From the NCBI GenBank assembly GCA_030431455.1, contig JAUIJE010000018.1:76115-140114 (forward strand): DNA of 64,000 nucleotides. Reading direction: 5' to 3'. The stretch is from a bacterium (lineage in GTDB: Bacteria; Myxococcota; UBA727; JAUIJE01). The position numbers and the translations under genes were made by a program. How positions within the stretch are numbered: the stretch's first letter is position 1; every line of letters begins with the position of its first letter. The notes below the pieces were generated by a model, which saw only the letters and a list, made by a program, of their open reading frames with translations, did no database searches and had not been told where the DNA came from. This document shows, piece after piece, positions 1 to 64,000 of this stretch.

Positions 1-15
1 CGAGAGGGGCGCCCC

Positions 16-1695
16 ATGAAAAAGACTGTGTTGTGGATGTGGTTGGCATTGCCGTGCGCGGCGTTGGCGTTGGCCGCGGGCGGTTGTCCGTCCGACGTGG
101 GGGATGGTGATGGAGATGGAGACGGCGACGGTGACGGGGACGGAGATGGAGACGGCGACGGGGACGGAGATGGAGACGGCGACGGGGACGGAGATGGAGA
201 CGGCGATGGAGATGGAGACGGCGATGGCGACGGTGATGGAGACGGCGATGGTGATGGCGACGGAGACGGCGATGGAGACGGTGACGGCGATGGGGATGGG
301 GACGGCGACGGCGACGGGGATCCGGACGCGGGGGTGATCGACGCGGGCGACGAAGGGCCCGACGCGGGGGGCGCAGGCATGGACGCGGGCCCCGCCGACG
401 CGGGGGGCGGGCTCTACGGCGATGACCCCGCCCGCTGCGGGATGGCGCCGTACAGTTGGTTGGACGCGTCCATGATGGGCACGGTCCTCGAGTCCCAGGA
501 GACGAACAGCTTCAACGCGGTGGTGCTGTTGTTGGCGCTCAACCAGCTGGAGAACGATGGGCAGGCGTCCATCGCGCGCAGCCCGCAGTACGATGTGAAG
601 GTGCACCGCCTGCGGTACCAGACCCAGGACCAAGGCGTGCTCGAGGACGCGACCGGTCTCATCGGTGTGCCCGAGGTGGACAACCCCGAGGAGTTGCCGG
701 TGCTGCTGTTCTTGCACGGCACGGTCGGGGTCTCCGACCCGTGCTCGCCGAGCCTGGACCCGATGTTCGGCGGGGACACCTACGAGACCAGCCTGGTGTT
801 GGGTTTGATTTCTTCGTTTGGCTATGTGGTGGTCGCGCCCGACTACTTGGGGCTCAAGAGCTTGGGGCCCCCTTCGCCGCGGCTGCACAGCTATCTCGTC
901 GGGGAGCCCACCGCGATCGCGTCGCTGGACATGGTGCGCGCGGCCCAGCAGTTTGTGCCCACGGTGGAAAACGACCTGACCCTCGGCGACCTGCTCGTGG
1001 TGGGGGCCTCCCAAGGGGGACACGCGGCCGCGTTCACCACACGGTTGCAGCCACATTATGCGCCGGAGCTGCCCATCACCGGTGCGGTGTTCGGCATTCC
1101 CCCCACCGCCCTCGCCGACCACATGAACATCGCGTTGGCCTCGGTCTCAGACCCCACCCCCAATGCGATTGCGTTCGGGCTCGGGGCCGAAGACTGGTAC
1201 GGGGCCGCCCCCGGCGGGTGGTCGTCCTACTTCGCCGCGCCCTACGACGTGGACCTGCCCAACTACGTGAGCAACACCTGCGACGTCGACATCCTCGACG
1301 GCCTCACCGAGCTGGACCAGATCTTTGCCCCCGGGTTGCTCGCGGCCAGCGCCACCCCGGGCCTGACCGGCTATGCCCCCTGGGACTGCTATTTGACCGA
1401 GAACACCCTCGCCACCACCAGCGTGCCCCGCGCCGAAGACACCCCGATCTTCTTCGTCACCGGCGAAAACGACACCCTGGTCGACACCGCCACCGAGCGC
1501 GCGTCGTTCACCAACCTGTGCGGCCTCGGCTACGACATGGTCTACCGGGAGTGCGCCGGGGCCGGCCACGCGGACGCGTTCTTGTACTCCCTCGACGAGC
1601 AGTTTGATTTCCTCGACGACCGCATGGCCGGTCTTCCGATGCCGGCCGACGCCTGCCAGCTGACCGCCCCGGTGACCTGCTCGAGCCAACCCTGA
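16..1695 (+). CDS. Secreted lipase-like alpha/beta-hydrolase lipoprotein with Asp-Gly linker
   Basis: A 559-aa exported esterase/lipase-like protein. Residues 1-24 look like a lipoprotein signal peptide ending in AAGGC, so Cys24 would be lipidated. About 73 residues of pure Asp-Gly repeat follow, then a stretch rich in Asp-Ala-Gly, and the hydrolase domain starts near residue 135. The fold is supported by LLFLHGT (oxyanion region), the nucleophile elbow GASQGG with Ser near residue 332, an acid candidate in GENDTLVD near 486 and a His in GAGHAD near 518. The spacing resembles secretory lipase-type hydrolases. The substrate cannot be told. An AGGGG ribosome site precedes the ATG, and the YjdF-like gene follows 4 nt after the stop. 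The acidic linker probably holds the enzyme away from the membrane (inference). Confidence 0.8.
103..321 (+). repeat. In-frame 6-bp tandem repeat encoding poly(Asp-Gly)
   Basis: About 36 hexamer units of the form GAY GGN lie in frame inside the lipase-like lipoprotein gene. Third codon positions vary (c, g, t, a). This points to selection on the Asp-Gly protein sequence rather than recent slippage alone. Confidence 0.95.
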
Positions 1696-1699
1696 CCTC

Positions 1700-2335
1700 G
1701 TGCCCGGACACGCCCGGCTGCCCGTCGCCCTCGGGGCCTTGCTCGCGCTGGTGTTGATCCCCAGCGCGGCATGGGCCCCCGCGGGCCTGGCCTCGTGGAT
1801 GCTCGAGGTTGTCCCCGGGCTCTTGTTCGTGGGGTGGGCCGCGGTTCTCTATCCACGGTTTCCCCTCAGCCACCTCGTGTTCGTGCTCGCGTTTGTGCAC
1901 ATGCTCATCCTCAACTACGGCGGCATCTACACCTACGCCGAGACCCCCCTCGGCAACTGGGCCAAAGAGGCGTTCGACCTGTCCCGCAACCACTACGACC
2001 GGGTGGGGCACTTCGCGCTCGGCTTTTTGCCCGTGGTCGCGGTCCGCGAGGTGTTGCTGCGCAAAACACCTCTGGTTCGCGGCGGCTGGCTGTTCTTCTT
2101 GTGTCTGTGCGTCATCCTCGCCATCGCCGCGTTCTGGGAGCTCGTTGAATGGTGGGTCACGTTGCTCGTGGCCGGCGACACCGGCACCGCGTTTTTGGGC
2201 ACCCAAGGCGACGAGTGGGACGCCCAGTGGGACATGGTCCTCGCGCTGGTGGGGGCGGCGGTCGCCTATCCGCTCTTCGCCCGGCGCCACGACCGCTCGA
2301 TGGCCGCGGTCCCGCGTTCGGTCGCCACCCCCTAG
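1700..2335 (+). CDS. YjdF/DUF2238-type integral membrane protein
   Basis: A 211-aa membrane protein with about six hydrophobic segments. The motif NHYDRVGHFALGF near residue 95, the segment FWELVEWW and the downstream GDEWDAQWDM are typical of the YjdF (DUF2238) family, whose function is unknown. The start is a GTG 4 nt after the stop of the lipase-like gene, so the two are probably co-transcribed. No alternative ATG keeps the first membrane segment intact. Family assignment is fairly secure; biochemical role is not known. Confidence 0.8.
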   Translation: MPGHARLPVALGALLALVLIPSAAWAPAGLASWMLEVVPGLLFVGWAAVLYPRFPLSHLVFVLAFVHMLILNYGGIYTYAETPLGNWAKEAFDLSRNHYDRVGHFALGFLPVVAVREVLLRKTPLVRGGWLFFLCLCVILAIAAFWELVEWWVTLLVAGDTGTAFLGTQGDEWDAQWDMVLALVGAAVAYPLFARRHDRSMAAVPRSVATP

Positions 2336-2391
2336 GGGCCAAAAATCGGCTCAGGGGGCCCGTTTTCCCTCCAGGACGATGCACGATTGTC

Positions 2392-2420
2392 TTGACGAGT
2401 CGTCACCGAAAATGCAGATT
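2392..2420 (+). promoter_or_regulatory. Candidate sigma-70 promoter for tRNA-Phe
   Basis: TTGACG at 2392-2397, a 17-nt spacer and CAGATT at 2415-2420 lie about 18 nt before the tRNA. The -10 hexamer matches the consensus at only three positions. The GC-rich bases after it would suit a stringently controlled tRNA promoter. Confidence 0.5.
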
Positions 2421-2438
2421 GCGACCTCTCGCCCGAGC

Positions 2439-2514
2439 GCCCAGGTAGCTCAGTCGGTAGAGCAGAGGATTGAAAATCCTCGTGTCGGCGGTTCGATTCC
2501 GTCCCTGGGCACCA
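2439..2514 (+). tRNA. tRNA-Phe (GAA)
   Basis: A complete 76-nt cloverleaf with encoded CCA. The acceptor stem pairs GCCCAGG with CCTGGGC. The D arm contains AGCTCAGTCGGTAGAGC. The anticodon arm pairs GAGGA with TCCTC around the loop TTGAAAA, giving anticodon GAA. The T arm is GGCGG-TTCGATT-CCGTC. A strong terminator hairpin starts 3 nt after the CCA, and the gene is followed by a tandem array reusing parts of its 3' half. Confidence 0.97.
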
Positions 2515-3010
2515 AGAAAGCCTCCCGGTTCGCTGGGAGGCTTTCGCCGTTCTGGCCGGATTTTCAATCCAGCGGATTGACCTGTTTTTTTTGCGCGCTG
2601 CGCGCGCGTTTTGGCCTCGTGTCGGCGGTTCGATTCCGTCGTCTCAAGTGGACCAGCGACAGCCTCCCGGTTCGCTGGGAGGCTTTCGCCGTTCTGGCCG
2701 GATTTTCAATCCAGCGGATTGACCTGTTTTTTGCGCGCTGGCGGTTCGATTCCGTCGTTTCTGGTGGACCAGCGACAGCCTCCCGGTTCGCTGGGAGGCT
2801 GTCGCCGTTTCGGCCGGATTTTCAATCCCGAGGATTGACCTGTTTTTTGCGCGCTGCGCGCGCGTTTTGGCCTCCCATGACGCGGGGTGAGCGTGAGGCG
2901 ACATGTGCGCCGAACGCGAGGGGGACGACGTCCCCCTCGAGGGAACGTGGCGGTTCGATTCCGTCGTTTCTGATGGACCAGCGACAGCCTCCCGGTTCGC
3001 TGGGAGGCTT
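2515..3010 (+). repeat. Tandem array of terminator hairpins and tRNA-Phe fragments
   Basis: Four copies of the hairpin core AGCCTCCC-GGTTCGCT-GGGAGGCT occur (cores at 2519-2542, 2661-2684, 2777-2800, 2986-3009). Between them lie copies of the tRNA T arm: 2615-2640 repeats tRNA positions 2478-2503 exactly over 26 nt, and 2740-2756 and 2949-2965 repeat 17 nt of it. Each T-arm copy is followed by a sequence ending in GGACCAGCGAC just before the next hairpin. A 13-nt string identical to the reverse complement of the anticodon arm occurs three times. Poly-T runs and GCGC-rich palindromes fill the rest. No intact second tRNA is present and I see no credible protein gene across 2515-3074. Confidence 0.9.
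2517..2544 (+). terminator. Terminator hairpin after tRNA-Phe (copy 1 of 4)
   Basis: AAAGCCTCCC at 2517-2526 pairs with GGGAGGCTTT at 2535-2544 around the loop GGTTCGCT, a 10-bp stem. Only a short T run follows. The hairpin core recurs three more times downstream. Confidence 0.8.
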
Positions 3011-3074
3011 GGCGTACCCCACGAAGGCTATTCACGAATCCGCGGGTGGCGCACGGCTTGCTAGCCTCGGTGAG

Positions 3075-3797
3075 ATGCCGCTCGTTCTCACCTGCGAACA
3101 TGCCGGACGCGACGTGCCGGGGGACCTGCGGGCGCTGTTTCGGGGCCACGGTGACGCCTTGCGGTCGCACCGGGGCTGGGACCTCGGCGCGCTCGCGGTG
3201 GCGCGGGTCCTCGCGGCGGAGACCGGGGCGGAGCTTGTCTTCACCGAGACGTCGCGTCTTGTCGTCGACGCCAACCGGTCGCTGACCCACCCGCGCCTGC
3301 ACGCGGCGTGGCTGCGTGCGCTCCCGAAGGCGCAAAAGGCCGCGATCGTCGACGCCCACTGGCGGCCGCACCGGCGCGCGGTCGACGAGGCCCTTGCCCG
3401 GGCGATGCACCGCGGGCCGGTGGTGCACGTGGCCGTGCACAGCTTCACCCCCGACCTCGATGGGGAAAAACGCCACGCGGACATCGGGCTGCTCTACGAC
3501 CCGGGGCGGACCTGGGAGCGGCGTCTGGCCCTCGGGTGGCAGGCATCGTTCGACCCGCGCGCCTTTCGGGTCCGGCGCAACTACCCTTACCGCGGGGTCG
3601 CCGACGGGTTGCCCACATCCTTGCGCGAGAGGTGGCCGGACACGATGTACGCCGGGCTTGAACTCGAGCTGAACCAAGCCCTGGTGCGCGGCCCGGCCGG
3701 TGTGCGCGCGGTGGCTGCCGCCTGCGCGCCGTTTCTCGTCGAGGTCCAACAGGGGGGGCATCGCGCGGTGCCGTCGGAGAGGACCGATGCACCTTGA
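3075..3797 (+). CDS. N-formylglutamate amidohydrolase-family protein
   Basis: A 240-aa cytoplasmic protein. The N-terminus LVLTCEHAGRDVP, the segment SRLVVDANRS, the central VAVHSFTP and the C-terminal ELNQAL fit the N-formylglutamate amidohydrolase (HutG2-like) family. That family releases formate from N-formylglutamate and uses a metal held by His, Glu and Asp residues. The start is the ATG directly before PLVLTCEH. No histidine-degradation genes are nearby, so the true substrate may be another N-acyl amino acid. The 3' end overlaps the antiporter start by 11 nt, so the two are likely co-translated. Confidence 0.85.
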   Translation: MPLVLTCEHAGRDVPGDLRALFRGHGDALRSHRGWDLGALAVARVLAAETGAELVFTETSRLVVDANRSLTHPRLHAAWLRALPKAQKAAIVDAHWRPHRRAVDEALARAMHRGPVVHVAVHSFTPDLDGEKRHADIGLLYDPGRTWERRLALGWQASFDPRAFRVRRNYPYRGVADGLPTSLRERWPDTMYAGLELELNQALVRGPAGVRAVAAACAPFLVEVQQGGHRAVPSERTDAP

Positions 3798-4983
3798 CCC
3801 GATTCTGATCCGGCTCGCGGCGGTGGCGTTTTTGCTCGTCGCGGTGGGCGCGGTGTTGCGGCGGCTGCACCAGCCCTCGGTGATCGGCTATCTCGGGGTG
3901 GGGGCGCTGGTGGGGCCGCACGGCTTGGCCCTCATCGACGACGTCGACGCGGTGGGGCGCCTGGGGTCCATCGGCATCCTGTTGCTGCTGTTCTTCTTGG
4001 GGATGGAGGTGCCGATTCCGCAACTCCTGGCGCGATGGCGCACGCTGATCGCGGGCACCATCGTTCAGGTCGCGGCCAGCGTCGGCGCGGTGTGGCTGCT
4101 CGGCAGCAGCCTCGGGTGGGCGGCGGGGCGCATCGTGTTGCTGGGGTTTGTGATCAGCTTGTCGAGCACCGCGGTGGTGCTCGCGATGTTGCGGGAGTCG
4201 CACGAGCTCGGCGACGGCATCGGCGCGTTGGTGACCGGGGTGTTGTTGGTCCAGGACCTGGCGGTGATCCCGATGCTGATCATCATCGGCATGTTCGACG
4301 GCCGGCCCCTCGACGTGGGGGAGCTCGTGCGCCAGGTCATCGGGGCGTTCGGCCTGATGGGGGTGGCCTACTGGGGCCTGACCCGCGGCCGCGGCAAATT
4401 GGCGGTGACCCGGTGGGTGGCGGGCGATCGCGAGCTTGAACTCTACGCCGCGTTTTTGGCGTGTTCGGCCCTGGCTCTCGTCGCCGGGCTGCTCGGGTTG
4501 AGCGCGGCCCTCGGCGCGTTCGTGGCCGGGGTGGTGGTGTCCGCGCTCGACGACCGGCGCTGGATCAAGGCGCGGTTGGAGCTGTTCCACATGCTGTTGG
4601 TGGGGGCGTTTTTTATTGGGGTGGGGGCCCAGATCGATTTTCGGTTCGTGGCCGACAATGTGGCTGTGATCGTCGGGCTCGTGGGCGGGGCGGTGGCGAC
4701 CAACACCGTGATCAACGCGCTGGTGTTCCGCGTGGCCAAGTCGTCCTGGGGGGATGCGCTCTACGGTGGGGCGCTGATGAGCCAGATCGGCGAGTTCAGT
4801 TTTGTGCTCGCCGCGGTGGGCCTCGCCCAGGGCATCATCACCCCCTTCGCGCACCAGACGACCATCGCGATCATTGCGTTGTCGATGCTGGTCACGCCCG
4901 GGTATGTGGCGCTGATGCGCCGGCTGCGCGCCCGGGCCGCGGCCGATGGTCAGGCCGCGTCGGACAGCTCGGCGCCCGCGTGA
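3787..4983 (+). CDS. CPA2-type cation:proton antiporter (Kef-like membrane domain)
   Basis: A 398-aa polytopic membrane protein with roughly 12 hydrophobic segments. It begins LDPILIRLAAVAFLLVAVG and contains QPSVIGYLGVGALVGPHG, LLLFFLGMEV and SLSSTAVVLAMLRE, all typical of the Na+/H+ or K+/H+ exchanger domain of the CPA2 (KefB/KefC) group. The C-terminal RCK/TrkA nucleotide-binding domain of full-length Kef proteins is absent, so this is the membrane module alone. The start chosen is the ATG inside the end of the amidohydrolase gene. The 3' end runs 34 nt into the convergent GCS2-type gene. Confidence 0.88.
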   Translation: MHLDPILIRLAAVAFLLVAVGAVLRRLHQPSVIGYLGVGALVGPHGLALIDDVDAVGRLGSIGILLLLFFLGMEVPIPQLLARWRTLIAGTIVQVAASVGAVWLLGSSLGWAAGRIVLLGFVISLSSTAVVLAMLRESHELGDGIGALVTGVLLVQDLAVIPMLIIIGMFDGRPLDVGELVRQVIGAFGLMGVAYWGLTRGRGKLAVTRWVAGDRELELYAAFLACSALALVAGLLGLSAALGAFVAGVVVSALDDRRWIKARLELFHMLLVGAFFIGVGAQIDFRFVADNVAVIVGLVGGAVATNTVINALVFRVAKSSWGDALYGGALMSQIGEFSFVLAAVGLAQGIITPFAHQTTIAIIALSMLVTPGYVALMRRLRARAAADGQAASDSSAPA

Positions 4984-6209
4984 AACGCGCGGCCCTCGGC
5001 CAAACACCCGGCCAAGGTCCGGTACACCGCGGTCAACCGCGCCGGGGTCGGCTGGGGGCCGGCCGCGCGCAGCAGGCGCGTGGCCAGGGTGCCTTCGTCG
5101 AGGATGACCTCGATGTGGGCGCGGGCGGCGTCGCGCACCGGCAACAGGTCGAGCAGCTCGGTCCACACCGCCCCGGCCGAGGTGGGGTGGGGGGGCAGAC
5201 CGAGCACGGTGAGCAGCGCGGGGTCGCTGACCATGGCGCGTTCACCGTCGACGATGACGCGGTTGAACAACGCGGCCAGGGAATCTGTGGACAGCGCGCG
5301 CTGGGCGGTGCTCTTGCTCAAGCGCTCTTCGCACAGGGCCCGCACCAACGCGATGGTGAGCTCGGCCACCGCGAGGTCGGCCCCGGGATGTTCCTGCACA
5401 TCGATGACGCGGATTTCGATCGCCCCGCGGTCGAAGCGGGCGATGGCCCCCCGGGCGTTGATCCATTCGTGCCGGCACACGCCCTCGGGGTCGACGTCGC
5501 GCATGTCTGCGTAGATGTGTTGCAGGATGTCGCGTTCGTACTCGGCGGGGGTGAACACCGGCTCGGGCACGACCTGGCCGGTCACCGACGGGATCTTGGC
5601 CGCGTTGTCTCGGTAGGTCACGAGCCGAAAGTCGGTGGCGCCCTGGGCTTTGCCGTCGGCGAACGGGGTCGACGCGGACAGGGCCGGGAGCAAGGGCAGC
5701 ACCACGCGGATGGCCGCGTGCAACCGCCCGAACTGTTCGTCGTCGGAAAAGGGCAGGTTGATGTGCATGGATTGCAGGTTGGCCCAGCCGTGACCGCGGC
5801 AATCGAAGATGCGGTGCAAGGTGTTGTAGATGACGTCGTTTTCGTGGGGCCAGAGCGTGAGCTCGGTCAGGCTGTCCATGGTCGGGTGCATGCCCGACGG
5901 GAGCAGCATCGCGTTGTGTTCGCGCAGGAGCGCGTTGATGTCTCGCACATGTCGCTGGAAGGTGTGGGCGAACGGCGCGATGTCGGCCATGGGCCCGTTG
6001 GTTTTCATCTCGATGACGTGCAGGGCGAGCTCGTTGGACCAGGCCACGTCCCCGCGCTCGACTTCCATCTCCACCATCCCCGGTGGGGACACCGCGCGCA
6101 GCACCTCGTCGCACAGCGGCCGGACCCGCAGGGTGTCGCGGTCGACGATCATGTATTCGAGTTCGATGCCGTACCCTTCGAACAGGGACAGCGGCCACGC
6201 ATCGCTCAT
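4950..6209 (-). CDS. GCS2-type glutamate-cysteine ligase-like carboxylate-amine ligase
   Basis: A 419-aa enzyme of the glutamine-synthetase-fold GCS2 family, which forms gamma-glutamyl or related amide bonds with ATP. Visible family signals are GYGIELEYMIVD near residue 12, ELALHVIEMKTNGP near 78, MHINLPFSDDEQFG and RGAIEIRVIDVQE. The start is the ATG preceding SDAWPLSLFEG, with GAGG six bases upstream. It overlaps the stop of the RimK-like gene as ATGA, which implies translational coupling. As third gene of the peptidase-ATP-grasp-GCS2 operon it is more likely to act in a peptide-ligase pathway than in glutathione synthesis (inference); no glutathione synthetase gene is nearby. Confidence 0.85.
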   Translation of the reverse strand: MSDAWPLSLFEGYGIELEYMIVDRDTLRVRPLCDEVLRAVSPPGMVEMEVERGDVAWSNELALHVIEMKTNGPMADIAPFAHTFQRHVRDINALLREHNAMLLPSGMHPTMDSLTELTLWPHENDVIYNTLHRIFDCRGHGWANLQSMHINLPFSDDEQFGRLHAAIRVVLPLLPALSASTPFADGKAQGATDFRLVTYRDNAAKIPSVTGQVVPEPVFTPAEYERDILQHIYADMRDVDPEGVCRHEWINARGAIARFDRGAIEIRVIDVQEHPGADLAVAELTIALVRALCEERLSKSTAQRALSTDSLAALFNRVIVDGERAMVSDPALLTVLGLPPHPTSAGAVWTELLDLLPVRDAARAHIEVILDEGTLATRLLRAAGPQPTPARLTAVYRTLAGCLAEGRAFHAGAELSDAA

Positions 6210-7663
6210 CGGGTGCCTCGGGCTTCGAGCCGGGTCCGGAACCAACCCATCACCGCTCGGTACAAGTCTTTGCCCAGCACGCGGTCTTCTTCGCCCGCTT
6301 CGATGCTGGGGTTGTCGTTGACTTCGACGACCAAGAACCGGCCGTCCTTTTCTTTGATGTCGACGCCATACAGCCCCTGGCCCACGACCCTGGCCGCGCG
6401 CACCGCAAGCTTGACCGCGCCTTCGGGGGCGGACGCAATGTCCATGGTCTCGACCGCGCCGTAGTGGCGCTTGCCGCGCTCGTCGACGCGCTGGATTTGC
6501 CAGTGGCCGGGGGCCATGCCGTAGCGGCAGGCGTACAGGGGTTGTCCGTCGAGCACCCCCACCCGCCAGTCGAAGTCCGAGGGGGTCCAGGCCTGGGCCA
6601 CCACCAGCTCGCTGTCCTCAAAAAACGCCGCCAACAGCTGCGCGAGCTGTTCGGGGTCTTCGGCCTTTTTGACCCCCGCCGAGAAGGACGAGTCCGGGCG
6701 CTTGAGCACCACCGGGAACACGAACTCCTCGAGGATGCGGCCCGCGTGCCGTTCGTCGACGACCAGGCTCTTGGGGTGCGGCAGCTTGTGCTTGGCGAAG
6801 GCCTCGGCGAGGAACACCTTGTTGGTCGCGCGCACGATGCTGGTGCTGTCGTCCATCACCACCAAGCCATCGGCCTCGGCCCGGCGCGCGAAGCGGTAGG
6901 TGTGGTGGTTGACCGCGGTGGTCTCGCGCAAAAAGAGCGCGTCGAACTCCGGGATGCGGCCCGCGTCGGTCTTGTCGATGAACTCGACGTCCAGGTCGTG
7001 GTGCCGGGCCGCGGCCGCGAACCGATCGAGGGCGCCTTTGTCCGAGGGCGCATCCGCCTCCTCGGGATTGACCAGGATCGCGAGGTCGAACCGGGCCGCG
7101 CGTCGACGAGCCGGCCCGCGCTTGCGCCGGAAATGGGCCTCAGCCTGCTGCTGAACGAACGCGATGTGGTGATCGGGCACATCACTCAGGCCGATGGCCC
7201 GAAGGGTGGATAGCGAGAAGGTCCCGGCTTCGCGGTGAAAACGCGCGCGCAACAGGGGCACGGGAAAACGGTTGAACAGCGCGGTGGCGAGGTCTTGGTG
7301 GCGCGCGGCCAAACACCGGCCGAAATAGATGCTCAATGTATAGGCATCCGAGGTCAGGCTCTTGAGGCGCTTCTCGACCAGGGGCGCGAGCTCCGCCGCC
7401 ACCGCGCGCACCAACGCGTCGTTCTTGAGGTCCTGCATGGTGGAGACCGCGGGCAGGGGGCGGTGGCCGCGGCCGTCGGCGAGCAACGACACGTAGTAGC
7501 CCACCGTCTGGTAGCTGGAGGTGCGGCACAGGTTGAACACCCGGGCGCCCTTGGCCTGCGCGAAGGCGGGATCGGTGAGGTAGTCGCGGGCGCGCACGAG
7601 TTCGACCCCGGCGATGGGGAAGGACACCCGCGCGGGGTTGTCGACGACGAGGAGGGGGGTCAC
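6206..7663 (-). CDS. RimK-like ATP-grasp ligase with RLAN N-terminal domain
   Basis: A 485-aa ATP-dependent carboxylate-amine ligase. The N-terminal third (from LLVVDNPARVSFPIAG to about residue 160) matches the RLAN domain that precedes some RimK-type ATP-grasps. The ATP-grasp begins near residue 275 and shows FPVVLKRPDSSFSAGV, LVVAQAWTPSDFDWRVGV and the metal-binding VVEVNDNPSIEAGEED. Such enzymes add glutamate or other amino acids to proteins or small molecules. The start is a GTG one base after the stop of the C39-like gene, and the end overlaps the GCS2-type gene. Family membership is secure; the acceptor is unknown. Confidence 0.87.
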   Translation of the reverse strand: MTPLLVVDNPARVSFPIAGVELVRARDYLTDPAFAQAKGARVFNLCRTSSYQTVGYYVSLLADGRGHRPLPAVSTMQDLKNDALVRAVAAELAPLVEKRLKSLTSDAYTLSIYFGRCLAARHQDLATALFNRFPVPLLRARFHREAGTFSLSTLRAIGLSDVPDHHIAFVQQQAEAHFRRKRGPARRRAARFDLAILVNPEEADAPSDKGALDRFAAAARHHDLDVEFIDKTDAGRIPEFDALFLRETTAVNHHTYRFARRAEADGLVVMDDSTSIVRATNKVFLAEAFAKHKLPHPKSLVVDERHAGRILEEFVFPVVLKRPDSSFSAGVKKAEDPEQLAQLLAAFFEDSELVVAQAWTPSDFDWRVGVLDGQPLYACRYGMAPGHWQIQRVDERGKRHYGAVETMDIASAPEGAVKLAVRAARVVGQGLYGVDIKEKDGRFLVVEVNDNPSIEAGEEDRVLGKDLYRAVMGWFRTRLEARGTR

Positions 7664-7664
7664 G

Positions 7665-8378
7665 TCAGGCCCGCGGCCGCGACTTCGGTTGGATCGCGAC
7701 GAGGTTGGCGTCCCAGGTCATGACCCCGAGGAGCAGGGACGCGGTGAACCGTTCGATGGGCACTTGGTATTGGCTCATGCCGCTGCCAGGGTTGTCGTGC
7801 AGGGGGTCGGCCACCGAGGCGAGATGGGCGCTTTGGTCCCAGCCGGTGAGGACCACAAAGTGCCCGGTGGGGTCGCCGCCGACGTCGTCGTATTGGTCGT
7901 GGCGCTCCCGGGCGCAGTCGTAGAGGTAGGTCGCGTTGAGCCCGCACAGCAGCGGCACGCCGTCGTCGAGCCACGCCCCCACCATCGCCTCGGTGAGCGG
8001 CTGGTAGCGCACCGTGCCGCCGAGATCGAGAAACCCCCGGTAGGCCTCGGTGGCGAGTTGGAGCTTCTCGTCGTGGCGCTTTTTGGCCGCCTGGAGGAAC
8101 AGCTTGTCGCTCAGGTCGGCGGGGCGCGGCCCGAACCACGTCGGGTCGAACAGGTTGAGGTTGTAGGTCAGCAATGTGACGTCATACCCGCGGCGGAGGG
8201 CGTGCGAAGCCAGGGTGACCCCGAGGGTGCCGCCCGTGGGCAGGCTCGGGATGTCGTCGACGACGTCAGCGAGGGCGATGTCGTCGGCCCAGTAGCGGTA
8301 GACCGCGTGCAGGCAGGTCGGTCCGCAGGTGGTGTCGTCGGGCTGCGGCTCGACGTGGATGTGAAAATGGCTGGTCAT
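7665..8378 (-). CDS. C39-like papain-fold peptidase
   Basis: A 237-aa cysteine-peptidase-like protein without a signal peptide. The segment QPDDTTCGPTCLHAVYRYW places the catalytic Cys at about residue 18, and GHFVVLTGWD supplies the His, followed by VADPL for the Asp. It is first in a three-gene minus-strand operon with RimK-like and GCS2-type ligases, an association described for amidoligase pathways. It could cut a leader or amide bond formed by the two ligases. The start is the ATG before TSHFHIHVEP, because the reading frame upstream lacks family-like sequence. Confidence 0.82.
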   Translation of the reverse strand: MTSHFHIHVEPQPDDTTCGPTCLHAVYRYWADDIALADVVDDIPSLPTGGTLGVTLASHALRRGYDVTLLTYNLNLFDPTWFGPRPADLSDKLFLQAAKKRHDEKLQLATEAYRGFLDLGGTVRYQPLTEAMVGAWLDDGVPLLCGLNATYLYDCARERHDQYDDVGGDPTGHFVVLTGWDQSAHLASVADPLHDNPGSGMSQYQVPIERFTASLLLGVMTWDANLVAIQPKSRPRA

Positions 8379-8699
8379 GGCGAGGCCACCGAGAGAACAG
8401 GACGCGCGGTGAGTGCAGCCCGCGTGCCATGGCCCGGGCCGGCGGTGTGGTCCCACGAGGCCCAAAGCCGGCCAAGCCGGCCCGCCACCGAGGAGAAACG
8501 ACCCAGTTTGCCGCGCGAAATGGGGCATTTTGGGGCGCCTGTCCCCTCCCCGGGGGGACGGGACGTGTGGGCAGGTGGTTGGCGGGGCGAGAGCTTCGTA
8601 CATGTCTCACCGTCGTTCGACGGAGCATCACCCGTCGGCCATGCTCCGATACCCAGAACCCTCGATTTTCCGTCTCGCCCACATCCCCCAGGAGCTGAC
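8379..8699. promoter_or_regulatory. Divergent intergenic region between the C39 operon and the 649-aa gene
   Basis: This 321-bp gap must hold promoters for both directions. It contains GC-rich inverted repeats, for example CCGTCGTTCGACGG near 8616 and a GTCCCC/GGGGAC pair near 8542, plus an AGGAG site just before the 649-aa gene. I cannot identify a confident -35/-10 pair and see no coding sequence. Confidence 0.4.
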
Positions 8700-10649
8700 G
8701 TGACCACCATCGGCAAAACCAAGACCAGCACGCCCACCCGGACCCGCACCGAGTCCACCGCCGACGCCAACCGGACCAAGACGCTGGCCAAGCCCGCCAC
8801 CACCGCGGCCAGCACCAACCCCGCGCTGCCCAACAACGCGGCCCGCGCCGCGGTGGGCGCCGACACCACCAACCGGGCCCCCACCGTCCAGACGGACAAC
8901 CCCCCGGTGGCCCTCCGCGCGGGGCTGCAAAATGGGACTGCACCACGGCAGACCCCTCTCGAGGAATCGCGCGCCCGCACCGATGGTCTCGAAGCCGAGC
9001 TCCGCCGGGCCCAAGAGCACGAGCGCGAGCCCGACCTCACCACCGCCAAGAACAACCTCGGCGACCACATCGAAAACGACTACCTGCCGCAGCTCCAAGA
9101 GCAAAGGCGCGACCTCGGCATGGAGATGTTCCGCGCGGTCGAACACGGCCAGCCCACCGACGGCATCCAGACCCGCATGGACGAAAACGCCGCGGAAATC
9201 GAGCGCGCCACGGGGTTGCTCGACGAGGCCCGCGGCGCACCGATCACCGGCGCGGACAGCGCGGGGGTGTTCGAGGCGCCCCCCGGCTTTGACCTGCAGA
9301 ACCCGCCCGCCAGCTTCTCCGGTCGCGTCACCGCCCCCAACGGGGTCAGCTACGACACGCAAGTCCAAGCCAGCGACACCACCACCGCCGGCCCCAACGG
9401 CGAAGAGATGCGCACCCTGTCCATCACCCGCAGCGGGGCCCTCGGCGTGGCCGGGGAAGGCGACATCGGCGCGGTGGGGGTGCAGGCCGGCGCCTTCCGC
9501 GGCGAGGCCATGACCTACGAGATGCAAATCCCCGAGGCGGATTACCAACGCATCCTCGCCGGCGACGCGCCGTTCCCCGATCCGGGCCGGTTGTCGACGC
9601 TGCCTCCCGGCTCGTCGGTGACGATTCGCCAGGAAGACTTCCAAAACAGTGAGCTCGGGGGCAGCTACGGCGCGTTCCAGATCGGCTCGAACCACAGCAC
9701 CGCCGAAGGCAACGCCATCCGTCTCGAGGTCGGCGAAGACGCCGTGCGCGTGCTCGCGGGCCCGTACGAGTCCGTCACCAATGGAGCTGCATTGGGGCTC
9801 GGGGTCGACATTGGCTCCGACGACTTCAAGCTCGGCGGGAGCGTTCAAATCGGCGGGTCCACCACCCTCACCGAAGGCACGATGGCGTTCGCGGACATCT
9901 CCCGCGACAGCGGGCAGGGTGCGTACGAGGACTTCTTGTCCAGCGGCGAGGTGCCCCCCGTCGGCACCACCGGCGTGCGCACCGGCGGCACCGTCACCAC
10001 CGTCGACATCAACTCGTCGAGCGCCATCGGCGGTCAGCTCGACATCGGCCCCCTCACCCTCGGGGGCACGCTGCTCGACGGCCGCAGCGTCAACGGCAGC
10101 CACACCACCATCAACTACAACGACGGCTCCTCCGAGGTCGCGGCCCAGGTCGAGGAAGGGGGCGTGACCGCCTTCGCCAACGCCAGCTACGATGCCAGCG
10201 GACGCCAGACCGACCTGCAACAAGGCGTGGTCCTCGACAACGTCGACAGCAGCTACCAAGAGAACTTCGCCCAAGCGCTCGGGGTCGAGCCTGGACCGCG
10301 CGGGGACTACCAGGTGAGCTTCGACGACCAGAGCTACGCCGCCCTGCGGGACCGCACGTTCGACGCCTTGGCCCAGCGGCACCCCTGGAGCAGCGAGCCG
10401 GAGATGCTCGACGCCCTGCGCGCGGGTCCCAACGACAGCGGCATCTACGAGACCGCGAGCGGCGTACAGTTTTCCCCGTCGCTGGACCCCGCGGTGTCCG
10501 CGATCGTGACCAACGAGTCCATGGAGGGGTTTTTGCAGGACCCCAGCATTCGCCACGGCGGCTCCACCACCTTCGCCGACGACCTGTTGGGCATCTGGGC
10601 CGACACCATGGACCAGGGCGCGTTGCCCGGGACCCACAACAGCTACTGA
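8700..10649 (+). CDS. Large hypothetical protein with Thr-rich N-terminus and Gly-rich repeats
   Basis: A 649-aa protein I do not recognise. The GTG start is chosen because AGGAG lies 7 nt upstream and the frame before it is non-coding in character. Residues 1-75 are rich in Thr, Pro, Ala and basic residues. Residues about 85-180 are highly charged and probably helical or coiled coil. From about 190 on it is rich in Gly, Ser, Thr and Asp, with alternating hydrophobics, suggesting extended beta structure (ALGLGVDIGS, LKLGGSVQIGGS-like runs). There is no classical signal peptide, membrane segment or Cys. It is divergent from the C39/RimK/GCS2 operon; a substrate role is only a guess. Confidence 0.65.
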   Translation: MTTIGKTKTSTPTRTRTESTADANRTKTLAKPATTAASTNPALPNNAARAAVGADTTNRAPTVQTDNPPVALRAGLQNGTAPRQTPLEESRARTDGLEAELRRAQEHEREPDLTTAKNNLGDHIENDYLPQLQEQRRDLGMEMFRAVEHGQPTDGIQTRMDENAAEIERATGLLDEARGAPITGADSAGVFEAPPGFDLQNPPASFSGRVTAPNGVSYDTQVQASDTTTAGPNGEEMRTLSITRSGALGVAGEGDIGAVGVQAGAFRGEAMTYEMQIPEADYQRILAGDAPFPDPGRLSTLPPGSSVTIRQEDFQNSELGGSYGAFQIGSNHSTAEGNAIRLEVGEDAVRVLAGPYESVTNGAALGLGVDIGSDDFKLGGSVQIGGSTTLTEGTMAFADISRDSGQGAYEDFLSSGEVPPVGTTGVRTGGTVTTVDINSSSAIGGQLDIGPLTLGGTLLDGRSVNGSHTTINYNDGSSEVAAQVEEGGVTAFANASYDASGRQTDLQQGVVLDNVDSSYQENFAQALGVEPGPRGDYQVSFDDQSYAALRDRTFDALAQRHPWSSEPEMLDALRAGPNDSGIYETASGVQFSPSLDPAVSAIVTNESMEGFLQDPSIRHGGSTTFADDLLGIWADTMDQGALPGTHNSY

Positions 10650-10677
10650 ACGCCGACCGGCCGGCCGGGCCGGACGC

Positions 10678-11661
10678 TCAGGCCAGCTCGAGCGCGACCA
10701 GCGCGAGCAGCGGGCCAAAGGTGAGCAGCAGGCAAAACGCGAACAGGCCCAGGAATGGGCGCACCACCAAGCTGCGCACCCACTGGTTGACGCCCTCGGC
10801 TTTGTCCGCGTAGCGCTTCGCCTTGGCCGCCATCGCGCGCAGCCGTTCGGCGCCGGAGGGGCCCGAAGCGGCCTGATCCTCGTCGGGGGCGGGTTCTGTC
10901 GAGGCGTCCGCGTCCTGGGCCGCGGCGTTGAAATCAGCCGCGGCGTTGGCGACAGCCGCGGCGTTGGCGATAGCCGCGGCGTTGGCGTCAGCCGCGGCCT
11001 TGGCGTCAGCCGCGGCCTCGACCTCCGCCGCGTCCTCGTCATCGAGCACACGCTCGACAATGGCCCTGGACAAGACCCTCTCCACCCGGCCCGCGACCAG
11101 GCCGCCCACCACCGGCACCTTGCTGCCCGCAAACTCGAACACCAAGGGAAACGTCACCGAGGTGAGCGTGGTCATCAGCAGCTGTGCAAACGTGACCCGT
11201 TGGGCGACGTCGGGTGACATGCCAGCGCAAACCGTGCCAAGCGCGCCAAAGGTCACCGAGAACAACCCCGAGACGCCCCCGGCCGCGCGCCGCGCAAACA
11301 AGTAGAGGGTCAAGCTCACGCTCAAAAACAGCGCGCCCAAAAAGAACCACACGAACCCGAGCACGTCGATGAGCCCGGCGGCCCAGGCCGAGCGCAGGTG
11401 GTGGGCGTTGGGCACGAGCAAAAAGATGTACGCCACCACCATGGTCACCCCGACGAGGATCGTGACCCGCAGCCCGAGGGCCGCGACCCCGAGCGCGCTC
11501 AGGGTGTCGCCGAGCTCTCGGCCGAGCCCGGCCTTGCGCAGGGCGGAGAAGTCGATGCCGGTGTCCGCGCTCAGCCGCTGGGCGAGGGCATCGCCGCCGC
11601 CGCGGGTCGCGCGGCGCCACCGGCTCGGCGGCTTCGGTCGGGTCTCGGTGGTGTCGGTCAT
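10678..11661 (-). CDS. Hypothetical membrane protein with Ala-rich repeat
   Basis: A 327-aa protein with about four hydrophobic segments in residues 60-170, a charged and Ala-rich cytosolic-type region (about 205-255) and one C-terminal hydrophobic segment (about 300-325). The Ala-rich part includes repeated AAA-x-A-N-like hexamers encoded by 18-bp DNA repeats. No family was recognised. It lies convergent with the 649-aa gene (28-nt gap) and divergent from dnaB. Confidence 0.6.
   Translation of the reverse strand: MTDTTETRPKPPSRWRRATRGGGDALAQRLSADTGIDFSALRKAGLGRELGDTLSALGVAALGLRVTILVGVTMVVAYIFLLVPNAHHLRSAWAAGLIDVLGFVWFFLGALFLSVSLTLYLFARRAAGGVSGLFSVTFGALGTVCAGMSPDVAQRVTFAQLLMTTLTSVTFPLVFEFAGSKVPVVGGLVAGRVERVLSRAIVERVLDDEDAAEVEAAADAKAAADANAAAIANAAAVANAAADFNAAAQDADASTEPAPDEDQAASGPSGAERLRAMAAKAKRYADKAEGVNQWVRSLVVRPFLGLFAFCLLLTFGPLLALVALELA
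10925..11014 (-). repeat. Five 18-bp tandem repeats coding for Ala-rich hexamers
   Basis: On the + strand the unit reads GCGTTGGCGNNAGCCGCG, repeated five times with few changes. It lies in frame inside the Ala-rich membrane protein gene and encodes AAAxAN-type units, a likely site of length variation. Confidence 0.9.
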
Positions 11662-11738
11662 GCGGCCCCCGGGCCCTAGGTGGTGATCGCCGCGTCATCT
11701 GTCAAGGCCGCGGGCTCGTTCCCCGGTCTCTCCCCCAG

Positions 11739-11759
11739 GTTTCCACAGGGTTTTCCACA
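11739..11759 (+). promoter_or_regulatory. Two DnaA-box-like 9-mers upstream of dnaB
   Basis: GTTTCCACA at 11739-11747 and TTTTCCACA at 11751-11759 differ from the DnaA box TTATCCACA at two and one positions, and lie in the same orientation 12 bp apart, about 40 bp before dnaB. This might allow DnaA to act on dnaB, but two near-matches are weak evidence. Confidence 0.3.
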
Positions 11760-11796
11760 GCTTGGCGGCGCCCTTGGGCGGCCGGCCCCACGTGCT

Positions 11797-13422
<1,626 letters not shown>

Positions 13423-13432
13423 GACAACGACA

Positions 13433-13852
13433 TTGACAGCGACATGGCAAGGCTACTCGGTCGTCATCGAGGACACCGTGCGCTGGGGGGACATGGATGC
13501 CTTTCAGCACGTCAACAACACCGTGTATTTTCAGTACTTCGAGTCCGCCCGCATCGCGTACTTCGAGCGCGCGGAGATTCTCGCCACCCATCCCATCGGG
13601 CCCATCCTCGGCGCCACCTCGTGCCGGTTCAAAGCCCCGCTGTCGTATCCCGACCAGCTCCAGCTCGGGGCCCGGGTGTCGTCGTTCACCGACGACCGCT
13701 TCACCATGGCGTACGCGGTCTTTTCCGCGGACAAGCAACGCGTCGTGGCCGAGGGCGATGGCGTCGTCGTCGGCTACAACTACCAGACCCAGCAGAAGGC
13801 CCCGCTCCCCGCGGGATGGGTCTCGGCCATCCGCCGCCTCGACGGGCTCTGA
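13433..13852 (+). CDS. 4HBT-family acyl-CoA thioesterase
   Basis: A 139-aa hot-dog-fold protein. RWGDMDAFQHVNNTVYFQYFESAR carries the conserved Asp and the HVNN motif of the YbgC/FadM-type 4-hydroxybenzoyl-CoA thioesterase family, which hydrolyses acyl-CoA thioesters. The start is a TTG; the nearest downstream in-frame ATG (MDAFQHV) would cut into the catalytic loop, so TTG is preferred. It follows dnaB closely and may be co-transcribed with it, without an obvious functional link. Confidence 0.85.
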   Translation: MTATWQGYSVVIEDTVRWGDMDAFQHVNNTVYFQYFESARIAYFERAEILATHPIGPILGATSCRFKAPLSYPDQLQLGARVSSFTDDRFTMAYAVFSADKQRVVAEGDGVVVGYNYQTQQKAPLPAGWVSAIRRLDGL

Positions 13853-13927
13853 CGCGTCGCGCCTGAAGGTGTGCTGAAGCCCACCACCACCCTTTGACAG
13901 CCCCCGGCCGGCGCGGAACCATGTCGG

Positions 13928-15970
13928 ATGGTCGCGCGCATCCAAAAGCCCACTGTCACGCCCTCGCGGTCCCGCACCGTCGACGGGACCACCGCCCCCT
14001 CGTCCACGACCCCGGCCACCACCGTCGACGGGACCACCGGGGCCAAGGGGCCGGCCGACGGCTACGAGACCGGCGCCGCCACCGGGGACGCCCCCCGCAC
14101 CGCCCTGACGGAATCGCAAAAGGACGCCGTTCGGCACAACCCCGCCCTGTCGGTGCGCGGCCCCACCCGCGCGGACATCGCCCGGACCCGGCCGACGTAC
14201 GTCGGCACCGTCGAGGTGGACGAGAGCGGGCAGGCTTATGTGCGCGACCCGTACCAGGACCGGAAGTTTCCCCTCGCCGGCGACGCGGTGGCCGCGGGCA
14301 CGGTGGTCGAGGTCTCGTACGACGCGATGACCGGCGACGTCACCGTCGACAAATCATTGGCCGACCCGGGGAGCGCGAAGGCGGAGATGTACGAGATCGC
14401 GGCCCGCCACGGTCTCGACCCGACCTTTCCCCCGTCGGTGATGGCCGAGGTGGCGGAGATTCAGAAGGCGCCGGGCATTCAATCGGGGGTGGACAGCGGC
14501 GAGCTCGTCGACATGCGCGACATGGCGTTCATCACCATCGACAACGAGGACAGCCGCGACCTCGACCAGGCGATGTTCATCGAAAAGCGCGACGACGGCG
14601 GCTACACCGTGCACTACGCGCTCGCCGACGCCAGCTACTACGTGACCCCGGACAGCGAGCTGTTCAAAGAGGCGCTCAAGCGGGGCACGAGCATGTACCT
14701 GCCGGGGCTGTGTGTGCCCATGCTCCCCGCCGAGCTGTCCGAGGGCTTGGTCTCGCTCAACGAGGGGGTCGACCGGCGGGCGCTGGTCTTCAGCATGTCA
14801 CTGGACAAGAACGGCGAGATGGAGTCCACCGACGTCAAACGGGCGTGTATTCGGAGCCGCAAGAAGCTCGCCTACGACGGGGTGCAGGCCTACCACGACA
14901 AGAAGCAGGCGGGGCAGGGCGACACCGACGCCAAGCACCACGGGCACGATTTCACCGAGACCTTGAGCCTGCTGCAAGAGGTGGGCGAAAAGCGCATGGC
15001 CATCGCCCGCGACCGCGACGTGCCGAGCTACCACCGCACCCCGGTGCACGTGTCGTATCAGGACGAGCGTGGCCACGCGTTCACCGTGGTCGGCGACGAG
15101 CGCAACGACGTCGAGAAGTGGAACGAGCAGATTTCGCTGATGTGCAACATCGAAGGCGCGCGCATGCTGCAGCAATACGCCGGCGATCCCGACGTGCAGG
15201 GCGTGTTCCGCAACCACGATGCGCCCCCCCAGCAGCGCAGCCGTCAGTTTGCCGGGTTCGTCGAGGACCTGATACAGGCCCGCGGCCTCGACCCCGACGT
15301 GTTCCGTTGGCGCCGGGATGAGTCCATGGCCGACTACCTCGCGCGGCTGCCCATGGAGGGGCCGTTCTTGCGGACCTCGGAGGCGATTCACCAAAAGGCG
15401 GTGTTCACCAACGTGGGCGCGGAGTTCGCGGCGGAGGCCACCGGCCACTATGGGGTCGGTTCCGGCGATGGCTATGCACGATTCTCCTCGCCGATGCGGG
15501 AGCTGGTGGGCATCTTTACCCACCAAGAGCTGCTCGACGGCATGCTCGACCGGACGGGCACCGCGGAGCGGGACGAGAAGCTCCGGCAAAAGGTCCTCGA
15601 GGTGGGCAACGGCACCAAGCGGGTGCAGTCGCGCATCACCAAAGAGGCCAACAAGTTGGCCATCGACGACCTGTTCCAGCAGGACGCGGAGCTGCCCGAA
15701 GGCGAGCGGCCGGTGCGGCGGGGCACGCTGATGGCGCTCGAGAAGAACAAGGCCATCATCCGCCTCGACGAGCCCCCCATCGAGGTCAAGATCTACAAGA
15801 GCGACGTGCTGGAGTGGACCGGCCGCGAGCTGGTGGCGGACAAAGACCACGTCGCGGTCCACGAGGGCGATCGCGCGTTCTACGTCGGGCAGTTTGTGGA
15901 CGTGCAGGTGGTCGGGTACGACGAGGACAAAGGCCACTGGATCATCGTGCCCACCGGCGCGGGCGACTGA
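13928..15970 (+). CDS. RNB-domain (RNase II/R-like) exoribonuclease
   Basis: A 680-aa 3'-5' exoribonuclease-like protein. A Thr/Ser/Pro-rich leader of about 60 residues is followed by a putative cold-shock-like segment and the RNB domain from about residue 190. The active-site loop FITIDNEDSRDLDQAMF keeps three of the four metal-binding Asp of RNase II; the fourth position is Gln. The later HYALADASYYV and RGTSMYLPG support the fold. The last 90 residues are S1-like (KIYKSDVLEW, GQFVDVQVVG). The ATG at 13928 is chosen; an ATG at 13921 is in another frame. The leader resembles that of the 649-aa protein in composition. Confidence 0.87.
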   Translation: MVARIQKPTVTPSRSRTVDGTTAPSSTTPATTVDGTTGAKGPADGYETGAATGDAPRTALTESQKDAVRHNPALSVRGPTRADIARTRPTYVGTVEVDESGQAYVRDPYQDRKFPLAGDAVAAGTVVEVSYDAMTGDVTVDKSLADPGSAKAEMYEIAARHGLDPTFPPSVMAEVAEIQKAPGIQSGVDSGELVDMRDMAFITIDNEDSRDLDQAMFIEKRDDGGYTVHYALADASYYVTPDSELFKEALKRGTSMYLPGLCVPMLPAELSEGLVSLNEGVDRRALVFSMSLDKNGEMESTDVKRACIRSRKKLAYDGVQAYHDKKQAGQGDTDAKHHGHDFTETLSLLQEVGEKRMAIARDRDVPSYHRTPVHVSYQDERGHAFTVVGDERNDVEKWNEQISLMCNIEGARMLQQYAGDPDVQGVFRNHDAPPQQRSRQFAGFVEDLIQARGLDPDVFRWRRDESMADYLARLPMEGPFLRTSEAIHQKAVFTNVGAEFAAEATGHYGVGSGDGYARFSSPMRELVGIFTHQELLDGMLDRTGTAERDEKLRQKVLEVGNGTKRVQSRITKEANKLAIDDLFQQDAELPEGERPVRRGTLMALEKNKAIIRLDEPPIEVKIYKSDVLEWTGRELVADKDHVAVHEGDRAFYVGQFVDVQVVGYDEDKGHWIIVPTGAGD

Positions 15971-16104
15971 GCGCGCCCTGGCCTCGGCCGGACGGGGGTT
16001 GCCCTGGGGCCGTGGGGCTCCTACATTCGACACCATGTGGTTCGGAACGTCCGTGTTTCACGCTCCTGATCCTGCGCCCGCGCGCGCTTGAACGACCCCT
16101 CGTT

Positions 16105-16139
16105 TTGACCGGTCCGATCGGTCTAAATCGTAATATATT
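16105..16139 (+). promoter_or_regulatory. Candidate promoter/operator before kamA
   Basis: TTGACC at 16105-16110 is followed by an AT-rich TAATATATT (16131-16139), with spacing longer than ideal for sigma-70. Between them an inverted repeat, GACCG...CGGTC with inner CCGATCGG (16114-16121), resembles a TetR-type operator. This is the clearest AT-rich promoter-like patch between 15971 and 16161. Confidence 0.35.
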
Positions 16140-16161
16140 CAGATGGTTATCAGGAGTTGCC

Positions 16162-17574
<1,413 letters not shown>

Positions 17575-17614
17575 CGCCCGGAGCCGCCCATCCGGGACCA
17601 GAATCGAGGAACGT

Positions 17615-18313
17615 CTGACACGCGTCGTCGCCATCGGGGACATTCACGGGCACAGCCGCGCCCTCGACGCGCTGTTTGTGTGCGCGGGCATCCGCGACCA
17701 GGACCGGGTGGTGTTCTTGGGCGATTACGTCGACCGGGGCCCAGACAGCGCGGGGGTGGTCGAGCGGGTGATCGCACGAAGTCGGCGGGCGCCGACGGTG
17801 GCCCTGTTCGGCAACCACGAAGAGATGATGGTGCTCGCGCCGGACGACGAGACCATGCGGCGGCTGTGGCTCAACGTGGGGGGGCGCGAGACGTTGGCGT
17901 CGTACCAAGCCCGGCCCGACGGTGAGCGGCTGTTCGACGAGCACCGCGCGTTTTTCCAGCACGAGACGCGGATTGTGTACGAGACCGACACCGAGATCTT
18001 TGTCCACGGGGCCGCGCCCCCCGACGTGCCGCTGGGGGAGGTCCCGGTGGACACGGTGGTGTGGCAAAAGTTCATGAACTTCTCGCCCCACCTGTCGGGC
18101 AAGCGGGTGGTCACCGGACACACCGCGCAGAAAAGCGGCGTGCCCTTCGACCTGGGGCATTCCCTATGCATTGATACGTACTGCTACGGGGGTCAGTGGC
18201 TCACGGCCTTGGACTGTGGCGCCAACCTGGTGTTCCAAGCCAACGCAAACGGCGACACCCGGTCGGGACCGCTGGCCGACGTCAGCCGGTGGGCCGGCGC
18301 CGCAACGCCTTGA
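17615..18313 (+). CDS. PPP-type metallophosphatase, probable CTG start
   Basis: A calcineurin-like Ser/Thr protein phosphatase or bis-nucleoside-tetraphosphatase-like protein of about 232 aa. The motifs in order are GDIHGH, GDYVDRGPDS, GNHEEMM and VTGHTAQ, a complete PPP metal site. The first (GDIHG) lies upstream of the earliest in-frame ATG, GTG or TTG (GTG at 17678). The real start must therefore be further up: CTG at 17615, with GAGGAA ending 3 nt before it, is the best candidate. Gene end overlaps ppx by 32 nt in convergent orientation. The substrate is unknown. Confidence 0.8.
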   Translation: MTRVVAIGDIHGHSRALDALFVCAGIRDQDRVVFLGDYVDRGPDSAGVVERVIARSRRAPTVALFGNHEEMMVLAPDDETMRRLWLNVGGRETLASYQARPDGERLFDEHRAFFQHETRIVYETDTEIFVHGAAPPDVPLGEVPVDTVVWQKFMNFSPHLSGKRVVTGHTAQKSGVPFDLGHSLCIDTYCYGGQWLTALDCGANLVFQANANGDTRSGPLADVSRWAGAATP

Positions 18314-19811
18314 ACGCCTCGTCGTCGCGGACGACCTCGACCTCGAGCTGGAGCCCGTAGAACGCGCGGAACGCGGGGGCTTGGCGCTCGGCGTTCCAGG
18401 CCTCGAGGGGCGCGCCGTGGGGGGCGTGGATGAACACAAACAGGGTGTCGCCTTTGCGGTCCGCGATGATGTCATCGACGAGCTCGTTGCGGCCGCGGTC
18501 GAGGGCGTCGGCGAGCCGGAGCAAGGGAACGAGCTTGCGCAGCACCGCGATCTCGTCGGGCTGGAGACGTTGTAAGCCTTCGTGCCCGTCGAGGGGCAGG
18601 CGCCGGCGGTGGTACCGACACAGCCGGGCCACGAAGCGTTGCTCCCGGCGGGTGATGCCGGGCAGGGGCGTGTTCTCGACCACGTAGGCGGAGTGGCGGT
18701 GGTGTTTTTGCCGGCTGATCACGTAGCCGATGTCGTGCAGGAGCGCGGCGACCTCGAGGAGGGTGCGTTCGCGATCGCCGAGTTTGTGCAAGAACACGGT
18801 GGCGTCGAACAGCATGCTCACGAGGTGGGCGGTCTGGGCGCCGTGGTTTTCGTCGAAGTGAAAGCGCCGGCCGAGCTCCAGGGCCGCGCTCTTGAGGCTG
18901 ACATCGGCGGGGCGGGTGAGCTGGCCGAGCATGTCGAGCAGCAGGCCGTCGCGCAGGCTCCCGTCGCAGGCTTCGACCTCGTCGAGGTGGAGGGCTTCCA
19001 TGACCGCGCCGAGGATGACGGCGGCGCCGACGATGACTTCGGCGCGGCGCTCGCCGAAGTGCTTTTTGCGTTGGGACAGCGACATGCGGGCAAGCTGGGC
19101 GATCATCGAACGCACCTGTGCCAAGCTGGCCCGGCGTTCGCCTTTGCCGAACCGGATCAGCGCCCGGACGCTGCCCGAGGTGCCCAGCACCCGGGTGGCG
19201 GCGGCCCGCGGGGCGGGGTCCCCGAGGTCGGTGCGGATCGCGCGGTCGACGTAGGCGCGCATCAGGTGCAGCTCCTGGCTGCGGATTTTTTCGTGGCGCT
19301 CAAAGTGTTCGAACAGGCGGAGCGCGCCGAGCCCGATGGAGAACACGTGGGTCGGGCTGTTGCCCTTGGCGAGCACGATCTCGGTGGAGCCGCCGCCGAT
19401 GTCGATGATCGCGTTGTTCTCGTCGGGGGACCGGCCGGCGAGGGCGGCGAGGGAAATGAGACGCGCCTCCTCGAGGCCGGAGATGACATTGACGTCGAAG
19501 CCGGTGCTTTGGCGCAGGCGGGCAACGACATCGTCCTGGTTGCGGGCGTGGCGGAAGGCGGCGGTGGCCACCGCGCGCACCTCGGCATTTTCGCGCTCGA
19601 TCACGTCCCGGTAGGCGAGCAGGGCGGCCTCCAGGCGCGCGATGGCGTCTTCGGCGATGACCCCGTGGTCGAATACGCCTTCGCCGGGCCGGACCGCGTC
19701 GCGCTGGTCGAACAGCTCGACCAGCGTGCCGAGCGGGCTGCGTCGTACGATTTTGCAGCGCACGGCGTTGGTGCCGATGTCGATGGCGGCGAGGGGCCGT
19801 TGCGCGGGCAT
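18282..19811 (-). CDS. ppx: Ppx/GppA-family exopolyphosphatase
   Basis: A 509-aa phosphatase of the ASKHA fold that removes terminal phosphate from polyphosphate or pppGpp. Evidence: AAIDIGTNAVRCKIV at the N-terminus, ATAAFRHARNQ, SGLEEARLIS, AIIDIGGGSTEIVLA and GTSGSVRALIRF. The C-terminal third contains an HD-type domain (LHDIGYVISRQKHHRHSAYVV). The ATG before PAQRPLAAID was chosen. It is divergent from ppk1 with only 44 bp between starts, so synthesis and degradation of polyphosphate are likely controlled from one shared region. Confidence 0.9.
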   Translation of the reverse strand: MPAQRPLAAIDIGTNAVRCKIVRRSPLGTLVELFDQRDAVRPGEGVFDHGVIAEDAIARLEAALLAYRDVIERENAEVRAVATAAFRHARNQDDVVARLRQSTGFDVNVISGLEEARLISLAALAGRSPDENNAIIDIGGGSTEIVLAKGNSPTHVFSIGLGALRLFEHFERHEKIRSQELHLMRAYVDRAIRTDLGDPAPRAAATRVLGTSGSVRALIRFGKGERRASLAQVRSMIAQLARMSLSQRKKHFGERRAEVIVGAAVILGAVMEALHLDEVEACDGSLRDGLLLDMLGQLTRPADVSLKSAALELGRRFHFDENHGAQTAHLVSMLFDATVFLHKLGDRERTLLEVAALLHDIGYVISRQKHHRHSAYVVENTPLPGITRREQRFVARLCRYHRRRLPLDGHEGLQRLQPDEIAVLRKLVPLLRLADALDRGRNELVDDIIADRKGDTLFVFIHAPHGAPLEAWNAERQAPAFRAFYGLQLEVEVVRDDEAFKALRRRPTG

Positions 19812-19855
19812 ACCGCAGGGTCGCAAGTTTTGGCCGGGGGCGTCAAAGGCGTATT

Positions 19856-22030
19856 GTGTCGGGCATGCCCCTGACTGGTTCTGAGCTGTTCATCAATCGA
19901 GAGTTGTCTTGGCTGGCCTTCAACGAGCGGGTGGTGGCCCAGGCCGATGACCCGTCGCTGCCGCTGTACGAACGGTTGCGCTTTTTTGGCATCGCCGCGG
20001 AGAACCTCGACGAGTTCTTTATGGTCCGGGTCGCGGGCTTGAAGCGCCAGGTGCGCAGCGGGGTGCTCGAAGCCCCCGCCGATGGCTTGCTCCCTGAAGA
20101 ACAGCTCGCCGCGATCAGCGAAAAGGTCGCGGGGCTGCTCGAGGAAGTGGACCGGGTGTGGTTCGAGGGCATCGTGCCGCTGTTGGCCAGCGCCGACGTG
20201 CACCTGCTGTCCCCCCGCGACCTCGACGAGGGGCAGCTGGAGGTCGCGCATGACCGCTTCATGCGCGATGTGTTCCCCGCCTTGACCCCCATCGCCCTGG
20301 ACCCTGGCCACCCCTTTCCCCACCTGCGCAACAAGACGCTCAACGTCGCGCTCCACCTGCGGCGGCGGGGCAAGGGCAAACGCCGCAACCTGCACAACCG
20401 GTTGTACGCGTTGGTGCAGGTGCCCACCGTCCTGACCCGGCTGTTGCGGGTGCCGCACAAAAGCGGCCGGGCCTACGTGATGCTCGAGGACCTCATCGCG
20501 CGGTATGCCCACGAGCTGTTTCCCGGGTTTGTGGCCGAGGAGTCGGCGTGTTTCCGCGTCATCCGCAACTGGGACCTCGAGGTCGACGAGGAGGAGGCCG
20601 AGGACTTGATGCACGCGGTGGAGGCCGAGCTGCGCCGCCGGGACCGGGGCGCGGCGGTGCGGCTGGAGATCGTGGACTCCGCCTCGGCCAACATCGAAAT
20701 GTTGCTGCGTGACGCGCTCGGCCTCGAGGCCGACGACGTGTTTCGCTACAAAAGTCCCCTCGGGCCCCAGGACCTGTCGGTGTTGGCCAAGGAGGACCTG
20801 CGGCGCGAGTTGCGCATCGAGCCGTTCACCCCGGTGACGCCCACCGAGTTTGGCGATGCCGAGTCCACGTTCGACCTGCTGCGCGAACAGGACGTGTTGT
20901 TGCACCACCCCTACGACTCGTTCGAGCCGGTGGTGCGCTTCATCGAGGAGGCGGCCGAGGACCCGCGGGTGCTCGCGATCAAACAGACCTTCTACCGGAC
21001 CAGCGGCGACAGCCCTTTTGTGCGGGCCCTGTCCCGGGCGGCGGAAAACGGCAAACAGGTGGCCGCCCTCGTCGAGATCAAAGCGCGCTTCGACGAGCAG
21101 AACAACATCGAGTGGGCCCGCCGCCTCGAGGAGAGCGGCGTACACGTGGTGTACGGACTGGTCGGGCTCAAGACCCACTGCAAGGCCGCGCTGGTGGTGC
21201 GCCGCGAGGACCAAGGCATCCGCAGCTATGTGCATTTGGGCACCGGCAACTACAACCCCCAGACCGCGCGGGGGTACACCGACCTCTCGTTCATGACCGC
21301 GCGGGAACCCTTCGCCGAGGACGTGGCCGCGTTGTTCAACATGCTCACCGGCCTGTCCGACGCCCCCACCTGGCGGCGGCTGTCGGTCGCCCCCATCAAC
21401 CTCGAGAGCGAGGTGCTGCGTCACATCGAACGCGAGATTCAGCGCAGCCAGGCGGGGGAGCCCTGCCGCATCCGGGCCAAGATGAACAGCCTCGTCGACC
21501 CGGTGGCGATCCGGGCCCTGTACCGGGCGAGCCAAGCGGGGGTGCCGGTGGAGCTTTTGGTGCGCGGCATCTGTTGCTTGCGCCCCGGGCTCGCGGGGGT
21601 CTCGGAGAACATCCGGGTGGTGAGCATTGTGGACCGGTTTTTGGAGCATAGCCGGGTGTTCGCGTTTGGCCCGGACGGGCGGGAGACGATCCTCTTGTCG
21701 TCCGCGGACTGGATGCCGCGCAACTTCCGCCGGCGGGTGGAGGCGATGTTCCCCATCGATGACCCCAAGCTCAAGACCCGCATCATGCAAGAGATCTTCG
21801 AGGAGGGGCTCGCCGACAATGAATCTGCGCACGAGCTGAGGGCGGACGGCACCTACAAAAAGGTGCCAAGCGACAAGAAACGACTGCGCTCGCAGTACCG
21901 CTGTATGGACCGGGCCAAACAGGACGATTTGCTCGCCGCGGAGAGCCTGGCCCTGACCCCGGTGCGCAAACCCCACCGGCGCAACCGCGACCGGACCAAG
22001 CCCAAGAAGAAGAAGCCGTCGCGCAAATGA
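19856..22030 (+). CDS. ppk1: Polyphosphate kinase Ppk1
   Basis: A 724-aa enzyme that polymerises the gamma-phosphate of ATP into polyphosphate. The N-terminus FINRELSWLAFNERV, the central KQTFYRTSGDSPFV, the autophosphorylated His in GLKTHCKAALVVRRE (near residue 437) and YVHLGTGNYNP are diagnostic. The tail after residue 690 is rich in Lys and Arg. The GTG at 19856 is preferred because AAAGG lies 6 nt upstream; an ATG 9 nt later is possible. The stop overlaps sixA as ATGA. Confidence 0.96.
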   Translation: MSGMPLTGSELFINRELSWLAFNERVVAQADDPSLPLYERLRFFGIAAENLDEFFMVRVAGLKRQVRSGVLEAPADGLLPEEQLAAISEKVAGLLEEVDRVWFEGIVPLLASADVHLLSPRDLDEGQLEVAHDRFMRDVFPALTPIALDPGHPFPHLRNKTLNVALHLRRRGKGKRRNLHNRLYALVQVPTVLTRLLRVPHKSGRAYVMLEDLIARYAHELFPGFVAEESACFRVIRNWDLEVDEEEAEDLMHAVEAELRRRDRGAAVRLEIVDSASANIEMLLRDALGLEADDVFRYKSPLGPQDLSVLAKEDLRRELRIEPFTPVTPTEFGDAESTFDLLREQDVLLHHPYDSFEPVVRFIEEAAEDPRVLAIKQTFYRTSGDSPFVRALSRAAENGKQVAALVEIKARFDEQNNIEWARRLEESGVHVVYGLVGLKTHCKAALVVRREDQGIRSYVHLGTGNYNPQTARGYTDLSFMTAREPFAEDVAALFNMLTGLSDAPTWRRLSVAPINLESEVLRHIEREIQRSQAGEPCRIRAKMNSLVDPVAIRALYRASQAGVPVELLVRGICCLRPGLAGVSENIRVVSIVDRFLEHSRVFAFGPDGRETILLSSADWMPRNFRRRVEAMFPIDDPKLKTRIMQEIFEEGLADNESAHELRADGTYKKVPSDKKRLRSQYRCMDRAKQDDLLAAESLALTPVRKPHRRNRDRTKPKKKKPSRK

Positions 22031-22527
22031 GACTGACCCTTTTTCGGCACGGCATCGCCCAGGATCGCGCCGACCCCGCATGCCCCCCCGACGAAGACCG
22101 GCCGCTCACCGACGAGGGCATCGACAAGACCCGGCGGGCGGCGCGGGGGTTGGTCTGGCTGTGGGGCGACGCGCCCCCGGCCAAAATGGTGCAAAGCCCG
22201 TGGCTCCGCGCGGTCCAGACCGCGGACCTGCTCGACGACGAGCTCGGGGGGCGCTGCCCGCGCACGACCTTTGTCGAGATGCGCCCGTTCGATCCCGCGG
22301 CCGCGGTGCTCGATCACCTGCGCGACCATGACGGGGACGTGGTGTTGGTGGGTCACGCCCCCCACCTCGACGAACTCGCCGCGTTCCTGTGCGGGGCGCG
22401 GCCCCGGGCGTTCCGGTTGAAGAAGGCGGGGGCGGCGCTGTTCGACTTTGTCGACGTGCCCTTGGCCGGGCAAGGCACCCTCGTCGGGGTCTACGCACCC
22501 AAGGCCTTGCGGCGCTTGGGCCCCTAA
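22027..22527 (+). CDS. sixA: SixA-type phosphohistidine phosphatase
   Basis: A 166-aa histidine-phosphatase-fold protein. LFRHGIAQ at residues 5-12 is the RHG motif and VLVGHAPHLDEL supplies the second His. Length and VQSPWLRAVQTADLL match SixA, which dephosphorylates phosphohistidine in proteins. Translational coupling to ppk1 through an ATGA overlap is suggestive, because Ppk1 itself works through a phosphohistidine intermediate (inference). It ends 14 nt before the convergent AsmA-like gene. Confidence 0.9.
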   Translation: MRLTLFRHGIAQDRADPACPPDEDRPLTDEGIDKTRRAARGLVWLWGDAPPAKMVQSPWLRAVQTADLLDDELGGRCPRTTFVEMRPFDPAAAVLDHLRDHDGDVVLVGHAPHLDELAAFLCGARPRAFRLKKAGAALFDFVDVPLAGQGTLVGVYAPKALRRLGP

Positions 22528-22541
22528 AGCCCGCGAACGGG

Positions 22542-25500
22542 TCAGAAGCCCAAGAGCTCTTTGGCCTTTTTCTTGGCTTTTTCCTCGGCCTCTTTGCGCC
22601 TTTTCTCGGCTTCTTTTTTGGCCTTCTCCGCGGCCTTGCGCGCCTTTTCCTCCGCCGCCTTCTTGGCCGCGGCGGCTTTCTTTTTGGCCTCTTCTTCGGC
22701 CCGCTTGCGTTGCTCCTCGGCCGCTTTCTTGGCCGCGTCGGCTTTGGCCTGGGCCTCCGCTTGTGCTTTGGCCGCGGCGTCTTGGGCTTTGGCTTTGGCC
22801 TCATCGGCCGCGGCCTGGCCCCGGTCGATCGCCCCCCGCGCCGCGTCGCGACCGCGGTTGACCACCTCTTGGGCGCCCTCCTGCACCGTGTCTTTGACCT
22901 GCTCGACCGTCTCTTTGACCAATGTGCCTGGGTCCTGGCCGATCAGCGCACCCACCAGGCTCGAGACGTCCACCCCCGTGATCACGGGCTTTTTCCAGGT
23001 GCCCTTGATCTTCATCGGCACCTCGGCCCCTTTGCCCGCGATCGCCCCCCCGAGGGCGGTGCCGAGCACGGTGTCCGACAGCTTGGCCCGGGCGTCGAGG
23101 TCCAGCCGCCCGTCCACGTCGCCCCCACCGGTCAGGTGCAACCGGCCGAACCCGGTGGCGACGTCCACCGGGTCCTGCAGTGTCATTTTGCCCCCGTGGA
23201 ACTTGAGCCGGGCTTGCAGGTCGCGCAGCGCGGTCCCGAGGTCGATGCTGCGCGGGGCGGCCTTTTTCTTTCGTCCCTGGTTGGTCGTCTTCGCGCCCCC
23301 GGCGAAGCCGGTGAAGGTCGCGAACATCTGTTGCGCGCGAAACGCCTGCTCCAGCGGACCTTGCACCGCCCCGAGCACGTCGAGCCCCTCCCAGGCGAGC
23401 GCGTCGGTCTTGATCTCCCAACGCCCGAGCAGGCTCCGGGCCAGGGTCTTCATGCTCAGGCCTTCGCCCTTGAGGTCAATGTCATTGTCAATGCGCCCGG
23501 TGACGCCCCCGTCGGAATCGGTGGCCGCGCGCAAGAGCTGTTCGACCCGGAGCCCGTTGGCCGTGCCCTGGATGTCGTAGCCGAGGCGCGCCCGCCCGAG
23601 GTCGATGCTCGAGCCCGCGGCGGCGACCCGACCGTCGAACACGGTGAGGCCGAGTTGGTCGAACCGCAACACACCTTTGTCGAGGACAAATGACCCCTCG
23701 AGGTCGCGAATGGTCTGGTCGCTGACCACGAGCTTTTGGAGGTCGACCTTGCCGGTGCCGGACAGGCTGCGCACCGTGCGCCGGGCCGCGGGAGACAGGC
23801 CGTCGGGGTTTTCGTCCTGGGCGTCGGTCGCCTTGGCGTCGTCGTCCGAGGCGGGCAGCAGGCGATCGAGGTCGAGGCTTTTGCCTTTGAGGTCGAGGGC
23901 GAACTTGGGTTTGTCGAGGTCGACCAAGGTGCCTTTGAGGGCCACGTCGGTGTGCCGGCCGACCTTGACCGTGGGCAGATCGAACGCGATGTCGAGGGTG
24001 GACAAGTCTTGGGTGTCGCCGACCACGGTGACGTCACCGCGCACGGTGGTGTCGTCGGGGAGTTGGTTGAGGGTGGGCTCGATGGCGCGCACGTCGGCCC
24101 AGCGCAGGGTGGTGTCGGTGAGGGCGACGTCGATGACGGGCGCGTCCAGCCGTCGCACGGTGGCGCGGCCCCGGATGGTGGATTGGCCCGCGCGCAGGGT
24201 GAGGTTCTTGGCGTCGACGAGCAGGCCTTTTTGGTCGTTGGGCGTGCCCTTGATCCGGACCGCGCCCTCGAGCCCGCCCCGGGGGGGCAGCATGCCCGCG
24301 CCGGGGAGGTTGTGGCGCAGGTCGTCAAAGGCGAGCTTGACCTCGCCGAGGTCGATGTCGACGGTGGCGTCGGGTTGGTCGAGCTTGGTCCCGGTGCCCT
24401 TGGCCTCCACCGTGCTGCCCCCGATGCGCAGCACCGCGGCGCGGATGGTGGCGTCGTTTTGTTTTTGCACCACGTCCACATCGAGGGACAGAGGGGTGCC
24501 GCGTTTTTTGTCGAGGACCTTGTCCCCGTTTTCGCCGCGGCTCTGGAGCGCCAGGTCGGTCAAATGGGCATAGCCAGTGAGCGCGGTGGACGCGTCCCCC
24601 GGGAGCACGGAGATCTTCAAATCCGCGTCCCCGTTGGCCCGGAGCCCGTCAAGGTCGACGTCCACGCCGGACAACGCGGCCACGACATTGGCCCGTTGGC
24701 GCCCGGACTCGTTCTTGGCGTCCACGTTCAGCGCGAAGGTGCCGTCCACTTTGCGCTGCTTTTTCAGCGCTTGGTCGACGAGCGGAGACAGCGCGCGCAG
24801 GCTCTTCAGCGCCACCTGGTTGGTGCGGACATCGGCCTCTACCGGGCCGTTGCCCTTTCGGGGGAGGGCAAAGCTGCCCTTGGCCTGCACCGGGCCGAGC
24901 GCCACCGTGGCCGCGGGCACGCGAAGCCACGCGTCGTCGAACGTGCCCTTCACGTCGATGCGCAGCGGGGTCCCCGCGGGCTTGTCGAAGGCGTCGCCGT
25001 AGCCGAGGCGGGCATCGTCCCCCTCGAACGTGAGCTTCACCGTCTTGCCGTCGCTCTGTAGCGTCGCGGCCAGGGGCCCGTCGGCGACGAGCTCGGGCGG
25101 CAGCACCACCGTGTCGGGGGGGAGCACGGCCAGCGCGGCGCCCAGGCTCTTGACCTTGGCGTTGAAGTCCGCCCGGTCGAGCTGGGCCAGGGACGTGCCT
25201 TTGGCGTGAATGCCCCCCGTGACCTGCACGCCGGCGATGTCCACCGCGAGACCGGACAGGTCGTAGCGCGGCGCGCGCTGGTCGATGTCGACGGTGAACG
25301 CCACCGAGCCACTGGTGGCCTGCCCCCGGCGCGTGCCCTCGGCCAAGACCAAGCCATCGGTGGCCGCGCGCCCTTCGCCCTTGATCACCGCGCCCTGTTC
25401 GCGGACGGTGCCATCGACAAACAATGTGAATGTACCGTCCCGGGGCCCGAGCACATCGGGGGGCACCAGGGTGGCCCACCGCGCAAACGGGAACGCCTTG

Positions 25501-26228
25501 ATCTCGGCCCGGGCGGTGATGTCCGGCAACGGCTCCAGGGGCGAGTCTTTGCGCAGCTCGCCCCACACCAGCTGGGCGTTCACCGGGGTCTTCTGCGTCC
25601 CGTCGTCGAGGACCGCGTCGAGCTTGATCTCGAGATGTTCGCCAAACGCGACGTTGTTGAGCACGAGGCTGAGGGGGGCGATCCGCAGGGTGCGCTGTTT
25701 GACTTGGTCCTCGATCACCACCTCGGCGTCGACGATCGCGGCCCGGTCGAGGTCGAGCGCGTCCACCAGGCTGGCCTCGTCCTCTTGCGGCTCGACGGTG
25801 GGGCCGGCGGCGAGGTGGTCCAAGATCTCGTCGAAGTCCCAGCTCCCGTCCGGCCGTCGGGTGGCGTTGATCGCGACCTGCTCGAGTTCGAAATGGGTCA
25901 CGTGCATGCGCCGGCCGAAGGACAGCAGCGCCTCGATCCAGCTCATGCGCAAGACCATGCGGCCGACCCGGGCTTGGGGCGCGGCCGTGCACGTGGCGTC
26001 GCGGCACAGCACAATGTCGCTGATCTCGGCGCGCAACGTGGGCCACAGCCGGCTCTTCACCGGGCCGAGCTTCACCGGCCGGCCCAGGGTCTCGGAGACC
26101 AGGGCCGCGATGTCGTCCTTGTGGGCGTTCACCACTTTGTCGGGGTCGACCAGGAGCAGCACCCCCGCGATCAGCCCGACCAGCGCCAACAACCCAATGC
26201 CCACGATGCGCAGCGTTTTTCGGATCAT
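22542..26228 (-). CDS. Giant AsmA-like protein with charged helical tail
   Basis: A 1228-aa envelope protein. An N-terminal membrane anchor (IVGIGLLALVGLIAGVLLLV) is followed by the AsmA signature region (LGRPVKLGPVKSRLWPTLRAEISDI) and long stretches of repeating beta-strand character typical of AsmA/TamB-like lipid-transfer proteins. Near 1000-1080 is a second conserved-looking block (LKFHGGKMTLQDPVDV, GKGAEVPMKIKGTWKKP). The last 110 residues are almost entirely Ala, Lys, Glu, Arg and Gln, predicting one long helix or coiled coil. The ATG before IRKTLRIVG was chosen so the anchor is near the N-terminus. Confidence 0.83.
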   Translation of the reverse strand: MIRKTLRIVGIGLLALVGLIAGVLLLVDPDKVVNAHKDDIAALVSETLGRPVKLGPVKSRLWPTLRAEISDIVLCRDATCTAAPQARVGRMVLRMSWIEALLSFGRRMHVTHFELEQVAINATRRPDGSWDFDEILDHLAAGPTVEPQEDEASLVDALDLDRAAIVDAEVVIEDQVKQRTLRIAPLSLVLNNVAFGEHLEIKLDAVLDDGTQKTPVNAQLVWGELRKDSPLEPLPDITARAEIKAFPFARWATLVPPDVLGPRDGTFTLFVDGTVREQGAVIKGEGRAATDGLVLAEGTRRGQATSGSVAFTVDIDQRAPRYDLSGLAVDIAGVQVTGGIHAKGTSLAQLDRADFNAKVKSLGAALAVLPPDTVVLPPELVADGPLAATLQSDGKTVKLTFEGDDARLGYGDAFDKPAGTPLRIDVKGTFDDAWLRVPAATVALGPVQAKGSFALPRKGNGPVEADVRTNQVALKSLRALSPLVDQALKKQRKVDGTFALNVDAKNESGRQRANVVAALSGVDVDLDGLRANGDADLKISVLPGDASTALTGYAHLTDLALQSRGENGDKVLDKKRGTPLSLDVDVVQKQNDATIRAAVLRIGGSTVEAKGTGTKLDQPDATVDIDLGEVKLAFDDLRHNLPGAGMLPPRGGLEGAVRIKGTPNDQKGLLVDAKNLTLRAGQSTIRGRATVRRLDAPVIDVALTDTTLRWADVRAIEPTLNQLPDDTTVRGDVTVVGDTQDLSTLDIAFDLPTVKVGRHTDVALKGTLVDLDKPKFALDLKGKSLDLDRLLPASDDDAKATDAQDENPDGLSPAARRTVRSLSGTGKVDLQKLVVSDQTIRDLEGSFVLDKGVLRFDQLGLTVFDGRVAAAGSSIDLGRARLGYDIQGTANGLRVEQLLRAATDSDGGVTGRIDNDIDLKGEGLSMKTLARSLLGRWEIKTDALAWEGLDVLGAVQGPLEQAFRAQQMFATFTGFAGGAKTTNQGRKKKAAPRSIDLGTALRDLQARLKFHGGKMTLQDPVDVATGFGRLHLTGGGDVDGRLDLDARAKLSDTVLGTALGGAIAGKGAEVPMKIKGTWKKPVITGVDVSSLVGALIGQDPGTLVKETVEQVKDTVQEGAQEVVNRGRDAARGAIDRGQAAADEAKAKAQDAAAKAQAEAQAKADAAKKAAEEQRKRAEEEAKKKAAAAKKAAEEKARKAAEKAKKEAEKRRKEAEEKAKKKAKELLGF

Positions 26229-26310
26229 GGTGTAGACCTGTATCGCACCCCACCGGCCCTGTCTTTCCAGCTCGCGCGGCCCGGCGGGCCGGAGTTGGTA
26301 CACTCAAGGC

Positions 26311-27015
26311 ATGTCCCGCATCAACTCAGGCGGCGTCAGCACGCGGAACCCGTTCGGGCCGAGCTGGGGCTCGTCGGTCCGCACCGGCAAAGGCGAGCCG
26401 GCCTCGGTGGGCGAGCAGGTCCAGCAGAACTTGTTCGGCAAAAAAAAGCCGCCCCTCGTCGACAGCGACGACGCGGACATCGCGGCCCAGATGGCGCGCC
26501 TGCACGCCTTCCGCAAACGCCTGGCCCGGCTCGCGGGCGACGCCGAGGACGACTACGACCTGGTGCTCGCCGAGGGCACGATCGCGATGATCGACGACAA
26601 GGGCCTGATCTACGTCGGGCGCCGGTTCTTGCTCGACCACATGGACCACCTCGACGTGCTCGTCGGCGTGCTCGCCCACGAGATCGGCCACCGCCCCCGC
26701 CGGTGGAACGAGTACAAGGCCGAGGCGCCGCGAAGCAAAGAAGAGGCCGAGAAGCTCTGTCGCCTGGAAGAGACCCGGGCGGACTACTTCGCGGGCAAGG
26801 CGCTGGCCGAGCTCAAGCTCCAGGTCGAACCTCTGATCGCGTTTCTGACCGCGGTGCAGGTCCAGCCCCACCCCGAGTACTTCTCGGCCGCGCTGCGCGC
26901 CGAGGTGCTGCGCGAGGGGTTCACCGACGGGCGCCGGCGGGCCAACAACCGCAAGAAGTTTTTTCCCGAGCTGGACCGGATGCGCGGCGCGGGCGGGGAC
27001 CTCGGCACCGGGTAG
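26311..27015 (+). CDS. Soluble M48-like zinc metallopeptidase
   Basis: A 234-aa protein without signal peptide or membrane segment. LVGVLAHEIGHRPRRW near residue 118 holds the HEXXH zinc motif, and EETRADYFAGKAL about 35 residues later supplies the third ligand in the ExxxD form seen in M48-like peptidases. The preceding text (IAMIDDKGLIYVGRRFLLDH) also fits that group. It is divergent from the AsmA-like gene with 82 nt between starts. Substrate unknown; it could assist envelope quality control, by analogy only. Confidence 0.75.
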   Translation: MSRINSGGVSTRNPFGPSWGSSVRTGKGEPASVGEQVQQNLFGKKKPPLVDSDDADIAAQMARLHAFRKRLARLAGDAEDDYDLVLAEGTIAMIDDKGLIYVGRRFLLDHMDHLDVLVGVLAHEIGHRPRRWNEYKAEAPRSKEEAEKLCRLEETRADYFAGKALAELKLQVEPLIAFLTAVQVQPHPEYFSAALRAEVLREGFTDGRRRANNRKKFFPELDRMRGAGGDLGTG

Positions 27016-27067
27016 GGCAGAGCGGCCCGCGCCGCATGCTTGTTCTTGAGATGCGCTGAACGGCTGG

Positions 27068-27736
27068 TCACGATTCGGCCGCGTCGTCGTCGACCAAGTG
27101 GCCGTCCTCGTCGCGGGCGCCGTACAGCCAATGGATGTACCACGGGTAGACCTGCCGCATCCCGGTCAGGGGCAGGTCGTCGATCCGGCGGGCGGTGGGG
27201 CGGGCCCGGAGCAACGTCACCGTTTGGTCGGCGAGGTGGGCGCCCACCAGGTCACAACCGTACACGCCCCCGTCGTCGTTGAAGCTGCAGCCGAACAAGC
27301 GGCCGAACATCTCGCGCATCGGGTACACCCCGCAGGCCCCGTCGTCGTCGAGGAGGGGGCAGTCAAAGCGCAGGTCGCGCACGACGGAGAAATGGTCGCG
27401 TTCGCCGGGGGGCGGCGGGCGCAGGCAGGCGTCGATCACCGCCCGGTGCGTGCGGTACGCGGCGAGCCCGCGGTCGATGGCCGCTTCCCGCGCCGCGGCG
27501 CTCCAATGTTGTTGTACGTGGTCCCAGGCCCCCAAAAACTCCAGCGGGGTCAAGAACACCGAGTCCCGGCAACAGGCCGAGCAGCCCCGGTGACAGGGCA
27601 GGTCCAGGCCCGCGGTGTGACGCTGGTTGCGCGCGTCCACGTCGGCGTAGAGCGCGCGCAGCGCGGTCAGCGCCGCGTCGAGGTCGACGTCCGAGAGCGC
27701 GGCGAGGGCGTGCAGGTCCCGGGTCCCGTGGGCCAC
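27068..27736 (-). CDS. YkgJ-type Cys-cluster protein
   Basis: A 222-aa cytoplasmic protein. LPCHRGCSACCRDSVFLTP near residue 47 and RFDCPLLDDDGACGVYPMREMFGRLFGC near 125-150 form the Cys pattern of the YkgJ family, thought to bind zinc or iron-sulfur. The role of the family is not settled. The start is a GTG; the next in-frame candidates would still keep the Cys cluster. It is divergent from the GNAT-like gene (46-bp gap). Confidence 0.78.
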   Translation of the reverse strand: MAHGTRDLHALAALSDVDLDAALTALRALYADVDARNQRHTAGLDLPCHRGCSACCRDSVFLTPLEFLGAWDHVQQHWSAAAREAAIDRGLAAYRTHRAVIDACLRPPPPGERDHFSVVRDLRFDCPLLDDDGACGVYPMREMFGRLFGCSFNDDGGVYGCDLVGAHLADQTVTLLRARPTARRIDDLPLTGMRQVYPWYIHWLYGARDEDGHLVDDDAAES

Positions 27737-27782
27737 GGGACCGAGCGTACGTCACGCCACGCCGTCGTGGTAGCGTGCGGCC

Positions 27783-28358
27783 ATGGCGATTCCCGTGCAC
27801 ATCCCTGAAGTGACCGATCCGACCTTGTGCGAACTCGCGTGGTCGGTGCATGAAGAGCCCGAGATTCGGCGCCAGCTCCGCGTCGACAACATCCACGGGC
27901 CGGGCATGCTCTGGCTCAAGATCAGCGGCAAGCGGGTGGCGACCCACCTCGCCTACCGGGCGGGGGAGACCAAGCCGTTCGGTCTGGTGTTCCTCGACCT
28001 GGCCCACCTGCGGCGGCAGGGCGAGGTCCAGGTGTACATGGGTTTTCTCCCCGAGGTGCGGGGCCAGGGCTTGACCGGCCCGACGCTGTCCATGCTGTTC
28101 GATGTGTGGTTGCTGGGCGGCCGCTGTCCCAAGTTTTGGTGTGCCATCGCGGAGAACAACACCCCCAGCCTCCGCATGGTGCGCGCCCTCGACATCCCCA
28201 AGGTCGACGAGGACCAGGCCCGCGCGTTGGATGGCGAGGGCATGGTCACCACCCACATCCACGAGCTGACCAAAGAGCATTGGGCCAACGTGCGCGCGAC
28301 CCTCGACTGGTTGCCCCCCCTCGAAGAGGCCCTGCACGCCGCGGATCCCTATCCGTGA
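27783..28358 (+). CDS. GNAT-like acetyltransferase-fold protein
   Basis: A 191-aa protein with a probable GNAT fold. LVFLDLAHLRRQGEVQVYMGFLPEVRGQGLTGPTLS resembles the acetyl-CoA binding strand and the R/Q-x-x-G-x-G/A loop (here RGQGLTG), and AENNTPSLRMVRALDI is a typical motif-B region. No partner gene indicates the substrate. It starts at an ATG 46 bp from the divergent YkgJ-type gene. Confidence 0.6.
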   Translation: MAIPVHIPEVTDPTLCELAWSVHEEPEIRRQLRVDNIHGPGMLWLKISGKRVATHLAYRAGETKPFGLVFLDLAHLRRQGEVQVYMGFLPEVRGQGLTGPTLSMLFDVWLLGGRCPKFWCAIAENNTPSLRMVRALDIPKVDEDQARALDGEGMVTTHIHELTKEHWANVRATLDWLPPLEEALHAADPYP

Positions 28359-28399
28359 CCGGCTTTGACCGCGCGCCGGTGTCGCGGCACCATGGGGGG

Positions 28400-28627
28400 A
28401 TGCGGGCGGTGTGTCTTTGGGCGGTGATCGTGTGCGGGGCGTTGCCGGCCTGGGCCCAAAAGCAGCCCGCGGCCCCGCATGTGTTTGCCCCCACCGCGCT
28501 CGAGGGCCAGGCCGCCGGTCCTCGTTTCCGCCAGGCGCCGCGTCCCCCCCGCCCCCACCGGCGGCGGCTGATCGAGACCCGGAAATCGTTCGCGGCCAAA
28601 ATCCACCGAAGCGCGCACCGGCTCTGA
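28400..28627 (+). CDS. Small secreted Arg/Pro-rich protein
   Basis: A 75-aa protein with a clear Sec signal peptide (MRAVCLWAVIVCGALPAWA, cleavage before QKQ). The mature part of about 56 residues is basic, rich in Pro and Arg, with a Lys/Arg/His-rich end. No family recognised. It sits between the GNAT-like and methyltransferase-like genes in the same direction. Confidence 0.5.
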   Translation: MRAVCLWAVIVCGALPAWAQKQPAAPHVFAPTALEGQAAGPRFRQAPRPPRPHRRRLIETRKSFAAKIHRSAHRL

Positions 28628-28676
28628 TCGCGGGGTTTGTCGTCCCCGCCGCCCCGGCGCCGTGGTAGGCAGGGGC

Positions 28677-29687
28677 ATGGACGTCGACCACCGCCTGGCC
28701 GCGATCGAAGCCGGGGCCGACTGGCTCCTCGCGTTGACCCCGCGCGCGGCCAAGCTGCGCGCCGCCGCCGCCGCCGGCACCGCGTCACAGGTCGCCGGCC
28801 AAAGCGGCCTGTTGACCCCCACGGGCGCGGCCGTGGTCGCACATCGGGTGCTTTCCACAAAAAACCGCAAAGCGGCCAAGCTGGTCGCCATCGACCCGGA
28901 CCCCGGCGTTTGGGCCGCGCTCCAGTCGCGCGACCGGCAGGTGTCCGCCCGCCTGCGGCACCGCACCCCGGACGCCTATGCGGGACTTGCTGAGGCCGCG
29001 CCGACGCCGCTCGACCTGCACCGCGCCCTCGGCCCCGGTGACCAGGGCGCGTTCGACCTGGTGCTCGTCGACACATTGGGGGCCGCGGGGCAGCTCGTCC
29101 CGCTCTGGGCCCGCGCCCACGCGATGCTCAAGCCGTCGGGGGTGGCGCTGTCCCTCCTGCACCCCGGGCTGCGCGCGTGCTTGCCGGTGGTCGTCGAGCG
29201 GGCTGGTCTCGAGCTGCTCGAGGTCGAGCACGAACGCATCCCGCGCATGCTGCGCGGCGCCTACCTGACCGACGCCCACTGGGACGTCGTCGTCACCCGG
29301 CGCGCGGCCGGGGCGCAGCCGTGGCTCGACGGGGCGGCGGCGGTGGCCCCGGGCGAGGCGCGCGGGTACGACCCGCCCCACGAGCTGCGCGCGTTTTTCG
29401 ACACCGCGCCGGTGCCCCACGCGGACGCGGCGTCGCTGCGGGCGGCGTTCGAGCGGTTCGCCGCCGCGCAATCCCTCACCGTGGTGGCGTCGTCCGAGCG
29501 GGTGGTGGGCGACGATGTGATGGTCTTTGTCTCGTTCTCCGACGGCAGCGTGGGCGCGAGCACGTTTGTCCCCGCCCAACAGACCGTGGCCACCACCCGC
29601 ACCCCGTCGACGGTGGCGGAGATGTTCGCGTTGGTCGAGGCCCTGCAAGCGACGGTCGAGGTCGGGCCCGTGTTTCACCAATATTGA
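28677..29687 (+). CDS. Probable SAM-dependent methyltransferase-like protein
   Basis: A 336-aa cytoplasmic protein. A Rossmann-like pattern is visible: LVAIDPDPGVWAAL (acidic end of beta-2), FDLVLVDTLG (beta-4) and HAMLKPSGVALSLLHPG, the usual post-IV region of class I methyltransferases. The glycine-rich loop I is weak. The C-terminal 100 residues are of unknown type. The ATG before DVDHRLAAIE was chosen over a GTG 15 nt upstream. A GC-rich hairpin follows the stop. Confidence 0.5.
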   Translation: MDVDHRLAAIEAGADWLLALTPRAAKLRAAAAAGTASQVAGQSGLLTPTGAAVVAHRVLSTKNRKAAKLVAIDPDPGVWAALQSRDRQVSARLRHRTPDAYAGLAEAAPTPLDLHRALGPGDQGAFDLVLVDTLGAAGQLVPLWARAHAMLKPSGVALSLLHPGLRACLPVVVERAGLELLEVEHERIPRMLRGAYLTDAHWDVVVTRRAAGAQPWLDGAAAVAPGEARGYDPPHELRAFFDTAPVPHADAASLRAAFERFAAAQSLTVVASSERVVGDDVMVFVSFSDGSVGASTFVPAQQTVATTRTPSTVAEMFALVEALQATVEVGPVFHQY

Positions 29688-29697
29688 CCGGACGGTA

Positions 29698-29727
29698 CCG
29701 GGCGTGTCGAACGCGCCCGGTCCGGAC
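29698..29727 (+). terminator. GC-rich hairpin after the methyltransferase-like gene
   Basis: CCGGAC...CCGGGCG pairs with CGCCCGGTCCGG across a short loop, interrupted by a 4-nt bulge. It lacks a T run, so it may be a factor-dependent stop or RNA-stabilising hairpin. Confidence 0.4.
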
Positions 29728-29783
29728 GGAAGCTTGAAATCAGGGGCCCGGTGGAGCGAAGCTAAGATTTCTCTTCAGGTGGA

Positions 29784-30857
29784 GTGGGCGTGCCTTCCCC
29801 GTCGACGATTGGCCACAAGCTGGATTGGGTCTCCGCGGCGCCCGCGCCGCTGTATGCCCTGAATGAAGAGCATTGTGTCGTGGCGGTGAGCGGCGGCTGG
29901 CTCTCGATGATGGGCACCACCCGCGAGGCCGCGGTCGGGCGCGCCGAGGACGATTACGTCCGGCCCGGCGCGGCCACCTCGCCCAGGCACACAAACGCAT
30001 TGTGGGAGGTGCGCGGGCCCCACCCCGGACCGGTTCGGCGCACGGCGTTGGCCACGGTGGACACCGCGCGCGGTCCCGTTACCGTCATGTGGTTGCAGGA
30101 CGCGACCGTCGACGACCAGGCCCGCCTGGCGCGTGAAGAGGCCGCCCGCAGCAAGCGCGAACGGGACGAGCTTGCCTACGTGGTGTCGCACGATCTGCAG
30201 GGCCCTCTGCGCACGGTGGTGAGCTTCGCCGCGTTGCTGCGCGAACGGCATCTGGCCGAGCTCGGTCCCGAGGCGCAAGAGTTCATGTCCTTTTTGCTCG
30301 ACGGTGTGGCGCTCTTGCAGCGCCGGCTGGACGCCCTGTTGCGATACTCCCGGGCGGGACGTGGCGCGCCCGAAGCGGTGGACCTCGAGGCGCTGCTCAC
30401 CGACCTCGTGCAGGTCCGACATGCCGCCGGCCGCGTGGGGTGGGGCCCGCTCCCCGACGTGGTGGGCATCGGGCTGCCCACCCTGGTCGCGGCCCTGGTC
30501 GACAACGCCTTGGCCTTTCACGCCCCCGGGGCGGCCCCCGACGTCCACGTCGAGGCCGGCGAGGACGAAGCCGGCGCGTGGCTCACGGTGCGGGACCGCG
30601 GCATCGGCATCGACCCCGCGCAGCACGAGCGCATCTTTGGCGTGTTTCAACGGTTGCACCTCGACGACGAATACCCCGGCGTGGGCATCGGCCTGGCCGT
30701 GGCCCGCCGCGTGGCCGAGGCCAACCGGGGGACGCTCACGGTGTCTTCGCGGCCCGGCCAAGGGTCGACGTTTCGTTTCTCCTGGCCCCGGCCGGGCGCG
30801 TCCGCGTCCGATCGGGCCTCGTTTCTTCGCCCCCCCGAGGATCTCCTCACGCCATGA
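29784..30857 (+). CDS. Sensor histidine kinase with N-terminal PAS-like domain
   Basis: A 357-aa cytosolic kinase. Residues 1-120 look PAS-like (APLYALNEEHCVVAVSGGWLSMMG). A short coiled-coil leads to the H-box YVVSHDLQGPLRT near residue 133. The ATPase domain has the N-box LVDNALAF, G1 VRDRGIGID, the F-box region ERIFGVFQRLH and G2 GVGIGLAV. It resembles light- or redox-sensing bacteriophytochrome-type kinases in its HisKA, but no chromophore domain is present. The GTG start is preceded by AGGTGGA. The stop overlaps the next gene as ATGA, so the two kinases form one unit. Confidence 0.87.
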   Translation: MGVPSPSTIGHKLDWVSAAPAPLYALNEEHCVVAVSGGWLSMMGTTREAAVGRAEDDYVRPGAATSPRHTNALWEVRGPHPGPVRRTALATVDTARGPVTVMWLQDATVDDQARLAREEAARSKRERDELAYVVSHDLQGPLRTVVSFAALLRERHLAELGPEAQEFMSFLLDGVALLQRRLDALLRYSRAGRGAPEAVDLEALLTDLVQVRHAAGRVGWGPLPDVVGIGLPTLVAALVDNALAFHAPGAAPDVHVEAGEDEAGAWLTVRDRGIGIDPAQHERIFGVFQRLHLDDEYPGVGIGLAVARRVAEANRGTLTVSSRPGQGSTFRFSWPRPGASASDRASFLRPPEDLLTP

Positions 30858-32401
30858 CCGCATCCGCCGTGAATGTTTTGCTGCTCGAGGACAGCCCCGC
30901 CGACGCCCGGTTGTTGGAGGTTCAGCTCCGCGGACAGCCGTATCGTCTCGACGTGGTGCGACGCCTTTCCGAGGCCGTGCCCCGGCTTCAGTCCCACCGC
31001 TATTCCCTCGTCATCGTCGACCTCGGCCTGCCCGACAGCACCGGCATCGACACCGTGGCCCGGGTGCACGAGCTGGTGCCGTCGGCCCCGATCATGGTCC
31101 TCACCAACGATCAAGACAGTGACATGGGGCTGTCCGCGGTGCAGGCCGGGGCCCAGGACTTCCTCAACAAGGGCGCGTCCACCGCGTTGCTGACCCGGAC
31201 CATGCGCTACGCCATCGAGCGCAAACACGCCGAGGTGTTGCGGGCGCGGTTGGTGCACGCCGACCGCCTCAGCTCGGTGGGCCAGCTCGCTGCCAGCGTG
31301 GCCCACGAGGTCAACAACCCCAATGCCTATGTGTTCGGCAATCTTCACCTGCTCAAAGAGAGCATCGAGCACTGGGACATCGCGCCGGAGGACAAGGCCG
31401 ACGCGCTCGAACTCATCGCCGACTGCCTCGACGGGGTACAGCGGGTGACCCGCATCGTGCGGCAGCTCAGCAGCTTCGCCCGGGTGGACGACGAGCGGTC
31501 CGAGCCGGTGGCGATCAACGACGTGCTCCGCGACGCGGTGGCGTTGGTGACCAACGACCTCCGCCACAAGGCCCGCCTCGACGTCGATCTGGCCGATGGT
31601 CTGTTGCCCTTCGCGGGCAACCCCCCCCGGTTGGTCCAGGTGTTCACCAACCTGATGATCAACGCGGCGCAGGCGTTCCCCGACGATGGGGCCGACGATC
31701 GGTGCATTCAGGTCCGCAGCTATGCCCAAGAGGACATGGTGATCGCGGAGGTGCTCGACAACGGGGCGGGCATTCCCGACGAGATCAAAGAGCGCCTCAA
31801 AGAACCCTTCTTCACCACCAAACCCGCCGGGGTGGGCACCGGCTTGGGCTTGGCCATCTGCACCGAGATCGTCGAGCGCCACCACGGCACCTTGGAGCTC
31901 AACAACCGCCCCGACGGGCCCGGCGCGGTGGCCCGGGTGAGCATCCCCGTGGTGCGTGCGCCCAAAGCCCCGCCGCGGCCACGGGCGGCGACCTTGCCGC
32001 GCTTGCCCGCGGTGGCCCCGTTGCGGGTCCTGCTCATCGACGACGACCAGGCGGTGCGCCGGGCCTTCAGCCGGGTGATCGCGGGGGCGGGTCACGAGGT
32101 CACCGCCGCGGCCACCGCCCGGGAAGCGCTGGCCGTGCTCCGGGACCGGGAGGTGGATGGCGTGCTCTGCGACCTGGAGATGCCGAAGATGGACGGGGCC
32201 GCGTTCTACCAGCAGCTGTCCACAGTTTCGCCGGTGCATTGCGGCCGGGTGGTGTTCTGCACCGGCGGGGCGTTCACCCCCCGGGCCAAAAAGTTCGTCG
32301 AGGACAACCAGGCCCCTTGCCTGCAAAAGCCCCTCGACATCGAGCTCCTCGGCCAGGCCCTGACCTACTGGGACCAACAACGGAACAAGCGCGCGTCCTG
32401 A
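30854..32401 (+). CDS. Hybrid REC-histidine kinase-REC protein
   Basis: A 515-aa cytosolic signalling protein. Residues 1-120 are a receiver domain (LLEDSPADARLL, phospho-acceptor Asp in IVDLGLPDS, Lys in FLNKGAS). Then the H-box LAASVAHEVNNPNAYV near 147 and the ATPase domain (NLMINAAQAF, DNGAGIP, GTGLGLAIC). After a Pro/Arg-rich linker a second receiver (LLIDDDQAVRR, Asp in LCDLEMPKMDG, Lys in QKPLD) ends the protein. The first kinase could phosphorylate the N-terminal receiver, which would make a phosphorelay; no DNA-binding output is encoded nearby. Confidence 0.9.
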   Translation: MTASAVNVLLLEDSPADARLLEVQLRGQPYRLDVVRRLSEAVPRLQSHRYSLVIVDLGLPDSTGIDTVARVHELVPSAPIMVLTNDQDSDMGLSAVQAGAQDFLNKGASTALLTRTMRYAIERKHAEVLRARLVHADRLSSVGQLAASVAHEVNNPNAYVFGNLHLLKESIEHWDIAPEDKADALELIADCLDGVQRVTRIVRQLSSFARVDDERSEPVAINDVLRDAVALVTNDLRHKARLDVDLADGLLPFAGNPPRLVQVFTNLMINAAQAFPDDGADDRCIQVRSYAQEDMVIAEVLDNGAGIPDEIKERLKEPFFTTKPAGVGTGLGLAICTEIVERHHGTLELNNRPDGPGAVARVSIPVVRAPKAPPRPRAATLPRLPAVAPLRVLLIDDDQAVRRAFSRVIAGAGHEVTAAATAREALAVLRDREVDGVLCDLEMPKMDGAAFYQQLSTVSPVHCGRVVFCTGGAFTPRAKKFVEDNQAPCLQKPLDIELLGQALTYWDQQRNKRAS

Positions 32402-33712
32402 TCACCCCGGGGGCGCGAGCACCATCGCGGGCAGGCTCAGCCCGGTCATGGCAAACCCGTCGGCGTTTTTGGCTTTCAGCTCTTGCACCAACGCCAGGGC
32501 GAGCTGGGTCGCGGCGGGGGTGTGCGGGACCGCGTCGATGCTCAGCTCCGCCGCGGCGGGGTCGATGCGCACCGTGACCCGGCCGGCGGGGTCGTCGTGC
32601 ACCAGGTGCAGGTGAAGCGTGCCCGCGACCTCGTCGGCGCTGACCACGGTGTAGCCGAGGCCGGTCTTTGGAATCGCCCCCGCGAGCATGTCCGCGGTGA
32701 GGCGGCGAATGGGCCCCAGCCGGCTGCAGGTCGTGGTCAGGCCGCTGTGGTTGGCCCAGGTGAGGCGGCCGGTGGTGATCGCCTCGAACGGGATGCGGTC
32801 GCCGGGGGCGTAGGGGAGCGGGCCTTCGGTGCGGACCAGGGTGCACAGGTCCGACCGGTACGCGTTTTCGCTGTACCGATAGTATGAGTAGGCGCTCAGC
32901 ATGTTGCGGTACCGCACCATCCGGACCGGCAACGCGTCCATCACCCGTTCGAACATGCGCCGCCCGTAGGGGTGCACACACACCAAGACCTGGCCCGCGG
33001 GTTTCACCACCGCCAACGCCCGCGACAAGAACGCGATTTGGCAGTCGTAAAAACTCATCGGGTCGGTGAGCACGGCATCGAAGCGGTCGGCGAGCGCGTC
33101 GTCGAGCGGAGCGAGCACGTCGTAGACCCGGGGGGCAAACTCGAGCCCCAGCCGGTCGCGCTCTCGGGCCAAAAACGCGATCAACACCGGGTCGATGTCG
33201 ATGCTGGTCACGCGAAAGCCGAGCATGGACAGCGGGATGCTGAGCAGGTCGTCGTCGCCCACCAACAAGATGTCCGCGTCGGTGGTGCCCAAGTCCGCGC
33301 GGAGGGCCAAGCACCGCGCCACCGCGCTCTCCGGCAAGCACTCGGTCTGGCCAAAGCTCTTGTAGAACAGCTTGCGCACCGCCCGGGATTGCCGCAGGGC
33401 CTCGACGAGGCGGGGCGCGTCTTTGTCGTCGCCGAGGCTCCAGGCGAACGGCGCGCCCAGCGCGGCCAGGCGCTTTTCCACCCGCGCGTCCACCGGGGCG
33501 AGGCCGCGCCCGGCCAGGCCCTCGGCCGCGAGCTCGTCGTACAGGGCGTCGTGGGTCGCGTCGTCGTCGTCGAGACCGTGGGCGAGGGCGACCAAAGATG
33601 CCTCGCGCGCGACCGGCACCGGGCGCGGGGTCGACTTGCCGAGGCGAAGCACGCCACACTGTTGGAGATTGCTGTCCACCTCGGCGTACACGCCGTCCGC
33701 GAGTCGTTTCAT
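32402..33712 (-). CDS. BpsA-like branched polyamine synthase family protein
   Basis: A 436-aa enzyme-like protein. The block ADILLVGDDDLLSIPLSML followed by VTSIDIDPVLIAFLARE is the signature of the N4-bis(aminopropyl)spermidine synthase (BpsA) family, which transfers aminopropyl groups from decarboxylated SAM. The catalytic loop reads TDPMSFYD where archaeal BpsA has a DPPE-type motif, so activity may differ. The last 100 residues are of unknown type. It abuts the hybrid kinase stop in convergent orientation with no gap. No SAM decarboxylase gene is in the window. Confidence 0.62.
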   Translation of the reverse strand: MKRLADGVYAEVDSNLQQCGVLRLGKSTPRPVPVAREASLVALAHGLDDDDATHDALYDELAAEGLAGRGLAPVDARVEKRLAALGAPFAWSLGDDKDAPRLVEALRQSRAVRKLFYKSFGQTECLPESAVARCLALRADLGTTDADILLVGDDDLLSIPLSMLGFRVTSIDIDPVLIAFLARERDRLGLEFAPRVYDVLAPLDDALADRFDAVLTDPMSFYDCQIAFLSRALAVVKPAGQVLVCVHPYGRRMFERVMDALPVRMVRYRNMLSAYSYYRYSENAYRSDLCTLVRTEGPLPYAPGDRIPFEAITTGRLTWANHSGLTTTCSRLGPIRRLTADMLAGAIPKTGLGYTVVSADEVAGTLHLHLVHDDPAGRVTVRIDPAAAELSIDAVPHTPAATQLALALVQELKAKNADGFAMTGLSLPAMVLAPPG

Positions 33713-33725
33713 GCCCGCGGTTGTA

Positions 33726-34952
33726 TCACGAGGGGTCGTCGGGCCGGTCGGCCCCGTGCTGCAGATCGCCGAACCGTTCGTGCACCTCGTGGCTCGCCCG
33801 TCGCACCGCCCCCTTGCCGAACTTCTCCGTCACCTGGTCGAGCACCGCGTCGAGCGCACCCCGCTTCTGCGGCACCGGCGCGGGGGCGAACAGGCTGCCC
33901 TGCTGGGGGGCCTGGCGCTCGACCAAATCGTAGGCCGCCAGCCCCACCAACCGCAACGGGGTCGCGAGGTCGGTGCGGTCGCACAACCGCGCGAGCACCT
34001 CGAGAATCGCATCCGCATTGTCCACCGGGGCGAGGAGCTTTTCGTCCCGGGTGCGGAGCTGGAAGTCGGCGTACTTCACCTTGAGCCGCACCCCGCCCGC
34101 GAGGCGCTCCTTTTTGCGCAGGGCCGCGGCCACGCTGTCCGCCAGCGGCCGCAACAGGTCGAGGACCGCGGACTTGCCGGTCACGTCCTGGGCGAGGGTG
34201 CGCTCCGCTCCAATGCTCTTGCGCTCCACCCCCCGCTCGACCATGCGGGCGTCGCGGCCGTGGGCGAGATTGTGAATGTGGCGGCCCAGGCTCTTCAGCT
34301 CGCTTTCCAGCCAACGCGGGTCGGCCCCGGCCACGTCGCCAATGGTGGATAGCCCGAGGGCGCGCACCCGGACCGCGGTCTTCTTGCCCACCCCCCACAG
34401 CCGCTCGATGGGCAGGGGGGCCAAAAACGCCCGCTCCTCCCCGGGGGGGCACACCGTGAGCCCGCGGGGTTTGTGGAGGTCGGACGCGACCTTGGCGATG
34501 TACTTCACCGACGCCACCCCGATGCTCGCGTCGAGGTCGAGCTCGGCCTTGATCTCCCGCTGGAGGCGGGCCGCGGTCTTTTCGGGGGGGCCCATCAACG
34601 CTTCGGTCCCGGTCATGTCCAAAAACGCCTCGTCGAGGGACAGGGGCTCCACCGTCGGCGAGTAGCGGCCAAAAATGGCCATCACCTGCCGCGACACCTC
34701 CGCGTAATAGGCCCCGCGCGGGGTCAAAAACACGCCCTGGGGACACCGTTGCCGGGCCAGGTACATGGGCAGCGCGCTGTGCACCCCGAAGGGGCGCGCC
34801 TCGTACGACGCGGTGCTCACCACCCCCCGCGCGCCCAGGCCCCCGACGATCACCGGCTGGCCCCGGAGCGTGGGCCGGTCGCGCTGCTCGATGGCGGCGT
34901 AGAACGCGTCCATGTCGACGTGGAACACGATCGGGCCCCAGGGCGCGCTCAT
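33726..34952 (-). CDS. dinB: DNA polymerase IV (DinB)
   Basis: A 408-aa Y-family translesion polymerase. VFHVDMDAFYAAIEQRD carries the first catalytic Asp, ARPFGVHSALPMY the fingers, EPLSLDEAFLDMT the Asp-Glu pair and GVGKKTAVRVRALGLSTIGD the thumb helix-hairpin-helix. SLGRHIHNLAHG and the little-finger domain follow. Near residue 363 QGSLF is a sliding-clamp-binding pentapeptide, followed by a roughly 40-residue tail. It lies 13 nt upstream of the BpsA-like gene. No LexA-box-like promoter was recognised. Confidence 0.95.
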   Translation of the reverse strand: MSAPWGPIVFHVDMDAFYAAIEQRDRPTLRGQPVIVGGLGARGVVSTASYEARPFGVHSALPMYLARQRCPQGVFLTPRGAYYAEVSRQVMAIFGRYSPTVEPLSLDEAFLDMTGTEALMGPPEKTAARLQREIKAELDLDASIGVASVKYIAKVASDLHKPRGLTVCPPGEERAFLAPLPIERLWGVGKKTAVRVRALGLSTIGDVAGADPRWLESELKSLGRHIHNLAHGRDARMVERGVERKSIGAERTLAQDVTGKSAVLDLLRPLADSVAAALRKKERLAGGVRLKVKYADFQLRTRDEKLLAPVDNADAILEVLARLCDRTDLATPLRLVGLAAYDLVERQAPQQGSLFAPAPVPQKRGALDAVLDQVTEKFGKGAVRRASHEVHERFGDLQHGADRPDDPS

Positions 34953-35005
34953 CGTCGCCCCCGCCAGCCAAGGGCGGCCATCGACGCTACACTGCGGTGT
35001 CCGCG

Positions 35006-35638
35006 ATGAACTTTCTGTGCCACGCCCGCCACCACCTCGACGCCCCGTACGCCGCGTTGGGCACCGGCTTGCCCGATCTCGTGGGCCTCGCCAACCGCAA
35101 AAACCGCCTCAAGCCGGGCCTGCTCCCGGCCGCCGCCCCCGGCACCACCGGCGCCCTGCTCACGGGGGCCCACGCACATTTTCACGACGACCTGCACTTC
35201 CACAAAAGCGAGGCGTTCCGGGCCCTCAACGCGCAGTTCACCGCGCTGATCCGCGCGCGCGCCCCGGACAGCCGCGCCTCGGTGCTCGGCCACATCCTCG
35301 TCGAGATCGTGCTCGACCGCGTGTACATGGACCGGCACCCCGGCGTCGCCCGCCGGTACGAACGCGCGCTGTCGCACGTCTCGCCCGAGGTGGTGGGCCA
35401 CACCGTCAACCGTTGGCTGCCGCGCCCGTCGGTGCGGCTGCCGCGGGTGGTGGCGGGTTTTCGGCGGGCGCGGTTTTGGAATGCGTACCGCTACGATGAG
35501 GGCATCGAGATTCGCCTCGGCCAGGTCGCGCGGCGGGTGGGGCTCGGGGAGGTCCCGGGTCTTGTCGACGTGATGCCGCAGCTGCGGCGTGATGTAGCGG
35601 AGCGGGCCGACGAGCTGCTGTCGATCCCGCCCCCCTGA
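35006..35638 (+). CDS. AcpH-like (ACP phosphodiesterase family) protein
   Basis: A 210-aa protein starting MNFLCHARHHLDAPYAALG, similar to acyl-carrier-protein phosphodiesterase, which removes 4'-phosphopantetheine from ACP. TGAHAHFHDDLHFHKSEAF and RASVLGHILVEIVLDRVYM provide the His/Asp metal-site pattern of the family. The match is moderate: the usual DF/GN segment is GLPDLVGLANRK here. A GTG at 34997 is an alternative start. It is divergent from dinB (53-bp gap). Confidence 0.6.
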   Translation: MNFLCHARHHLDAPYAALGTGLPDLVGLANRKNRLKPGLLPAAAPGTTGALLTGAHAHFHDDLHFHKSEAFRALNAQFTALIRARAPDSRASVLGHILVEIVLDRVYMDRHPGVARRYERALSHVSPEVVGHTVNRWLPRPSVRLPRVVAGFRRARFWNAYRYDEGIEIRLGQVARRVGLGEVPGLVDVMPQLRRDVAERADELLSIPPP

Positions 35639-35643
35639 CGCGC

Positions 35644-35931
35644 TCAGCGGCCGAAGAAGAGCGCGGCGCGGTGCCGGGCGATGTCGAGGCGATCCATGGC
35701 CGCGGTGAGCACGGTGGCGCCGTCGCGTTGGATCGCGGCTTTGTTGTTTTCGATCGAGGCCTGGTGGTCGACGTTGACGTAGAGGTCGGGGGCGACCCGC
35801 ACCGCGCCCTTGTCGCCCGGCTCGCACACCTTCCACGCGGTCTCTTCGTCGGCGACGTGCGGGGTGGCGACGAAGCTGTTTTCCGAGACTTGCACCGTGT
35901 GGCCGCGGTTGGTCATGCAGGGGAAGGTCAT
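35644..35931 (-). CDS. Small hypothetical protein (95 aa)
   Basis: A soluble 95-residue protein beginning MTFPCMTNRGHTVQ. The start was chosen because GGAG lies 8 nt upstream; the reading frame extends another 78 codons upstream through an AT-rich region that is unlikely to be coding. The composition is mixed with several His and Asp residues, and one Cys pair (Cys5 and a Cys near 40). No family recognised. It is convergent with the AcpH-like gene. Confidence 0.55.
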   Translation of the reverse strand: MTFPCMTNRGHTVQVSENSFVATPHVADEETAWKVCEPGDKGAVRVAPDLYVNVDHQASIENNKAAIQRDGATVLTAAMDRLDIARHRAALFFGR

Positions 35932-36194
35932 GTGTGGCTCCGTGAGTGTGTGTCCTACATATCGGCGGATGTGGGCTGGGGTTGCGCATCCGGGCCTCCT
36001 CCCGTTGGCGGAGGGGGCGCGGCCGCCCCGATCTGCCGGATCCAGCATGGCTGAACGCCTGCGCAGATTTCCATCAAAAATCCGTAAGTATTTGTTAATA
36101 AACATAAAAAAGAGAGCACTGGGCCGGATCATCAGGTGTTCGTCCGACAGATTCTGACGGGTCACGCCCTTTGGGTAGAGACCTGGAGGACAAC
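35932..36194. promoter_or_regulatory. AT-rich divergent control region
   Basis: Between the 95-aa gene and the sigma factor lies a patch (36066-36114) far richer in A and T than the rest of the window, with TTGTTAATAAACATAAAAAA. It probably contains promoters for one or both genes. A CCTCC-GTTGGC-GGAGG hairpin lies near 35997-36013. No coding sequence is seen. Confidence 0.5.
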
Positions 36195-36812
36195 ATGTCG
36201 CACGCCGCCGCCCTTTCGCTCGAACAGATCCACACCGATTTCGCGTCCCCCGACGCCCGCCGGCGCAACGCCAGCTTCGCCGCGCTCCGGGAGGTGTTTT
36301 CCCGGATGTTGCAAGGGGAGCTGCGCCGGGGCCGGCACACGTTGACCCACGACGTGTTCGAGGACGTGCTCCAGGAGTTGCTGCTGAGCGCGTGGTCGAA
36401 GGACCTGCCGCGGTTCGATCCCGCCCGGGGCAACCTCGCCGCGTTCTTGCGGCGGCGGGTGCGGTGGTCGCTGATCGATGTGTTCCGGGCCGGCCGGGTG
36501 GACGTCGCTCTCGACGACGTGGAGCTCGACGAGGTGCCGACCACCCACGACGAGGACACCGCCGAGGGCGTGTTGATCGACCTCGAGCGCGCCCGCCAGG
36601 TCAAGGAGGCCGCGGCCGCGGTGTGCCAGGCCGCGCGCCACATCGAAGACAAGAAGGCCCGCAAGGCGGTGTGGCACTACGACGTGCTTGGCGAGTCGAT
36701 GAAAGACGTCGCGCGCCGGTTGCGGGTGCACGCGAGCAACGCGGGGCGGGCCCGGCAACGCGGCTTGATGGCGTTGCGCGCGGCGGTGCCCGAGCTCGCC
36801 TACGCCGCGTGA
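36195..36812 (+). CDS. Sigma-70 family (ECF-like) RNA polymerase sigma factor
   Basis: A 205-aa sigma factor. Region 2 is DVFEDVLQELLLSAWSKDLPRFDPARGNLAAFLRRRVRWSLIDVFR (residues about 52-98); region 4 is KARKAVWHYDVLGESMKDVARRLRVHASNAGRARQRGLMALR (about 155-195), a helix-turn-helix. The linker holds an acidic stretch. GGAGGA lies 6 nt before the ATG. No anti-sigma factor gene is adjacent, so control may lie in the AT-rich upstream region or in a distant partner. Confidence 0.82.
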   Translation: MSHAAALSLEQIHTDFASPDARRRNASFAALREVFSRMLQGELRRGRHTLTHDVFEDVLQELLLSAWSKDLPRFDPARGNLAAFLRRRVRWSLIDVFRAGRVDVALDDVELDEVPTTHDEDTAEGVLIDLERARQVKEAAAAVCQAARHIEDKKARKAVWHYDVLGESMKDVARRLRVHASNAGRARQRGLMALRAAVPELAYAA

Positions 36813-36814
36813 GG

Positions 36815-38260
36815 TCAGAGGGAGTGGGGGCCGGCGGCGTGGTTTTGCGCGACCTCGGCCGCCGACAACGCCCGGCAGTAGACGGCCACGAGGTGAAATA
36901 CCCCGTGGGCGGCCCGGTAGGGGCTGCCCGCCTCGCCAAACTCGTGGCCCACCGCGAGGCCGAAGGACGGGTCCCAGTCGAGGTCCGGCCCATAGGTGAA
37001 CACCCCCCAGCCGTGGTCCTCGACGATGGGGTTGGCGTCGACCCCGTCCAGGTACAGCCGGTGTCGCGGGGTCTCGGCGTGATCGTAGGTGAACACAATG
37101 TGATTGCGTTGCTGCGGGGCGGCGGTCTCGGGGGCGGTGCGCAGGTAGGGGAGGCCGTTGGTGGGGCTGGTGTCGGTGTGCAGGCGCACCGAGTAGCTGG
37201 CCTCGTAGGGGGCGTCGTACCCGTGCAGGAGGGTGAAGTTGCGGGTCACAGCGTCGAGGGAGAGGGTGACGATGCGGTCGGGGCCGGTGGGCAGAGGTTC
37301 GATCGGCGTGTACCACGCTTCCAAAGTCACTGCATCAGCGGCTTCACAGGCCTCGTAGACCTTGGCCGGCGGGGCGCTGGAGAAGGCCCCGGTGTGGTCG
37401 ATGAGCAGCCCGTCCGCTTGCCAGCTGTAGTCGCCATGGGTGTTGTCGAGGTGGAGGTCCACCGCCGGGGCCACGCCGGACACGTCGAACAACGTGTCCC
37501 CCGCGGCCTCGTCGAAGCGGTAGAGCACAAGCTCGGTGCCGACCCGGGGGGGATCGGGATCGAGGGCATCGATGGTCCCGTCAAAGTCGCTGTCGGGGGG
37601 ATTTTGGGGGTCGGGGGTCTCGGCCCCATCGGGGCGGCCGTCGTTGTCGCTGTCGGGGTCGAGGGGGTTGGTGCCGAGGCTGCGCTCGACCCCGTCGAGC
37701 AGCCCATCGTCGTCGGAATCGTCGTCCAGCGGGTCGGTGTTGGCGTCGAGCTCTTCGCCATCGAGCAAACCGTCGTCGTCGGAGTCCGGGTCGTTGGGGT
37801 CGGTGCCGAGGCTGAGCTCGAGCAGCAGCGGCACGCCGTCGTTGTCCGCGTCGTACACCCCCGCGTCCACGACGATGTCGACGTCGGGCCGGCCCGCGTC
37901 GATGCCGGCGGGGGGCAGGGACACGTCGGGCGGGCCCGCGTCGCGTCCCCCTGCGTCGGGCCGTCCCGCGTCCGGCGGGCCCGCATCGGGTCCCCCCGCG
38001 TCCGGGGGCGCTGGGGTGCCCGCGTCGGGCGCCGGGGACACGTCCGGCCACGACGCGTCGCGCCCCCCCGCGGCGTCGGGGCGCGCGCCCGCGTCCCGGG
38101 GCCGATCGGCGCGGGGTTGGCAGAGCCCGTCGAGACACGTCTCGAACAGGCGGCAATCGTTGTCGTCATTACACGGGTCGAGCGCCGGCCCGGTGCCGGC
38201 GCCCGGACACCCGGTCCACACCAGCGCCAGCCAGGCCCACCGCACCCCTCGGGCGATCAC
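36815..38260 (-). CDS. Lipoprotein with thrombospondin type 3 repeats and LamG-like domain
   Basis: A surface lipoprotein of about 481 aa. A short signal ending in VWTGC is followed by a small Cys cluster (CNDDNDCRLFETCLDGLC), a 90-residue Pro-Asp-Ala-Gly linker, calcium-binding thrombospondin type 3-like repeats (DSDDDGLLDGEE, DSDNDGRPDG) and a C-terminal LamG/concanavalin-like domain (VLYRFDEAAGDTLFDVSG, VTLEAWYTP, HRLYLDG). The reading frame allows several earlier GTG starts up to 38338. I chose GTG 38260 because it places the signal at the N-terminus and GGGGA lies 9 nt upstream. The role is probably carbohydrate or matrix binding. Confidence 0.75.
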   Translation of the reverse strand: MIARGVRWAWLALVWTGCPGAGTGPALDPCNDDNDCRLFETCLDGLCQPRADRPRDAGARPDAAGGRDASWPDVSPAPDAGTPAPPDAGGPDAGPPDAGRPDAGGRDAGPPDVSLPPAGIDAGRPDVDIVVDAGVYDADNDGVPLLLELSLGTDPNDPDSDDDGLLDGEELDANTDPLDDDSDDDGLLDGVERSLGTNPLDPDSDNDGRPDGAETPDPQNPPDSDFDGTIDALDPDPPRVGTELVLYRFDEAAGDTLFDVSGVAPAVDLHLDNTHGDYSWQADGLLIDHTGAFSSAPPAKVYEACEAADAVTLEAWYTPIEPLPTGPDRIVTLSLDAVTRNFTLLHGYDAPYEASYSVRLHTDTSPTNGLPYLRTAPETAAPQQRNHIVFTYDHAETPRHRLYLDGVDANPIVEDHGWGVFTYGPDLDWDPSFGLAVGHEFGEAGSPYRAAHGVFHLVAVYCRALSAAEVAQNHAAGPHSL

Positions 38261-38358
38261 CGCGCGACGTCCCCACAACACGACCCCAGGGTACCGAACC
38301 ACCCCGTCCCGGACGGTTCGTGCTTCAGACTGGTCCACGCCGGGGGTACGCTCGCCCC

Positions 38359-38982
38359 ATGCCAGCGGCGCTGTGGATCGTGGGGGTGTGCGTGACGCTG
38401 GGCGCGTCGAGCGCGGCGGGTGCCCAAGACCCCGCCAACGGCCCCGCCCCCACGCCCGAACAACCCGCGCGGCCCGACCCCGTCGACGTGCCGCCCGCGC
38501 CCCCGGCGCCCGAGGCAGCGCCGGCGGAGGCCGAGGCCACGCCCCGGTCGTGGGGCGACGGGGCCGTGGCCGGGGCGGCGGTGGCGACGGCGACCTTCGC
38601 GGCCTACGCGACCGGATCGCTCGCCCTCGCGGGCGCGCTGTACGGCCTGAGCGGGACCGTGGGATCGGCGCTCAGCCCGCTGGTGGTGTTGCTGGTCTTG
38701 CCGGTGTGGCTGGCGGTGCCGGTCGCGGCCGCGGGGGCGGGCGCCTTTTTGCTCAGCCTGGTCGAGCTGCCGTGGGGCTGGGCCCTGGCCGCGGCGGTGG
38801 CGGCGGCGGCCGCGGGGTTGGTGGTGGCCGTCCCGGTGGGCGCGGTGGGGCTGTTTCAGCTCAGCACCGCGCGGTTGCCGCCGCAGATCTTTGTCACCGT
38901 GGCCGCGATCGCGACCGTGCCCGCGGCGGCGGCGGGGTTGGCCGGGGCCGCGGTGTTCGGCGCGGGGTGGGCGCTGGAGTGA
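38359..38982 (+). CDS. Hypothetical exported membrane protein, Ala/Val-rich
   Basis: A 207-aa protein with signal peptide (cleavage after AAGA), a Pro/Ala-rich stretch of about 45 residues, then four to five hydrophobic segments made almost only of Ala, Val, Gly and Leu. No family recognised and no conserved polar motif seen. It is divergent from the LamG lipoprotein. Confidence 0.5.
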   Translation: MPAALWIVGVCVTLGASSAAGAQDPANGPAPTPEQPARPDPVDVPPAPPAPEAAPAEAEATPRSWGDGAVAGAAVATATFAAYATGSLALAGALYGLSGTVGSALSPLVVLLVLPVWLAVPVAAAGAGAFLLSLVELPWGWALAAAVAAAAAGLVVAVPVGAVGLFQLSTARLPPQIFVTVAAIATVPAAAAGLAGAAVFGAGWALE

Positions 38983-39003
38983 CGCGGCTGGGCTTTGGCC
39001 CGG

Positions 39004-39174
39004 TCAGTCGTCGTCGGGGATGTCCTCGACGGGGATGATGCTCGGGTCGTAGCCCATGTCGTCGCCGGGGGCCTCGCCCACCATCTGGGTGCGGACTTTG
39101 TCATCGCCCTTTTTGGGTTTGTCTTTGTCCCCGGGCTTTTTCTCGTCCGACGCAGCAAAAAACGGTTGGGTCAT
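39004..39174 (-). CDS. Small acidic/basic hypothetical protein (56 aa)
   Basis: A short reading frame starting MTQPFFAASDEKKPGDKDK and ending PVEDIPDDD. An AGGGGA site 5 nt before the ATG supports translation. The protein has a Lys/Asp-rich middle and an acidic end, with no hydrophobic segment. It lies just downstream of the cytochrome c lipoprotein gene (52-nt gap, same strand), so it may be the last gene of that unit. Function unknown. Confidence 0.55.
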   Translation of the reverse strand: MTQPFFAASDEKKPGDKDKPKKGDDKVRTQMVGEAPGDDMGYDPSIIPVEDIPDDD

Positions 39175-39226
39175 GTGGTCCCCTTTCGGCCGTCAACGTA
39201 AGCGGCCGCGCTGGGCGGACAAGCCT

Positions 39227-39871
39227 CTACCAGCCTTCGCCAAAGCCGCCTTCGTCGTCCTTGTCCTCGTCGTCCTTCTTCGCCTCGTCTTCGCCCGCCG
39301 GGGCCGCTTTCTCCGCCGCCGCCGGGGCCTTGTCGGGGGCGGCTTTGAGCGTGCGCACGTAGGCGACCAGGCCTTGCAGCTGGGCTTTGTCGAGCTTGCC
39401 CATAAACGACGGCATCTGTCCTTTGCCGTGCGACACCGTCGACGCAATGTGATTGTCCGACACCTTCGCGTGCCACGCGGGGTTGCGCAGGGTGGGCACG
39501 ACCATGCCCATCTTCTGTCCCCCGCGGCCGTCGGCCCCGTGGCACAGCGCGCAGTTGTTCAAGAACACGGTCTTGCCGAGGGCGGCGTCACCGCCCGACC
39601 AATCCTCGGCCGCCATCGGGTTTTTCGCGGGCACCGCCGAGCCGCCGGTCTGGCCGGGGTTGGCCGACTCGCCGGAGGGCACCGGGCCCTCGGCCGCGTC
39701 GCCGCCAGCGGTGGGCATCAACAGCGAGCCCTCCGAGGCCTGGTTGGGGTCTTTGACAAAGTCTTGGCCCCAGGCCGGGTACTCGCCGATGGGCTCGGCC
39801 CGGGCGAGGGGGTTTTGTTGTTCGCAGCCGACCATCGCCAGCAACACACCACTGATCCACAAACACCGCAT
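39227..39871 (-). CDS. Cytochrome c lipoprotein
   Basis: A 214-aa mono-heme c-type cytochrome. The signal ends in AMVGC (Cys about 16), predicting lipid anchoring on the periplasmic side. After a flexible stretch of about 75 residues the domain begins DAALGKTVFLNNCALCHGADGRGG, giving CXXCH. The distal Met is probably in GKGQMPSF, as in cytochrome c551/cbb3-type domains. The last 45 residues are a Lys/Glu/Asp-rich tail. ATG 39871 was preferred to a TTG 9 nt upstream. Electron partner unknown. Confidence 0.85.
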   Translation of the reverse strand: MRCLWISGVLLAMVGCEQQNPLARAEPIGEYPAWGQDFVKDPNQASEGSLLMPTAGGDAAEGPVPSGESANPGQTGGSAVPAKNPMAAEDWSGGDAALGKTVFLNNCALCHGADGRGGQKMGMVVPTLRNPAWHAKVSDNHIASTVSHGKGQMPSFMGKLDKAQLQGLVAYVRTLKAAPDKAPAAAEKAAPAGEDEAKKDDEDKDDEGGFGEGW

Positions 39872-39977
39872 CACGTCCAAAACCCCATCTGCGCGCAGGC
39901 GATTCCCACGATCTCGTTGTGATCCGTCCTTAGCATGTCCATCCCCGCTCCGAAGCCCACCGCGGGCCTCGCGGGGC

Positions 39978-41456
39978 CTACAGGTTGAACTCGTCCGCGG
40001 GGAGGAAATCCACCTCCCGCAGCTCGAGCCCGTTGTTGCCGCTGACCACGCGCCACAGCGCGTAGTCCCCGATCACGTCCCCCGCGTCGTCGAAATCGAG
40101 CTGGCCCGAGGGGCCCACGTAGTCGATGGGATCGCCGCGGAGCAGCGCCTCGGCCATTTCCCCAAAGAACTTGCCTTCGAACACCGTGCCTTCTTTGCTC
40201 ACGTCGAACAGCGCATCACGAATGTCCGCGCCTTCGGTGCTCTTGGCCGAGGTGATGGCGAGACCGGTGAGCATCATCGCGTCGAACATCTGGGACGTGA
40301 ACCCGCCGGGCTCGGCATTGAAGCGCGCGCGGTAGGCGTTGCGGAACTTGTCATAGGCATTGTTGGACGCGTGGGTCGGCACCGTGCCGATGACCTGGGC
40401 CGAGAGGCTGCCCGCCCGGGTGATGAATGCAGGATCATTGAGTCCGTCGGGGGCGAGGTAGTTGCGGCTGAGCACAAAGCCGGGGGTGGTGGCCTGCTCG
40501 TCGATTTCGATCTGGGCGAAGGCTTGGTCCATCGCGGTCAGCACCGCGGAGCCGTCGTCGGGAAAACCGACCACCGCCACACACACCCGCGGGTTCCATT
40601 CGAAGTCGTGTTCGTCCGGTCCCCCGCGGCCGAAGTCGTCGATGATGGGGTCGATGATCGCGTTGGCGGTGTCGATCACCACCGGGTCGTTCTGCTGCTT
40701 GCCGATGGCAAAGCCGGGGGTGAACCCGACGTTGGCGATCACCCGCGCGGTGGCCTGGCCCCCGCCGGGGCGGTTGAGCGGCACGGGTTGGCCCCCGGCG
40801 TCGCGGTCGTACAGGAGTTGCCCGGTGTATTCGGACTCCAAGCCCGCGGCGAGCGCGGAGCCGTAGGCGTCCATCTGGAACAGGATGATCATCTCGGGGC
40901 AGGCATCGATGTCCACCCCGTTGCCTTCGCCGGCGAAGTCGGGGTGCGGACCGGCGTAGCCGCGGGTGGCGAGGTAGGCGAGGGCGCGGCCTTGGTACCG
41001 GTCGTTGGGCGCGGTGCGGAAAAACCACCCCTCGCGGTCGGCTTGGTTCTCGGTCAACGTCGGCGAGGTGGCGCAGCAGCTGAGCTGGGGGACCTCGGCC
41101 GCGGCCACGGTGTCGAGGGTACCGGCCACGCTCGACGAGGCGGCGGGGCCGACGATGGCGACGGCGCCGTTTTCGAGCAGCGACTGCACGCTGGTGTTCG
41201 ACGTGCCGGGGTCGGAGCCGGAATCCTCGACGAGAAGTTCGATGGCGCGGCCGTCGTACAGGCCACCGGAGGAATTGATCTGCTCGGCGGCGAGGCGGGC
41301 GGCGTTCTCCCAGAAGGTGCCGTTGCCGGCCAAGCCGCCGGTCTTGGGCACAAGCAGGCCGACCTTGATGTTCTCGATGGGCTCGGGGCGCTGCTCCGGG
41401 CAGCCGCCGAACACACACAGAACCGCAACCAAAAGACCGGCGTGAGCGCGGGTCAT
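39978..41456 (-). CDS. Branched-chain amino acid-type ABC substrate-binding lipoprotein
   Basis: A 492-aa periplasmic binding protein of the Leu/Ile/Val (type I, Peripla_BP_6) family. The lipobox FGGC lies at about residue 19. The first lobe begins IKVGLLVPKTGGLAGNG, then AARLAAEQINSSGGLYDG, LLVEDSGSDP and AVAIVGPAASSS, with GYAGPHPDFAGEG-like insertions and a cysteine pair LSCCATS. GGAGG lies 5 nt before the ATG. No permease or ATPase genes are next to it, so it may act as a sensor or work with a distant transporter. Confidence 0.82.
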   Translation of the reverse strand: MTRAHAGLLVAVLCVFGGCPEQRPEPIENIKVGLLVPKTGGLAGNGTFWENAARLAAEQINSSGGLYDGRAIELLVEDSGSDPGTSNTSVQSLLENGAVAIVGPAASSSVAGTLDTVAAAEVPQLSCCATSPTLTENQADREGWFFRTAPNDRYQGRALAYLATRGYAGPHPDFAGEGNGVDIDACPEMIILFQMDAYGSALAAGLESEYTGQLLYDRDAGGQPVPLNRPGGGQATARVIANVGFTPGFAIGKQQNDPVVIDTANAIIDPIIDDFGRGGPDEHDFEWNPRVCVAVVGFPDDGSAVLTAMDQAFAQIEIDEQATTPGFVLSRNYLAPDGLNDPAFITRAGSLSAQVIGTVPTHASNNAYDKFRNAYRARFNAEPGGFTSQMFDAMMLTGLAITSAKSTEGADIRDALFDVSKEGTVFEGKFFGEMAEALLRGDPIDYVGPSGQLDFDDAGDVIGDYALWRVVSGNNGLELREVDFLPADEFNL

Positions 41457-41528
41457 GACGTCCTCCCTGCGGGTACGCCCAAAGCGTAGCGCAAGTTCGG
41501 GCGGATGGCGCGAGACCGGCGGGGCCGG

Positions 41529-43586
41529 TTACTTGAGGCCGAGTTTTTTCTTGGTGGTCTCGCCGGCCTTAATGCGGACGATGTAGGGCTGTTCGATGGC
41601 CTCGGTGCGGTTTTTGAGGACGAGCTTGAGCTCCCCGGCGGGCACTTTGACGTTGTTGAGCGGTGTGTTGCCGAGCTTTTTGCCGTCCAGGTACACGGTG
41701 GTCCAGGGCACGGTGGCGAGGGTCAAGTAGCCGAAGGCGGCCGCCTTTTTCTCGGGCTGGGGGGGCGGGTCGGGGGCCTTTGGTTCGGTCGCTTTTTTGT
41801 CCCAGTCCCCGTCGGTGTTTGTGGCCTTGGCCGTGCGGGTGGTTTTGTCGTCGTCGTTGTCGTCCCGGCTGGGGCGGGCGCGGCGGGTGGTCTTCTTGGG
41901 CCGGCGGCGGTTGTTGCGCGCCTTCTTGTCGTCGTCGTCGTCGCGGTCTTTGGGGGCGGTGGCGTTCGGTGACTCGTCGTCGTCCGCGTCGTCGTCGTCG
42001 TCGGGGTCCGGGTCGTCCGCGGGGTCGTCGTCGGTCGGGCGGGGCTGATCCCCGTCGTCGTCGGCCACACCCTGGGCGCCCGGGTCCGTCGCTTTGTCGC
42101 CCGGGGCCGGGCCGGGGGTGTCCGCGGCTTCGCGCGGGGTCGGCAACGCGTTGTCCTCGTTGACCATGACCAAAAAGATCACCCCGCCGGCGGCCCCCGC
42201 GAGCAGCAGCACCAGGCCGATGATCATCGGCCACAGCCAGGCGGCGCGGGGCCGCTCGTCGTCGTCGTTGACCGGCGCGTAAGACACCGTGCCGGTGCTG
42301 GTGCGGTCCTCGCCCTCCTCGGCGCCGATGCGCGGCGGCGGCTTGTCCGGCCGCCGGGGCGGGGGGTGGCCGTCGTCGGTCATGGGGGTCGGGCCTTCGG
42401 GCCGGAGGGCGCGGGGGTTGGGCCCGATCTCGGACTCGCGGGTGACCAGCGGCGAGTGGGACAACGCCGACGGCGTGGTGGGCTCGGGCTCCTGGCCGGG
42501 GGGCACGAGGTTGGGCACCAGGAGATCGGACTCTGAATCGCCCTCTGCGCCGTCTTCGTCGTCGTCATCCCCTTGCACCGCTTCGCCGGACAACACCCGG
42601 TCGAGGAGCTGGCGCTGCCGATCGATCACGTCGCCGAACAGCTCGCGCATCAACGCCGACAGATCCCCGCGGCGGTACCGCTGGCCCGCGGCCAACAGGG
42701 CGTCCTCGATGGCCTCGCGGAACTCGTCCGCCGACGAGAACCGCTCGTCGGGGTCTTTGGCCAAGGCCTTGACCGCGATCGCGGCCAGCTTCTCGTCGCA
42801 GTCCGCGTTGTATTTGACCGGGGTGATCGGGGGCTCGCGCAGGATGCGATCGATGCTCTTGACGACGTGTTGGCTCTTGTACAGGCGCCGCCCGGCGAGC
42901 ATCTCCCAGAACACCACCCCCGCCGAGAACACGTCCGAGCGCGGGTCGAGGTCTTTGGCCTCACACTGCTCCGGGCTCATGTACGCGTATTTGCCCTTGA
43001 GCACGCCGGCGTCGGTCTCGTTGATGCGCATGGCGGCTTTGGCGATGCCGAAGTCGACCAGCTTGGGCGTGCCGTCGTAGCTGATCAGGATATTTTGCGG
43101 GCTGACGTCGCGGTGGATGATGTTGAGCGGCCGGCCGCGGGCGTCGCGCGCGGTGTGTGCGGCGTGCAGGCCGTCGAGGGCGGCGCAGAACATGCCCGCC
43201 CACAGCGAGCTTTCGGGGTACTTGCCCGCGCGCTTGGACGTGCGGAGCAGGGCGCCCAAGTTCTGCCCGTCGATGTGCTCCATCGCCATGTAGTACCGGC
43301 CATCCACCTCGCCGACGTCGTAGGTGTGCACCACGTTGGGGTGGGAGATGGCCATGGCGAGGCGCGCCTCGTCGAGAAAACTCTCGACCAACAACCGGTC
43401 GCCGGTGAGGTGGCTGTGCAGGCGCTTGATCACGACGAGCTTTTCGATCCCGGCCGGGCCGGGCAAAAACGCGAGGTAGATCTTGCCCATGCCCCCCGCG
43501 CCGAGCCGGCCGAGGATCACGTACTTGCCCAACCGACGCCGCGACGTCGGCTTCATCACCAGCTTGTCGAGCTCTTGACGTTCCAA
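41529..43586 (-). CDS. Ser/Thr protein kinase with transmembrane segment and PEGA-like domain
   Basis: A 685-aa Hanks-type kinase. The kinase domain spans about residues 18-285: GRLGAGGMGKIY loop, LVVIKRL Lys, IIHRDVSPQN catalytic loop, VDFGIAKA and KGKYAYMSPEQCEAKDLDPRSDVFSAG. An acidic cytosolic linker leads to a membrane segment near 449-470 (WPMIIGLVLLLAGAAGGVIF), an outer segment of Asp- and Lys/Arg-rich runs, and a PEGA-like end (GYLTLATVPWTTVYLDGKKLGNTPL). TTG 43586 is chosen because GAGGGG precedes it; ATG 43556 is the alternative. It is divergent from the TPR-like protein. Confidence 0.88.
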   Translation of the reverse strand: MERQELDKLVMKPTSRRRLGKYVILGRLGAGGMGKIYLAFLPGPAGIEKLVVIKRLHSHLTGDRLLVESFLDEARLAMAISHPNVVHTYDVGEVDGRYYMAMEHIDGQNLGALLRTSKRAGKYPESSLWAGMFCAALDGLHAAHTARDARGRPLNIIHRDVSPQNILISYDGTPKLVDFGIAKAAMRINETDAGVLKGKYAYMSPEQCEAKDLDPRSDVFSAGVVFWEMLAGRRLYKSQHVVKSIDRILREPPITPVKYNADCDEKLAAIAVKALAKDPDERFSSADEFREAIEDALLAAGQRYRRGDLSALMRELFGDVIDRQRQLLDRVLSGEAVQGDDDDEDGAEGDSESDLLVPNLVPPGQEPEPTTPSALSHSPLVTRESEIGPNPRALRPEGPTPMTDDGHPPPRRPDKPPPRIGAEEGEDRTSTGTVSYAPVNDDDERPRAAWLWPMIIGLVLLLAGAAGGVIFLVMVNEDNALPTPREAADTPGPAPGDKATDPGAQGVADDDGDQPRPTDDDPADDPDPDDDDDADDDESPNATAPKDRDDDDDKKARNNRRRPKKTTRRARPSRDDNDDDKTTRTAKATNTDGDWDKKATEPKAPDPPPQPEKKAAAFGYLTLATVPWTTVYLDGKKLGNTPLNNVKVPAGELKLVLKNRTEAIEQPYIVRIKAGETTKKKLGLK

Positions 43587-43694
43587 TGCGCCCCTCGGCG
43601 GATGATTTTTCCTCGACCGGCGACAAAGTGTCAAAAGACTTCGTGATTTGGCTATGCTGCGCCGGTCTTGACGAATGCAAACGGAGCAGCCGCC

Positions 43695-44519
43695 GTGAAG
43701 GTCTTGGGCCCGATCGCTCTTTGTGTGGTTTTGCTGGCGCCCGCCGCCCGGGCCGACATGGCCGAGCTGTTGGCCAAGGCCGAGGAGGACTACGGGGCGC
43801 TCGAGTTTGAGCCCTGCGCGCAGACCGCCGAGGAGGCGCTGCGGGAGCCGGGCACGGCGTCGGACCGGGTCAAGGGCTACCAGCTCCTCGGCCTGTGCCG
43901 GGCGGCGCTGGAGGACACCGAGGGGGCGACCGACGCGTTTGTGTTGATGCTCGCCATCGACCAGAACGCCGCGCTCCCCGACGGGCTCTCCCCGCGGTTC
44001 ACATCGTCGTACCTCGAGGCGAAGGGCCAGTGGGTGGGGCGCAAGCCGTTCGACATTCAGATCACCGAGGACCAGGTGTCGGGCAAGACCCGCAGCTTGA
44101 AGCTCTCGATCGTCGACCGCCCCGCGCTGCTCGAGTCGGTGGCCTGGCGTGACGGCGACGGCGAGCTCAGCGCGAGCACCAAGGTCGCGGAGAAAATGCT
44201 CCTGGAGGTCCCGAAGAACCTCGCCCAGGAGTTGGTGTTTTTTGACGCCCACAAAGGGGCCTTGGTGGTGTTGCCGCTGCCGCAGGCCGAGCAAGAAAAG
44301 ACCGAGGCGTTGGCCGAGCAAAAAGGCGGCGAGACCGCCGAAGGCGAAGACGAAGGGTCGGGCCTCTGGGTCTGGGCGGGCGTTGGCGCGGTCGGCGTGG
44401 TCGGTGTGGTGGCCGCGGCCGCGGTGGGCGGCGTCATCGCCTACGGGGTGGCCACCGGTCTCATCACCGGGCCCGAGCAACAGATCACGCTGCAATCCGG
44501 CGTGGACTTCGGGGACTGA
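43695..44519 (+). CDS. Exported TPR-like protein with C-terminal membrane segment
   Basis: A 274-aa exported protein. Signal peptide VKVLGPIALCVVLLAPAARA; the mature part starts with helical repeats (MAELLAKAEEDYGALEFEPC, KGYQLLGLCRAALEDTEGATDAFVLML) like tetratricopeptide units, then a beta-rich middle and an acidic stretch. A membrane segment near 230-255 (WVWAGVGAVGVVGVVAAAAVGGVI) precedes a short tail. The GTG start has GGAG 8 nt upstream. This architecture is common next to PEGA kinases in myxobacteria. It is divergent from the kinase gene across 108 bp. Confidence 0.65.
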   Translation: MKVLGPIALCVVLLAPAARADMAELLAKAEEDYGALEFEPCAQTAEEALREPGTASDRVKGYQLLGLCRAALEDTEGATDAFVLMLAIDQNAALPDGLSPRFTSSYLEAKGQWVGRKPFDIQITEDQVSGKTRSLKLSIVDRPALLESVAWRDGDGELSASTKVAEKMLLEVPKNLAQELVFFDAHKGALVVLPLPQAEQEKTEALAEQKGGETAEGEDEGSGLWVWAGVGAVGVVGVVAAAAVGGVIAYGVATGLITGPEQQITLQSGVDFGD

Positions 44520-44526
44520 TTCTGAC

Positions 44527-44600
44527 GGGGGGCGTTCTCCCCCCGCCCCATCGCTGCCAGTTGTCGTCGTCGTGACCGGCACCCCCGTTGACAGGGGGGG
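44527..44600. repeat. Pair of GC-rich hairpins between two genes
   Basis: GGGGGG-CGTTCT-CCCCCC lies at 44527-44544 and CCCCC-GTTGACA-GGGGG at 44582-44598, the latter directly before the lipoprotein start. Neither has a T run. Similar GTTGGC- or GTTGAC-looped hairpins occur at 35997 and 49287, suggesting a dispersed motif. Confidence 0.45.
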
Positions 44601-44622
44601 CGAGGGGGCGAAATCCCAGCGC

Positions 44623-45702
44623 ATGAGTGCGTTTCGTGTCGTCGCCGGATTGAGCGTGTTGGCCTTGGTGCCGTTTTCCTCGTGTAGCTGTCAGCGCAAG
44701 GAGAACATCGAGGCCAAGGAGCGGTTGAGCAAGCCCGCGGAGGCATCTCCGCTGGACAAGATGTCGCGAGAGACGCTCAAGCCGGGCGACCTCGCCACCG
44801 ACGAGGACATGCGGCACCGCATCAACCGCATGCGCTTCGGCGAGATGCAACGCCGGCTGGGCTCGATGAAGTACCATTCCAGCGGCCGGCTGAGCTTCGC
44901 CCGGGCCCCGCTCAACGTCGACAGCCGCGAGACCACCGACATTCTGTACAGCGACCGGGGCGATTTCTCCGTCACCACCACCACCGCCGACGGCAGCCGC
45001 CAGGAGCTGGCCTACGTCAATGAGATCTTCTTTTTGAAGAACAAAAACGGCAAGTGGCGCACCAGCCGCGACCCCACCGGGGAGCGCATCGCCTACCTCG
45101 AGGACGCGGCCGGGATCTGGCGGTCCTTCTACAAGCTGTTCCGCCACACCCTCGAGCTGACCCCCCGCGGTGAGCAGGCGTACCAAGGCCGCAACGCCTA
45201 TGTATATACATTGTCGGTGCCGGACGAGTCGAAGAAGGCGCGGGCGGAGGGCGCGAAGGTGCCGGCCCCCAAGGCCCGGCCCCTCGCCGATGGGGGCGTG
45301 CTCGGCAATGAGCCGATTCCCGAGGAGACCGCCGAGGAGCGGGACACCCGCATGGACCGGTTGCGCAAGTGGCGCGACCGGGCCCACCCCGCGGGGGGCA
45401 AGGGGGAGCTGTGGGTCGACGGCGAGACCGGCGTGCCGTTGAAGGTCCAGTTCACCGGCGACCTCGCGGTGGGCGATGGGCCCGAGCCTTCGGTGTTGCA
45501 CGTCGAGCTGACCACGGCGCTGTCCGAGATCGGCAAGCCCCACGCGGTGGAGCCCCCCCAGGAGGCGGTCGACGAGATCACCCGGAAAAAGTGGCCCACC
45601 AAGCCGCGCAAGTTCCTGGAGGAAAAGGGGCTGGTCGCCCCGCTCCCCGACGAGCCCCCGGAAGGTGAAGCGGCGCCGGCCGCGCCCCCGGCGGAACAAT
45701 GA
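44623..45702 (+). CDS. Hypothetical lipoprotein upstream of proB
   Basis: A 359-aa exported protein. The signal VLALVPFSSCSC suggests lipidation at a Cys near residue 21. The mature part has a conserved-looking block FGEMQRRLGSMKYHSSGRLSF, an outer-membrane-lipoprotein-like beta region (DILYSDRGDFSVTT) and KGELWVDGETGVPLKVQFTG, resembling LolA-like scaffolds in strand pattern only. The end is Pro/Ala/Glu-rich. The stop overlaps proB as ATGA, which places this envelope protein at the head of an amino-acid operon. Function unknown. Confidence 0.65.
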   Translation: MSAFRVVAGLSVLALVPFSSCSCQRKENIEAKERLSKPAEASPLDKMSRETLKPGDLATDEDMRHRINRMRFGEMQRRLGSMKYHSSGRLSFARAPLNVDSRETTDILYSDRGDFSVTTTTADGSRQELAYVNEIFFLKNKNGKWRTSRDPTGERIAYLEDAAGIWRSFYKLFRHTLELTPRGEQAYQGRNAYVYTLSVPDESKKARAEGAKVPAPKARPLADGGVLGNEPIPEETAEERDTRMDRLRKWRDRAHPAGGKGELWVDGETGVPLKVQFTGDLAVGDGPEPSVLHVELTTALSEIGKPHAVEPPQEAVDEITRKKWPTKPRKFLEEKGLVAPLPDEPPEGEAAPAAPPAEQ

Positions 45703-46829
45703 TCGGCGGCCGCGCCGACCTGAGCCGCGCACAGAACGTCGTGCTCAAGGTGGGCTCGGCGTTGCTCAAGACCGGGGGGGCCGCGTGTTTCGCCGCGCTG
45801 GCCGAGCAGACCGCGCAGCTGTGCGCCCAGGGCATGACCGTGACCTGGGTAAGCTCGGGGGCGATCGCCCTCGGGCTCGAGCCCATGGGGCTCGGGCAGC
45901 GGCCCACCGCCATCGGCCAGCTCCAGGCCGCGGCCGCCGCGGGGCAGGGACGTCTCATCTCCCACTGGCGCGCGGCGTTCGCCCCCCACGGCCGCGAGGT
46001 GGGCCAGGTGCTCCTCACCCACGCCGACCTCGAGGATCGGGTCCGCTACCTCAACGCGCGCAACGCGTTGGCCGCCTTGCTCGCCGCGGGGCTGGTCCCG
46101 GTGGTCAACGAAAACGACTCGGTGGCCACCGACGAAATCCGCTTCGGGGACAACGACAAGTTGGCCGCGCTCGTGGCCAGCCTGGTGGGCGCCGACGTGC
46201 TCGTCTTGCTCACCCAGGTCGACGGGATGATGACCGGTGACCCCAAAAAGGACCCCCACGCCACCCGGCTGTCCGAGGTGCGCGACATCGAGGCGGTGCG
46301 CCCCCTCGCCGCGGGCGCGGCGCTGTACGGCACCGGGGGCATGGCCTCGAAGCTGACCGCGGCGGAGATCGCGGGCCGCGAGGGCATCGCCACGGTGATC
46401 GCGCGCGGGGACGATGCCGGGGCGGTGGCGGCGGTGTTCGCGGGCGAAGACGTGGGCACGCTGTTCGTGCCCGGCCCCGCGCAGGTCAAGCGGGGGCGCC
46501 ACAAATGGATCGGCACGACCTTGCGCCCCAAGGGCCGGCTTTTGCTCGACGACGGCGCGGCCCGGGCGGTGTTGGCCAACAAGAGCCTGCTGCTCGCGGG
46601 GGTGGTCGAGGTCGACGGGGACTTCGTCGCCGGCGACGCCGTCGACCTCGTGGCCCCCGACGGCACGGTGATCGCGCGCGGGCTGTGCCAGGCCGCCGCG
46701 GTCGAGGTCGCGGCCTTGAAGGGCCTGCGCACCGCCGAGGCCCAGGCCAAGGTCGGCGCCGCCGTGCCCCAGCCCTTGGTGCACAAAGACGACCTCGCCC
46801 GCTTCTCCCCCGAGAGCGAAGCGGAGTAG
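45699..46829 (+). CDS. proB: Glutamate 5-kinase (ProB)
   Basis: A 376-aa amino-acid kinase for the first step of proline synthesis. NVVLKVGSALL, VTWVSSGAIALGLE, VNENDSVATDEIRFGDND and GTGGMASKLTAAEIA are the phosphate- and glutamate-binding motifs. A PUA domain occupies about residues 285-370 (RGRHKWIGTTLRPKGRLLLD). The start ATG overlaps the stop of the lipoprotein gene. proA follows after 33 nt that include a perfect palindrome. Confidence 0.95.
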   Translation: MIGGRADLSRAQNVVLKVGSALLKTGGAACFAALAEQTAQLCAQGMTVTWVSSGAIALGLEPMGLGQRPTAIGQLQAAAAAGQGRLISHWRAAFAPHGREVGQVLLTHADLEDRVRYLNARNALAALLAAGLVPVVNENDSVATDEIRFGDNDKLAALVASLVGADVLVLLTQVDGMMTGDPKKDPHATRLSEVRDIEAVRPLAAGAALYGTGGMASKLTAAEIAGREGIATVIARGDDAGAVAAVFAGEDVGTLFVPGPAQVKRGRHKWIGTTLRPKGRLLLDDGAARAVLANKSLLLAGVVEVDGDFVAGDAVDLVAPDGTVIARGLCQAAAVEVAALKGLRTAEAQAKVGAAVPQPLVHKDDLARFSPESEAE

Positions 46830-46843
46830 GCGGACCTGGGCGC

Positions 46844-46856
46844 GGGTTGTACAACC
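46844..46856. promoter_or_regulatory. Palindrome GGTTGTACAACC between proB and proA
   Basis: A perfect 12-bp inverted repeat centred at 46850/46851, 7 nt before the proA start. It could be a dimer-binding operator or an RNA hairpin that covers the proA ribosome site. No clear Shine-Dalgarno is visible next to proA. Confidence 0.35.
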
Positions 46857-46862
46857 ACACCC

Positions 46863-48131
46863 ATGACCGACTACGCCGGCATCGCCCAGTCCCTGGCCGC
46901 GCGCGCCCAAGCCGCGGCGGAGATCCTGCGCGCGGCGCCCACCGCCCAGAAAGACGCGTTTTTGCGCCGGCTGGCCGACGCCCTCGAGGCGCACCAAAGC
47001 CAGATCCTCGCGCGCAACCGGCTCGACATGGGGGCCGGTCGAGACCGTGGCCTGACCGCGGCCCTCCTCGACCGGCTCGAGCTCGACGAGGCGCGCATCG
47101 CCGGCATCGCCCAGCAGGTGCGCGACGTGGCCCGGCTCCCCGACCCGGTGGGCGCGCTCACCCCGTGGCAAAAACAAAGCAGTGGCATTGAGGTCGCGCG
47201 GATGCGCGTCCCCCTCGGCGTGGTCCTGATGGTGTACGAGTCCCGGCCCAACGTCACCGTCGACACCGCCGCGCTCTGTCTCAAGGCCGGCAACGCGGTC
47301 ATCCTGCGGGGGGGCAAAGAGGCGTTTCAGACCAACCAGGCGCTGAGCGACCTGGTGCGCCAAGCGTTGCGCGACGAGGGCCTGCCCGACGACGGGGCGG
47401 TGTTCGTCGACGACACCGCGCGCGACCTGCTGTACCGCTTGCTCGAGCAGTCCGGCCGCATCGACCTCGCCATCCCCCGCGGGGGCACGTCGCTCATCGA
47501 GGCGGTGGACGCCCACGCCAAGGTCCCGGTGCTGCAGCATTACCAAGGCATCTGCCACGTCTACGTGCACCAGGCCGCCGACCTCGACATGGCCGAGCGC
47601 ATCACCATCAATGCCAAGGTCCAGCGCCCGGGGGTGTGCAACGCGGCCGAGGGCCTCATCGTCGACGAAGCGGTGGCGCGGGCGTTTCTGCCTCGGGTCG
47701 TGGCCGAACTCATCTCCCGCGGGGTCGAGGTGCGCGGCTGTGACAAGACCGCCGCCCTCGCCGACGGGGTGGTGCCGGCGGGGCCCGCGGACTTCGACAC
47801 CGAGTTTTTGGACCTGACCTTGGCGGTCAAGGTCGTGGCCGGCCTCGACGAGGCCCTCGCGTTCATCGCCCAGCACGGCTCAGGCCACACCGAGTCCATC
47901 ATCACCACCGACGAGGACGCGGCCGCCCGGTTCGTGCGCACGGTGGACGCGAGCTGCGTGCTGCACAACGCCTCGACCCGGTTCAACGACGGGGGCGCGC
48001 TCGGCCTCGGGGCCGAGCTCGGAATCTCGACCACCAAGCTGCACGCCTACGGACCCATGGGCCTCGAAGAGCTGTGCACGCGGAAGTTCGTGGTGCGGGG
48101 CACGGGACAAACGCGGGGTGACGTGCCGTGA
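46863..48131 (+). CDS. proA: Gamma-glutamyl phosphate reductase (ProA)
   Basis: A 422-aa NADPH-dependent enzyme producing glutamate-5-semialdehyde. Typical blocks are [53 protein letters not shown], the active-site Cys in [15 protein letters not shown] and [22 protein letters not shown]. Full-length for the family. The stop overlaps the aspartate kinase start as GTGA. Confidence 0.96.
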
Positions 48132-49285
48132 GCATCATCGTGCAGAAATACGGCGGCTCGTCGGTCAAAGACCCGGCCCACATCCAAAAGGTCGCGGGCC
48201 TGATCAAGACCCGCCGCGACGAGGGCCACGCGGTGTGTGTGGTGGTGAGCGCGATGGGCGAGACCACCGACGACCTCTTGGCCCAGGCCCGCCAAATCAC
48301 CGCCACCCCGTCCCGGCGCGAACTCGACATGCTCCTCACCTGCGGCGAGCGGGCGACGATGGCGCTTTTGGCCATGGCGCTGCACGAATGTGGGGTGGAG
48401 TGCATCTCGTTCACCGGGAGCCAGTCGGGCATCATCACCAACGACGCGCACAGCGGCGCCCGCATCCTCGAGGTGCGGCCCTACCGGGTCCAGGACGAGC
48501 TCGAGCGCGGCCGGGTGGTGATCGTGGCCGGCTTCCAAGGGGTCAGCTACAAAAAAGAGATCACCACCCTCGGGCGCGGGGGCTCGGACACCACTGCAGT
48601 GGCATTGGCGGCGGCCCTCGCCGCGGAAGCGTGCGAGATCTACTCGGACGTGCCCGGGGTGTTCACCGCCGACCCCCGGGTGGTGGCCGACGCGCGCAAG
48701 CTCGACCAGCTCGACCCCGACCAGATGCTCGCCCTTGCCGCCGGGGGGGCCAAGGTCCTGGCCCAGGAGGCGGTGGCCTTCGCCCGGGAGCGGGGCATCG
48801 CCTTGTACGCGCGCCAAACCGGTTCTGACGATGCAGGCACATTGGTGCGGCGCGACGGGCCGGTGGGGCACAACACCGTGGCCTTGGCCCACCGCGACCG
48901 GGTCCTGACCCTCACCGCCCCGGACCCGACCCAGCTGTGGACCCTGGAGCAGACGGTGCAAAAACACGGCGCCCAGGTCTCTTGGGCCTTCGCCGGCCCC
49001 GCCGGCGGCATCCTCGCGGTGCCGCTCGACGACGCCCACGGCATCCGCGACGCCCTCGGCCCCGACGTCGCCCTGCACGACGAGTGGGGCACGGTCACCG
49101 TCACCGGGCGCTCGCCCGCGTACATCGGGGGCGGCGGCCCGGTCGCGGCCCGGCTGCTGTCCGCGGGCATCACCGCCCACGGCATGTTGTGCGTGCCGGG
49201 GGCGGTCACCGCGCTGATCTCGTCCGACGACGTGCGCCCGGCCCTCCAGGGCTTGCATGACGCACTGCGCACCGAGATCAACTAA
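48128..49285 (+). CDS. lysC: Aspartate kinase
   Basis: A 385-aa monofunctional aspartokinase making beta-aspartyl phosphate. [63 protein letters not shown] and [11 protein letters not shown] form the kinase domain. Two ACT-like domains follow (about 255-385; [21 protein letters not shown]), the usual lysine/threonine feedback site. The GTG start overlaps proA by 4 nt. Co-transcription with proBA is unusual, and both pathways use acyl-phosphate intermediates. Confidence 0.94.
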
Positions 49286-49516
49286 GCCCCCCGTTGGCGG
49301 GGGAGTTCCTCCCCACAGGCTGAGGTTTCGGGATGCGCGCGGCCCGCCCTCCATCGGACGATCGACCGACCCCGGCGGGGCCGGGCCCCGGCCCGGGTTG
49401 TAGGCAAACACCCACATCGATCGATCCGGTCCCATGTGGGATAAAAACGTTCATGGGCGGTCGCTTCATACATGGCGCGGCCACCTCCTGACCATCCTGC
49501 CGAGCACGGAGTCGAG
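49286..49516. promoter_or_regulatory. Intergenic region before the MYXO-CTERM peptidase-like gene
   Basis: Beyond the hairpins, an inverted repeat CCCACAT (49411-49417) / ATGTGGG (49434-49440) flanks a 16-nt spacer and is followed by ATAAAAA. It may be an operator or core promoter. No coding sequence is seen in these 231 bp. Confidence 0.35.
49287..49314 (+). terminator. Overlapping GC hairpins at the end of the proBA-lysC operon
   Basis: CCCCC-GTTGGC-GGGGG (49288-49303) and GGGGA-GTTCC-TCCCC (49300-49314) share the same G run, so only one can form at a time. No T run follows. They may end transcription with a factor or act as a 3' stabiliser. Confidence 0.45.
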
Positions 49517-51901
49517 ATGCTGCGCCTCTTCTCTTCTTGGGCCACCCTGGCCGTGATTCTGACCTGCGGGTTTTCCGCGCACGCCGACGAGGACCGTCCG
49601 CACCCCGGGGGCCTGCAGGGCACGCACCCCTTCTTCGTCGAGGACGCCGACGACGCCCGGGTGTTGCACGGCACCGCCGAGCTGTTCGAGCGCGGCCCCG
49701 ACCGCGAGCTTCTGCAGGCCCTGACCAAGCCGCGGTTGTCCGACGAGACCCTCGACGCCCTCGAGGCCGCGGGCGCGCCCCGGGGCGCGGGGACCGCCGC
49801 GCTGGCCGACGGGGGCGTGGGCAGCATGCTCACCGCCACCGCCTTGGACGGCAATGTCTTTGTGGTCGAGGGCATCGACCCGGTGGTGGTCCAGACCAAC
49901 CAGGGCCCGATGTTCAACCACAACGGGGGCGCGTTCAACGAGGTGATCAACGCGGTCTGGTCGTTGGCCGGTGACGAGTTCGACTTCATCACCGTGTTCA
50001 CCACGTTCGATGACCCCGGCGCCGCGGGGTACTACTTCCCGCTGCAGCGGCAGGTGACAAACATCGGCGAGTGCAACCCCCAGCAACAGATTTACGACGG
50101 CTGCGTGTTCAGTCAGTTTCCGCCCCAGTTCGGCGAGGTCGAGCTCGACGGCTTCGTCTTCATGAACAGCGTCGACTACTGGCGCGGCTGGGACATCAAC
50201 TACTCGGGGGGGGCCAAGGAGCTGAGCGATTGGGACGCCTCGGTGTACGCGGTGATGGGCCAGGAGGTCACCCACCAGTGGCTCGCGACCATGCGGTTCA
50301 TCGACCCGCGCAACAGCGCGCTGTCGTACAAGCTCCTCGGCCGCGACGGCAGCCACTGGGCCGCCTGGGTGCAATCGGACGCCAGCGTGCAAGACGGCTG
50401 GGAATGGGAAGAGCTCGAGGACGGGACCTTTCGAGCGGTGTCGTTGATGGACGGCTTCTCCACCCTCGACCTGTACGCGCTGGGGGTGTTGCCATCCAAT
50501 GCCGCTGAACCGTTCTACTTCATCGACAACGCGGTGCTGAAACCCATCCCCGGGTTCATCTCCCAGCAGCCCTTGCCCGCGGACGCGGCCCTGCAGCTGC
50601 CCGACCCGGGGTTCATTTCCAGCTTTGGCTACAACATCGAGGTCACCGGCAACCGGGTGGACCTCGTGATCGACGATGTGGTGCAGGCCGAAGGCGGGGT
50701 GCGTTGCCCGTCGCCGGACGACGCCCAGAAAGCGTACCGCCAGGCGGTGGTGTTGGTGACGTCCCCGACCCAGGGGGCCGGGTTCGTCGGGGCCTACGTC
50801 AACGAGCTCGAGGAGGTGATGCAGAACTGGGAGGGCTGGTTCACCGATCGCACCCGCGGTGGTCTCAAGATTTGCACCGGCCCCGGCGAGCCGTGCGAAC
50901 ACGCCACGGTGACCATCACCGGGGGCAGCACCGACCGCGACGGTGACATCGTCGACCCCGGCGACGATTTTTCGCTCTCCGTGCGGGTCGCGGCCGAAGG
51001 CGAAGCCGTCACCGGCAGCGTCGTCCAGGTCGCCCTCGAGGGGGCGGGGGCCGAGCACGCCACCTTGTTGAACGACACGTTTGACCTCGAGTCGCTTTTG
51101 GTGGAGAGCCCCGAAGAGCTGTCCATCGGCGTGGAGCTGTCGGGCGATTACCCCTGCGGGGACGAGTTGGTTTTTGTGGTCACCTTCACCGGCGACAACG
51201 CCGAGACGGTGCAGGAGCGGTTCTTCGTGCGGCCCGGCCTCGAGAAGGTCTGGGAGACGACGTTCTCGGGCAGCAGCGAGGAGTTCGAGTTTGAAGGCGA
51301 CAGCCTGACCGGCGCCTTCTTGCAGGCTTCGGTCACCACCACGTGCGACATGTCGTCGATCACCCCCGCCAAAGACGCGTCCCCCGAGGGCAACGGCGCG
51401 GTGGTGACGTCGACCGACTTGTGGCTGACGGGCACGACCACGGTGCGCACCCCCGAGATCGAACTCGGAGAGGCCCAGTCGCCCGAGGTGCAGTTTGCGT
51501 TCTGGCTCGCGGGCGAGGGCGGGACCATCACCGTGATGCTGCAGGGTGACGGCGGCGATTGGGTCGAGGCCCTCACCATCGATGATTCGTTGGCGCGGAC
51601 CCGGTGGCAGACCGCGAGCGTCTCTGTGGAGAGCGGGTTGGGGGAAGTCCCTGAGGCCCTGCGGGTGGCGTTCGTGGGCGACGGCAACGGCGTGGAGCTG
51701 GGCATCGACGATGTCGTGGTCTACCAAGCGGCCGGCGCGTGTTTCGTCGAGGAGGTCGAGCCCGAGCCCACCGGTGATGGCGGCCCGCTGCCCGGCTGCG
51801 ACTGCGACAGCAGCCGCGATGGCTCGCCGCTGGCCGCGGGCTTGGGCGGGTTGTTGGTGCTGGGTTTGGTCCGGCGTCGTCGAGGTGTGCGCGCCTCATG
51901 A
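49517..51901 (+). CDS. Secreted peptidase-like protein with MYXO-CTERM anchor
   Basis: A 794-aa surface protein. Signal peptide MLRLFSSWATLAVILTCGFSAHA; then a region (about 100-310) with FDFITVFTTF and VYAVMGQEVTHQWLA. The last resembles a gluzincin HEXXH helix, but the first His is Gln, so zinc catalysis may be lost. A Pro-rich beta domain follows (CEHATVTITGGSTDRDGDIVDPGDDF), then a jelly-roll-like domain (TVRTPEIELGE, LGIDDVVVYQAAGACF). The end is GCDCDSSRDGSPLAAG, a hydrophobic helix and RRRR, a MYXO-CTERM sorting signal. GGAG lies 5 nt before the ATG. The HAD gene overlaps its stop. Confidence 0.8.
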   Translation: MLRLFSSWATLAVILTCGFSAHADEDRPHPGGLQGTHPFFVEDADDARVLHGTAELFERGPDRELLQALTKPRLSDETLDALEAAGAPRGAGTAALADGGVGSMLTATALDGNVFVVEGIDPVVVQTNQGPMFNHNGGAFNEVINAVWSLAGDEFDFITVFTTFDDPGAAGYYFPLQRQVTNIGECNPQQQIYDGCVFSQFPPQFGEVELDGFVFMNSVDYWRGWDINYSGGAKELSDWDASVYAVMGQEVTHQWLATMRFIDPRNSALSYKLLGRDGSHWAAWVQSDASVQDGWEWEELEDGTFRAVSLMDGFSTLDLYALGVLPSNAAEPFYFIDNAVLKPIPGFISQQPLPADAALQLPDPGFISSFGYNIEVTGNRVDLVIDDVVQAEGGVRCPSPDDAQKAYRQAVVLVTSPTQGAGFVGAYVNELEEVMQNWEGWFTDRTRGGLKICTGPGEPCEHATVTITGGSTDRDGDIVDPGDDFSLSVRVAAEGEAVTGSVVQVALEGAGAEHATLLNDTFDLESLLVESPEELSIGVELSGDYPCGDELVFVVTFTGDNAETVQERFFVRPGLEKVWETTFSGSSEEFEFEGDSLTGAFLQASVTTTCDMSSITPAKDASPEGNGAVVTSTDLWLTGTTTVRTPEIELGEAQSPEVQFAFWLAGEGGTITVMLQGDGGDWVEALTIDDSLARTRWQTASVSVESGLGEVPEALRVAFVGDGNGVELGIDDVVVYQAAGACFVEEVEPEPTGDGGPLPGCDCDSSRDGSPLAAGLGGLLVLGLVRRRRGVRAS

Positions 51902-52551
51902 CGGTTCGTGCGATTCTGTTCGACCTCGACGGGACCCTTGTCGACTCGGCGCCCGCGATCTGTGACGCCGCCGCGGCGGCGCTGCGCGAGCAGGGCCACG
52001 GGGTCGAGCCCGCCGACGTGCGGCCTCACCTCGGGGCCCCCCTCGACGAGCTGTACCGGACGTTCGCCCCGCGCTGGGACGAAGAGCGCTTCGTGGTGTT
52101 CCGCGACCGCTACATCCACCACCACGACGACCACTACGCGGTGGTGCCCTCCGTGTTCGACGGGGTGCGGGACGTGCTCTCCGCGCTCGGGCAACGGTTT
52201 CTCGTCGGGGTGGCCACGACCAAACCCACCGCCCGGGCCCACCGCACGTTGGTGGACGCGTCCTTGCTCGACCTGGTGCACCACCCCCAAGGCACCGACG
52301 AGGGGATGCGGGCCAAGCCCCATCCAGACGTGATTCTGCGCGCGTGTGCAGCGCTGTCGGTGGCGCCGGGGGAGGTGTTGATGGTCGGCGACACCCTGCG
52401 CGACGTCGAGGCCGCCCACCGCGCGGGGGCGCGCTCGGTGGCGATCAGCCACCACCACGACCATCACGGTCGCGCGGCCACGTTCGGCGCCCACCATCAC
52501 GTCACCGATATGTGGGCCATCCTCGGTGTCATCGAGGCCCTCGACCGGTAG
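51898..52551 (+). CDS. HAD-family phosphatase (Gph-like), His-rich
   Basis: A 217-aa hydrolase. LFDLDGTLVDSAPAI holds the nucleophile Asp, VGVATTKPTARA the Thr motif II, AKPHPDVIL the Lys and MVGDTLRDVEAAHRAG the acidic motif IV, as in phosphoglycolate phosphatase. The cap domain has YIHHHDDHY, and the C-terminal loop has HHHDHH and GAHHH, which is unusual and could bind metal. The ATG overlaps the upstream stop. Confidence 0.87.
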   Translation: MTVRAILFDLDGTLVDSAPAICDAAAAALREQGHGVEPADVRPHLGAPLDELYRTFAPRWDEERFVVFRDRYIHHHDDHYAVVPSVFDGVRDVLSALGQRFLVGVATTKPTARAHRTLVDASLLDLVHHPQGTDEGMRAKPHPDVILRACAALSVAPGEVLMVGDTLRDVEAAHRAGARSVAISHHHDHHGRAATFGAHHHVTDMWAILGVIEALDR

Positions 52552-52571
52552 GCCGCGGGCGCCGCCCCGGA

Positions 52572-54419
52572 TCAATAAAAGCCGAGGTTGAGCAGGATGT
52601 CGATGTCCTCGGCGGGGACGCGGACCTCGGCGCGCTCGCCGGTGAGGCACGGGCAGGCGGTGCAGTCATCGCCGGGGTTGTCGACGAGCACGTCGACAAA
52701 GAAGGGCAGGGCCCCTTGATCGATGAGCCAGTTCATCAGGGCCAGGGTGCGTTGCTCGTTGGGCGGGGTCGCGCCCCAGGGGTTGTTGCAGCGGGCCACG
52801 TCGTAAAAGAGCACGATCTCTTCGTTGCAGGGCGGAGGCGCGATCAGCCCGGGTTGGTTGGGGTCCAGTGACATGCCGTCGCAGGTCACCCGCAACAGGC
52901 AGCTGCTCGAGCTCGGGGTGTTGCCGTTGTCAAAACACGTGACGCAGTCGGCGGACGCCTCGAACGCGACCCCGTCGGGAGACTCGATGATCGCGGGCTG
53001 GCCGTCAGGTCCGACCACCGGGGCGAAGGGGGTCTCGTAGCAGGTGCCGGTCTGGGTGTCGTCGCAGGTATCGGACAGCACGTCCCCCGTGGCAATGTCG
53101 ATGCATCGCAGGCAGTCCTGCCCGTCGGGGCCGGCGTAGGGGAAACACTCTTCGTTCATGCAGTCGCTGTACACCCGCTCGTCGGTGTCTGGTGCATAGC
53201 AGGTGGTGCAGGCTTGGCCGTCGGCGCCCGCCTGGTCCGCGCACACCGGCGGCTCCAGCGGGCCCTCGCTCTCGCACCGGGTGTAGACCTCGACGCCGTC
53301 GGCGCGGCAGACCAGGCACTGCTCCTCGGGGGGCGCGGGGTCTCCGCCGGGGTCGGGGGCGGCGAAGTTCATGTTCTCGACCGTACACACCAGGCCCTGG
53401 TCGCCGTCGCCCACACATTGGACCTCGACCACGTCCGGCGCCTGCTCGAGGGGGCAGGACCGGCAGATGGTCCCGTCGCTGCCCACCGTCGTCGTGCACG
53501 GGGGCGGGGGAGGACAGCTGACGTTGGCGTCTTCGCAGTCGTTCCGGGCGCAGGCGCTGTGCAGCAGCTGGCCTTGCTCGCCGATGCAGATGGTGCAGGT
53601 CTGTTCGGTGAAGCGCAGCACCTCACAGAACGTGGGCGGGGGCTCGTCCTCGCAGGACACATCGGTGAGGGTCCCGAAGCTGTCGGTGCACACCTGACAG
53701 GCCAGGCCGTCGACGGAGATGAACGACTCACACACCGCCCCGCCCCCCTGCTGGGGCGAGCAGCTCTGGAACACCATCATGCCGCTGTCGTCGAAGCACT
53801 CCACGCAGCTGCCCTGGTCGTCCCCGTAGGCGACGCATTGGCTCGGCTCGACATCGACCGGGTCGCAGCTCACAAACGCGAACTCGTCCCCCAAAAAACA
53901 CTCCTGACAGGTCAGGCCATCGGAGCGGGTCACCTCCTCGCACCGGTCAAACGCCGGGGTGCAGCTGGTCGAGACCGGGGTGCCGTCCGCGTCGAAGCAG
54001 ACCTCGCAGTTGTCGCCTTCGCGGTTGGCGTCTTCCACCGGCTCACAGTGGTCGGCGGTGACGTCGCCGGCCACCGCGCAATCGTCGTACACCACCGTGC
54101 CGTCGTCGGTGCGGCAGGTCTGGCAGGCGTCGCCGTACGCGTTCACCCGCTCGACGCAGCGGGCGGTCTCGGGGGTGCCGCAGATGCGGCCGGTGCCGTC
54201 GCATTCCGCACACCGCAGGCCATCTTCCTCGTCGGCCACGCCCTGGCACCGGGCGTTGGTCGACACGCAGCCGTTGTCGCAGGTGCGGTCGGTCTCCACC
54301 TCGCGCGGGCCGTCGAGTCCGTCGCCTTCCGGGATCGGGCAGGCCGCGAGCGAGACAGGGAGCAGGCTGAGCAGGAGCAGACGGGCGAACTTCACACCGT
54401 TCAAGTTAGCAGCCGACAT
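52572..54419 (-). CDS. Lipoprotein with eleven Cys-rich repeats
   Basis: A 615-aa exported protein. The lipobox SLAAC follows a hydrophobic signal. From about residue 75 to 540 a unit of about 35-45 aa recurs eleven times: Cys, 8-12 residues often ending in DG, Cys-x2-Cys, 10-13 residues with a Gly, Cys. Examples are CEEVTRSDGLTCQECF and CADQAGADGQACTTCY. The last 75 residues are not repeats and hold CTACPCLTG. Four Cys per unit suggest two disulfides or metal sites. ATG 54419 was chosen; GTG 54395 is an alternative. No known domain recognised. Confidence 0.75.
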   Translation of the reverse strand: MSAANLNGVKFARLLLLSLLPVSLAACPIPEGDGLDGPREVETDRTCDNGCVSTNARCQGVADEEDGLRCAECDGTGRICGTPETARCVERVNAYGDACQTCRTDDGTVVYDDCAVAGDVTADHCEPVEDANREGDNCEVCFDADGTPVSTSCTPAFDRCEEVTRSDGLTCQECFLGDEFAFVSCDPVDVEPSQCVAYGDDQGSCVECFDDSGMMVFQSCSPQQGGGAVCESFISVDGLACQVCTDSFGTLTDVSCEDEPPPTFCEVLRFTEQTCTICIGEQGQLLHSACARNDCEDANVSCPPPPPCTTTVGSDGTICRSCPLEQAPDVVEVQCVGDGDQGLVCTVENMNFAAPDPGGDPAPPEEQCLVCRADGVEVYTRCESEGPLEPPVCADQAGADGQACTTCYAPDTDERVYSDCMNEECFPYAGPDGQDCLRCIDIATGDVLSDTCDDTQTGTCYETPFAPVVGPDGQPAIIESPDGVAFEASADCVTCFDNGNTPSSSSCLLRVTCDGMSLDPNQPGLIAPPPCNEEIVLFYDVARCNNPWGATPPNEQRTLALMNWLIDQGALPFFVDVLVDNPGDDCTACPCLTGERAEVRVPAEDIDILLNLGFY

Positions 54420-54673
54420 GCCAGCCCGCGCCCCGTAAAAAAGAGAAATGATCTCAACCAGTAAGCGTCTCCCGGGACCGGGCCGGGGCGTCGAAAGTGC
54501 GGGGTCGAGGTCGCAGCACGTGTCATTTGTCGTCACGGCGACATGGGCACCGAGGTGGGGCGGTGCAGGGAAGGGTGTGATTGTGTCTTTTCAAGCGGCG
54601 ACTTGCATGGCACACGTTCGAGGTTGCTCGGTGTTGAGCGTGTTTCGCCCAGCGCGGCGAATGAGAGGATCAC

Positions 54674-56047
54674 ATGCGTAAGAATCTCCTGTTCATCGGA
54701 CTCTCTGTGGTTTTGGCCGCGGGTTCGGCGGTGGCCCAAGACGGCGGTACCCCCGATGCGGCGGACGGCCCCGACGCGGGCGGCGGTGTGGATGCCGGCG
54801 GCGGCGAAGACGCCGGTCCGGGCCTGGACGCGGGCATGCCGGGCGGCGACGCGGGCATCCCCTGCGACGAAGCGACCTTTGAGTCGGTCTGCGACCCCAA
54901 CGACCCCAACGGCGAAGTGCAGCTTCTGTGCATCGACGACGAGATTTTCCCGCTCAACTGCGACACCGACCAATACGTCGACGGCCAAGGCAACCCGATC
55001 TCCATCGGCTCCGCCTGCTTCGAAGAAGCCAACTGCATCGCCGGCGACGACGACCCGGCCGAAGCCTGTGACGTGGTCCCCTCCTGCTACGGCATCGAAG
55101 GCGGCTACTGCAAAGCCAACCTCGACTCCGTGCTGCCCCCCGACATGGGCGGCAACATGCTCCCGATCGAAATCTGCGCGCCCGGCCTGAGCTGTGTGCT
55201 CCGCGGTGAGCAACAAGGCGGCGGCGTCGCGGTCGGCGAAGAGTGCGAGACCTCGGTCGGCACCTGCGCCCCCGGCCAGATCCTCGGCGGTTGCTCCGGC
55301 GAGATCGTGACCACCTGCGGCATCACCTTCAACGCCGGTGGCACCGTCGAGTACGCCAACGGCGTCGACTGCGCGTCGGTGTTCGGCAGCACCTGCGGCG
55401 AGCGCAACGGCGCGAGCGCCTGCGTGGGCAACTTCTGCGACCTGTCCGGCCTGCGTGCCTGTGGCGCCGACGGTGACCTCGGCGACTTCGCCTGTGACCT
55501 CATCCCGACCTTCCCCGCGGTGGTCGGCGGCGAAGACCTCGACTTCGGGGCGTGCACCGCCGGCGTCGGCGAGTGCGACCCCGGGCAGAACTACCCGGCG
55601 TGCTCCGGCGACTTCTTGACCCTGGTCTGCGCCGAGTACGGCCAAGCCATCGGTCTGGACTGCTCCGCGGTCGAAGGCGGCGGCACCTGCGAGACCGTGC
55701 CCGGTCCCTTCGGCGACACCGGTCGCTGTGTGTCCAACGCCGGCGGCCCCTGCGGCACCAACCTCAACCAGTTCCAAGGTGCCAACTTCGCGTGCGCCGA
55801 CGGCCTGACCTGCAGCGGCGGCCTCTGCGTCGGCGGTGGCGACGGTGATGGTGACGGCGATGGTGACGGCGACGGCGACGGTGACGGCGACGGTGACGGC
55901 GATGGCGATGGCGACGGTGATGGCGACGGCGACGGCGACACCACCGACGGCGACGGCTGTGGTTGCTCGGGTCAGTCCCCGTCGAGCTCGCTGCTCGTGC
56001 TGTTCGGCCTGGTCGGCCTGGCCACCATTCGGCGGCGCCGCCGCTGA
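54674..56047 (+). CDS. Cys-rich secreted protein with Asp-Gly linker and MYXO-CTERM tail
   Basis: A 457-aa surface protein. Signal peptide ending AAGSAVAQ, a short Asp-Ala-Gly linker, then about 320 residues with regularly spaced Cys in pairs (CDLSGLRACGADGDLGDFAC, CETSVGTCAPGQILGGCSG, CSGDFLTLVCAEYG). A 34-residue Asp-Gly stretch leads to GCGCSGQSPSSS, a hydrophobic helix and RRRRR. The DNA shows strong C/G choice at third positions and no odd interruptions. It is followed by the best terminator in the window, so it is likely strongly expressed. Function unknown. Confidence 0.78.
   Translation: MRKNLLFIGLSVVLAAGSAVAQDGGTPDAADGPDAGGGVDAGGGEDAGPGLDAGMPGGDAGIPCDEATFESVCDPNDPNGEVQLLCIDDEIFPLNCDTDQYVDGQGNPISIGSACFEEANCIAGDDDPAEACDVVPSCYGIEGGYCKANLDSVLPPDMGGNMLPIEICAPGLSCVLRGEQQGGGVAVGEECETSVGTCAPGQILGGCSGEIVTTCGITFNAGGTVEYANGVDCASVFGSTCGERNGASACVGNFCDLSGLRACGADGDLGDFACDLIPTFPAVVGGEDLDFGACTAGVGECDPGQNYPACSGDFLTLVCAEYGQAIGLDCSAVEGGGTCETVPGPFGDTGRCVSNAGGPCGTNLNQFQGANFACADGLTCSGGLCVGGGDGDGDGDGDGDGDGDGDGDGDGDGDGDGDGDGDTTDGDGCGCSGQSPSSSLLVLFGLVGLATIRRRRR
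55841..55939 (+). repeat. In-frame repeat encoding poly(Asp-Gly) before the MYXO-CTERM tail
   Basis: About 33 codons alternating GAC/GAT and GGC/GGT, a second Asp-Gly tract 55 kb away from the first one. It separates the Cys-rich domain from the sorting signal. Confidence 0.93.
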
Positions 56048-56070
56048 GCCGGTCTCGACAAAAGTGAAGG

Positions 56071-56099
56071 AGGGCCGCGCAAGCGGCCCTTTTTCTTTT
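56071..56099 (+). terminator. Rho-independent terminator
   Basis: AGGGCCGC (56071-56078) pairs with GCGGCCCT (56083-56090) around the loop GCAA, followed by TTTTCTTTT. An 8-bp GC-rich stem with a tetraloop and U tract. It ends the MYXO-CTERM gene transcript. Confidence 0.92.
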
Positions 56100-56123
56100 G
56101 GCGGGCGGTGGTAGAGCAGAGCG

Positions 56124-56867
56124 GTGAAGCACTGGAGCATGTTGTTGTGGTTGATGGCCGGCGCGGCGAGCGCCGACGCAGGGGTCGACGCGGGGGCGGC
56201 CGACGCGGGCGGCTTGGACGCCGGTCTTGACGCGGGCCTCGACGCCGGCGTGGACGCGGGCCTCGACGCCGGGGTGGACGCGGGCCTCGACGCGGGCGCG
56301 GACGCAGGCTTCGACGCGGGTGTGGATGCCGGCTTCGACGCTGGCGGGGACGCGGGGGCGCCGGATGCCGCGGCGCCGGGTGCCGACGGCGGGTTGGCCG
56401 ATGCCGGCCTCGGCGACTGCGCGCCGCAATGTGACGGCACGGTGCTCTTGTATTGCGACAGCCTGACCGGCGAGGCCCTCGCGCTCGATTGTGCCGACTT
56501 CGGCGCGCGGTGTGGACTGCTCGACGCGGAGTGGGGCGAAGATTGCCTTTTGCCCGAGGGCGCCGATTGCGATCCGGACTACGCGGCCGGCGTCTCCCGG
56601 TGTGACCCCGCCGGCCTGTGCTGCGATGGTGTGACATTGCAGTGCGAGCCCGGGGGTTGCGCGGCCGAGCCCGAGCCCGAGGTGCCGTCCAACGCGGGGG
56701 GCATCGGCTCGGTGACGGAGACCAACAACCACCCGTTCAGCTGCCTGGGGTGTTCGGGCGACTTCCCGCCCAGCTTCGGCGGGTTCGTGGCGGTGGTCGG
56801 CCTGCTGTCGGGCCGTCGTCGTCGACGCCTGTGGGCCCTGGTCCGGGCCCGGTTCAACCACGAGTGA
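56124..56867 (+). CDS. Small MYXO-CTERM-like protein with Asp-Ala-Gly repeats
   Basis: A 247-aa exported protein. A short signal (MLLWLMAGAASA) is followed by about 65 residues of x-Asp-Ala-Gly repeats, a Cys-rich domain (CAPQCDGTVLLYCDS, CDPAGLCCDGVTLQC) and an end with SCLGCSGDF, a Gly/Val hydrophobic stretch and RRRRR, a MYXO-CTERM-like tail that is extended by 13 residues after the Arg cluster. The start is a GTG; an in-frame ATG 15 nt later (MLLWLM) is possible. mutS2 follows after 8 nt, or overlaps as GTGA. Confidence 0.68.
   Translation: MKHWSMLLWLMAGAASADAGVDAGAADAGGLDAGLDAGLDAGVDAGLDAGVDAGLDAGADAGFDAGVDAGFDAGGDAGAPDAAAPGADGGLADAGLGDCAPQCDGTVLLYCDSLTGEALALDCADFGARCGLLDAEWGEDCLLPEGADCDPDYAAGVSRCDPAGLCCDGVTLQCEPGGCAAEPEPEVPSNAGGIGSVTETNNHPFSCLGCSGDFPPSFGGFVAVVGLLSGRRRRRLWALVRARFNHE
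56175..56360 (+). repeat. In-frame degenerate 12-bp repeats encoding x-Asp-Ala-Gly units
   Basis: About fifteen units of the type NNN GAC GCN GGN. The first residue alternates among Leu, Val, Ala, Phe and Gly, so the repeat is degenerate rather than newly expanded. Confidence 0.9.
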
Positions 56868-56875
56868 GCGACAAC

Positions 56876-59347
56876 ATGTACGGCGCTTGTTTTGTGTCGT
56901 CCAAGACCCGGAAGGTCTTGGGCCTCGACGAAATCGATCACCTGGTGGCGGGGATGTGCCAGACCCCGTTCGGCCGCGAACAGCTGCGGGGCGACCTGCT
57001 CGGCGAGGTCAGCGCCGAACAGTTCGCGGCCCGGCAAGAGCAAGCCGAGCAAGCCCGGTCGTGGGCGGGCCTCGAGGTGCGGCCGGACTTTGCGGGGGTG
57101 GTCGACGTGCGCGAGGTGCTCGACCTCGTGGCCAAGGACGGCACCCTCACCGCCCTGGACGTGGTGCAAATCGGCAAAGCCATCGACGCGATGGGTCGCA
57201 TCAAGGCCTATGTCGAGTCCCGCCGCGACGAGCTCGCGGCCTTGGTCCAGATCGCGCAAGGGCTGCTCGACGACCGCCCCTTCGCCGCGCGCATCGCGAC
57301 CAGCTTTGACGACGAGGGCTACATCACTGATCAGGCCTCACCCGAGTTGCTGGCCCGGCGCAATCGGGTGCGCACCCTGCGCAAAGAAGCCCAGGGCATC
57401 CTCGACGACCAGGTGCGCGCGTTCGCCGACGAAGGCGTGCTGCAAGAGAAGAACTTCACCGTGCGACACGATCGCTACGTGTTGCCGGTCAAGGCCGAGT
57501 TCCAACGCAAGGTCGAGGGCATCGTGCACGACGCGTCCCAGACCGGGCAGACGGTGTTCATCGAGCCCCGGGCCATGCTCGAGGTGGGCAACCGCATCAC
57601 CGTGGCCCAGGCGTTGGTCAAAGAGGAAGAGCACCGCATCCTCGTCGAGTACACCCAAGAGGTCCGCGCGCGGCGCGAGATGCTGCTCGGTGCCCTCGGC
57701 GTGACCGGGGCGCTGGAAGCGCTGTACGTGCGGGGCCGCTTCGCCCACGCCACCGCCGCGGTGCGGCCCCGGGTCGACGACCAGGCCGCGTTGCACCTGC
57801 CCGGCGCCCGCCACCCCCAGCTGCTGTACACCCGGCGGGTGGAGCCTGGTTCGGTGGTGCCGCAGGACATCGACCTGGGGGGCAAGCAGGCCTTGGTCAT
57901 CTCCGGGCCCAACGCCGGGGGCAAGACCGTGGCCCTCAAGGCCACCGGCATCGGCGCGGTGTTGGCCCGGCAAGGGTTGCTGTTGCCCGCCGGGGAGGAC
58001 GCCACCGTGCCCCCCTACGCCGCGGTCCTGGCCGCGGTGGGCGACGAGCAGGACTTGTCGCAGGACCTGTCCACCTTCTCCGGACACCTCGCTGCCCTCA
58101 GTGACATTGTGGACCAGACCCGGACCCACATCGCCCGGGGACCGGTCTTGGTGTTGCTCGACGAGCTGTGCGCCGGCACCGCGCCCGAACAAGGCGCCGC
58201 CTTGGCCCAGTCCATCCTCGAGACCCTCGTCGACCTCGGCGCCACGGTGGTGGCCACCACCCACTACGAGCGGCTCAAGACCCTGGCGGTGGCCGAGGAG
58301 ACCAGCCCCCGGTTCCGCAACGCCAAGGTAGGCACCGACCCCGAGACCGGCCGGCCTACGTTCACCCTGATCATGGACAGCATGGGCGCGTCCAATGCCT
58401 TTGATGCCGCGCGCCGGCACGGCCTGCCCGACGACATCATCGCGCGGGCCGAGGCCTTGATGGACCCCACCGGGCAACAGATGCAAGGTCTGCTCGAGCA
58501 GCTGCACACGTTGGTGGACAAAGCCGAGCGAGAGCAGCAGGAGGCGGCCCGGGAGCGTGCGCGCCTGCGCGAAAAACGTCTCGCTCTCACCGAGCGCATC
58601 GACGCCCTCCACCAGGAGCAGACCGCGTTGCGCAAAGGCGAAGCCCGGGAGGTGCTCAAGGATCTGGACCGCGCCCGCAAAGCCATCGCGGCCGCGATCG
58701 AACAGGCCCGCACCGCCGACGCCAAGACCCTCAACGAGCTGAGCCACGAGCTCAAAGACAAAGAACAAGATCTGCAGGACATCGAGCGCGGCGACGACGA
58801 GGCGGCCCTGGGCGAGCCGTTGACCGCGGTGCAACGGGGCCAGAAGGTGGTCGCGGCGTCCATGCCCCAGGTGGTGCTCGAGGTGCTGCAGATCGACGGG
58901 GACAACATCACCCTGGGCAAGGGGGCCCTGACCATGAAGGTCAGCTTGTCCCAGTTGCGCAAACCGGTGGGGCCCCAGCGGGGGCGGGCTGAGCCACCGA
59001 CGCGCCGGGCGGCGAAAAAGCGCGCCCCCAAGAAGCGTGGGCCCAAGAAAAAGGTGGAGAGCGCCGGGCCGGCGAAAGAGTCCCCGCGCAACAAGGACAA
59101 CACCCTCGACGTGCGCGGCCACCGGGTGGGCGAGGCGCTGAGCAAGGTCGAAGGGTTCTTGGACAAGATGGTCGTCGAGCGGGAAGCGCGGGCGTACATC
59201 ATTCACGGTCACGGCACCGGCGCGCTCAAAAAAGCGGTGCGCCAGCTGCTCACCGAGAGCCACTACGTCGACGCGCACGACGCGGCCCCCGCCGAGGCGG
59301 GGGGCGATGGGTGCACGGTGGTGCAGCTGTTCAACCCGCGCGGCTGA
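56876..59347 (+). CDS. mutS2: Endonuclease MutS2
   Basis: An 823-aa MutS2. The core domain leads to the ATPase: SGPNAGGKTVALKATG (Walker A, near residue 345), LSTFSGHLAALSDI, VLVLLDELCAGTAPEQGAAL (Walker B) and ATTHYERLKTLA. A long charged coiled coil (about 525-640) follows, a Lys/Arg-rich linker (about 700-740), and the C-terminal Smr domain with NTLDVRGHRVGEAL and IIHGHGTGALKKAVR. MutS2 acts on recombination intermediates or collided ribosomes in other species. ATG 56876 is given; GTG 56864, overlapping the upstream stop, is an alternative. Confidence 0.94.
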   Translation: MYGACFVSSKTRKVLGLDEIDHLVAGMCQTPFGREQLRGDLLGEVSAEQFAARQEQAEQARSWAGLEVRPDFAGVVDVREVLDLVAKDGTLTALDVVQIGKAIDAMGRIKAYVESRRDELAALVQIAQGLLDDRPFAARIATSFDDEGYITDQASPELLARRNRVRTLRKEAQGILDDQVRAFADEGVLQEKNFTVRHDRYVLPVKAEFQRKVEGIVHDASQTGQTVFIEPRAMLEVGNRITVAQALVKEEEHRILVEYTQEVRARREMLLGALGVTGALEALYVRGRFAHATAAVRPRVDDQAALHLPGARHPQLLYTRRVEPGSVVPQDIDLGGKQALVISGPNAGGKTVALKATGIGAVLARQGLLLPAGEDATVPPYAAVLAAVGDEQDLSQDLSTFSGHLAALSDIVDQTRTHIARGPVLVLLDELCAGTAPEQGAALAQSILETLVDLGATVVATTHYERLKTLAVAEETSPRFRNAKVGTDPETGRPTFTLIMDSMGASNAFDAARRHGLPDDIIARAEALMDPTGQQMQGLLEQLHTLVDKAEREQQEAARERARLREKRLALTERIDALHQEQTALRKGEAREVLKDLDRARKAIAAAIEQARTADAKTLNELSHELKDKEQDLQDIERGDDEAALGEPLTAVQRGQKVVAASMPQVVLEVLQIDGDNITLGKGALTMKVSLSQLRKPVGPQRGRAEPPTRRAAKKRAPKKRGPKKKVESAGPAKESPRNKDNTLDVRGHRVGEALSKVEGFLDKMVVEREARAYIIHGHGTGALKKAVRQLLTESHYVDAHDAAPAEAGGDGCTVVQLFNPRG

Positions 59348-59989
59348 TCACGTGCTGGCGCGCAGGGCCGCGGACAGACCGGTCACGTATTTGGAATATC
59401 GTGACAAGCGGTAGGGCAGCTGGGCCATCAGGGGGTCGGCCAGGTCCTCGTCCTCGGGCGCGTACTTGACCTCGACCACGGTGTGGGAAAGGCGCAACCC
59501 GTGGCCGCCCGAGGCGGACCGCACCTCGATGTCGCGGTCGATGGTCAGCCGGACGCGGCTGGCCGTGAGCTTGAAATAGCTGCGGCGGTACCGCACGAAC
59601 AGCGTGGGCACCAAGCTGCGCAACCCCATGGGGACAGCGTCGAGCGAGGCCAGGCTCAGCCGCAGGTCCTCGTCGAGCCGGGGCGCGTCGAGGGTGGTCA
59701 CGTGCTTGTGCGAGAGCGCGCCTGACTTGATTTTGCGCTCCAAGCGCAACGGCCCGCGCAGGCCCGCCGCGGTGCGGTAGGCACGGAGCCGGACCTTGGC
59801 CCGGTCCTCGGCCCCGGCTTTGTTCTCGGCGTAGCTGCGGTGGGCCGCGTCATCGAAGTACAGGCTGAGCACGTCCCGATCTTCGAAGGCGCGGGCCAAC
59901 GGGGCCGCGGCCCGAAGCCACGTCGCGACGCGGGCAGGATCCTCGGTGCCCGCGTCGAACTTGCGCTCGTACCGCGACTCGACGCTCAC
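59348..59989 (-). CDS. VTC-domain (polyphosphate polymerase-like) protein
   Basis: A 213-aa protein of the VTC superfamily, whose eukaryotic members make polyphosphate inside a beta-barrel tunnel. The basic tunnel residues are all present: YERKF at the start, LSLYFDD, AKVRLRAYR, LRLERKIKSG, VRYRRSYF, RLTIDRDI and VVEVKY. There is no SPX domain or membrane segment. It is the last gene of the DUF4956-CotH-VTC operon; its GTG start overlaps the stop of the CotH-like gene by 4 nt. It abuts mutS2 convergently, with no gap. Confidence 0.86.
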   Translation of the reverse strand: MSVESRYERKFDAGTEDPARVATWLRAAAPLARAFEDRDVLSLYFDDAAHRSYAENKAGAEDRAKVRLRAYRTAAGLRGPLRLERKIKSGALSHKHVTTLDAPRLDEDLRLSLASLDAVPMGLRSLVPTLFVRYRRSYFKLTASRVRLTIDRDIEVRSASGGHGLRLSHTVVEVKYAPEDEDLADPLMAQLPYRLSRYSKYVTGLSAALRAST

Positions 59990-62538
59990 GGCCCCGCCTG
60001 CCGGGTGACCTCAGCGATGCGGTCGGCGACCCCCGGGGGCACGGTCTTTGTCGCCACCGTGCCGTCGAGCGAAATGAACGCCCCCTCCTCGAGCCAGAGC
60101 GGGTGGTCGACGTCCCGCAGCCGCATGTGGGCCATCACGATGCGGCCGGGACCGAACTCAGGCTTTTTCTGGTACGCGGCCGCGCCAACCGCCGCGTCGG
60201 CCACGAAGCTCTCCCGCAGGGTGATCTGGGCCGAGTCCTTGGCGGCAAAACCGACGCGAACGTGCACCGCGTTCATCGCGTGCACCAAGGCCTCGCCTTG
60301 TTCCCCCACGGACAGCGCCTTGTCCCCCGCGCCCTGGATGGTGACCTTGCGGATGTCGACCTTGGCCCCCGAGATGTCGATGCAGTCGTTGCCGCAGTTT
60401 TCGAAGGTGAGGCCGGCGAGCCGGCCGGGGGCGAAGTCGATGTCCACCGCGTCGGCGTGGGTGTCGCGCACCGTGAGCCCCTCGATGTCGATCTTTGCCC
60501 GGACGAGGTTGAGCGCGTCCTCGCTGCGGGCCCGCTCGATGCGCACCTCGCGAAGTTCGACCGTGCCCTCGATGAACGTCAGCCCTCCGGTGACGTTGAG
60601 GCCGTGCGCGGTGTGGGCGCCGAGGTTGGCGAACTGTGCATAGCGAACGTGGGACGCGCCCGGTCCCTGGACCACCAAACCGCCGCCTTGGCCGTCGCTG
60701 GAGAACACCTGGGCGGGGGCATCAGCGGTGCCGTCGATCTCGAGCGGGCCGCGCACCACCACGTGCCCGGCGCCCCGGATGTCCAGTCCCGCGCCTGGCC
60801 CCATCACCAGCCGGTGGCCGCGGGGCAAGACCACCAAGCGGTCGACGACCACCTGGGCCTGGGGGGGCACCGCCCAACCCCCGTCGACCTTGACCAGCCC
60901 GGGCGGGGGCGCGGTGGTCGACGGGGCCAGGCCGGCCACGTCCCGGTCCTCGGAAAAGGGGTGCAGCGGGAGTCGCCGAAGCGTGTCGTCGCCGTCCAAG
61001 CGGTACAGAAGCTGTGGTCCGGGGGCGGCGTCCTCGCCGCAGTCTGCGCGCACAAAGCCATCGACGAAGACCACGCGCGGGGACTCGGCCACGGGCACGC
61101 CGGTGACCGAGACCGGCGCGGGCAGAAGCTCCCGACAACCGCCGCGCACCACCCCGTGAACCCAAATTTCACGCCAAGAGACATTGCGCACCGCGAGCCC
61201 CCCGCCGGGTTGCTCGCTGGCCCGGGCCGGGACCGCGACCTCGAGGTGGGCCCGCATGATCGCGGCGTTGTGCTCGACCCGCTCGATGAGGGCGTCGAGG
61301 CTGCCATCGCCGATGGCCGCGGCTTGGGGCGCATAGCCCCGCATCCAGTCGGTTAATGCAGTGACATAGGATGGCCGGCTCACCCGTGTCGCCGCCGCGA
61401 CGTAGGCCCGGACAAACGCACGGTCCGCGAACATGCTCACAAACAGTCCCGGCTCGTTCTTTTGCGCGGGGGTGGTGGGGAAGGGGTACCGGGTGAACAG
61501 GGGGTTGTGGTGCCAGGACAGATCGCCCCCGAAGGCGTCGTAGGCGATGGGCTCGAACCGGCCGGTGACGGGGTCGCGGTAGAACGGCACGTTGCCGAAG
61601 CGGGCGGCGTGCTCGGCGCCGAACAGATCGATGAGCGCGAGGTACCGCGCGGTGTGCTCGAGGTGGACGACCTCCGAGGCGGGGAGGCGGCCCCGGCGCA
61701 CGGTGTCGAACGCGCCCACCGCGTCGAGCAGCAACCGGCGGGCGGTCTCGTCGGGTTGTTTGGCCGGGTCGTCGAAGGCGGCGGACTCCGCGCGGTCCAC
61801 CGCCGCGCCCGGGGGCAGCAAGGGCTCGTAGAGGTCGGGCAGGGGAAACCCACGCTCCCGGATGTTGGCCCATTCCGCCCAATACGTGACCTCGCTGGCG
61901 CGCACGATGGGGCCTTCGCGCCGCTGGTGGGATTCGAGCAGGTGCTTGGCGAAGTGTTCTTCCCAGGCGTATGGACCGAGGTCACGGTCATTCAGTCGCA
62001 TTTGCACGAACTGGTAGCGGGGCGCGAGCACGTCTTCGCGCCGCATGGCGTCGTAGAACACCGGCTGCCAAATGCCTTGGCGGGTGTCCGGTCGTTGCAG
62101 CGAGAACACCCGCTGGCCGGACAGGGTCTGGCCTCCGCGCACCTTCACCCGGAACGACCAGCGTTGCTCGTCGCGGAAGTGGTCGGTGGCGTCTCCTTTG
62201 AGCCGGATGCGCGCGTCGACGTGGTGGCCGAACGCGTCGAGCCCGGCTTTGACCCAATCGTCCTCGTGGCGCACGAGCACACCGAGGTCGAGGGCCCGTT
62301 GGCGCACGTACTTGAGCCGGGCCATGGATTTGAATGAGACGTTCATCTCGACCACCGGGAGCTCGGCGGGCAGCTTGGGGGCGGGCGCGCCCGGGCCCGC
62401 CGGCCACCGCCGGGTGATCTCGCGTTGGAGGTCGGGGCCGAGAAGCAGCGCGACCCCGGCGGCGAGGCCCAAGAGGACCAACAGCACCCGCGTGCGTTCG
62501 GGGATCGTCTGGCCGCGAGGGGGGGCGGGCAGCTCCAC
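59986..62538 (-). CDS. CotH-like kinase family protein with beta-helix C-terminus
   Basis: An 850-aa membrane-anchored protein. One N-terminal hydrophobic segment (VLLVLLGLAAGVALLLG, about 19-35) leads to a CotH-like domain: ARIRLKGDATDHF, WSFRVKVRGG, FSLQRPDTR, YQFVQMRLNDRDLGPYAWEEHF, and near 345 EPIAYDAFGGDLSW. CotH proteins are atypical protein kinases. From about 540 the sequence becomes a right-handed parallel beta-helix (VVRGPLEIDGTADAP, GLNVTGGLTFIEG, DALNLVRAKIDIEGLTV). The GTG start directly follows the DUF4956 stop. The combination with VTC and DUF4956 is a known gene association whose function is unclear. Confidence 0.84.
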   Translation of the reverse strand: MELPAPPRGQTIPERTRVLLVLLGLAAGVALLLGPDLQREITRRWPAGPGAPAPKLPAELPVVEMNVSFKSMARLKYVRQRALDLGVLVRHEDDWVKAGLDAFGHHVDARIRLKGDATDHFRDEQRWSFRVKVRGGQTLSGQRVFSLQRPDTRQGIWQPVFYDAMRREDVLAPRYQFVQMRLNDRDLGPYAWEEHFAKHLLESHQRREGPIVRASEVTYWAEWANIRERGFPLPDLYEPLLPPGAAVDRAESAAFDDPAKQPDETARRLLLDAVGAFDTVRRGRLPASEVVHLEHTARYLALIDLFGAEHAARFGNVPFYRDPVTGRFEPIAYDAFGGDLSWHHNPLFTRYPFPTTPAQKNEPGLFVSMFADRAFVRAYVAAATRVSRPSYVTALTDWMRGYAPQAAAIGDGSLDALIERVEHNAAIMRAHLEVAVPARASEQPGGGLAVRNVSWREIWVHGVVRGGCRELLPAPVSVTGVPVAESPRVVFVDGFVRADCGEDAAPGPQLLYRLDGDDTLRRLPLHPFSEDRDVAGLAPSTTAPPPGLVKVDGGWAVPPQAQVVVDRLVVLPRGHRLVMGPGAGLDIRGAGHVVVRGPLEIDGTADAPAQVFSSDGQGGGLVVQGPGASHVRYAQFANLGAHTAHGLNVTGGLTFIEGTVELREVRIERARSEDALNLVRAKIDIEGLTVRDTHADAVDIDFAPGRLAGLTFENCGNDCIDISGAKVDIRKVTIQGAGDKALSVGEQGEALVHAMNAVHVRVGFAAKDSAQITLRESFVADAAVGAAAYQKKPEFGPGRIVMAHMRLRDVDHPLWLEEGAFISLDGTVATKTVPPGVADRIAEVTRQAGP

Positions 62539-63216
62539 TCAGGCCTCCAGGGGGGAGAGCACGCTGACCCGGCCGACGCCCTTGTGTTCCCGGAGCGCGG
62601 CGAGCAGGCGTTCGATCCCGGTCATGTCGTCGAACTCGGCCACGAACAGGGCCTCCACCGCGTCACCTTCTTCGTCGACGCGCTTGAGCCCCGCGTTTTT
62701 GCTGTGGGCGGCCACCAGTTTGATCAGCTCATCGAAGCTCGGGTGTTCGGCGCCCTGCATCGTGACCGACAGCAGCATGCCCTGGGGCGGGCGGCCGAGC
62801 ACCCGGCTGCGTGCGATCAGCACCACCAGTGTGACGGCGAAGACCGCGAAGGTGAGCTTGAGCTGGTTGGCGCCGCAGCCGAGCCCAATGCCAATGGCCA
62901 AGAAGAGATAGGTCAACTCTTCGGGCTCCTTGATCGCGGCCCGGAAGCGCACGATGGACAGCGCGCCCACCAACCCCAGCGACAGCGCGAGGGAGGTCTT
63001 GACCACCGCGATGACCAGCAGGGTGGTCGCGGCCAGGGGCACCAAGGTCTTGGCGAACTTGTGCCGGTTGCCGAGGCTGCTGCCGATGCGGGTGTAAAAG
63101 AACGCGAGCACGCCGCTCATCAACAGGCACACCGCGAGCGAGAGCCCGACGGTGGCGAGATCGACGCGCGCGGTCTCCTGGGCGAGAAACTCTTGAAACG
63201 TCTGAACCTTGTCCAT
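62539..63216 (-). CDS. DUF4956 membrane protein
   Basis: A 225-aa protein with three to four N-terminal membrane segments (LATVGLSLAVCLLMSGVLAF, TLLVIAVVKTSLALSLGLVGAL) and the DUF4956 signature SIVRFRAAIKEPEELTYLFLAIGIGLGCGANQ. The C-terminal 90 residues are cytosolic and ferredoxin-like in pattern. It is first in the operon with the CotH-like and VTC genes, and could form the membrane partner of the VTC enzyme (inference). ATG start. Confidence 0.85.
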   Translation of the reverse strand: MDKVQTFQEFLAQETARVDLATVGLSLAVCLLMSGVLAFFYTRIGSSLGNRHKFAKTLVPLAATTLLVIAVVKTSLALSLGLVGALSIVRFRAAIKEPEELTYLFLAIGIGLGCGANQLKLTFAVFAVTLVVLIARSRVLGRPPQGMLLSVTMQGAEHPSFDELIKLVAAHSKNAGLKRVDEEGDAVEALFVAEFDDMTGIERLLAALREHKGVGRVSVLSPLEA

Positions 63217-63643
63217 GTGGTCCCGAGCCTACCCGAAGTCGCTGGGCAAAAGCCGGAGCGGGACGCGGCCCCGGGCCCACAACCGCGACCGCCGGTTCGG
63301 TGGCGCAGCCGGTCGAGGCCCAAACGACGTCCATGTCGGCCACCCGGGGGCCGGTGACCGGGCGGCGCCACGTGGCCTCGGGGGTCGAGGTGGGGCGGGC
63401 CTCGGGACCGCAGGGGGGGGTTGAGCGAGGCGTGGCGTACGCTGCCTAAACGACCTCTATGTCGGCTATGCCGGGCGGGCGGAGGGGGGTGATGTGAGGT
63501 CGAGGCTTGGAACGGACGGGTGTTGTTTGAGGTGCCGGGTCGCGTTTGTTGGCGGGTCGCGGCGGGTTGAGCGAGGCGTGGCGTACGCTGCCTAAACGAC
63601 CTCTACGTCGGCCATGCCGGGCGGGCGGGCAGTGCCCCACAAA
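63217..63643. repeat. Non-coding region with two 65-bp direct repeats
   Basis: Copies at 63418-63482 and 63564-63628 are identical apart from a few C/T changes; both contain GCGTACGCTGCCTAAACGAC and end in a GCCGGGCGGGCGG run. A shorter diverged match lies at 63321-63342 (AAACGACGTCCATGTCGGCC). On the minus strand each copy would encode a short MAD-x-E/D-VV peptide, with a stop in the two long copies. I see no real gene here. Confidence 0.75.
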
Positions 63644-63755
63644 AGCCACCTCTGGCGAGATGGCTCGTTGGCGGGGAACAAAAAAAGCCACCTCTGGCGA
63701 GATGGCTTGTTTGGCGGGGAACAAAAAAAGCCACCTCTGGCGAGATGGCTTTGTT
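63640..63755 (-). repeat. Three tandem terminators after tRNA-Gln, with tRNA 3'-end remnants
   Basis: The hairpin AGCCATCTC-GCCA-GAGGTGGCT (minus strand; 63729-63750, 63686-63707, 63644-63665) recurs with a 42-43 bp period. In minus-strand RNA the stem has nine pairs including one U-G. The first two copies are followed by U7. Between copies lies CCCCGCCAAACAAG, closely matching the tRNA end plus its trailer, CCCCAGCCAAACAAAG. Each unit is thus a terminator plus a piece of the tRNA 3' end. Confidence 0.9.
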
Positions 63756-63829
63756 TGGCTGGGGCACTAGGGTTCGAACCTAGATTCTCGGTACCAAAAA
63801 CCGATGTCCTGCCATTAGACGATGCCCCA
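63756..63829 (-). tRNA. tRNA-Gln (TTG)
   Basis: A complete 74-nt tRNA with encoded CCA. Acceptor stem TGGGGCA/TGCCCCA, anticodon arm TCGGT-TTTTGGT-ACCGA with anticodon TTG, T arm CTAGG-TTCGAAC-CCTAG. Terminator repeats start a few bases after the CCA. Confidence 0.97.
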
Positions 63830-63842
63830 GCAGGTTCCCCAT

Positions 63843-63871
63843 GCTTAATGAATGTGGGGCGGAGGTGTCAA
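63843..63871 (-). promoter_or_regulatory. Candidate promoter for tRNA-Gln
   Basis: A perfect TTGACA lies at 63866-63871 on the minus strand, followed after 15-17 nt by an AT-rich CATTAAGC as -10 region, about 14 nt before the tRNA. The -35 is convincing; the -10 is weak. Confidence 0.5.
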
Positions 63872-63881
63872 CGCCCATCGC

Positions 63882-64000
63882 TCATCGATGGGGCAGGGTG
63901 ACCTCTTTTTCGCAGGCCGCGCACCGGCACAGGATGGACGTCAGGCCCCCGGCGGTGAGCGGGGTGAACCCCTCGAAGCGAAAGTCGGAGCGCTTATCGC
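63882..64000 (-). CDS. 3' end of a gene with a Cys-rich tail (partial)
   Basis: The window edge cuts this gene. The last 39 codons read ...DKRSDFRFEGFTPLTAGG... and end ILCRCAACEKEVTLPHR before TGA. The CxCxxC cluster could bind zinc. The family cannot be judged from this fragment. Confidence 0.5.
   Translation of the reverse strand, partial: DKRSDFRFEGFTPLTAGGLTSILCRCAACEKEVTLPHR

Follow-up and report, generated by a model that had tools for sequence, protein, structure and literature searches.

The tRNA-Phe(GAA) gene (2439..2514, plus strand, CCA encoded) of the 64,000-nucleotide stretch of DNA analysed here (the window) is the parent of an array of repeats that lies 3' of it on the same strand and stops at about 3010. 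In the array a hairpin of constant sequence, present four times, alternates with three exact 17-nt copies of the T arm of the tRNA. We propose that the array is probably a tRNA-tail repeat of the TLR type, generated by duplication and template switching, reached by the polymerase only through read-through and serving at most as back-up termination. Nor is the case isolated, a point missed by the earlier note on this DNA: similar tails are found behind at least nine other tRNA/tmRNA genes of the genome.

Hairpin 1 (GCCTCCCGGTTCGCTGGGAGGC, 22 nt) is repeated exactly at 2520..2541, 2662..2683, 2778..2799 and 2987..3008, the last copy closing the array without a T run. Its core is GCCTCCC-GGTTCGCT-GGGAGGC, and GAAA/TTTC lengthens the stem of copy 1; the stem extension of copy 3 has C-G where that of copy 1 has A-T, a two-sided change. 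The T-arm 17-mer (GGCGGTTCGATTCCGTC) starts at 2487 inside the gene and again at 2624, 2740 and 2949. The first of the three array copies is contained in a longer identity, a 26-mer of the gene (2478-2503) found again at 2615-2640, and forms part of a copy of the tRNA 3' half (2615..2655) with diverged acceptor strand and the CCA at 2653-2655; in the second (2740..2771) and third (2949..2980) the 17 exact nucleotides are likewise followed by a diverged acceptor strand with CCA. In all three copies the CCA is kept 15 nt past the T arm and is followed by hairpin 1; in tRNA-Phe itself it lies 11 nt beyond the T arm, ending at 2514. Two more elements complete the unit. The sequence GGATTTTCAATCC, present three times, is the exact reverse complement of the tRNA-Phe anticodon arm, and a second hairpin, TCAATCC-NNN-GGATTGA, starts at 2564, 2706 and 2822 with strong T runs (T6-T8) behind it. 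In the first instance the inverted arm occupies 2558..2570 and the hairpin, TCAATCC-AGC-GGATTGA followed by T8, 2564..2592, this being the top candidate for an intrinsic terminator; inverted arm and second hairpin, with T6, recur together at 2700..2732 and 2816..2848. A GC hairpin followed by TTTT is found at 2593..2612 and 2849..2868. The last spacer of the array holds a 74-nt insert (about 2875..2948) that is partly a dispersed repeat, positions 2885-2935 having 90% identity to intergenic DNA of a different contig (G000:C8:33282-33332). The intergenic region of this 51-nt match (about 1501-1551 of the locus extracted as L002) is rich in small hairpins with TTCG-like loops. The four hairpins and the 26-nt and 17-nt T-arm copies confirm what had been read from the sequence earlier; the core of the array had thus been seen, but the CCA 15 nt downstream of each T arm, the three inverted anticodon arms and the three second hairpins with their T runs had been missed.

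The 17-mer has four occurrences in the 7.7-Mb assembly, all at the tRNA-Phe locus, and is absent from the opposite strand of the assembly; hairpin 1, with up to 3 mismatches allowed, has no match in it outside the array. As both sequences are found nowhere else in the assembly, the array is not a product of chance. TRF gave periods of 142 and 116 bp, and the unit lengths are 116-209 bp. A 72-nt repeat is exact (2519/2661) and units of 116 nt are 93% identical, indicating recent duplication or homogenisation and bearing out growth by duplication of the tRNA 3' part plus terminator, as suggested before. The invariance of the hairpin and T-arm cores across copies could be due to selection rather than to youth or homogenisation. 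The units fold better than shuffled sequences (z of -2.0, -4.9 and -4.5). Rfam recognized only the tRNA in the array region, the matches to Atu_C3 and isrG being weak and far below the cut-off. That the array is an artefact of assembly is scarcely credible: runs of N in the arrays of two relatives do indicate that such repeats are hard to assemble, but here the units vary in sequence, spacing and insert, the array lies inside a 182 kb contig, and further loci as well as the complete E. coli genome show the pattern again.

The earlier note called the four hairpins terminators. The T run behind hairpin 1 is poor (CTTTCG, and TTGGCG behind the last copy), too weak for a textbook terminator, and in the terminator scan the copies of hairpin 1 fail the T-run rule while those of the second hairpin pass. 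A scan by consensus only detected no promoter-like site in 1500-4500; because of this, transcription of the array would depend on read-through alone. The polymerase would enter the array only once it gets past the weak first hairpin, and the later hairpins, with better T runs, would halt it stepwise. The tail RNA would presumably be trimmed off together with the 3' trailer. With a stepwise stop and a tail trimmed in this way, any effect would be limited to back-up termination and trailer processing, rather than extending to a dedicated small-RNA, antisense or decoy function.

Regarding its origin, the unit can be described as composed of three pieces: a stretch of the 3' half of the tRNA that reaches to the CCA, a hairpin or terminator, and a fragment of that tRNA in inverted orientation. 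We propose that local tandem duplication, together with hairpin-primed template switching at DNA replication, gave rise to the array and enlarged it. In the model, the arms of the tRNA and the terminator hairpin would be the points at which the template is switched; the switch would create the inverted pieces, and tandem duplication would then multiply the unit. In RNA genes template switching is described to create stems and to reverse loops (PMC8794818). In the array GGATT-TTC-AATCC stands against GGATT-GAA-AATCC of the gene, that is, the anticodon stem is kept with its loop exactly reversed, which may be the footprint of such an event; the pattern of the array thus suggests template switching at this locus.

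The tRNA genes of the genome were gathered with a tRNA model and their loci then examined singly. Copies of their own 3' halves, direct and/or inverted, lie 3' of Arg-tct, Ser-tga, Asn, His, Pro-cgg, Gly-gcc and Arg-acg; the copy in the tail of Met is weaker and diverged, and the tmRNA gene also has a downstream copy of its own 3' half. The direct 3'-end copies measure 19 nt in Ser-tga, 20 nt in Asn and 36 nt in Arg-tct. For tmRNA, Asn, Arg-acg, Pro-cgg, His and Met the prediction is a palindrome in which the terminator sits between the 3' half and its inverted copy. Among the terminators examined the arrangement is specific to tRNAs: all terminator-like hairpins scoring >=20 for inverted flanks, in a set of 60 hairpins limited to the window plus the tRNA loci, come from tRNA tails. 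At the tmRNA, 3' end, terminator and inverted 3' end make up a near-perfect palindrome of about 82 nt (near 269223 of contig C8). Within the window, the tail of tRNA-Gln(TTG) (63641..63755, minus strand) contains a row of three terminators in tandem; ahead of the second and ahead of the third stands a short copy of the 3' end of the tRNA, CCCCGCCA. In the whole tRNA-Gln(TTG) region (63641-63829, minus strand) the terminators have a period of about 43, and a 42-nt repeat is found further down (63418/63564).

Short direct copies of tRNA 3' ends might also be the scars of integration, that is, serial att copies and remnants of mini-elements left by integrases whose attachment site is the 3' end of a tRNA. 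The copies, of 17-36 nt and starting near the T loop, do resemble att cores, tRNA fragments commonly stem from the integration of mobile elements (PMC9897764), and several relatives have partial tRNA-Phe copies at some distance from the gene. However, the units are of just 88-250 bp and include a terminator copy and inverted tRNA pieces that are particular to each tRNA, and the borders of the array vary between T loop, CCA end, hairpin end and inverted arm. Moreover, the flanking genes, DUF2238 and N-formylglutamate amidohydrolase (FGase), are ordinary, and no repeats bounding an integrase element are found there. We therefore regard integration scars as decidedly unlikely. The partial tRNA-Phe copies of the relatives (G011, G020, G048, G049, G056 and others), located 2-28 kb from the gene, are as expected if tRNA-Phe were a common integration site in the phylum. 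The first ORF of the window (16-1695) encodes a long Gly-Asp repeat near the N terminus, behind a lipoprotein-like signal, and similar (GD)n-coding repeats are located near tRNA genes at two other loci.

The distribution of the tails was followed in a sample of relatives, with part of each relative's tRNA genes included, all from families other than that of the array genome. At one fixed threshold for downstream copies of the own 3' half, 9/45 tRNA and tmRNA genes were positive in this genome, 7/46 in one sister family (G001, G004) and 2/193 in the other families of the order and phylum, the first and last proportions differing with a Fisher p = 6e-6; controls with reversed sequence gave 0 positives. 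According to the earlier note, absence of the array in all relatives, together with a lack of RNA from it, would point to a chance decayed duplication. Such an absence is not what is seen, the two sister-family genomes carrying such tails behind tRNAs other than Phe, although tRNA-Phe itself is without one in the 24 relatives examined. Of the two positives in those other families, one lies in a tRNA cluster and has a 3'-end copy as well as 5'-end copies between the genes; in the spacers of the cluster of G048 the copies of tRNA 5' ends (GCGCCCGTAGCTCAGTTGG) have an altered continuation and are accompanied by a 3'-end copy. In 195 genomes of the phylum, the matches to the palindrome pattern that were examined outside this genome were neighbouring tRNA genes or a site without tRNA, and a scan for close relatives by neighbouring proteins yielded one distant locus in Planctomycetota.

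In the sister family the copies extend deeper into the tRNA and the T loop is swapped for a longer hairpin, as is the anticodon loop in the His copy; hence, a working T arm need not be kept. At three loci of G001 and G004 the T loops of copies of three different tRNAs are replaced by a similar 20-nt hairpin (about CGAGTTCTTTGGACTCGG). These disrupted loops weigh against the decoy idea raised in the earlier note, here taken as T-arm copies that occupy tRNA-handling enzymes. At tRNA-Phe the T-arm copies are exact and are predicted to fold as T-arm hairpins, which speaks for a decoy, but inserted hairpins break the copied T loops of the sister family, and the tail leaves the predicted fold of tRNA-Phe undisturbed. 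In a related proposal, the inverted copies in the read-through RNA would unfold the tRNA as antisense sequences. With tails of 70 nt, refolding is predicted to be favoured over the cloverleaf by about 17-31 kcal/mol in Asn, Arg-acg, Pro-cgg, His and Arg-tct; for tRNA-Phe with a tail of 40-160 nt, however, the predicted gain is 0, acceptor and T arm being kept, and the E. coli tails tested gain 0-6 kcal/mol in the same kind of prediction. An antisense effect is therefore not common to the class, and a universal destruction of the read-through tRNA by the inverted copies, considered as a candidate, was dropped given the zero effect at tRNA-Phe and the small one in E. coli. Antisense and decoy functions are, taken together, very improbable.

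Functional trailer RNAs deserve separate consideration. The RNA read through the array might be processed to small RNAs whose binding partners are RNA chaperones or other RNAs, in the manner of rrA, rrB and rrF. The RNAs made from these closest analogues, located between dual terminators, are short-lived and bind Hfq and CsrA (PMC8144298), the TLR layout is found again in distant lineages, and in the array the hairpin cores are invariant with one stem pair changed on both sides. Nevertheless, two-sided stem changes also arise by template switching (PMC8794818), no core sequence common to the arrays of this genome is apparent by eye, and the RtT model has no match in the genome and none above the cut-off in the order; TLRs have no known function, the claim made for rtT was retracted and the rrA/B/F mutants have no clear phenotype (PMC8144298). 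A role of this array as trailer RNA is thus possible, although on balance it appears unlikely. It would be a doubtful step further, offered here tentatively, to see in TLRs, instead of a peculiarity of enterobacteria, a broad class of trailer RNAs, made by read-through and functionally maintained, that follow tRNA and tmRNA genes in distant phyla and tune the processing or the level of their own tRNA. If so, the class would be built alike throughout, from an inverted tRNA piece, a core, a 3'-end copy with CCA and a terminator. This genome, outside the phylum of E. coli, with tails at about one fifth of its tRNA/tmRNA genes and related genomes devoid of them, would offer a second, independent system in which a mutational by-product of tRNA-terminator hairpins and a kept function can be tested against each other. 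With their place beside terminators, the inverted copies resemble a clear record of template switching left by nature; in annotation, such tails may be misread as extra tRNA genes, att sites or small RNAs.

The preferred reading, a TLR-type tail built by duplication and template switching, places the array beside known systems. TLRs were first described in 1978, and in the literature found they are described from E. coli and its relatives only. They comprise 22 members at ten loci, their function is not known and a stringent-response claim for rtT was retracted (PMC8144298). As in TLRs, which are sited behind a tRNA or rRNA gene with one to five units, the repeats lie behind tRNA-Phe. In TLRs the final 18-19 bp of the unit equal the 3' end of the stable RNA upstream; at Phe the identity is confined to the T arm (17-26 nt), the last 15 nt being diverged save for the CCA, and the full 3'-end identity is found in the same genome at Ser-tga, Asn and Arg-tct. 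TLR units are transcribed together with the stable RNA, a route that the lack of a promoter-like site in the consensus scan would suggest for the array too. In the E. coli genome sequence, the tails of tyrT, tyrV, lysT, lysW, lysY, lysZ, lysQ and lysV, and those of three arg genes, contain the tRNA 3' end once more, exact over 18-19 nt. An inverted T-arm piece is clear in the tyr, lysQ and lysV tails; in the other lys and some arg tails the inverted pieces are weaker, below the thresholds used, and visible in alignments. The inverted T-arm loop reads TGAGAA both in Ser-tga of this genome and in E. coli tyrT/tyrV, the exact complement being ATTCGAA; with two cases in distant lineages, this is possibly a coincidence.

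The covariance model of RtT (RF00391, >45 bits) has no match in the genome and reaches at best 20.6 bits in the order, the E. coli control being positive. Descent from the E. coli elements is therefore unsupported, and the likeness is one of build. The tails of this genome differ from E. coli TLRs in that the RtT core is absent, the tmRNA is affected too and, in the array behind tRNA-Phe, the copied acceptor strands are diverged and the inverted piece is an anticodon arm instead of a T arm. The partial tRNA genes left by integrative elements (PMC9897764) share with the array a tRNA segment copied directly close to the gene; there, however, a single copy stands at the far end of an element of kilobase size, whereas the array consists of short units in tandem, with terminators and inverted pieces. 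In E. coli rrA, rrB and rrF, located between the dual terminators of rRNA operons, produce short-lived RNAs that bind Hfq and CsrA, and a clear phenotype of their mutants was not obtained (PMC8144298). Like the array, they repeat the 3' end of the stable RNA upstream, have another terminator behind this copy and are reached via read-through, although their parent is 5S rRNA and their RNAs bind those two proteins. With the TLRs of E. coli, including rtT/RttR, the tails share: (i) tandem or single units behind tRNA genes; (ii) a direct copy of the parental 3' end starting from the T loop, 19 nt long in tyr and in Ser-tga of this genome and 18-19 nt long in lys and arg; (iii) a piece of the tRNA's T arm or acceptor in inverted orientation, and (iv) as in lysQ and lysV, a copy of the terminator itself. 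The comparison with rtT behind tyrT made in the earlier note thus holds, tyrT-tyrV-rttR and other TLR loci having the same layout, and the order in lysQ and lysV, namely tRNA, terminator, inverted T arm, core, 3'-end copy and terminator copy, matches that seen in the tails of this genome.
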